Virus record (IMG/VR): IMGVR_UViG_3300034521_000317
Coordinates: 1-23,908 of that record
From: a virus
Length of the DNA stretch: 23,908 bases
Direction: 5' to 3' (one strand)
Shown here: piece after piece, positions 1 through 23,908 of the stretch
Layout: every line of letters starts with the position of its first letter
Position numbering within the stretch: the stretch's first letter is position 1
Translations under genes and position numbers: made by a program
The notes under the pieces: model-generated
The model's input: the letters and a program-made list of their open reading frames with translations, nothing else
What the model was told of the DNA's origin: nothing
The model's database searches: none

Positions 1-2
1 TT

Positions 3-1025
3 GCCGGGCCGTTTCGGCTGGGGGAATTTGGTGGGCGGCCGGCAATCCTGGCCGATTTTCATATCTTCCAGGAGCACAAAGACGTCCTGAAAAAATATCC
101 CCGGCGGAGTCCGGAGTTTCGCCTGGTAGAGGACCTCCGCCAGACGCACCTTGACCCCATCGCCCTGCTCGGGGCCGAGCCCCCGCGGCTCGATATGGGG
201 CTGACCCTGCTCTACCAAGAGCGGGATGGAGAGGCCATGGTCGAGAGGTACGCCATGGTCCTCCCCGCCTCAAGCAATACCTTCATTCCCTCGACCTCGA
301 AGAAGGAGGAGTACAACATGGCCAATGCAGAACTGGTGCAGGAGATCATCCAGGCCCTGGAACAACTGGACTGGGTCCAGTGGACCAAGCGGAAGATGGC
401 GGAGGAGCAAGCGGCCGCCGCCACGGGCAACCAGGAGCCGACGGAGAAGTTGCAGGATCAGCCTTCGGATAAGATCGATCCCGACAAGGCCAAACGGATT
501 CTGGAAGATGGAGAAGTGCACGGGAAACCCCTCACGGAAGAGCAGCGGAAGATGTTTGGGGCGGCGGCTTCGCGGGAGCGGGATGCCGATCCCGAGCTGC
601 GGGAACGGTATCACCTCCTCGAGCAGCACCTCGAGCGGCAGCGGACGGAGCTCGAGCGACTCCGACAGGACGTCGAGGCCGAACGGGCCTCCCGCGTCAA
701 TGCCGAGCGGTATTCGCAGCTGGTCCAGCTGCGGCAGCTCTATGCCTTTGACCTGGAGAAGGAGGTCGAGCGGTGCCGCTACTCGCGGATGAATGATGAG
801 CAGTTCCGCGATCACATCCAGATCATCCGGGAGAATTACCGGCGGATCCCCGTCGGCGAGCGTTTACCGCCCCTGGGGGCCGCTGTGGAACTCGATGAGG
901 CCCGCGAGAAATACAGTGAAGATGTTCGGCAGCGGGCCCTCGCGATTGCCAAGCGGAAGAAGGAACAGGGTGAGGACGTGAGCTTCGAAGAGATTTTGGA
1001 GGCCGTGCGGGCCGGAAAACAATGA
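3..1025 (+). CDS. Prohead protease-scaffold protein, 5' end outside the window
   Basis: The reading frame is open from the first bases of the window, so the gene starts upstream and 340 codons are visible. The first ~100 residues carry the pattern seen near the end of phage capsid maturation proteases: a YPRRSPEF motif, then DPIALLGAEPPRLDMG and a short linker. The rest is highly charged, rich in Glu, Arg and Gln and predicted coiled coil (roughly bases 590-800), as expected for a capsid scaffold. The layout matches Mu gpI/gpZ-like fusions in which the protease carries the scaffold as its C-terminal part. It lies just before the cement and major capsid genes, the usual place. The protease active site would be upstream and cannot be checked. 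The family assignment is inferred from motif memory and position. Confidence 0.7.
   Translation, partial: AGPFRLGEFGGRPAILADFHIFQEHKDVLKKYPRRSPEFRLVEDLRQTHLDPIALLGAEPPRLDMGLTLLYQERDGEAMVERYAMVLPASSNTFIPSTSKKEEYNMANAELVQEIIQALEQLDWVQWTKRKMAEEQAAAATGNQEPTEKLQDQPSDKIDPDKAKRILEDGEVHGKPLTEEQRKMFGAAASRERDADPELRERYHLLEQHLERQRTELERLRQDVEAERASRVNAERYSQLVQLRQLYAFDLEKEVERCRYSRMNDEQFRDHIQIIRENYRRIPVGERLPPLGAAVELDEAREKYSEDVRQRALAIAKRKKEQGEDVSFEEILEAVRAGKQ
318..1025 (+). CDS. Nested scaffold protein from an internal in-frame start
   Basis: Inside the protease-scaffold frame an ATG at 318 is preceded by AAGGAGGA at 303-310 with a 7-base spacer, one of the strongest ribosome binding sites in the window. Translation from it gives a 235-residue protein starting MANAELVQEI that contains only the charged coiled-coil scaffold part. 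This is the arrangement known for lambda C/Nu3 and Mu I/Z, where scaffold is made in excess from an internal start in the protease gene. There is no stop between the two parts, so both the long and the short product should be made. The start is seen in the sequence; the role is inferred from the layout. Confidence 0.65.
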   Translation: MANAELVQEIIQALEQLDWVQWTKRKMAEEQAAAATGNQEPTEKLQDQPSDKIDPDKAKRILEDGEVHGKPLTEEQRKMFGAAASRERDADPELRERYHLLEQHLERQRTELERLRQDVEAERASRVNAERYSQLVQLRQLYAFDLEKEVERCRYSRMNDEQFRDHIQIIRENYRRIPVGERLPPLGAAVELDEAREKYSEDVRQRALAIAKRKKEQGEDVSFEEILEAVRAGKQ

Positions 1026-1053
1026 TGATTAGGATTCACTAAGGAGATTAGTT

Positions 1054-1467
1054 ATGGCGATCTTAAGTTTTAAGGCATCGGCTAATATTTCTCCCAGCCG
1101 ATTTGTCAAACTGAGTGGCGACAAAACGGTGGCCCCTGCGGGGGATAACGGCGAAATCATTGGAGTTTCGCAAGAGGGCTCCAATAAAGCCCCCCTGCAG
1201 GATATGGTCTCGACGGTCTATGCCGCGGAAACCGGCCAATCGCTAGCGGTCTATAGCACCGGCGAGATGTGCCTGGTAGAAGCCGGTGCCGCCATCACCG
1301 CGGGCAATCTGCTGAAGTCCGACGCCAATGGCAAGGCCGTCCCGATTCTGGGCACCGGGACCGCGATCCAGAACTACGGGGCTATTGCCCTGGAGGGCGG
1401 AGCCAACGGGGATAAGATCCTCTGCCTGGTCCTGCCATTGCAGAAGGTTCGCCCAGCCCTGACCTGA
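1054..1467 (+). CDS. Capsid cement/decoration protein (DUF2190-like)
   Basis: The 137-residue protein has the compact beta-rich make-up of small capsid-stabilising proteins. It has an N-terminal segment ending in a PSRFVKLSGD-like turn, a central GxxITAGNLLKSDANGKAVP segment and a closing NGDKILCLVLP strand. The 'initially set aside, then add to the lattice' motif around AGNLLKSDANG is common in DUF2190/Phage_cement proteins. The start at 1054 has AAGGAGA seven bases upstream. It sits directly between scaffold and major capsid gene, where decoration proteins normally lie. It would bind the outer capsid surface and reinforce it. The assignment rests on motif style and position. Confidence 0.65.
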   Translation: MAILSFKASANISPSRFVKLSGDKTVAPAGDNGEIIGVSQEGSNKAPLQDMVSTVYAAETGQSLAVYSTGEMCLVEAGAAITAGNLLKSDANGKAVPILGTGTAIQNYGAIALEGGANGDKILCLVLPLQKVRPALT

Positions 1468-1473
1468 AATGGT

Positions 1474-1515
1474 GAAGAGTGAAAAGTGAAAAGTGATGAG
1501 GACTGAGTGATGAGT
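1474..1515 (+). repeat. Degenerate heptanucleotide tandem array
   Basis: Six consecutive 7-base units can be read: GAAGAGT, GAAAAGT, GAAAAGT, GATGAGG, ACTGAGT, GATGAGT. They fill the gap between cement and capsid genes. Heptamer arrays of this kind are known from intergenic DNA of cyanobacteria and planctomycetes. Confidence 0.65.
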
Positions 1516-1536
1516 GGAGCGAAAAAACTCATCACT
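1506..1536 (+). promoter_or_regulatory. 10-bp hairpin in the leader of the major capsid gene
   Basis: AGTGATGAGT at 1506-1515 pairs perfectly with ACTCATCACT at 1527-1536 across an 11-base A-rich loop. No T-tract follows, so it is a poor terminator. Its place 21 bases before the capsid start, just upstream of the AAGGAGA site, fits an mRNA-stabilising or processing element for the most heavily translated gene. That role is inference. Confidence 0.55.
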
Positions 1537-1557
1537 TCCTGAAAAGGAGAGAATACC

Positions 1558-2577
1558 ATGCCTCAAGTGATGCCTGCCCAATCCAATACCTATGTGCCGG
1601 TGGCCCTGGCCAAGGACAAATTGGTCATCGATTTCGCCCGCGATCCGAAACGTTTTAAGGTCGCGCAGTACACCCAGGTGATCCCCGTCGAACAGGACAC
1701 TGGGTATTACCTGTACTTGGACCCCGACGAGGCCGGGCGAATCCTCAACACGGATGCCCGCGACTTCGTCTGGTACGATGGGGCCGACGCGCCGCGGCGC
1801 CATAGCGGGACGCAGGAATTCGAATTCCGGCCCTATCGGACTACTCGGTACGAGTTTGATTTCACGCTGGGCTGGAAGGCCGTGCAACAGGCCTCCTGGG
1901 AGATTGTGGCCCGGCATGCCGCGGCCAAGGCCCAGCAGGCGATGACCCTTAGGACACAGCTAGCCGCCAACGTGCTGCTCGATAGTACGCAGCACGCCTC
2001 TGGGCATGTGATCGCACCCGCTGGAGCCTGGTCAACTAGTACGACCACCAACATGTACATCCAGAAGACGTTGATCGCGGCCGCCGAGAAAATCCTCGAC
2101 GATACCCTCGGCATGGTGACAAAAGACGACCTCGTGCTGGTAATGGGCACGGGGTTGGCGAAGACGATTGCCACCGCGCCGGAAATCATCGAGCTCGTGA
2201 AGTACCAGGCCGGGTTCGACTACATTAGGGGCGCCACCGAGCGCACCAATGTAAGTTACGGCGTGCCGGAGAGCCTCTACGGGTTCAAAGTGGTGGTCGA
2301 TGAGACCCGCAAAGTGACGAGCAAGAAGGGCGGTACGCGGGCGGTGAGCTCGATCTGGCCGAACAACCAAGCCGTCCTCCTGGCCCGTCCGGGCGGGATG
2401 GAAGGGGCCGCCAACGTCATCAACTTCGCCGCCTGCTGCTTCTTCATGTTCGAGGAGATGACCGTCGAGCAGAAAGACGATCCTGACAACCGGCGGCTGT
2501 TAGGCCGGGTCGTGGAGGATTACGACGTCCGCCTGGCCGCCCCGGCCGCGGCAGCCCTGATTACGCCCATCACCTGA
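1558..2577 (+). CDS. Major capsid protein
   Basis: The 339-residue protein has the length and position of an HK97-fold major capsid protein: it follows protease-scaffold and cement genes and precedes a connector gene. It starts with a polar N-arm (MPQVMPAQSN) and continues with a region rich in acidic residues and tyrosines. A long helix-like stretch around KAVQQASWEIVARHAAAKAQQ resembles a spine helix, and the C-terminal part reads as A-domain strands (GFKVVVDET, AVLLARPGG). No long N-terminal delta domain is present, which agrees with a separate scaffold. AAAAGGAGAG lies nine bases before the ATG. I do not recognise a specific capsid subfamily; the call depends on order, size and composition. 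Confidence 0.75.
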   Translation: MPQVMPAQSNTYVPVALAKDKLVIDFARDPKRFKVAQYTQVIPVEQDTGYYLYLDPDEAGRILNTDARDFVWYDGADAPRRHSGTQEFEFRPYRTTRYEFDFTLGWKAVQQASWEIVARHAAAKAQQAMTLRTQLAANVLLDSTQHASGHVIAPAGAWSTSTTTNMYIQKTLIAAAEKILDDTLGMVTKDDLVLVMGTGLAKTIATAPEIIELVKYQAGFDYIRGATERTNVSYGVPESLYGFKVVVDETRKVTSKKGGTRAVSSIWPNNQAVLLARPGGMEGAANVINFAACCFFMFEEMTVEQKDDPDNRRLLGRVVEDYDVRLAAPAAAALITPIT

Positions 2578-2603
2578 GTGATCTTCTTTGTAAGGAGCCT
2601 GCT

Positions 2604-3101
2604 ATGCTGGCCGAGGTCCAGGACCTCATCGACCGATACGATCGGGGTTTGCTGGCGGACTTGGCCCGGGACGACGGGACCGCCGAGAGCGACCTGACCA
2701 ACAACCCGCGGATTCTGGCGGCCCTAGCGGGGGCTAGCGGAGAGGTGCGAAGTGCCATCCTGCAGGGTAAGCGCTATTCGCTGCAAGAACTGCAGGCGCT
2801 AGAAGCCGATGACCTGGCCTATTTGAAAGACCTAGTTTGTGCGCTGGCGCTCTTGAGATTGACGGCGGCCCGGGTGACGACGATCGGGGAGGAGACCTGG
2901 CGGGCCCTCCGCGACGATGTCCGGGACAAGCTGGAACAACTGGCCAGCGGCCAGCGGATCTTCGCCACAGCCGGGGCTCAGGAGGCGGGACTGCCGAAGG
3001 CCGACGGGCCCCTCCTGGTGGAAATGCAGCGGCTCAATCTCCTGGTGGACCGCTGTGATGGCTATTATCCGCACCGGGGGGAACGCTGGCCCCATCACTA
3101 G
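2604..3101 (+). CDS. Head-tail connector, gp36/DUF1320-like
   Basis: The 165-residue protein begins with MLAEVQDLIDRYDRGLLADLARDDG, the pattern of Mu gp36-like (DUF1320) proteins (a short helix, then 'D-L-x-x-R-Y' and 'L-x-D'). This is followed by an 'AL.GASGEVRSAILQGKRYS' segment like the family's helix that lines the connector ring. The C-terminal half is helical and charged, ending in a His/Tyr-rich tail. TAAGGAG lies eight bases upstream of the start. These proteins form the adaptor ring under the portal. The C-terminal 60 residues are longer than usual for the family and unassigned. Confidence is moderate because identity cannot be tested without a profile search. Confidence 0.5.
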   Translation: MLAEVQDLIDRYDRGLLADLARDDGTAESDLTNNPRILAALAGASGEVRSAILQGKRYSLQELQALEADDLAYLKDLVCALALLRLTAARVTTIGEETWRALRDDVRDKLEQLASGQRIFATAGAQEAGLPKADGPLLVEMQRLNLLVDRCDGYYPHRGERWPHH

Positions 3102-3123
3102 CCAACGATAAAGGAGATGACCC

Positions 3124-3627
3124 ATGCCGATCAGTGTCCAGGTTTCCGGTGCCGTTCTGGTCAAGGTGGGACCGCAGGGTGTGGCCGATGACGGTCTCGA
3201 GGTCCTGGGATATACGGCCAATGGGGCCCGCATCCAGGAAGAGGACTTTTTTGAGGAGATCCACAGCGATGAACAGGGGGGCGAGAGTGGCCCGCCGGTC
3301 GACCTGGTCTATCACGGGAAGCGGGTCCGCGTGACCCTGGAGCTGGTTAAATGGGACGGGACGGTGGCCGACAAGCTGGCGGCCCGGCTGGCGATCGCGA
3401 CGCCTTCCCCTGGCAAGCAGTATGAGGCCGGGATCGTCATGATCGGGGGGAATAAGGCCTTCCGCCTCGTCCTCAAGTCGGCCGTGGGGAGCTGGGACCT
3501 CCCCGTGGCCATTGTGCGGGGGCAATTCGAGATGAACAAAGGCTCGCGGGCCAGCCGCCTCCTGATTGCCTTCGAGTGCTATCCCGACGCGAGCGGCTTC
3601 ATCTACAAACCCTATACTGGAACTTGA
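3124..3627 (+). CDS. Putative tail tube (major tail) protein
   Basis: The 167-residue protein is predominantly beta: alternating hydrophobic strands (ISVQVSGAVLVKVG, GKRVRVTLELVKWDG), an acidic loop around EEDFFEEIHSDEQGG, and a C-terminal segment EMNKGSRASRLLIAFECYPD that closes the fold. Size, charge pattern and the late 'lipid-free' strand ending fit a siphophage tube subunit. A small head-tail protein is the alternative. AAAGGAGATGACCC precedes the ATG. It ends two bases before the portal gene start, so the two are probably translationally coupled. A tube gene placed before the portal is unusual, which lowers confidence. Confidence 0.4.
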   Translation: MPISVQVSGAVLVKVGPQGVADDGLEVLGYTANGARIQEEDFFEEIHSDEQGGESGPPVDLVYHGKRVRVTLELVKWDGTVADKLAARLAIATPSPGKQYEAGIVMIGGNKAFRLVLKSAVGSWDLPVAIVRGQFEMNKGSRASRLLIAFECYPDASGFIYKPYTGT

Positions 3628-3628
3628 G

Positions 3629-5923
3629 ATGCCTGGCGATACCCTTTACTTGGTCGATTCTGCGGGGGTCCACGAGCTCCCTGGAATGCCGCCGGGAAAT
3701 GGCCAATCCCTCTTCCCGCACGGGGCCGGGTTCATCAGTCTCTTCGGGGGTGGGGCCGCCCGCGTCTACTGGCCCTCCGATCAGGCCCTCAAACGGGCCC
3801 GCCAGCATGCCGTCCTGATGCGGGCCGATGCCTCGATCATGGAGTGCGTCGAATTGCGGCAGCGGGCGGTGGCCCTCCTCGACTGGCGGATCGAGTGCGA
3901 GCGGGAGAGCGACCCGGAATATCTGCGGGCCCGCGACCTCCTGGAAACGATCTGCCAGCGGATCCCCCGCTTCATGCAGTACCGGGAAAACCTCCTCCAT
4001 GCCATCTGGTTCGGCCGCTATGCCATCGCCAATCGCTACCGCTGGGACTGGCTGGATGGTCAGAAGCTGGTCGTGGTGGCCTCCTGGATCCCGATCCACG
4101 GGGATAAGCTGGTCTGGAAGATCGACGCCGACGGGGGGTCGGTCCTCGATGGGATTGGGGTTCGTGTGGGGGGAGGGGCGGGATTGAGTGAACAAGTCAA
4201 ACGTTGGCGGGATCAACACCGGGCGCAGATCGAAAGCACCGATTACGGCTGGGCGTATTTTCCGCCGCCCGGAATGAGGGACCTCCTTATTGTCCACCGC
4301 CACTACATCGAGGATGGGGAATATGAGGAACCCCGCAACGCCGGAAAGATTTTCGGGGTGGGGATCCGTGACCGGATCTACTGGACCTGGTACCAGCGGC
4401 AGGAGGCCCTGGCCTGGCTGATGGAGTTCCTCGAACGGTCGGCCTTCGGGATCGAGTTGTGGTACTATCCGGCCGGCAATCCCCAGGGACGGGAGGAGAT
4501 GAAACAGGCCGCCGCAGAGCGGGTAGGGCCAGGAAAGAACATCCTACTCATTCCTCGGCCTCCCGGGATGGAGGGGGCCGCCTTCGGCGTGGAGCGGATC
4601 GAGCCCTCGATGGCCGGGGCCCAGGTCCTCAAGGAGATCCTCACCGACTTCTTCGGCCACCAGATCAAACGCTATATCCTTGGCCAGACCCTCACCACGG
4701 AGGCCCACGCCACGGGACTGGGGTCGAATCTGGCCTCGATTCACCTCGACACCTTCCTCCAGATCGTCCGCTACGATGCGATCAATCTGCAGGAAACCCT
4801 TACCGAACAACTGGTCCGCCGCCTGGTCATCTGGAACTGGCCGCACCTCGATGCGACGGCCTTCCGCTTCGTGATCGAGTTGGAAAAGGATGACACCCGG
4901 GAACGGCTGGAGGGGATCCGGGCGGCCTTCGATATGGGGCTGAAGATCAAGGCCGCGGAGATCCGCGACCTGCTCAATCTCTCCCAGCCGGGCGAGGATG
5001 AGGAATTCCTCCAGAATCCGGCCTACCGGCAGTCAGCCCTCCCCGGCCAGGAGATGGGTGGGCCAACCGGGCTGCCTCCTTCCTTCGAGGCGGTACCGAG
5101 CGAGACCTACAGCCTGCCGCAGGACGTGCGGGAACAGATTCGGGCCCGGCCGGGGCTGACCACCGTGCGGTCCGAACTCACCGGCGGGATTTATCAGAAG
5201 GTGGAAGGCCGCTGGGTGCGGGTGGATAGCGAACCGCCGGCCGGGGCCAAGGCGCTCCAGCGGGTGAGCGGGGCGGCCAGCCTCCTCTTGTCCCCCAGCC
5301 TGAAGGATATCCCCAAAACGACTCTCAGCCAGCAAGCGGAGGCCGCCGAGCGTCGGTTCCGTTCCCCGCGACACTTGCGGCTGAAGGGGGTCTTGAAGCG
5401 GGCCTTGGCCGAGGCGGGGATCGAGCGGGCCAACCTGGGGGATGCCATCGGTGCCTGGATGGGTGGGGCGGAGAACAGCTTTTTTGTGGCGGTCCAGGAA
5501 AAGAGCGAACCAAAACTCGTGTCGGCTGTCTGTCAAGGAGGATTGGCGGCTGAGCAGAAGGCGGTGGGCTACTTCGTCCCGGACGTGCGGGGGCGGGCCT
5601 ACCGCTGGGTGGGGCTGTTTGAGAAGGACTGGGAAGAATTGGAAAAACGGTTGACGGCGGCCGGGGTGACGGATAAAACGTTAGTGCCGGCCAAGGATGG
5701 GATCCTCGTCATGGTGATGGGAGAGGGAGAAGAGTTTGAAAACCGGGTCCAGAAGCTCCATGAAGCTTTGCGTCCGAAGTCCTTCAAGCTTGAACCCGGT
5801 CGCTTGCGGTTTATCGGGGCGGAGCCTCACGAAGGGATGACGGATCGGGAGTGGCGGAAAGATTCGGCAAGGGTATTCCATCGCGAAATTAGGCGTGCCC
5901 GAAGAAGACTGGGACTGATCTAA
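3629..5923 (+). CDS. Portal protein, Mu gp29/DUF935 family, with C-terminal extension
   Basis: The 764-residue protein carries the hallmarks of DUF935 portals. The N-terminal half has ALxRARQHAVLMRADASIMECVELRQRAV and a conserved wing/stem region. Around residues 348-357 is ILGQTLTTEA, followed by GSNLASIHLDTFLQIVRYDA, the family signature. Residues ~1-490 account for a normal portal. Residues ~495-764 form an extra region with a GGIYQKVEGRWVRV strand pair, then a compact domain with GAWMGGAENSFFVAV and a basic C-terminus (HREIRRARRRLGLI). I cannot assign that domain. I chose the ATG at 3629 over an upstream TTG at 3566 because the latter lies inside the preceding gene and has no ribosome binding site. 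It makes the dodecameric DNA-entry ring of the head. Confidence 0.85.
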   Translation: MPGDTLYLVDSAGVHELPGMPPGNGQSLFPHGAGFISLFGGGAARVYWPSDQALKRARQHAVLMRADASIMECVELRQRAVALLDWRIECERESDPEYLRARDLLETICQRIPRFMQYRENLLHAIWFGRYAIANRYRWDWLDGQKLVVVASWIPIHGDKLVWKIDADGGSVLDGIGVRVGGGAGLSEQVKRWRDQHRAQIESTDYGWAYFPPPGMRDLLIVHRHYIEDGEYEEPRNAGKIFGVGIRDRIYWTWYQRQEALAWLMEFLERSAFGIELWYYPAGNPQGREEMKQAAAERVGPGKNILLIPRPPGMEGAAFGVERIEPSMAGAQVLKEILTDFFGHQIKRYILGQTLTTEAHATGLGSNLASIHLDTFLQIVRYDAINLQETLTEQLVRRLVIWNWPHLDATAFRFVIELEKDDTRERLEGIRAAFDMGLKIKAAEIRDLLNLSQPGEDEEFLQNPAYRQSALPGQEMGGPTGLPPSFEAVPSETYSLPQDVREQIRARPGLTTVRSELTGGIYQKVEGRWVRVDSEPPAGAKALQRVSGAASLLLSPSLKDIPKTTLSQQAEAAERRFRSPRHLRLKGVLKRALAEAGIERANLGDAIGAWMGGAENSFFVAVQEKSEPKLVSAVCQGGLAAEQKAVGYFVPDVRGRAYRWVGLFEKDWEELEKRLTAAGVTDKTLVPAKDGILVMVMGEGEEFENRVQKLHEALRPKSFKLEPGRLRFIGAEPHEGMTDREWRKDSARVFHREIRRARRRLGLI

Positions 5924-5925
5924 AG

Positions 5926-6408
5926 ATGGGAAAAAGATCCAAGCCCCAATACGAGAAAGAGTTGTCTCCGGAGGTCATTGCGGTCCTGCGGGACGTGGCG
6001 CCAGACTATCTCGAGGAGTACGACGACCTTGACGAGGAAACCAAGGAATGGCTTCGGGAACGTGATCCAGAACGCATCCGTCAGGTCTTAAGTTATGCTA
6101 ATGACATTTGGGACCGGATTGAGCGTGGAGAAGACATTCCGGTGCCGCATTGGAATCCCGACCCGGACAGTCCGATGATGACCCGGCTGTGGGAGATCGC
6201 CAAGGCGGCGGAGGCGGACGATCGGCCGATCGAGGAGATTCAACGGTTTGTCGAGGAGTACAACCGGAAGGCGGCCGAGGAGGGAAAACTCTTAACGGAC
6301 GATGTCTGGGAAGGGATTACCGGGGCGTGGCTTTTGATTCCTGCTGGTGGACCGGACGAGGCGGAAGAGGATGAAGAGGGGTCCGACGCTGAAGGAACAG
6401 GGGAGTAG
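5926..6408 (+). CDS. Acidic small protein of unknown function behind the portal
   Basis: The 160-residue protein starts two bases after the portal stop codon. It is strongly acidic, helical and ends in an almost pure Glu/Asp/Gly tail (EAEEDEEGSDAEGTGE). The middle has a proline-rich turn (VPHWNPDPDSP) and repeated helices (PERIRQVLSYANDIWDRIERG). No signal peptide or membrane segment is seen. I do not recognise a family. Tight coupling to the portal suggests a partner of the head, perhaps of the portal's extra C-terminal region, whose basic end contrasts with this acidic protein. A toxin-immunity-like relation is only a guess. It is the last gene before a terminator-like hairpin. Confidence 0.75.
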   Translation: MGKRSKPQYEKELSPEVIAVLRDVAPDYLEEYDDLDEETKEWLRERDPERIRQVLSYANDIWDRIERGEDIPVPHWNPDPDSPMMTRLWEIAKAAEADDRPIEEIQRFVEEYNRKAAEEGKLLTDDVWEGITGAWLLIPAGGPDEAEEDEEGSDAEGTGE

Positions 6409-6474
6409 GAGAGTAGTGCTATCGGGCCAGCCGCCGGTTGTTTCTGGTCTTTACCCCCCCGAAATGAGGCCGAC

Positions 6475-6507
6475 AAAAATCGACACGTATGCAGTCGTGT
6501 CGATTTC
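6475..6507 (+). terminator. Terminator-like hairpin after the head operon
   Basis: AAATCGACACG at 6477-6487 pairs perfectly with CGTGTCGATTT at 6496-6506 around an 8-base loop. An A-run precedes and a short T-run follows, so it could stop transcription in either direction. The T-run is short, so the efficiency is unsure. It lies 67 bases after the last head gene. Confidence 0.6.
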
Positions 6508-6702
6508 TGGCTGATCCTCGCTACCTAGTCGTAAGAGTGCTTCAAACCGATACTTGGGACTGGTAAGCGACTTTCGTCCAGGTTCGACACCGAAAACGCC
6601 CGCGAAACCTCTTTCAAGGAAACTTTTTCCAAAAGGGGGGTAGGTCCAAGCGTCGTTTTTCAGCCGTTTGCTGGGGGATTGGCGGAGGGAATGTCCGGAC
6701 AA

Positions 6703-6750
6703 TTTGCTTCGCTTTTGCTGACGGTTTGCTTCGATTTTGCTTAAGCAAAA
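6703..6750. repeat. Near-identical 17-bp direct repeats ending in a 16-bp palindrome
   Basis: TTTGCTTCGCTTTTGCT (6703-6719) recurs with one change at 6725-6741. The second copy runs into the perfect palindrome TTTTGCTTAAGCAAAA at 6735-6750. Direct repeats with a palindrome at this scale are typical of protein binding sites. No function can be assigned. Confidence 0.6.
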
Positions 6751-6823
6751 GCGAAAGGACCCCGCGCCTATCCTCTCGGCAAGGTCTGGCCCCTGATTCA
6801 AGACTTGAAGCCTTCCGGCCAGC

Positions 6824-6903
6824 TCCGGCGAACCTCCGGCGAAATCTTTTTTGGGCGGTATTTCCCGAGAATAATGGCCCTTTCTTCTTCCGGCGAACCT
6901 CCG
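6824..6903. repeat. Exact 15-bp direct repeat, spacing 65
   Basis: TCCGGCGAACCTCCG occurs at 6824-6838 and again at 6889-6903. The copies are exact. No gene covers them. Confidence 0.6.
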
Positions 6904-7034
6904 TTGACAATACGGATTCCGAGTTCATGCTCTTGAAGCCCGTGGCCTACGCCCCCGCCGTTGCGGCAAAGGCTGGTCGGAAGATTAACGATCTCCAGTC
7001 CGTCTCTGCGCCCGTCAAGCAATTCTTGTCTCAG

Positions 7035-7055
7035 TGTCCACTGTCCACTGTCCAG
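7035..7055 (+). repeat. Heptamer repeat TGTCCAC, three units
   Basis: TGTCCAC, TGTCCAC, TGTCCAG lie head to tail. Further GTGGACA pieces on the opposite strand follow within 90 bases (around 7067, 7080 and 7153). This is a second heptamer array in a non-coding gap, with a unit different from the one at 1474. Confidence 0.65.
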
Positions 7056-7187
7056 ATACGAATTTGTGGACAGTCTGGCGTGGACATCGTTGCATAAGTG
7101 ATTTTCAATTCCCAACTTAGTCACTCTTCTTGCATTGCCGTGGGGCGTTTTTGTGGACATTTGGCTAATATAGGCAAAAATCTTCCG

Positions 7188-7284
7188 GGTTATCAGCCGG
7201 TTATCACTTGGCTCTCGGCACCCCGTGGAAAAGGCCGCATAACACCCGCTGGTTGATCCGCCTGGTTATCAGGATTGGTTATCA
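7188..7284 (+). promoter_or_regulatory. Four GGTTATCA boxes, likely activator or repressor sites
   Basis: Exact copies start at 7188, 7199, 7264 and 7277, as two pairs spaced 11 and 13 bases, i.e. about one helical turn each. Measured from the predicted start of transcription near 7329, the downstream pair lies at about -65 and -52. That suits a class of activators that help a promoter lacking a good -35 box. Binding by a phage late activator is inference. Confidence 0.5.
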
Positions 7285-7316
7285 CTTTTTGTCCCAGAAC
7301 CCGTTTCATGGGCCGC

Positions 7317-7329
7317 TATAATCGGCGGT
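7317..7329 (+). promoter_or_regulatory. TATAAT box for a leaderless tail-operon transcript
   Basis: A perfect TATAAT at 7317-7322 ends seven bases before the ATG at 7330, so transcription would begin at 7329-7330 and leave no 5' leader. No Shine-Dalgarno site fits and no TTGACA-like -35 hexamer is found 16-18 bases upstream. Confidence 0.5.
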
Positions 7330-8904
7330 ATGAACCTCTACACGACGGGCGATGACAGCGGTCTTTTCTCTCTCTTGGGCAAGCTGTTTGCCCTGTCGCG
7401 GAGTCTCGACACGGCCCGCGGTGGGACGGTGCAGACGAAGCTCGCGGCCCTTCAGGCGGTTCTTGACCTTTGTCCCGAGGCCGATCCGGTCCTCTCCGCC
7501 GAGACGAGCTGGGAATCGGCGGGCGGGAGCCTGCAAAACCAGATCACCACAGTCGCCCAAAAGCTGATCCGCCGCTACATCCTGGAAAAGGGCCTTTCCT
7601 ATCGGACACTGGCCGAGGCCCTCCAGCAGATCCGTTCGGACCTGGTGACGGGCGGCTATTATTTCACCAGTTCCACCCAGAGCTCGACAGTCACGCCGGC
7701 CTCCGGCAACCAGGGGGATCTCCTCCTGGCGGTGGATCTGAAGAATGCCCGCGGTGAGGCGGCCTGGTGCTATCCCGAGACCTGGCAGGTGGTGGCCGGG
7801 GAGCGGGGCCTGACGGTCACCGGGCAACCCGTTAAGGCCCGCACGGACCGGAATTGGCCGGGAGGCTCGGGGATCTACGTGACGGTCTTGACTCAATCGG
7901 TGGACCAATCCCGTTTGCAGAATGCGGGCTTCGAAACGCTCGCCGCCACGGACCACCCCCAGGGCTGGACGATCCATACCGGGACGCCCGGCCAAACGAT
8001 CCGAGTGACCAGCCCGGAAGTCCAACAAATCACACTAACCGGCAATCCCACCGGCGGTTATTTCATCCTCACCTGGACCGATCCCTCCAGTCGGACCTGG
8101 CAAACCGCCCAGATCGGTTACAATCCGACGGCGGCGGAGATCCAGACCGCCCTCCGTGCGATCCCGGGGCTGGAGGCCGTCACGGTCAGCGGGACCAATC
8201 CCTGGACGGTGACCTTTGAAGGAACGCCGGGCGATATCAACCAACTGGGCGTGATCAACCGCTTGACGGGCGGGACGAGTCCCGAGGTGAGCGTCATTAC
8301 GACGCAATCTGGGGACGTGCTTTCTTATCGCGGGCGGAGCCTCAAGCTGGTGGGCAACGGCAGTGAGCAAACGCTCCTTTACCAATCGGTGGAGCTGCAA
8401 GCCGACCGGCCGTATTTCCTGTTTGCCAGGATGCGGAAAACGGCCTCGGCCACCGGCGAAATCCGCTTCGAGCTCCGCCGTTCGGTGAGTGAATCGGCCC
8501 TCAGTGATTCGGCCGGGACGGTCAACCGGGTGAGCGTGAACCTGACGAGTGTTTCCTCCAGCTCCCATACGGGTGTCAGCGGCGTGTTTCGCTTGCCGGT
8601 TGACTACAGCGGCCCCGTGACCTTCGTCATCCAGGCCTCGACGGCCATCAATAGCGGTGAGGCGGTGGGAATCGATGAACTGGTGTTGGTAGACGGGACG
8701 CGGCTCTATAACGGCGGTCCCTGGCTGGCCGCGGCCTCCGGCTGGAAATCGTTCCTCAACGATCGCTGGACGGTCTCGATCACGAACGACCTAGCCGGGG
8801 TCTGGCAGACAACGCTGGCCCGTTTTCTCCGCTGGTACGAGTTGGTGGACCGGCCCCCGCCCACGACTGGCTCCACCCTGATTCCGGATAGTCTCTTGAG
8901 TTAG
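7330..8904 (+). CDS. Structural protein with jelly-roll-like domain split by an inserted repeat domain
   Basis: The 524-residue protein opens a new operon. Residues 1-110 are helical (LQAVLDLCPEADPVLS, LIRRYILEKG). From ~192 the pattern NAGFE...GWTIHTGTPG, resumed at ~330 as RGRSLKLVGNGSEQTLLYQSVELQADRPYFLFARM, is that of a CBM-like beta-sandwich. Between the halves (about 228-327) sits a domain beginning VQQITLTGNPTGGYFILTW and containing YNPTAAEIQTALRAIPG and WTVTFEGT. This is a repeat known from many phage tail and planctomycete surface proteins. So a carbohydrate-binding-like fold seems to carry an insertion. It probably belongs to the virion surface, possibly the tail or a capsid fibre. 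A start at 7330 follows from the TATAAT placement. The exact role is unknown. Confidence 0.7.
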   Translation: MNLYTTGDDSGLFSLLGKLFALSRSLDTARGGTVQTKLAALQAVLDLCPEADPVLSAETSWESAGGSLQNQITTVAQKLIRRYILEKGLSYRTLAEALQQIRSDLVTGGYYFTSSTQSSTVTPASGNQGDLLLAVDLKNARGEAAWCYPETWQVVAGERGLTVTGQPVKARTDRNWPGGSGIYVTVLTQSVDQSRLQNAGFETLAATDHPQGWTIHTGTPGQTIRVTSPEVQQITLTGNPTGGYFILTWTDPSSRTWQTAQIGYNPTAAEIQTALRAIPGLEAVTVSGTNPWTVTFEGTPGDINQLGVINRLTGGTSPEVSVITTQSGDVLSYRGRSLKLVGNGSEQTLLYQSVELQADRPYFLFARMRKTASATGEIRFELRRSVSESALSDSAGTVNRVSVNLTSVSSSSHTGVSGVFRLPVDYSGPVTFVIQASTAINSGEAVGIDELVLVDGTRLYNGGPWLAAASGWKSFLNDRWTVSITNDLAGVWQTTLARFLRWYELVDRPPPTTGSTLIPDSLLS

Positions 8905-8923
8905 TGAAGCAAGGAGAGATGCC

Positions 8924-9067
8924 ATGGCACTCTGGGGATCGAGTGAACCTGTGACGACGACGAGCACCTTACCGCCGGAGGGAACGACGCCAGAACCCCT
9001 CCCGCCGGAGATGCCCGAGAAGACCACGACGTCGAGGGAACCTGCTGAGGATGAGGAGGCGGCATGA
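8924..9067 (+). CDS. 47-residue Thr/Pro/Glu-rich small protein
   Basis: A short gene with AAGGAGA seven bases before its ATG. Its stop overlaps the next start in an ATGA (9064-9067). The protein begins MALWGSSEPVTTTST and is almost wholly Thr, Pro and Glu, ending in DEEAA. It resembles the mucin-like linkers of the large fibre protein encoded downstream and has no globular part. The strong ribosome site and the coupled overlap argue it is real. It may be a minor virion component or a spacer peptide whose translation feeds the chaperone gene. Confidence 0.7.
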   Translation: MALWGSSEPVTTTSTLPPEGTTPEPLPPEMPEKTTTSREPAEDEEAA

Positions 9068-9432
9068 TCTGGCCCTTTCGCAGACGGAAGCTCCTGTTTC
9101 GCTATTTCGATGGCGAGAACTGGGTGGCGGCGGACCCGCTGCCGATCTACCGACGGTTGCGGAGCGAGGCGGACCGCCTGGTGGTCCTGGCCGCGGCCTG
9201 GGATGAGCAGCGGCACCCCGAGGCCAGTGAGTTCATCCAGCTCGTCGCGGAGATCTTTCACCTGAAGGGCTTTGATCCTGAGACAGAAAAGGGGCTCACT
9301 GAGACGGAGGTCGTCCATGTCTTTGCCGATTTCGACCTCTTTTTGAAGGAGGTGCGGGAGCGTTTTTTTCCTGGATTGACCTTATCGGAATCTGGGGCTG
9401 GGAGGTCCTCCGCTGCGGCGGCCCGCAACTGA
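9064..9432 (+). CDS. Tail assembly chaperone, short form (G-like)
   Basis: The 122-residue zero-frame product lies directly before the tape measure gene, the place of lambda gpG-type chaperones. It is helical and acidic, begins MIWPFRRRKLLFRYFDG, and ends soon after a run of seven T at 9363-9369. After that point its zero-frame tail is a low-complexity GAGRSSAAAARN, typical of a non-selected end. GAGGAGG precedes the start. The protein would bind the tape measure during tail assembly. Confidence 0.7.
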   Translation: MIWPFRRRKLLFRYFDGENWVAADPLPIYRRLRSEADRLVVLAAAWDEQRHPEASEFIQLVAEIFHLKGFDPETEKGLTETEVVHVFADFDLFLKEVRERFFPGLTLSESGAGRSSAAAARN

Positions 9433-9659
9433 GCGATCCGGGCTGGCCGCTGGCCCTGGAGCTGATGCGGGATCACCGCCTCTGGCAGCTGGCCTGGCCG
9501 GTCTGCCGGGGCGTGGGGATGGCCATGGGCCAGATCCCCCAGGCGGCCTTCCTGGCCCTCCTGGCCGATGAGGAGCAGGCCCAGCTGGAGGCCGAGCGGC
9601 TGGAGGCCTACCGGAGACTCGAGCGGATGAACCGAAACGGGATTGGCGATGTTGAGTGA
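9064..9659 (+). CDS. Tail assembly chaperone, -1 frameshift form (GT-like)
   Basis: Slipping back one base at the T-run (last zero-frame codon 9367-9369, next codon starting at 9369) joins the first 102 residues to a second open frame that runs to 9659, giving about 198 residues. The added part (SWIDLIGIWGWEVLRCGG...) is protein-like and includes a helical C-terminus (LLADEEQAQLEAERLEAYRRLERM). It has no start codon of its own with a ribosome site near the junction. Its stop overlaps the tape measure start by eleven bases. This is the conserved frameshift layout of long-tailed phages. Confidence 0.75.
9363..9369 (+). promoter_or_regulatory. Slippery heptamer T TTT TTT for -1 frameshifting
   Basis: Seven T residues are placed in the X XXY YYZ phase relative to the zero frame (cgT TTT TTT cct). 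Both A- and P-site tRNAs can re-pair fully after a -1 slip. Downstream only a small GGAG/CTCC hairpin about 30 bases away is visible, so a strong stimulator is not evident. Confidence 0.75.
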
Positions 9660-11217
9660 ATTTGCCCAGATCGTCGAGGAGATTGTCCGCGGGGCGGAGG
9701 CCCTCGAGAAGGCCCTGACGCAGGGTCGGGAGCGGCTCAGCCAGATCGCCCACGGTCTGCAGACGCAACCGGCCGTCAGTCCGCTCCTCTCCGATCCGCG
9801 GATCCTTCCCCAGGGTCGGGAGCGGCTCAGCCAGATCGCCCACGGTCTGCAGACGCAACCGGCCGTCAGTCCGGTCCTCTTCGATCCGCGGATCCTTCCC
9901 CAGGGCCGGGAGCAGCCCCTGGCCTCCTCGACCGTGGTCAATCTCGATGTCCTGCAGGAGGTCAATGCCCGGGCCCTGACGCGGGCCCTCCAGGGGACGC
10001 GGCCCCCAGCCACACACGAGGCGATCTCGGGCGGGCAGGAGAAACGTCTCCTGGGACAGCTGGAGAAACTCACACCTTCGGCCGAGACGATTGTCCGGCA
10101 GCTCGTCGAGCAGCGGAGACGGCCGGAAGGGCGGGTGGAGGGGCTTAGTCGACGGACCGTACACGAGGCGATCTCGGGCGGGCAGGAGAAACGTCTCCTG
10201 GGACAGCTGGAGAAACTCACACCTTCGGCCGAGACGATTGCCCGGCAGCTCGTCGAGCAGCGGAGACGGCCGGAAGGGCGGGTGGAGGGGCTTAGTCGAC
10301 GGACCGTGAGGGGGCGGGGAGCTGTGCGGGTTACAGGCCCAAGGCGGCGGGCCTCAGGATTGGCGGGGCGGCTCCAGGACCTCCTCTGGACCCGTCGCGG
10401 GCGGGTCTGGCGGTGGCGGCTGGAGCGGAGTCGTTCGCCGCTCCGGCAGTACGTCGGGCGGTCTCTGACGCAGTTTGCCGAGCGGGGAAGCACACGTCAG
10501 CTCTTTGCCAGTCTGCGGAGGGCCCCGGTGGCGATGCGGGGCCCGCAGGCCATCCAGACTGCCCAAGCTGCAGGGATCAGCCAGGGGACGCTGGCCCGCG
10601 GGGCGGCCTTCGTGGGGATGATCGGTCAGGTCGGTGGGGCCCTGGCCCGGCTGGCCGCGGTCCTTACCGGGCCAGTGGGGGCGGCCCTGGCCCTGGTCAC
10701 GGCCCTGGCCTCAGCCACGGTGGCCCTTGTGCGGTGGGCAAGGGGCCTTGAGGACTCCGTCTTTGCCATCCAGCGGACGGCCGAGTCCTTCACGCGGGTC
10801 CATTCCGGGATGGCCGGCCTGGCCGCCCAGCTGGAGGCCGCCCGCCTCCAGGAGCAGCGGCGGGTCGCCGAGGGGACCTACCTCACGACCCGGCTCTACG
10901 CCGCGATGGCTGAACGCTACCGGCGGGGGGGAGAAGATCTCCGAATCCTGGGGACCAACCTGGCCAACCTGGGACGAACCGCCGGGCTGGCCGCCGGCGA
11001 GATGATCAAAGTCGCCACCGGGTTGAAGTTGCTGGAACGTTCGGCGGGCTGGCTCAACAGGCAGCTGGAATGGGGCCTGAACAAACTGGGGGTGGAGAAA
11101 GGCAAGGGCCCTCAAGACTGGTGGTTCGACCGCATGCAGCGGTTCCGCGACGTGCAGATCGATATTCCACAGCGGCAGAAGCCACCTGAGCTCTTCAACA
11201 AGCGTCCGAAGAAATGA
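9649..11217 (+). CDS. Tape measure protein (short)
   Basis: The protein has 522 residues, helical and rich in Gln, Arg, Ala and Leu, as tape measures are. It carries two tandem in-frame duplications near the N-terminus (30 and 49 residues). A hydrophobic stretch lies in the C-terminal half (GAAFVGMIGQVGGALARLAAVLTGPVGAALALVTALAS at about bases 10600-10730), typical of the membrane-active zone. The ATG at 9649 overlaps the end of the frameshifted chaperone. The upstream TTG at 9643 is less likely. At about 0.15 nm per residue (known rule for tape measures) the tail would be near 78 nm. The stop overlaps the next start as ATGA. No lytic domain is seen. Confidence 0.75.
   Translation: MLSEFAQIVEEIVRGAEALEKALTQGRERLSQIAHGLQTQPAVSPLLSDPRILPQGRERLSQIAHGLQTQPAVSPVLFDPRILPQGREQPLASSTVVNLDVLQEVNARALTRALQGTRPPATHEAISGGQEKRLLGQLEKLTPSAETIVRQLVEQRRRPEGRVEGLSRRTVHEAISGGQEKRLLGQLEKLTPSAETIARQLVEQRRRPEGRVEGLSRRTVRGRGAVRVTGPRRRASGLAGRLQDLLWTRRGRVWRWRLERSRSPLRQYVGRSLTQFAERGSTRQLFASLRRAPVAMRGPQAIQTAQAAGISQGTLARGAAFVGMIGQVGGALARLAAVLTGPVGAALALVTALASATVALVRWARGLEDSVFAIQRTAESFTRVHSGMAGLAAQLEAARLQEQRRVAEGTYLTTRLYAAMAERYRRGGEDLRILGTNLANLGRTAGLAAGEMIKVATGLKLLERSAGWLNRQLEWGLNKLGVEKGKGPQDWWFDRMQRFRDVQIDIPQRQKPPELFNKRPKK
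9721..9900 (+). repeat. 90-bp tandem duplication within the tape measure gene
   Basis: Two copies (9721-9810 and 9811-9900) differ at two bases. A third copy begins at 9901 (CAGGGCCGGGAGCAG) and then diverges. Each copy encodes a 30-residue unit starting QGRERLSQIAHG. Confidence 0.95.
10015..10308 (+). repeat. 147-bp tandem duplication within the tape measure gene
   Basis: Two copies (10015-10161 and 10162-10308) differ at only two bases: ATTGTCC versus ATTGCCC, and the last base. Each encodes a 49-residue unit starting HEAISGGQEKRLLGQ. The near-identity indicates a recent event. Confidence 0.95.
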
Positions 11218-13115
11218 TCACCGTCACCTACAACCAGATCACGATCAAAAACGCCCTCACCCGGGCCTTCCGCCAGGAACTGGTCTACGACCCGTCGCAG
11301 ACCGACCCCTGGTACTCCCGCTTCACGATGACCTTCGAGGGGCTGGTGACCGATCTGGCCAGTTACAGCGACGTCCACACCAGGAAGATGCAGGTCTACT
11401 GCACCAGCAACGTCGCCCTGACGAGGCGGGAGATCTGGCTGGATATCCGCCAGGCCCTCATGGATCCCCGCCATCCGCTCCGCGTCGAGCAGCTCATCTT
11501 CGGCCCCAACGGGGAGGTCGAGCCCCAGGTCATGTTCCAGTGTTTCCCGGCCCAGACGGCCCCCGACGACCCCGACCGCGACGTGGCCCATGGCCCGCAG
11601 CCCTTGAATCTGGAGATCCTCGGCCCGATTGGGACGAGGGCCCTCAAGATCTCCTGGCAGGTCCAGTGCCAGAAGCTGGAGCTCCCGGCCACCCCGGAGC
11701 GGCGGTACCACCTGGAACAGGGTCTGGGTCAGCTGGGGGTGGTCCTCGACAACCGCTGGTCGGTCGAGGAGGAGCTCGACCAGGACTTCTATCTCACACG
11801 GACGATCCACGGCAGCCTGCGACTCTCGAAACCGGTCTCGCAGCTCGGCCTCGATTACCGCTGGATCGTCGTCCCGGCCCTGGAGGCCGGTTTTAAGCGG
11901 CAGCGGCTGCGGTATGCCGTGAAGGAGGATGGCCTCTCGGCTGATTACGAGGTCGTGGACCGCCAGGTCCACACCGCGGCCCCCTGGCCCGCCACGCGGA
12001 TGGAGGTCCGCAACACCAAGCGGACCCAGCAGGGGACCAAGTTCGGGGGGCAGTGCCTGATCCGCCTGCTCGGCCCGCCGCACGTCTCCCGGCGGGCCCT
12101 CATCGTGCGGGCCGTCCAGATCCTCGATGCCCTCACGGGCTTCTTGCGAAAGAAACAGGAACTCCAGACGTTCAACTGGCTCCCCGTGAACTGCGAGATC
12201 ACGGAGAATATTGGCGATGTGGCCGAGGTCCAGATCATCCTCGAGTATCAGTACACCCCGCCCACAGACCAGGTTCAGGCCCAGAACTTCTACGATGAGG
12301 TCTTCAATATCGGCTTCGATCTGAAGGGCCTGGAGCCCTGGCCGATCCCGGCCGCCGGTCCCCCTCCCCTCGATCACTACGATCCCAATCTCTCCTGGCT
12401 GCCGGCCCCCTATGGCTATAACACCTGGGGTGGCGAGCGGGACCCGGCCGCCGTGGCCCTCTTCCAGTGCTACCTGCAGCGGCCCTATCACCCCTGGCAC
12501 GCCACCGGCTGGTGGCCGGCCCCCGCCGGGGCCCCGGAGGAGGTGACCCGACCCGAAGAGCCCGAGACACTCGTCCAGCGGGTCGAGGATGTCCCGCAGC
12601 CGGTCACGGAAGGGGAGAGCAAGTGGTCTGAGGACCACCGCCAGGCCCACTACACCTACGCCCGGATGAAGAGTACCTACCGGATCAGGAAGGGTCGCGC
12701 CCAGTTCCTGCGACTCCTCGACCCGACGGGTGTCAGTCAGGATCAAGCGACGGCGGTCGTCATCCAGCTGGGTCTGGGCTCGGCCCAGCGGCTGATTGTC
12801 GTGGACGCCGAACGGTACGGGGTTGTTCCCAAGATCCCTGCCCCGGTGGACTACGAAGATGCCAATCGTGTCAAAGGCTTCCTGGTGGACTGGAAGGTCG
12901 AGATCCTCCCGCCGGTGACATCGCCCATGGGAGACGAACTTATTTATCGGGTCCGGGCCCGCTATCTCTACGCCCTGGACCGGATCCCCCCGCTAACCCA
13001 GGAGGCCGCCCCATGGCCGGTCGGGCGACTCCCGCACATTGCGGACCAGTGGGCGGGATTCCCGGCCGCCCAGGCGATATCCGAGGACCTGGGACCGAAT
13101 CCGAGGAGATCATGA
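11214..13115 (+). CDS. Large tail protein, probably distal tail/baseplate component
   Basis: The 633-residue protein starts within the tape measure stop codon (ATGA) and follows the position of distal tail proteins in siphophages. It is rich in beta strands and Pro, with repeated short segments such as LVTDLASYSDVHTRKMQVYC, RHPLRVEQLIFG and LKISWQVQCQKLEL. Towards the C-terminus a second half begins after a Pro-rich linker (about residues 420-470). The half ends with a repeat of the beta pattern (DQATAVVIQLGLGSAQRLIVVDAE, GFLVDWKVEILPPV). No enzymatic motif is seen. I do not recognise a precise family, so the role rests on position. The gene overlaps the next start by ATGA. Confidence 0.6.
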   Translation: MITVTYNQITIKNALTRAFRQELVYDPSQTDPWYSRFTMTFEGLVTDLASYSDVHTRKMQVYCTSNVALTRREIWLDIRQALMDPRHPLRVEQLIFGPNGEVEPQVMFQCFPAQTAPDDPDRDVAHGPQPLNLEILGPIGTRALKISWQVQCQKLELPATPERRYHLEQGLGQLGVVLDNRWSVEEELDQDFYLTRTIHGSLRLSKPVSQLGLDYRWIVVPALEAGFKRQRLRYAVKEDGLSADYEVVDRQVHTAAPWPATRMEVRNTKRTQQGTKFGGQCLIRLLGPPHVSRRALIVRAVQILDALTGFLRKKQELQTFNWLPVNCEITENIGDVAEVQIILEYQYTPPTDQVQAQNFYDEVFNIGFDLKGLEPWPIPAAGPPPLDHYDPNLSWLPAPYGYNTWGGERDPAAVALFQCYLQRPYHPWHATGWWPAPAGAPEEVTRPEEPETLVQRVEDVPQPVTEGESKWSEDHRQAHYTYARMKSTYRIRKGRAQFLRLLDPTGVSQDQATAVVIQLGLGSAQRLIVVDAERYGVVPKIPAPVDYEDANRVKGFLVDWKVEILPPVTSPMGDELIYRVRARYLYALDRIPPLTQEAAPWPVGRLPHIADQWAGFPAAQAISEDLGPNPRRS

Positions 13116-13600
13116 GCCGCGTCGATACAAAACCCTCCGACATCCTGAGCTGGATCCTGCAGCTCCTCCGCAGTGGGCTGGAGATGCCCGCCGAGGCCTG
13201 TTTCCTGGCCTCGGATGACCTGGCCCCGGCCCGCATCCCGCCGCATCCCACGTTTTGCGTCGTCAGCCCCCTGGCCGGACAGTTTGTCGTCGAAGAGCAA
13301 ACCCCGGGCAATCTCTGCGAGCGCTGGGGCTTCCGGGTGCGGCTCTTCATGCGCCTCAGCCGCGATCGACCAGGACAAGATGATGTCCGCCTCACCGACC
13401 CTGACGACGGGGCCTTTGCCTGGAAAAGGAAGATTCTGTCCGCCCTGGTAGGAAAGGATTATGCGGGCTGGAATCTCCGCGGCACGGTCGCTGCCACAAA
13501 TGCCACGCCCCTGGTCTGGCTCCGGGGCAACCGCGGGGAGATCGAATACGCAAGTTTTGCCCTAGACTTCCTGATTGAATTCGATTGGAGCCTGGCGTGA
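13112..13600 (+). CDS. Small tail protein, tail-terminator-like
   Basis: The 162-residue product starts at the ATG at 13112, which has GAGGAG just upstream and overlaps the previous stop. A longer reading from 13013 would lie inside the upstream gene. The protein has an N-terminal helix (ILSWILQLLRSGLEMPAEACF), then strands around FCVVSPLAGQFVVEEQ, a central FRVRLFMRLS strand and a C-terminal ASFALDFLIEFDWSL strand. This mixed fold and size fit the tail terminator or a similar small ring protein, usually about 130-170 residues. The position after the large tail gene is not the classic one, so a different minor tail role is possible. Confidence 0.45.
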   Translation: MSRVDTKPSDILSWILQLLRSGLEMPAEACFLASDDLAPARIPPHPTFCVVSPLAGQFVVEEQTPGNLCERWGFRVRLFMRLSRDRPGQDDVRLTDPDDGAFAWKRKILSALVGKDYAGWNLRGTVAATNATPLVWLRGNRGEIEYASFALDFLIEFDWSLA

Positions 13601-16600
13601 GCGAACCCCTATCTGCCCCCGAGTTGATGCTTCAGTTGGATGGCGAGCCCTTCGCCATCCTAGCGGCCGATCGGGCGACTCGCCGCTGGTTCCGCCGCTA
13701 CTGGCCACCCGGGAGGTGGCCCTACACGGCCCCGCCCAATGCGCCTTTTGCGCCTTCCACACTCTGGCTGGGTGATACCAAGGCTGTGCCACTAGGGGGC
13801 TGGTCCAGTTTTCGCTGGGCCGATACCCTGCCACGGGAATATCATCTAAATTGGATGTGGTGCCCCAGTGGCGGGACCCGCTTCATGATCGGGCTCTTCC
13901 TCATCGACTCCCGCCGGGCCCGGGCCATTTATCAAGCTCTGGAAACTCAGACCTGGTTTGAACTTACGACTTGGACCAGTGATCCGCGAAACGATCAGGC
14001 GGGCATTCGCAGCCTGGCCGTCCGGCCCTTGGACATGATCCCGATTGCGGCCACCGAGGGGTTGCGCTCGACGACCACGACACCACCGCGGGAAGAGCTT
14101 TATCTGCTAGTCCTGACCGATCCGCGATTCTTCGCCCAATTCGTCTATCTTCCGATGGAGCCCCGCAGCTGGGTCCAAGTCATCGAGGCCCTGGAGCGGG
14201 ATTTGAATTGCGAGATCTGGTTCGATACTCCGGCCCTGGAGGAGCCGACTCGCTGGAGCGAACTCCCGCAGGAGGTCCTGAAAACTCTGCCCGATATCCA
14301 GCAGGGGATCGAGGCGACCACCACGACCACGATGCGGGTGTGCACGACATCGAGCTCCACCACCTCCACGAGCTCGACGACCTCCACCTCCACCAGCACC
14401 AGCACGACTTCCACGACGACCACTCTGCCGCCGATCCTGCCTGACCCCGAGGCCTGGAAGACACCCGGCCAACCCGCGACAGTGATCCTGGATGCCCTAG
14501 CGGCTAGCCTCGGGATGGTCGTCAGCCCCTTCATCCGGCTGATGGACGATCACGAGCGTTTTATCGTGATCTTCTCCAATCGGCCTTATGCCCTGGAGCA
14601 GGGCTTTGAAATCGATGTCGTTTCCGGCGACTCCGACTTGGTGCGCGATACCATTCCGCGGGCCCGCCGGGTGATCTTGGCAACGCCGCAGTGTACCAAG
14701 AAGAAGTACACCAGCGTCAGGCTTTTCGAGCAGGATACGGGCGTGGGCCGCGGGCAACGCTGGTACCAGAATACTGCCTGCAACATCTCCGAGCTCTGCG
14801 GGCAGGCTATCATCCAGCGGATCCGCGCCTTGAGCGAAGTCGTGGCCCCGGCACGATTAGCGCATGCCGCCATCGCCCCCGGATCATTCAATATCCTGCA
14901 ACGAAAAGCCTACTCCGATATCGATGCGGTGGAGTATCACTTCGGCCCGCAGCCCATCATTTATCTCTCCGCCCATCATACGGCCGTCGAACCCGCGACT
15001 TATGCTCTGACTTGCCGGGGCGAGGGGAGCGCCACAACCACCACCCCCTCACCATACGCGTGGGGAACTGGCAACTGCGAACCCTGCACCTGCACCTGGC
15101 GCTGTGAAGACGGGACGGCGGAAATCGTCTATGCGACCTGCCCCGACGGATGCCAGTGCGCCCCGCAGCCTCAGCGGTGCAGCCCCGGCGACTCCTGGGA
15201 GATCAGCGTCCCCTGCGTCACGACCACAACCCCACCCTGCAGCGGGAGCTGCCAGTGGGCGTGGGACGAGGAGAACCGGGCCTGGACCCTAAGCACAGAG
15301 GATTGCGCAGAAGGCTGTCAGTGCATCCCCCCGCAGTTCTGCGGTGGGGGCGACTGCCTCTCCGCCTCCACCGATTGCGTCCGCTCAGACTATGGACTCC
15401 CGACACCCGATTGCCGCGGGACATCGAGCACGACGACCACGGCCCCGGGATCAACGACCCCCTGCCCCTATCCCCCCGGGCACCCCTGCTGCCCCGAGAC
15501 GTGGACCTCGACCACGACCACCCGCGACTGCTGCTGCGGGACAGGCTGCAAAGGTTGCCAGTGGAAGGCGGTCCTGGGCTGGGGCGGGACCCTCGGCTGG
15601 GGCCTGGTCGCCCGCGACTGCTGCCCCGAATGCCCCTGCCCCTACCCGGACCGGGAGCCCCGCGACCAGTGCGACCTCTACCATACCAACTGCGGCCAAC
15701 GCCCAGCGCCAACCCCCACGACGTGTCCACCCTGCACCGGTGGCTGCGAGTGGATCTGGTCGCTCGACTGGAACCGCTGGATTAAGACCAAGGACACCTG
15801 CACCGAACGCTGGCGGGTGGGACGCCTCTGCCCCTGCAAAACTGGGGACCAGGAGGCCGAATGCCTCAGCTGCGTCTGTGATCCACCTTCTCAGCCCCCG
15901 AGCAATCCGGATTGCTCGCGCATTGCCTACACCTCCTGCCATTGCATTTGCGAGACAACGACGACCTGGCCCTATCCCTGCCCGCCGCCATCTCAACCGC
16001 CGCCCCCGACAACGACGAGTCTGGGCTGCGGGAGCCCCTGTATCATGACCTGGGATGGGTCTTCCTGGAACGGCGGAAATTGCCCTCCCGAATGCCCTTG
16101 CGCGGCCCCGCCTTTTCCCGGGACGCAAGCCGGAGAGTGCCGGCAATCCCTATGCCGCGGGGCGCCGCCCACGAGCACGACAACCACTATCACCCCCACG
16201 ACCACCTCCAGCACCACGAGCTCCAGCACGAGCTCCACGAGCTCCACCACGACGACTAGACCATGCGCCGGGTATTGCCTTTACGCCGTGATTGATTCGG
16301 CGGTCCAGATCATCTCGAATACTTGCCCGGCGGACTGCGCCTGTTCTCCCCCTCCCTGCTATCCGATGCAGCCCGGCCATACTGTTGCCGTCCCCTGCCT
16401 AAGTCCGTCCGAGGCCGCCACGACCACCACCTGCGGCCCCTGCACAGGCCAGTGCGAAGTTTATCCGGACGGGCGGATATTGCGGCAACAATGCAGCAGC
16501 GGCTGCAAGTGCGCGCCGATCCCTTGCGAATCCTTGGGCATCATGCCCCAGAATGACACATTCACGATCGGTTGTATTCCGCAAACCCAAACCACCACGT

Positions 16601-17823
16601 CTTGCGCCTGTATAGGGATGTGTTATTATGAGGTTACAAGCGATTACGCAGGCCGGATATCGATTAGCTCAAAGGGCAACACCTGTGCCACAGGAGCGTC
16701 GGGCCCGGCTTGTGGCTGTCCTGTCGTATGTCCCGAGGATTTTCCCGCGCCAGGCTTCTATGTCGTTGGCTGCACGAGCGATCAATCGAAATTCTCACGG
16801 ATATGCCCATGCACCGGACACTGTGAATGGCGTGGACAATTTGTTAACTTGTCTGGAGGAGAACCAACTGGCATTTGGAATTTGGCATTTTCAGACTGCA
16901 GCGAGAACTGTCCGAATTGCCGGGCGCCCGACTACCCGCCTAGCGCCAGTGGGCAAATCGCATACACGGATTGCGTGAGGACATTATCCCAGTTAGACCT
17001 AATGGCCCGAATGCCGTGCAGTGGCGAATGTACGTGGCAGTGGGATGCCTGGGATCGTGTCTGGCGCCTCACAAAAAGTTGCGCTCAAGGCTGCCTGTGC
17101 GTTCCGCCAAATGGGCCGGGCCCTATTTGGGATGAGGAACAGCAAATCTGGACTGATATGGTGGTGTCCCGGTGTATCGACCAACCACCGCCACCGCCGC
17201 CACCGCCGCCGACGACCACAACTACGACAAGCACGACCACCACCGCGGCGCCGACTACCAGCACCAGCACAACAACCACCCAAGCCCCGACGACCACGAC
17301 GACGAGCACGACCACCACCGCGGCGCCGACTACCAGCACCAGCACAACAACCACCCAAGCCCCGACGACCACGACGACGAGCACGACCACAACCGGCATA
17401 CCGACGACTACAACGGGGCAGCCATCCTGTGATGGAGATTGCACTTGGTGGTGGAGCGATCAAGAGCAGACATGGAACCTCATAGATGCAGGATGCTCAG
17501 AGGGTTGCGAGTGCCCACCGCCGCCCGAAGGGATCGGCGCATTCCACGGAGCTTATGCTGCTTTGGCATGCCTGCCTGCGACGACCACCACGACGAGCAC
17601 AACGTCAACGACCACCACCTCCACGCCCACAAGTACGAGCAGCAGCACGACCACGACACTTCATTGCAGTAGCTGCCAGTGTGTCTGGCAGTGGGACGAT
17701 GAATACGGCTGGATGCCCTATTATGACTGCACCTACGAGGGATGCAGCTCGTCCTGCGTCTGCGATAGCCCCCCACGATCCGGCTCGTATCAGGGAGAAA
17801 TTTACTATGTCCAGTGTCGTTAG
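13597..17823 (+). CDS. Giant tail hub/fibre protein with mucin-like Thr linkers and cysteine-rich modules
   Basis: The 1408-residue protein starts at a GTG overlapping the previous stop (GTGA). Residues ~1-480 look like a hub-type structural domain (VILDALAASLGMVVSPFIRL, FIVIFSNRPYALEQGFEIDV), itself interrupted by a Thr/Ser run at about 243-276. From ~490 to the end come about twelve cysteine-rich modules of the form C-x3-C-x-W-x-W ... C-x2-GC-x-C-x-P-P ... C. They are joined by Thr/Ser/Pro linkers (TTTTSTTTTAAP). No signal peptide is seen. Modules are diverse, so most arose long ago, but one linker holds a perfect 75-bp tandem repeat. The disulfide-rich modules and Thr linkers point to an extended, exposed receptor-binding fibre. 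Assembly in the cytoplasm would leave cysteines reduced, so disulfides would form only after release, or the clusters bind metal. Confidence 0.75.
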   Translation: MSEPLSAPELMLQLDGEPFAILAADRATRRWFRRYWPPGRWPYTAPPNAPFAPSTLWLGDTKAVPLGGWSSFRWADTLPREYHLNWMWCPSGGTRFMIGLFLIDSRRARAIYQALETQTWFELTTWTSDPRNDQAGIRSLAVRPLDMIPIAATEGLRSTTTTPPREELYLLVLTDPRFFAQFVYLPMEPRSWVQVIEALERDLNCEIWFDTPALEEPTRWSELPQEVLKTLPDIQQGIEATTTTTMRVCTTSSSTTSTSSTTSTSTSTSTTSTTTTLPPILPDPEAWKTPGQPATVILDALAASLGMVVSPFIRLMDDHERFIVIFSNRPYALEQGFEIDVVSGDSDLVRDTIPRARRVILATPQCTKKKYTSVRLFEQDTGVGRGQRWYQNTACNISELCGQAIIQRIRALSEVVAPARLAHAAIAPGSFNILQRKAYSDIDAVEYHFGPQPIIYLSAHHTAVEPATYALTCRGEGSATTTTPSPYAWGTGNCEPCTCTWRCEDGTAEIVYATCPDGCQCAPQPQRCSPGDSWEISVPCVTTTTPPCSGSCQWAWDEENRAWTLSTEDCAEGCQCIPPQFCGGGDCLSASTDCVRSDYGLPTPDCRGTSSTTTTAPGSTTPCPYPPGHPCCPETWTSTTTTRDCCCGTGCKGCQWKAVLGWGGTLGWGLVARDCCPECPCPYPDREPRDQCDLYHTNCGQRPAPTPTTCPPCTGGCEWIWSLDWNRWIKTKDTCTERWRVGRLCPCKTGDQEAECLSCVCDPPSQPPSNPDCSRIAYTSCHCICETTTTWPYPCPPPSQPPPPTTTSLGCGSPCIMTWDGSSWNGGNCPPECPCAAPPFPGTQAGECRQSLCRGAPPTSTTTTITPTTTSSTTSSSTSSTSSTTTTRPCAGYCLYAVIDSAVQIISNTCPADCACSPPPCYPMQPGHTVAVPCLSPSEAATTTTCGPCTGQCEVYPDGRILRQQCSSGCKCAPIPCESLGIMPQNDTFTIGCIPQTQTTTSCACIGMCYYEVTSDYAGRISISSKGNTCATGASGPACGCPVVCPEDFPAPGFYVVGCTSDQSKFSRICPCTGHCEWRGQFVNLSGGEPTGIWNLAFSDCSENCPNCRAPDYPPSASGQIAYTDCVRTLSQLDLMARMPCSGECTWQWDAWDRVWRLTKSCAQGCLCVPPNGPGPIWDEEQQIWTDMVVSRCIDQPPPPPPPPPTTTTTTSTTTTAAPTTSTSTTTTQAPTTTTTSTTTTAAPTTSTSTTTTQAPTTTTTSTTTTGIPTTTTGQPSCDGDCTWWWSDQEQTWNLIDAGCSEGCECPPPPEGIGAFHGAYAALACLPATTTTTSTTSTTTTSTPTSTSSSTTTTLHCSSCQCVWQWDDEYGWMPYYDCTYEGCSSSCVCDSPPRSGSYQGEIYYVQCR
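15073..17820 (+). repeat. Twelve six-cysteine modules in the fibre protein
   Basis: Protein-level repeats begin at roughly bases 15074, 15238, 15529, 15725, 16024, 16263, 16432, 16603, 16806, 17017, 17428 and 17665. Clearest copies read CSGSCQWAWDEENRAW, CSGECTWQWDAWDRVW and CDGDCTWWWSDQEQTW, each followed by a GCxCxPP segment and a closing Cys about 20 residues later. Spacing is variable and the DNA is not conserved, so these are old protein repeats. I cannot name a family. Confidence 0.75.
17230..17391 (+). repeat. Perfect 75-bp tandem repeat in a Thr linker
   Basis: Two identical 75-base units (17230-17304 and 17305-17379) and the start of a third encode a 25-residue unit rich in Thr (STTTTAAPTTSTSTTTTQAP). 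The absence of any difference points to very recent expansion. Confidence 0.9.
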
Positions 17824-17843
17824 AGATTGATTGAGGAGGTCAT

Positions 17844-19616
17844 ATGAAGCTCACGATCGGCATGGCGACCTATGCGGACTTCGACGGCGTCTACTTCACC
17901 GTCCAGTCCCTTCTGGTCCATCACCAGGAGGCCCTCCAGGACTGCGAGATCCTGATTGTCGATAATGCCCCGCACCTGCCCGTGGCCCAGACACTCCAGG
18001 GCTATTGCCGCTCCGTCTCGCTTCCGGAACGCCCCGTCCATTACGTCCCCTTCGGCCAGGCCGTCGGGACCAGCCCGGCCCGGGACGCCATTTTCCATCA
18101 TGCCAGCGGGGAATATGTCTTAGTGTTGGATTGCCACGTTCTGCTAGCCCTCGGCAGCATCAAGAGGCTGCGGGAATACCTGGAGGCCCATCACCCCTGC
18201 GATGACCTCCTCCAGGGGGTCCTCATCTCGGATGACGGGAGCCACGTCTGGACACACTTCCAGGATGTCTGGCGGGCCGAGATGTGGGGAATTTGGGGCA
18301 GTGACCCCCGCGGCCGAGACCCCCACGGGGAGCCCTTCCCGATCTTCGCCCAGGGACTGGGGCTCTTCGCCGCCCGCCGCGAGAGCTGGCTCGGCTTCCA
18401 CCCCCTGGCCCGCGGCTTCGGCGGAGAAGAATGCTACATCCACGAGAAATACCGCCAGGCTGGCCGCCAGTGCCTCTGCCTCCCTGCCGTCCGCTGGGTC
18501 CACCGCTTCGCCCGCCCCAATGGCGTCCCCTATCCCCTGACCCAGTGGAACAAGGTCCGCAACTATGTCCTGGAACTCCGCGAACTGGGACTGCCCCTCG
18601 ACCGGCTCCACCGCCACTTCGTGGAGGGCCTGGGTGAGGACCCGGGGGATGGGTCACCTCCCCAGGGGGCCCTCACGCGGATGAGCCAGGAGGACTGGGA
18701 CTACCTCGTGGCCGACCCCGAAAAACACCTGAACCCACCGGCCCGCCAAAAGGCCGGCTGCGGGGGCTGCGGGGCCACCAAGATTGAATCCATCGAGGAC
18801 TGGCTGGACTGGCAAAAGAAAAACGACCCGGACTTGGGCGGGCATCTTTCGCGGCTGCAAGAATTGGCCCAGGGGGCCAAATTGGTCGTGCAGCTAGGCC
18901 TCGGCCGGGGCGGGGCCACCGCCGCCTTTTTGGCCGCCCATCCCAAGCGGCTCGTATCCGTCGATGGCGCGCCTCCATCGTGGTTCGATTCCCTGCGGCA
19001 GTTGGCCGCGGCTGATTGGGAATTCCTGCTCGGCGATACCTTGCAAGTGGACCTGCCATCCGAACCCATCGATGTCTTGTTCATCGACACAAAGCACACT
19101 GCCGCTCAGTGCTACGCCGAACTGACCCGCTACGCCCCGCTGGTCCAGGGTCGGATCGTTCTCCACGACACCACAACCTTCGGCGAACGGGGCGAAGATG
19201 GCGGCCCGGGACTCCTCCCCGCCCTCCGCCGCTTCCTCAAAGAACATCCTGAATGGATCGTGTATAAGCATTTCGAGGACTGGAACGGACTGACGATCAT
19301 TTCCAATCTGCCGGAGGACCGACCGAAACTCCCCTCCACCGCCCGGCAGATCTTCAATTTCGCCCGGGCCGCCATCCACCATTACCGCGATGGGGCACGA
19401 TGGGTCGATGAGGCCACCCTGCAACACCGGCTCGATCTCTGCGCCCTCTGCGAACACCGCAGCGAGAACCGCTGCTCGATCTGCGGCTGCTACCTGATCG
19501 ATGCCCCGACGGGGCAAGGCGGAAAGGCCGAATGGGCAGACCAAGCCTGTCCGCTAGGGAAGTGGCTCCCCGTGGAACCGGCCCCCGAACCTACTGCTAC
19601 GGATAATGAATCATGA
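17844..19616 (+). CDS. Glycosyltransferase-methyltransferase-zinc-knuckle fusion protein
   Basis: The 590-residue protein joins three parts. Residues 1-~250 form a GT-A glycosyltransferase: a start MKLTIGMATYADFDG, a D-x-H metal motif (DCH, 96-98, inside VLVLDCHVLL) and GFGGEECYIHEKYRQAG at 191-207. The D-x-H and GGEE features recall polypeptide GalNAc transferases (GT27), though the match is loose. Residues ~340-490 form a class I methyltransferase of the Methyltransf_24 type, with VVQLGLGRGG (348-357), FIDTKH (413-418) and a HDT (441-443). The C-terminal ~60 residues hold Cys at 533, 536, 544, 547, 549 and 569 (CALC...CSICGC...ACPLGKW), a zinc-knuckle. A strong GAGGAGGT site precedes the ATG. 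It follows the fibre gene by 20 bases, so it probably modifies the fibre. Confidence 0.8.
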   Translation: MKLTIGMATYADFDGVYFTVQSLLVHHQEALQDCEILIVDNAPHLPVAQTLQGYCRSVSLPERPVHYVPFGQAVGTSPARDAIFHHASGEYVLVLDCHVLLALGSIKRLREYLEAHHPCDDLLQGVLISDDGSHVWTHFQDVWRAEMWGIWGSDPRGRDPHGEPFPIFAQGLGLFAARRESWLGFHPLARGFGGEECYIHEKYRQAGRQCLCLPAVRWVHRFARPNGVPYPLTQWNKVRNYVLELRELGLPLDRLHRHFVEGLGEDPGDGSPPQGALTRMSQEDWDYLVADPEKHLNPPARQKAGCGGCGATKIESIEDWLDWQKKNDPDLGGHLSRLQELAQGAKLVVQLGLGRGGATAAFLAAHPKRLVSVDGAPPSWFDSLRQLAAADWEFLLGDTLQVDLPSEPIDVLFIDTKHTAAQCYAELTRYAPLVQGRIVLHDTTTFGERGEDGGPGLLPALRRFLKEHPEWIVYKHFEDWNGLTIISNLPEDRPKLPSTARQIFNFARAAIHHYRDGARWVDEATLQHRLDLCALCEHRSENRCSICGCYLIDAPTGQGGKAEWADQACPLGKWLPVEPAPEPTATDNES

Positions 19617-20359
19617 GCAATGGCATGATTGCGGCCCTGTGCCCGACTTTTCGACGGCCCGGGTTGACTGGCAACGCCGCGGCCTGTTTCCTCGCCCAAC
19701 GCTGCGAGCTCCCGCGGCGGATGCTGATTTGGGAGGATGGCGGGGCCCTTGAGGCGGCGACCATCGGCAGTATCCAAATCGTCACTTCGCGGCGATTTCC
19801 CGATCTGGGCTCCAAATACAATGCTCTGGCCGAGCGAGCCATCGAACTCTGGGACCCGGATTATCTGGCGATCTGGGAGGACGACGACATTTATCTCACC
19901 TGGCACCTGGAGACCTCCATTGTGGCCATGATTCAGAGCGGGGCCCTATGGGCTAAGCCCTCCCGGGTCTGGAGCCTCTACACCGGGCGGCTGGAGGAAG
20001 AACCGGCCGCCGGGCGGTTCCACGGCTCCCTCGTCCTCACCCGCCGGGCCTGGGAACAGGTCCCCTGGCCCACCCACGGGCGGGCTGACTTCGACCAGGA
20101 GTTCATGCGACATCTGCAGGAAGAATGCGGCCCGCCGGCCGATCCCCTCCTCATCGAGCCCCGCCCAGGCTACATCTTCCGCTACGGCTCAACCCGCTCC
20201 TACCACGCCCAGCACTTCATGCGGGGGACGGCCGATATAACCTGGTACGAGACTGTCGCGGAGCACGTGCCAGAACTCCCGTCGGCGGAACTGCGCATCG
20301 CGTTCGACGACGAGACTGCGGCAATTCTCGGAGTCGTGAGAGGCGAGTATGACGGCTGA
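19613..20359 (+). CDS. GT-A family glycosyltransferase
   Basis: The 248-residue protein starts in an ATGA overlap with the fusion gene. It has an N-terminal Rossmann-like start (MIAALCPTFRRPGLTGNAAACF) and a D-x-D-type motif EDDD at 89-92 in LAIWEDDDIYL, which normally holds the metal and sugar nucleotide. A later GRADFDQEFMRHL segment fits the acceptor-side helix. It is smaller than average for GT2 enzymes. Donor and acceptor cannot be told from the sequence. Coupled translation makes it a partner of the neighbouring transferases. Confidence 0.75.
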   Translation: MSNGMIAALCPTFRRPGLTGNAAACFLAQRCELPRRMLIWEDGGALEAATIGSIQIVTSRRFPDLGSKYNALAERAIELWDPDYLAIWEDDDIYLTWHLETSIVAMIQSGALWAKPSRVWSLYTGRLEEEPAAGRFHGSLVLTRRAWEQVPWPTHGRADFDQEFMRHLQEECGPPADPLLIEPRPGYIFRYGSTRSYHAQHFMRGTADITWYETVAEHVPELPSAELRIAFDDETAAILGVVRGEYDG

Positions 20360-20600
20360 AGAACTCAAGGATGCAATCGTCCGCTCGCTGATCTATAACC
20401 GGCTGACGTATGAAGGCCGCTTGTTATATGAGGAAAAGAGGGGTCTTAGCGATGGATATCCTGCACATCATCACTCCGGTATCTCGGCCGCAGAATCTCA
20501 CCGCCCTGGCCTTATCACTGCGGGGCCTCTTGAGTATTCCCTGGCGCTGGTGGGTCATCTTCGACCGCAACGTCGCCGATCTGCCAGCCCGGCCGCCTGA
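20349..20600 (+). CDS. Possible small protein overlapping two glycosyltransferases
   Basis: The start ATG overlaps the end of the previous gene and has an AGAGGCGAG site. The first ~33 residues (MTAEELKDAIVRSLIYNRLTYEGRLLYEE) look like a genuine helix. Beyond that the frame overlaps the next transferase by ~150 bases and becomes low-quality (RRRSASPAA). It could be a real small gene with a junk tail, or a remnant N-terminus displaced by a frameshift. Confidence 0.35.
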   Translation: MTAEELKDAIVRSLIYNRLTYEGRLLYEEKRGLSDGYPAHHHSGISAAESHRPGLITAGPLEYSLALVGHLRPQRRRSASPAA

Positions 20601-21039
20601 TTTGCCCCTGGCTCACTGGGATTATGGCCAAGAATCCGATTCTGTGGCGGGCTATAGCCTCCGCAACGAATGCCTGGAAAAAATCGATTCAGGCTGGATT
20701 TATTTCCTCGATGACGACAACCTGATCCACCCCCATTTGGAAATCGTCTTCCTGCTGACCCGCCGCTCATTTCCCGCGGCCCAATGGTTCATATTTCGCC
20801 AGATTCGGCCTGATGGGACCATCTATTTGCGGCCCCAAGTCCCGCCCCGCGTGAACGCCGTGGACATCGGGCAGTGTGTCCTACGGCGGGACCTGATGAA
20901 AAACACGGGAGATCCCGTCCCGCCCTGGAGCTTTGAGCATCGCCCCGATGCCGATGGGCTGCTGTACGAGCAATTGAGCCGGGATGTAGCACCGATCGCG
21001 CTCGACCTCGAGGCGACCTATTACAATGCCCTCAGATAA
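20452..21039 (+). CDS. Small GT-A glycosyltransferase
   Basis: From the ATG at 20452 the protein has 195 residues. It starts with MDILHIITPVSRPQN, a typical first strand of a GT-A fold, and carries WIYFLDDDNLIHPH, whose DDD (87-89) is the metal-binding D-x-D. A possible start at 20410 adds MKAACYMRKRG, which lacks a ribosome site and does not resemble the family, so I prefer 20452, with GAGGGG ahead of it. At 195 residues it is short for a complete enzyme. It may depend on the neighbours or transfer to a simple acceptor. It ends the modification cassette. Confidence 0.7.
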   Translation: MDILHIITPVSRPQNLTALALSLRGLLSIPWRWWVIFDRNVADLPARPPDLPLAHWDYGQESDSVAGYSLRNECLEKIDSGWIYFLDDDNLIHPHLEIVFLLTRRSFPAAQWFIFRQIRPDGTIYLRPQVPPRVNAVDIGQCVLRRDLMKNTGDPVPPWSFEHRPDADGLLYEQLSRDVAPIALDLEATYYNALR

Positions 21040-21275
21040 CTGGGGCGTCTTCTTGTCTTTTCTGCCCTCTATCCGCCCCTAAAGTGGCATTCCCATATAG
21101 ATAGGCAGGGGCCATAATGTGGAGACGGTCGTCGGCAGGCCTTTAGTTCGCAGTTTTGTACGAGGGGTATGCTTATCCCCTTCCAGGGTCATCGGTAATT
21201 CCCGCCACGATACCGGTCGTCCTCCCCTTCCGTCGCTTCCTGTCTTCACTGGCCCCTCTTCCGCGGTAGAAGCGC

Positions 21276-21354
21276 GCACCTGACTCCAACTCAGGTGCAC
21301 TGATTCGTTAATGCTCCTTTTGTGCACACGAACTACTCATGGAGATTTCGTGTG
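21276..21354. repeat. Two perfect 8-bp hairpins next to the tRNA fragment
   Basis: GCACCTGA (21276-21283) pairs with TCAGGTGC (21291-21298) around CTCCAAC. CACACGAA (21325-21332) pairs with TTCGTGTG (21347-21354) around a 14-base loop. The second stops three bases before the tRNA T-stem. They may be recombinase or accessory-protein sites. Confidence 0.55.
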
Positions 21355-21357
21355 GCG

Positions 21358-21382
21358 CTAGGTTCGAATCCTAGTACCCCAG
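21358..21382 (+). other. tRNA-Gln 3' end fragment, candidate attP core
   Basis: CTAGG-TTCGAAT-CCTAG forms a perfect T arm, followed by TACCCCA and G, the 3' acceptor strand and discriminator base. The T loop, acceptor strand and discriminator match bacterial tRNA-Gln as I know it from E. coli. No matching TGGGGTA 5' half with D and anticodon arms lies upstream at the right distance, so only the 3' part is present. Tyrosine integrases often use such a fragment so that insertion keeps the host tRNA whole. It lies 1.3 kb before the integrase gene. Confidence 0.65.
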
Positions 21383-21414
21383 TTTAAGCAACAGATGTTA
21401 AGCATTCTCTCGTT

Positions 21415-21597
21415 TTATCTAGAATCCAGGGGACATGCGTACACAAAAGATACATTTTGGCTTTTATAAGCCTCGAGTGCGGCATGATAGACTTTGTCGC
21501 CAGGAATGGGCTGCTTTAACAAATCGGAATTGATATTTGCCGGCGTGCAATCCACTGGTGGGTCGCAGAGGCGAGATTTCAGGAAGGCTTTCACCAT
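21415..21597 (-). CDS. Possible small leftward protein, 60 residues
   Basis: On the minus strand an ATG at 21597 is preceded by AGGAG with an 8-base spacer and by a promoter-like pair further upstream. The protein begins MVKAFLKSRLCDPPVDCTPA and has two Cys near the N-terminus and one near the end. It matches no family I know. Its place opposite the excisionase-like gene would suit a lysogeny regulator, but no HTH is visible. Confidence 0.45.
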   Translation of the reverse strand: MVKAFLKSRLCDPPVDCTPANINSDLLKQPIPGDKVYHAALEAYKSQNVSFVYACPLDSR

Positions 21598-21636
21598 TGG
21601 TTCGACTCCTGAATCGAGATGTCATGTTAGGTCCTC

Positions 21637-21671
21637 AGGAAAGATTCTAGCATATTCCGGAAAAACACCAA
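21637..21671 (-). promoter_or_regulatory. Leftward promoter for the small minus-strand gene
   Basis: On the minus strand TTGGTG (21666-21671) and TAGAAT (21644-21649) are 16 bases apart. The predicted start at about 21637 gives a 40-base leader with an SD site. Confidence 0.4.
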
Positions 21672-21675
21672 GTAT

Positions 21676-21746
21676 ATGGCAGGTGCCCAGCTCCGCGAGG
21701 ACTGGGGGGCTTCGGCGGTGCCGACGTGCCTAGTGACACCTGCCAT
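21676..21746 (+). other. Three-way-junction-like structured element
   Basis: ATGGCAGGTG (21676-21685) pairs perfectly with CACCTGCCAT (21737-21746). Inside are two more helices: CCCAG/CTGGG with CTC/GAG (21686-21706), and GGC/GCC with CGGC/GCCG (21708-21730). This is a compact fold of 71 bases lying between divergent promoters. It could be an RNA element, a DNA cruciform or a pair of operator sites. I do not recognise a known riboswitch. Confidence 0.5.
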
Positions 21747-21751
21747 GTTTC

Positions 21752-21786
21752 TTGTCCTATATTCCACCTGTGTGTAGAATGGAGGC
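21752..21786 (+). promoter_or_regulatory. Rightward promoter giving a leaderless excisionase-like mRNA
   Basis: TTGTCC (21752-21757), a 17-base spacer and TAGAAT (21775-21780). The expected start of transcription is at 21787, the A of the ATG. A GGAGG lies only one base before the ATG, too close to serve as a normal ribosome site. Confidence 0.55.
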
Positions 21787-22017
21787 ATGAGCATCGTGTT
21801 TCAAACAAGTGACAAGCGATATCTGACGACCGAGGAAGCTGCGCGGTCAATTGGGGTGACACGCTATCGTGTTTGGCAGTGGATCAAGTCGGGCCAAATG
21901 CGGGCACAGCGTGCAGGAACGTTGTGGCTTATTCCTGAAGACGAAGTCGCGAAATTCACTGTTCGGCCAACTAAAGTTGGTCGTCCTCGCTCTGGGTCAG
22001 CGCAAGTGCAGAAATAA
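21787..22017 (+). CDS. Small HTH protein, excisionase/MerR-like (HTH_17)
   Basis: The 76-residue protein has YLTTEEAARSIGVTRYRVWQWIKSGQMRAQRAGTLWLIPEDEVAKF, the complete pattern of the HTH_17 winged-helix fold used by excisionases and small DNA-bending factors: 'LTTEEAA..IGV....V..WI..G...A.R.G..W.IP..E...F'. A basic C-terminal tail with GRPRSGS resembles an AT-hook. Its place beside the attachment-site candidate and upstream of the integrase supports a directionality factor. Regulation of lysogeny genes is the alternative. Confidence 0.75.
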   Translation: MSIVFQTSDKRYLTTEEAARSIGVTRYRVWQWIKSGQMRAQRAGTLWLIPEDEVAKFTVRPTKVGRPRSGSAQVQK

Positions 22018-22045
22018 TCGCAAGATAATCTTGGGCTGAAGCCTA

Positions 22046-22074
22046 TTGACAGATTTTCTACCGCGGTGTATTAT
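22046..22074 (+). promoter_or_regulatory. Near-consensus sigma-70-type promoter
   Basis: TTGACA (22046-22051), a 17-base spacer and TATTAT (22069-22074). This is the best promoter match in the window. Transcription should begin near 22081, about 200 bases before the SAP-like gene, and continue into the integrase. Confidence 0.75.
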
Positions 22075-22080
22075 CAGAAC

Positions 22081-22284
22081 AGTTCACTAAAACGTCGGCA
22101 CCTTCTAAGCCTCCTCTGAGGCGGCTTGGCGGGTGCCCATCAAAACCGGGCGTCTAGCCCGCGGAAACTCCAGAGGAAAACCGGTGGCCGGGAGCGGAAC
22201 GTCGTGCCTCCCAGATTCCGAATAAATCCGCATGGCGGTCATGCGGTCTCCCGGCTGCCGGTCATATTTCGAGGAGGATTGGCG
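22081..22284 (+). other. Structured 5' leader upstream of the SAP-like gene
   Basis: The leader contains GGCACC/GGTGCC (22097-22102 with 22132-22137) enclosing AAGCC/GGCTT, then CGGGC/GCCCG around GTCTA near 22157, then a GGGAG/CTCCC pair. The reading frame that crosses it only opens from a TTG without a ribosome site, so it is probably untranslated. It may be a leader that tunes integrase expression, or a separate small RNA. No known riboswitch is recognised. Confidence 0.45.
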
Positions 22285-22458
22285 ATGGATTCACAATCGC
22301 TTAGCTCCATGTCAGTCGCCCAGCTCCGACGGCTGCTTGAAAGCATGGGCGCGTCGCCCCGCGGGGCCAGAACGAAGCCGGACCTCATCCGTCGCATCAT
22401 GACGGAAATGCGGATTCGCCGTGATCTAGCTGCGATCCGCGGCGGAGCACGCCCCTGA
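22285..22458 (+). CDS. Small SAP-domain-like protein
   Basis: An ATG at 22285 has GAGGAGG nine bases upstream and opens a 57-residue protein. Its middle, MSVAQLRRLLESMGASPRGARTKPDLIRRIM, fits the SAP motif, a two-helix DNA-binding unit ('eLr..L...g...rG.k.dLi.ri'). The remaining C-terminus is basic (RIRRDLAAIRGG). A longer frame upstream has no ribosome site. Lying in front of the integrase and behind a strong promoter, it may assist recombination or regulate it. Confidence 0.65.
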   Translation: MDSQSLSSMSVAQLRRLLESMGASPRGARTKPDLIRRIMTEMRIRRDLAAIRGGARP

Positions 22459-22525
22459 AGGGAGATAGGAACGGCGGTGGCCGCGGCGCCGGCACATTGG
22501 AGCCTTACCCCGGGCGGTCCGGGAA

Positions 22526-22541
22526 TGGCCGGCGCCGGCCA
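22526..22541. repeat. 16-bp perfect palindrome before the integrase gene
   Basis: TGGCCGGCGCCGGCCA reads the same on both strands. A related GGCGCCGG core occurs nearby at about 22487. It lies 120 bases before the integrase start and would suit a dimer binding site. Confidence 0.55.
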
Positions 22542-22660
22542 CTATTATGGAAGCAAATCGGATATGTCAGCACGGATCGACCCACACGGCCGCAATTTGA
22601 CTCCACGGCGGAGCCAATTACTTTCGATGATAAGGGCTCTTTCAAGAACGTGGGGCGTGT

Positions 22661-23557
22661 ATGACGATTGCCGAGTTTCTCCAGGTCTATCTGTCCGTAC
22701 GCGTTGGGGTCTCTGCGGAGTGGGCCGCCGAGGTCAAGAGAGTGACGGCACGTTTCGTGGCTTTTATTGGGGATATCGAGATCACGGAGCTGACGGAGAC
22801 CCACTTATCAGATTTCTGGCAACGCTATTCTGGGTCAGAACGGACGAAGAACAACAAAACCGCCATCATCGGGTCTCTCTGGCGGGAAGCCTATCGGATG
22901 GGCTATGTGTCACGTCCGCCCAAATTTGTGCCAAGGGCGAAACTCACGAAGCCTGTTCCGGTGGCCTGGACGAGTCAGGAATTGGAGAAACTCATAGCGA
23001 CGGTGGAAGCGTTGCCAAGCTCACCAATCGGGGGCGTAGCGGGCTGGATCTGGTGGAAGACGTTGATTCTTCTAATCTATTACACGGGGGCAAGACTGGG
23101 CAGTATTCTCGCCCTGGAGAAATCCGATGTCGATCTGCAACGCCGATTGATACGATTGCGTCATACCAAGAACAAACGGGAGCAGCTTCTTGCGATTCCC
23201 GACAACCTTGTTCCTTTTCTCGAAATCCTTCTCGGATCTCAGGGAACGGAACTATTTCCGGGAAAGATGCGACGCCAGCAAGTCTGCAAGAAACTCCGTC
23301 GCTTAGTGGAAAAATCGGGCATTTCCGGGGGGAAGGGGCCAGGGAAGAGTCTGACGCATCGGCTTCGCCGGACCCATATTTCATACGTCTATTCCGTGGA
23401 TCCGGAACTGGCACGCTTGCAAGCTGGGCATGTCTCGCTACGAACGACGATCGAGCATTACGTCGATCCACGGATTGTGGACACCGGAAAATCGCGTCCT
23501 TGCGACGTGTTGCCGAAACTCGACAATTCGCAGAAAGCTCTTCGGCTCGTTCGTTGA
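22661..23557 (+). CDS. int: Tyrosine recombinase (phage integrase)
   Basis: The 298-residue protein has the two-domain make-up of phage integrases. Residues ~1-90 form a core-binding (SAM-like) domain (MTIAEFLQVYLSVRVG, ITELTETHLSDFWQRY). From ~100 comes the catalytic domain. All active-site residues are visible: R145 in YTGARLGSIL, K170 in RHTKNK, H233 and R236 in THRLRR, H257 in LQAGHVS and the nucleophile Y267 in TTIEHYV. There is no long arm-binding N-terminal domain, so it may be of the simpler type. The ATG at 22661 is preceded only by a weak GGGGCG. It would catalyse site-specific insertion, probably at the tRNA-Gln-like site upstream. Confidence 0.92.
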   Translation: MTIAEFLQVYLSVRVGVSAEWAAEVKRVTARFVAFIGDIEITELTETHLSDFWQRYSGSERTKNNKTAIIGSLWREAYRMGYVSRPPKFVPRAKLTKPVPVAWTSQELEKLIATVEALPSSPIGGVAGWIWWKTLILLIYYTGARLGSILALEKSDVDLQRRLIRLRHTKNKREQLLAIPDNLVPFLEILLGSQGTELFPGKMRRQQVCKKLRRLVEKSGISGGKGPGKSLTHRLRRTHISYVYSVDPELARLQAGHVSLRTTIEHYVDPRIVDTGKSRPCDVLPKLDNSQKALRLVR

Positions 23558-23578
23558 CTGTTGGTCATTGTGACACAC

Positions 23579-23637
23579 AAACCCCGGTCGCTCTTGCCCC
23601 CTGTGTCACCTGTGCAGCGGCCGGGGTTTTTGTTTTT
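23579..23637 (+). terminator. Strong intrinsic terminator after the integrase
   Basis: AAACCCCGGTCGCT (23579-23592) pairs with AGCGGCCGGGGTTT (23616-23629) with one G-T wobble. It is followed by a T-rich tract to 23637 (TTTTTGTTTTT). A further TGACACA/TGTGTCA pair (about 23571-23577 with 23602-23608) could form an alternative structure. Confidence 0.85.
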
Positions 23638-23669
23638 CGCCAGGAATTGAGATCTGAGGGGGACTGAAG

Positions 23670-23908
23670 ATGAGCACACTGGACAGTGAACTGGAGCGGA
23701 TTCGACCTCGTCTGGAGGCGATCGCCCCAAGCGGATTGAACGTCCAGGCGGTGATCGAAAACGTCGTCTGGGTGGTTTCCGAGGATGAGTTCCTCAGTCG
23801 ATGTAGTAACCGTTCCCTGATCGAGGCGGTCACAGACGCGGTGGCGATGGGGCTGGACCCGAGCGGGTTGACGAATGAGGGGACGCTGATTCCGCACAAG
23901 ACCCGATC
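23670..23908 (+). CDS. recT: RecT-family single-strand annealing protein, 3' end outside the window
   Basis: An ATG at 23670 with GAGGGGGA upstream opens a frame that runs off the window after 79 residues. The visible part (LDSELERIRPRLEAIAPSGLNVQAVIENV, then SRCSNRSLIEAVTDAVAMGLDPSG and GTLIPHK) follows the N-terminal pattern of RecT annealing proteins: 'l..r...i.p.gln....i......i......l..c...Sll.a...A..lGL.P.g..g...LIP'. RecT pairs ssDNA with a complementary strand and is normally part of a phage recombination module with an exonuclease. It opens after a terminator, so it has its own transcription or a read-through. Confidence 0.75.
   Translation, partial: MSTLDSELERIRPRLEAIAPSGLNVQAVIENVVWVVSEDEFLSRCSNRSLIEAVTDAVAMGLDPSGLTNEGTLIPHKTR

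What the first reader, a model, noticed from the sequence alone, without database searches (positions are those of the whole stretch)
13597..21039. Mucin-like, cysteine-modular fibre with its own glycosyl- and methyltransferase cassette
A 1408-residue fibre with Thr-rich linkers and twelve cysteine modules is followed within 20 bases by a glycosyltransferase-methyltransferase-zinc fusion and two more glycosyltransferases in coupled frames. The first enzyme has a D-x-H motif and a GGEE segment resembling mucin-type GalNAc transferases, whose acceptors are Thr/Ser-rich linkers. This suggests a phage system for O-glycosylated, methylated tail fibres. To my knowledge such a module is little described, though I cannot search for precedents.
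Basis: inference. Interest (0 to 1): 0.9.

Follow-up and report, generated by a model that had tools for sequence, protein, structure and literature searches.

The report
Phage mucin-like fibre with glycosyltransferase cassette
A virus of hot-spring Planctomycetes-like bacteria carries a long threonine-rich, cysteine-module fibre gene followed directly by a sugar-adding enzyme whose predicted shape best matches the animal enzymes that start mucin glycosylation; the pairing recurs across many uncultured phages, so these phages probably coat their own tail fibres with sugars.

Summary
In detail: a 1408-aa fibre with 12 six-cysteine modules and Thr-rich linkers, a 20-nt gap, a GT–methyltransferase–Zn fusion (GT1), then two more GT-A genes.

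(1) GT1's predicted structure (pLDDT 89.6) matches polypeptide GalNAc-transferases above all other solved structures (29 top entries; best Z 24.2, 2.7 Å over 253 aa). The D-x-H, GGE(E/N) and His220 positions align.

(2) Linkage holds both ways. Of 31 GT1 clusters, 20 have a Ser/Thr run in the gene just upstream, against 16 of 510 background ORFs. Searching by Cys-module DNA alone, all 20 genes with downstream sequence have a GT1-family gene within two genes. Upstream proteins are often otherwise unrelated; Thr-rich linkers are the shared feature.

Best reading: the phage O-glycosylates its own fibre linkers. Sugar, methylation and virion glycosylation are unproven.

Virion glycosylation itself is known: mycobacteriophage Che8 carries an architecturally parallel but dissimilar GT–methyltransferase fusion plus two GTs. 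So this is a new variant of a known kind: mucin-type-like initiator, dedicated fibre, absent from 50,697 phage records at tblastn sensitivity. Thr runs alone do not predict GT1 (2 of 55).

The parts
13597..17823 (+). Fibre gene, 1408 aa: N-terminal part (aa 1-480), Cys modules, Thr-rich linkers
   Evidence: no Pfam/PHROG/NCBIfam hit
13597..15036 (+). Fibre N-terminal region, found only in the Thermogutta-type phages seen here; fold unknown (model pLDDT 37)
15073..17817 (+). Twelve six-cysteine modules (consensus CxGxCxWxW...C..GC.CxPP...C)
14314..14442 (+). Thr/Ser-rich linker aa 240-282, conserved in L009
16159..16257 (+). Thr/Ser-rich linker aa 855-887
17182..17427 (+). Long Pro/Thr mucin-like linker aa 1196-1277, including 75-bp tandem repeats (17213-17395)
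17572..17661 (+). Thr/Ser-rich linker aa 1326-1355
17844..19616 (+). GT1: GT-A glycosyltransferase + methyltransferase + C-terminal Cys/Zn-like module, 590 aa
17844..18623 (+). GT1 catalytic domain, GalNAc-transferase-like; D96/H98, G193-G194-E195, H220
18780..19343 (+). Methyltransferase-like domain (Methyltransf_24 core aa 349-442)
19392..19565 (+). C-terminal Cys (Zn-like) module, phrog_13558/DUF6171-like
19613..20359 (+). GT2, second GT-A-like glycosyltransferase (homologue in L010 weakly PF00535)
20452..21039 (+). GT3, third small GT-A-like glycosyltransferase (DDDN motif; longer start at 20410 possible)
18774..19106 (+). Allelic block: 122 of 333 positions differ from the otherwise near-identical contig L002/L003
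20475..20981 (+). Second allelic block (GT3): 42 of 507 positions differ

Best explanation
A self-glycosylation cassette of a tailed phage. The fibre (Cys modules joined by Thr/Pro linkers, encoded at the distal end of the tail operon) is made and, before assembly, GT1 transfers a sugar from a nucleotide-sugar donor directly onto Thr/Ser hydroxyls of the linkers, using a mucin-initiating (GalNAc-transferase-like) active site. GT2 and GT3 extend the glycan. The fused methyltransferase may cap it, and the Zn-like module may recruit the substrate. The glycans would stiffen and protect the extended linkers and alter how the fibre is recognised. SHOWN here: gene anatomy, GT-A/GalNAc-transferase-like predicted fold and motifs, two-way genetic linkage, local allele differences inside the cassette. 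INFERRED: acceptor, sugar, order of steps, methylation, benefit.
For: GT1 model: top 29 PDB entries by VIA-align are polypeptide GalNAc-transferases (Z 24.2-20.6) ahead of K4CP 20.3, B4GALNT1 and RmlT 19.5, TarS 18.7 (Foldseek E to 5e-14). D96, H98, G193, G194 and H220 are invariant in 33 diverse homologues, and the GGE/His segment aligns ungapped to GalNAc-T7. Linkage: the -1 gene has a Ser/Thr run in 20/31 GT1 clusters (18/19 if >=400 aa) versus 16/510 (3/60) other ORFs, Fisher P 3e-19 and 9e-14; positions -2, +1, +2: 2/30, 0/28, 0/25. Reverse: 20/20 testable Cys-module genes have GT1 within two genes downstream. Upstream proteins differ (Calx-beta, ConA-lectin domain, propeller-like, Cys modules) but share Thr tracts. 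Portal relatives L007 and L008 had no detected module or GT1 (negative by search only). Precedent: Che8 GT2-Methyltransf_24 fusion plus two GTs, Che8 virions being reported glycosylated.
Against: No biochemical data. Thr-run proteins in viral contigs usually lack GT1 (2/55), so linkers can exist without it. About a third of GT1 clusters have no Ser/Thr run in the -1 gene. In five held-out chromosomal loci the strict run criterion held in 2 and a looser Thr-rich linker in 4. The SAM loop is degenerate in many MT domains. Sequence similarity to GalNAc-transferases is weak (E 0.0016 at best).
Confidence: 0.7

Rival explanations
1. The cassette modifies host surface glycans (serotype conversion / superinfection exclusion), and its place beside the fibre is incidental.
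For: Phage GT2 enzymes often do this (established knowledge); 3 of 33 GT1 homologues weakly hit GtrB-like PHROGs. A chromosomal copy sits outside an obvious phage (L108).
Against: No GtrA/flippase-like partner was recognised and GT1-3 have no clear transmembrane segment. Linkage to the immediately upstream Thr-rich gene is very specific. The chromosomal copy also lies behind a protein with a Thr-rich tail.
Confidence: 0.1
2. GT1 glycosylates virion proteins generally (capsid, tail tube), as in Che8, rather than the fibre linkers in particular.
For: Same GT-MT fusion + two GT architecture as Che8, whose capsid and tail proteins carry glycans.
Against: In Che8 the GT genes lie at the genome end, far from their targets; here GT1 follows the Thr-rich gene in clusters whose upstream proteins are otherwise unrelated. 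No similarity of GT1 to Che8 GTs.
Confidence: 0.13
3. The enzymes hypermodify phage DNA.
For: Phage GTs can glycosylate DNA (PMC12619734 says so).
Against: No base-hypermodification gene was recognised in this 23.9-kb fragment; the GT sits in the tail operon; its closest folds are protein-directed GTs.
Confidence: 0.04

Closest known systems
Mycobacteriophage Che8 glycosyltransferase cassette gp108-110 (virion glycosylation; Freeman et al. 2023, cited in PMC12619734 and PMC11256854)
   Same: GT2-Methyltransf_24 fusion followed by two small GTs in overlapping frames; a phage that glycosylates its own virion
   Different: No detectable sequence similarity to GT1-3, no GGE motif or GT1-like D-x-H; not next to its substrate genes; substrates are capsid and tail-tube proteins, not a Thr-rich Cys-module fibre
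Corndog-type cluster O mycobacteriophages (PMC4351075)
   Same: O-methyltransferase, two GTs and a GlcNAc-transferase inside the structural operon, proposed to modify the capsid
   Different: Separate genes between portal and protease; only proposed
Polypeptide GalNAc-transferases (GT27)
   Same: Predicted catalytic domain fold, D-x-H, GGE(N/E), third His; Thr-rich linkers next door
   Different: No ricin-type lectin domain or membrane anchor recognised; fused to MT/Zn-like module or standing alone; sugar unknown; weak sequence similarity

Membership tests
Polypeptide GalNAc-transferases (GT27) | Catalytic GT-A domain of this fold | tested here: met
   29 best VIA-align entries, Z 24.2-20.6, 2.6-3.3 A over ~250 aa; predicted model, not an experimental structure
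Polypeptide GalNAc-transferases (GT27) | D-x-H plus third His metal ligand and GGE motif | tested here: met
   D96, H98, G193, G194, H220 invariant in 33 homologues; GGE and His aligned ungapped with GalNAc-T7; the ligand roles are established knowledge of GalNAc-T2
Polypeptide GalNAc-transferases (GT27) | C-terminal ricin-type lectin domain | tested here: not met
   Pfam scans find MT and DUF6171-like regions instead, or nothing
Polypeptide GalNAc-transferases (GT27) | Family-level sequence similarity | tested here: inconclusive
   Best profile E-value 0.0016, GalNAc-T7
Polypeptide GalNAc-transferases (GT27) | Transfers GalNAc from UDP-GalNAc to Ser/Thr | not testable with these tools
   needs enzyme assay
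Che8-type virion glycosylation cassette | GT2-Methyltransf_24 fusion plus two GTs | tested here: met
Che8-type virion glycosylation cassette | Homology of the enzymes | tested here: not met
   profile and hhalign comparisons not significant
Che8-type virion glycosylation cassette | Glycans on virion proteins | not testable with these tools
   needs mass spectrometry
Gtr serotype-conversion systems | GtrB-like GT with membrane helices and GtrA flippase | tested here: not met
   19-residue hydropathy maxima 0.8-1.4 in GT1-3; no such neighbour recognised

The most novel reading that the evidence does not exclude
Many uncultured phages carry their own mucin-type O-glycosylation systems: a polypeptide GalNAc-transferase-like initiator dedicated to Thr/Pro-rich linkers of the fibre encoded next door, with extending GTs and possibly a methyl cap, and with enzyme domains swapped between near-clonal phages so that the fibre glycan varies.
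Probability: 0.5. Interest if true: 0.8.

Novelty: new variant of a known kind. Interest (0 to 1): 0.66.

Why it matters
It would mean that mucin-like protein O-glycosylation, familiar from animals, has a widespread phage counterpart with a dedicated tail protein, and it would give an assignable function to a large set of unannotated phage GTs and Thr-rich tail proteins. It makes a direct test possible: enzyme and acceptor are adjacent and can be co-expressed. It may also supply simple cytoplasmic tools for O-glycosylating designed Thr-rich peptides.

Tried and rejected
Fibre N-terminus folding (3 sequences): pLDDT 37, not used. PDB search with the Cys-module profile: no hit. Named phages: tblastn of window GT1, the fibre and three diverse GT1 homologues against 50,697 records gave no match. 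Thr runs as predictor of GT1: rejected, 2/55; genes next to Thr-run genes in general show only a few GT families. Four of the 27 pattern hits (L122, L125, L129, L137) were chance reading frames and were dropped. Papers on Thr-rich or mucin-like phage fibres with GTs: none found in the held library, which lacks most subscription journals; Freeman et al. 2023 itself was not held. DNA hypermodification and serotype conversion were considered and ranked low.

Full report
WHAT IS THERE. The window is a 23.9-kb IMG/VR record with capsid, Mu-type portal, tail and tape-measure-like genes, then the fibre, GT1, GT2, GT3 and, further on, a tyrosine integrase. The fibre (13597-17823) has 1408 aa, 12 modules with six conserved Cys, and Thr/Ser/Pro linkers. 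GT1 follows after 20 nt behind a strong ribosome-binding site. Its 590 aa comprise a family-2 GT domain, a Methyltransf_24-like domain (just under Pfam's cut-off) and a C-terminal Cys module. GT2 overlaps GT1 by 4 nt; GT3's conserved start lies about 90 nt further on.

RELATIVES. A genome-contig search with GT1 found a complete syntenic fibre and GT1 in Thermogutta sp. MAG-77 (L009; its GT2/GT3 region looks broken), fibre–GT1–GT2–(ParB-like)–GT3 in a Chloroflexota-binned MAG (L010), and a lone GT1-like gene in Chthoniobacter (L011). Thermogutta-type Planctomycetota are therefore a plausible host, by inference. A viral relative (L005, portal 65% identical) keeps a 90-aa Thr-linker + single-module protein directly before a GT1 N-terminal domain, with GT2/GT3 remnants behind. 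A viral-contig scan gave 357 GT1 relatives, of which 80 loci were fetched.

LINKAGE TEST 1 (from enzyme to fibre). Clustering GT1 domains at 70% identity gave 33 clusters, 31 with an upstream gene. The gene immediately upstream contains a run of five or more Ser/Thr in 20/31, versus 16/510 other ORFs on the same contigs. For upstream genes of at least 400 aa the figures are 18/19 versus 3/60. The effect is confined to position -1. Fifteen of the 20 are Cys-rich fibres like this one. The other five are not, and the wider set of upstream proteins includes Calx-beta, ConA-lectin and propeller-like tail proteins; what they share is Thr tracts. Fisher P values treat clusters as independent, which is only approximately true.

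LINKAGE TEST 2 (from fibre to enzyme). A DNA pattern for the Cys module alone, blind to GT1, found 27 stretches, of which 23 are real module genes. All 20 with sequence downstream have a GT1-family gene within two genes (one is the near-identical contig of the window); three end at the contig edge. Many belong to one freshwater-like lineage, so the independent number is small (about five). In Pirellulales genomes GT1 occurs in 4 of 397, each behind a Thr-rich protein. In five further chromosomal loci used as a held-out set, the strict run criterion held in two and a looser Thr-rich linker in four. Portal relatives L007 and L008 had no detected module and no detected GT1.

LIMIT. Thr runs alone are not enough: of 55 Thr-run genes sampled from viral contigs only two had GT1 next door. 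That is still far above the rarity of GT1, but most Thr-rich phage proteins do without it.

WHAT THE ENZYME IS. In 33 homologues D96, H98, G193, G194 and H220 are invariant. A profile of them finds N-terminal-half similarity to several GT2 enzymes, but alignments reaching through the GGE/His end were to GalNAc-T7, -T4 and -T1 only (E 0.0016, 0.02, 0.13). A model of GT1 (mean pLDDT 89.6) was compared with the PDB: the first 29 entries by VIA-align are polypeptide GalNAc-transferases, Z 24.2 to 20.6, ahead of K4CP, B4GALNT1, RmlT and TarS. The gap to the next family is small, so this shows the nearest fold, not the sugar. GT1 lacks the lectin domain of GT27 and is not filed as a member; it is judged to work like one.

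METHYLTRANSFERASE. The window, L002 and L009 keep a Gly-rich SAM loop and the IDxxH...HD segment; many relatives have a degenerate loop and L010's is eroded. Methylation is therefore possible here but not a general rule.

VARIATION. Against contig L002/L003 the window has one SNP in about 15 kb upstream of the cassette, but 122/333 differences in a sharply bounded MT-domain block and 42/507 in GT3. The simplest reading is recombination with a divergent relative inside the modifying enzymes, which fits selection on the glycan; an assembly chimera cannot be excluded.

PRECEDENT. Phage virion glycosylation is known. Che8 gp108 is, by our scan, a GT2–Methyltransf_24 fusion followed by two GTs, and Che8 is reported to carry glycans on capsid and tail proteins (cited in PMC12619734 and PMC11256854). 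Corndog has an O-methyltransferase, two GTs and a GlcNAc-transferase proposed to modify its capsid (PMC4351075). The same architecture with unrelated sequences supports the functional reading and sets the novelty: a new variant with a GalNAc-transferase-like initiator and a dedicated Thr-rich, usually Cys-modular, fibre, not matched in 50,697 phage records.

VERDICT. Most likely (0.7) a fibre O-glycosylation cassette. Anatomy, predicted fold and linkage are shown; acceptor, sugar, methyl cap and benefit are inferred.

Noticed in passing
9721-9913 and 10014-10307: Near-perfect tandem duplications (90 bp x2.1; 147 bp x2.0) in frame inside the tape-measure-like gene, a recent tail-length variation perhaps.
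   Followed up: no
L010:3898-5658: GT1 of the Chloroflexota-binned MAG carries its own Thr-rich linker (TTTSTRAPWWPDTPEGTTTYPR) between GT and MT domains, so it might modify itself.
   Followed up: no
L108:8362-10230 (G075 chromosome): A GT1 gene in a bacterial chromosome with no obvious phage genes nearby, behind a 193-aa protein ending in a Thr-rich tail and followed by another GT: the pair may have been taken over by the host.
   Followed up: partly
L109 and L282: In two planctomycete chromosomes the Cys-module/Thr protein and GT1 sit beside very long genes with YD-repeat-like sequence (2060 aa and at least 1573 aa).
   Followed up: no
L005:14344-14616: The fibre is reduced to a 90-aa Thr-linker plus one Cys module, yet is still followed by a GT1 N-terminal domain with GT2/GT3 remnants.
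   Followed up: partly
L127/L151 (record from IMG id 2836862175): A Cys-module fibre plus GT1-MT-Zn in a record that may come from an isolate genome (judged from the id form only); a possible cultivable test system.
   Followed up: no

Follow-up and report, generated by a model that had tools for sequence, protein, structure and literature searches.

A phage tail protein composed of disulfide-stabilized beads on mucin-like linkers, O-glycosylated by a cassette that the phage itself encodes, is the reading that probably best describes the DNA analyzed here. The window, which is the whole of the 23,908-bp IMG/VR record G000, is viral, and the last gene of its tail block encodes twelve six-cysteine modules separated by Thr-rich linkers. 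Directly after that gene comes one for an enzyme that resembles the polypeptide GalNAc-transferases.

A tail protein with six-cysteine modules

Within the window, the module ORF comes after genes for a Mu-type portal, a major head protein, a tape measure and a distal tail protein (assigned with Pfam and PHROGs), and is the last gene in this tailed-phage tail block. Its putative GTG start overlaps the stop of the preceding gene. The features of the protein are as follows; modules 1 to 10 and 12 are taken from the twelve-module alignment.

13585..17823, + strand: module-bearing tail protein, an ORF of 1,412 aa with likely start GTG 13597; colinear ortholog in a Thermogutta MAG (L031)
13597..15060, + strand: N-terminal domain, a putative virion domain of ~490 aa, kept in L031; L008 and L032 can be aligned with it by eye
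15076..15216, + strand: module 1, a variant with an extra Cys
15238..15378, + strand: module 2, CSGSCQWAW...GCQCIPP
15547..15693, + strand: module 3
15733..15939, + strand: module 4, containing a Cys loop insertion
16027..16155, + strand: module 5
16264..16398, + strand: module 6
16441..16575, + strand: module 7
16609..16773, + strand: module 8
16810..16974, + strand: module 9
17017..17175, + strand: module 10
17182..17424, + strand: longest mucin-like linker, between modules 10 and 11; P9, then TTTTTTSTTTTAAPTT... repeats
17428..17571, + strand: module 11, modeled with AlphaFold (pLDDT 95.7); missing from the Thermogutta ortholog
about 17578-17661, + strand: second long linker, between modules 11 and 12; Thr-rich
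17665..17817, + strand: module 12

The original prediction placed twelve copies of a module at 15073-17820. These copies are real and occupy 15076-17817 on the + strand, with Thr-rich linkers between them, and one further Thr/Ser-rich insert lies inside the N-terminal domain at about 14320-14425. Six cysteines, arranged as C-x(2-3)-C ... C-x(3, longer in some)-C-x(1-2)-C ... C, are invariant in 12/12 modules, and the predicted wide variation in spacing is correct, with modules ranging from 43 to 69 residues. The shared motifs C-x3-C-x-W-x-W and GCxCxPP had been attributed to every copy; here the cysteines held up, but the strict W-x-W and GCxCxPP were overstated and are better regarded as a consensus than as a rule. 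By regular expression, four modules (M2, M4, M10 and M11) have C-x(2-3)-C-x-W-x-W, which M12 narrowly misses; about three (M2, M10 and M11) have GCxCxPP. An HMM of the family matches the window ORF with an E value of 9e-57, and matched none of 500 residue-shuffled copies of that ORF.

A profile made from all 12 modules proved too diverse for scanning sequence collections. Short window-derived profiles, run against IMG/VR and GTDB genomes as a version of the search originally suggested, revealed the family on about 28 distinct phage or prophage contigs, including relatives in Planctomycetota genomes, and thereby bore out a guess that planctomycetes would harbor them. Hosts with a name comprise three Planctomycetota MAGs (Thermogutta, Planctomyces and Planctomycetaceae), along with one Chloroflexota MAG in which the match lies on a short contig that may be misbinned; the virus of the window is read as one that infects heat-loving planctomycetes. 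Module matches occurred in 2/392 of a sample of Planctomycetota genomes, a lower bound, as scoring was limited to the top 17 candidates of each genome. A tblastn search of 50,697 annotated phage records with the window protein, a relative and two glycosyltransferase domains gave no match, nor did a search of plasmids with a relative.

Among the roughly 28 contigs, the arrays reach 12 modules and nearly always have Thr-rich linkers, and 109 of the 115 complete modules across loci retain all six cysteines. The Thermogutta protein is colinear with that of the window apart from module 11; between the two, 97/97 alignable Cys and 25/27 Trp are kept, while the remaining residues are 48% identical. 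The N-terminal domain, compared by eye, varies among subgroups of the module proteins, and the module array therefore looks like a mobile C-terminal display part.

Several loci depart from this plan. In L008 the module protein, a single ORF in the window, is divided between two genes (5985-8912 and 8909-11023) that overlap by ATGA. The modules of L024 (5412-8192) sit on Ser/Pro-rich linkers with no Thr runs, and L043 (planctomycete genome G328, contig 1) has variant modules lacking the second cysteine, followed once more by the glycosyltransferase; its PSSSSS linkers mix Ser runs with TTTAGP repeats. A different repeated Cys motif, GSCCxxxGxCSDGxTEAECxAxxxGTW, lies beside six-cysteine modules in the C-terminal part of L021 7527-10457. 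An upstream ORF in L009 (628-2025) appears by eye to join serine-protease-like and thioredoxin-like (CSPC) parts, the latter possibly relevant to thiol chemistry. Finally, a longer IMG/VR contig near-identical to the window, G001 (IMGVR_UViG_3300034759_000283; 34,517 bp), carries the same 127 bp as a direct repeat at its two termini, as expected of a complete genome, and this 34.5-kb contig looks like one; an ORF spanning its terminal repeat resembles a papain-like peptidase by eye.

Fold and cysteine chemistry of the modules

Profile searches of Pfam, PHROGs, NCBIfam and the PDB with the module sequences yielded nothing significant. An AlphaFold2 model of module 11, based on 63 homologs, is a three-stranded structure of 49 residues with a pLDDT of 95.7. 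This model had no match below E 0.001 in PDB or BFVD by Foldseek, and the best VIA score was a Z of 2.8 to an unrelated chain; both methods are weak for folds of 49 residues, and missing matches to so small a predicted structure do not prove a new fold. The claim that the family is of unclear origin was not overturned by these searches: a known Cys-rich domain was sought both by sequence and by Foldseek and none was found. None of the libraries searched contains this protein family, whose fold is confidently predicted.

Perhaps the modules are a known small Cys-rich carbohydrate-binding or inhibitor fold, such as a knottin or a CBM1- or CBM10-like domain, that has diverged past detection. The C-x3-C-x-C half of the module does weakly resemble a squash trypsin inhibitor (E 0.18), and a row of disulfide-rich beads with aromatic residues, carried on glycosylated Thr linkers, recalls fungal CBM1 arrays. 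The structural searches, for what they can say at this size, returned nothing, and we give such an ancestry a fairly low probability. A different question is raised by the cytoplasm in which the protein is made. The original prediction found disulfide-rich modules odd in a bacterial cytoplasm, and a zinc-finger-like module that binds metal would fold in that reducing compartment. The C-x3-C and C-x-C spacings are compatible with metal binding, and a single family member weakly matches a zinc-ribbon Pfam entry (E 0.068). However, there is no significant match to a Pfam metal-binding family, no conserved His appears in the module alignments, and six fully kept cysteines without conserved His or Asp suit three disulfides better. 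Moreover, extra cysteines at profile positions 10 and 37 are gained together (8/8, p 3e-8), and the module model is beta-rich and confident without a metal. Metal binding is accordingly quite improbable. Disulfides are therefore favored as the best fit to these alignments: the cysteines are completely conserved, no His is, and the extra Cys at 10 and 37 arise together.

The puzzle of cytoplasmic disulfides is in this way softened, although not solved. A virion protein can oxidize after release. The pairing of the cysteines, which the original prediction had proposed to check, gave a divided answer: the 10-37 pair covaries, but the general parity test was negative, with 42/83 modules having an odd number of extra cysteines. 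Given that the counts are not biased toward even numbers, some of the cysteines, if they form disulfides, must pair outside their modules or stay free. The corresponding co-loss test had too few exceptions to be useful (6 of 115 complete modules lack the full six).

A linked GalNAc-transferase-like enzyme and its candidate acceptors

Three glycosyltransferase-like genes follow the tail protein. The first of them and the Thr-rich linkers, neither of which the original prediction mentioned, are the most telling features of the locus.

17844..19616, + strand: polypeptide GalNAc-transferase-like glycosyltransferase, with a GT-A domain (residues 1-300), a methyltransferase-24-like domain and a Cys-rich, zinc-ribbon-like C-terminal end
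19613..20359, + strand: second glycosyltransferase-like gene, with the motif CPTFRRP...WEDDDIYL; relatives have weak Pfam GT2 matches
20410..21039, + strand: third glycosyltransferase-like gene, with an FLDDDN motif and a weak match to PHROG 14775 (glycosyltransferase; E 0.082)

The glycosyltransferase (GT) model of the first enzyme has a pLDDT of 93.5, and all 50 of its best 50 Foldseek matches in the PDB are polypeptide GalNAc-transferases. By VIA, it aligns with GalNAc-T2 at a Z of 24.3 (rmsd 2.7 over 253 residues), and the next family is represented by the E. coli K4 chondroitin polymerase at a Z of 18.9. Among 18 relatives, D96-x-H98 and G194-E195-E196 are invariant and H220 is over 90% conserved; in GALNT7 and GALNT10 the aligned counterparts of this DxH, GGE and downstream His are the motifs DSH, GGEN and VGH. 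Pfam and NCBIfam scans revealed no ricin-type lectin domain in the enzyme, and the methyltransferase-like domain (Methyltransf_24-like, E 2.8e-5) occupies that place, followed by the Cys-rich end, which matches PHROG 13558 (function unknown). Genes like the second one also come after the first enzyme in five relatives (L031, L016, L023, L032 and L028), and the recurrence of additional glycosyltransferase-like genes downstream, in the window and in its relatives, suggests a glycan cassette.

The association between enzyme and tail protein was approached from both directions. A homolog of the enzyme lies downstream in 19/20 module loci with enough sequence, mostly as the adjacent gene, and about 1.2 kb further downstream in L016 and L017. 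The only informative module locus without a GalNAc-T-like gene nearby, L024, is the one with Ser/Pro linkers. Viral loci picked solely for a long Thr-type run had a homolog in 0/80 cases, 62 of these loci being 5 kb or longer. When the enzyme was used as the query, at least 555 matching stretches were found in IMG/VR, and an ORF with repeated Thr/Ser runs lay upstream in 32/45 of the distinct GT loci that have upstream DNA, and downstream in 3/49 (p 2e-11). Most of these adjacent Thr/Ser-run proteins lack cysteine modules, and on this sequence evidence the enzyme therefore appears to track the Thr/Ser-run proteins rather than the modules.

The linkers themselves have a corresponding signature. 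The window protein contains 26 Thr runs, and its repeated Thr/Ser/Pro-rich tracts are mucin-like, by composition, as candidate O-glycan acceptors. When the residues after each run of three or more Thr were counted, Pro stood at +3 in 192/328 contexts (59%) in the module proteins, with depletion at +2, +4 and +5, and in 68/145 (47%) in module-free Thr/Ser-run proteins adjacent to the GT gene. A weaker excess at +3 (40/154, 26%), with a similar value at +2 (21%), is also present among control phage Thr runs that have no enzyme of this kind in the vicinity. Fisher tests against these controls give p values of 2e-11 for the module proteins and 2e-4 for the GT-adjacent proteins without modules; the contexts are related by descent, and the p values overstate their independence. 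The residues at +1 and +2 vary (PAP, AAP, ADP, GEP, AGP, CDP, LAP), which would argue that the position of the Pro itself is conserved. GalNAc-transferase acceptors are preferred with Pro at +1 and +3 (PMC9950641, PMC5716993).

Could the linkers instead be plain, unmodified spacers, with the enzyme acting elsewhere, for example on a host surface glycan in serotype conversion or superinfection exclusion? In phages the end of the tail block is a frequent site for cargo genes, host polysaccharides are the targets of many phage glycosyltransferases, and under the criterion applied 18/80 GT loci lack an upstream Thr/Ser-run ORF. The adjacency of enzyme and modules could indeed be due in part to both genes lying at the end of the tail operon, a slot for cargo. 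Nonetheless, the closest folds are GalNAc-transferases that modify polypeptides rather than polysaccharides, T-x-x-P is more enriched in the GT-linked proteins than in control Thr runs, and the enzyme keeps company with Thr/Ser-run proteins even where there are no cysteine modules. We therefore judge the unmodified-spacer alternative to be unlikely, and return to glycosylation of the linkers as the favored reading.

Proposed role and comparison with known systems

In the model that we favor, the array would be the outer portion of a tail-tip or fiber protein of the phage, in which small, disulfide-stabilized and probably adhesive beads are strung on rigid, mucin-like Thr-rich linkers. Before this protein leaves the host cytoplasm, the GalNAc-transferase-like enzyme of the next gene would start a glycan on linker threonines with GalNAc or a related HexNAc, and the later glycosyltransferase-like genes and the fused methyltransferase would extend and cap that glycan. 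The glycans would stiffen and hydrate the linkers and shield them from proteases, and the stiff linkers would hold the beads away from the virion for binding to the host surface. The cysteines would oxidize after lysis at the latest.

Protein O-glycosylation of the mucin type is for the most part regarded as eukaryotic. A broader proposal, which we put forward tentatively and with somewhat less than even confidence, is that phages of uncultured bacteria, including Planctomycetota, possess every part of a mucin-type O-glycosylation system (a polypeptide GalNAc-transferase, glycosyltransferases for elongation and a methyltransferase) that is dedicated to their own Thr-rich virion proteins and displays a six-cysteine bead not described before, and that the phage enzymes may be near the ancestor of the eukaryotic mucin-initiating enzymes. 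No phage mucin-type system was found in the literature searched, which covered few subscription journals and no preprints. If true, the proposal would provide a bacterial-virus version of mucins from a large phage family, a simple cytoplasmic tool for protein O-glycosylation, and a test of the origin of the eukaryotic enzymes.

The phage enzyme shares with the GT27 polypeptide GalNAc-transferases the GT-A fold, the DxH metal motif, the GGE(N/E) sugar-site motif and the downstream His, and nearby Thr-rich T-x-x-P candidate acceptors. Unlike the animal enzymes, it is presumably cytoplasmic and is fused to a methyltransferase-like domain; the ricin-type lectin domain is missing and identity to them is only about 15-19%, so that its donor and acceptor may differ from theirs. 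Animal mucins likewise alternate Cys-rich domains with Thr-rich tracts ending in Pro, but the modules of the window are far smaller and belong to a bacterial virus, and no homology was detected. The CBM1 of fungal cellulases, a small, disulfide-rich aromatic module, sits on an O-glycosylated Ser/Thr linker that is also rich in Pro. This is an analogy of working only: the window has twelve tandem modules in a phage protein, with no sequence or structural match found to CBM1. A parallel in setting is the reported glycosylation of mycobacteriophage virions by phage glycosyltransferases, whose genes also lie near structural genes and have presumed virion targets; compared with those systems as described, the GalNAc-T-like enzyme here is paired with Thr-rich linkers and six-cysteine beads.
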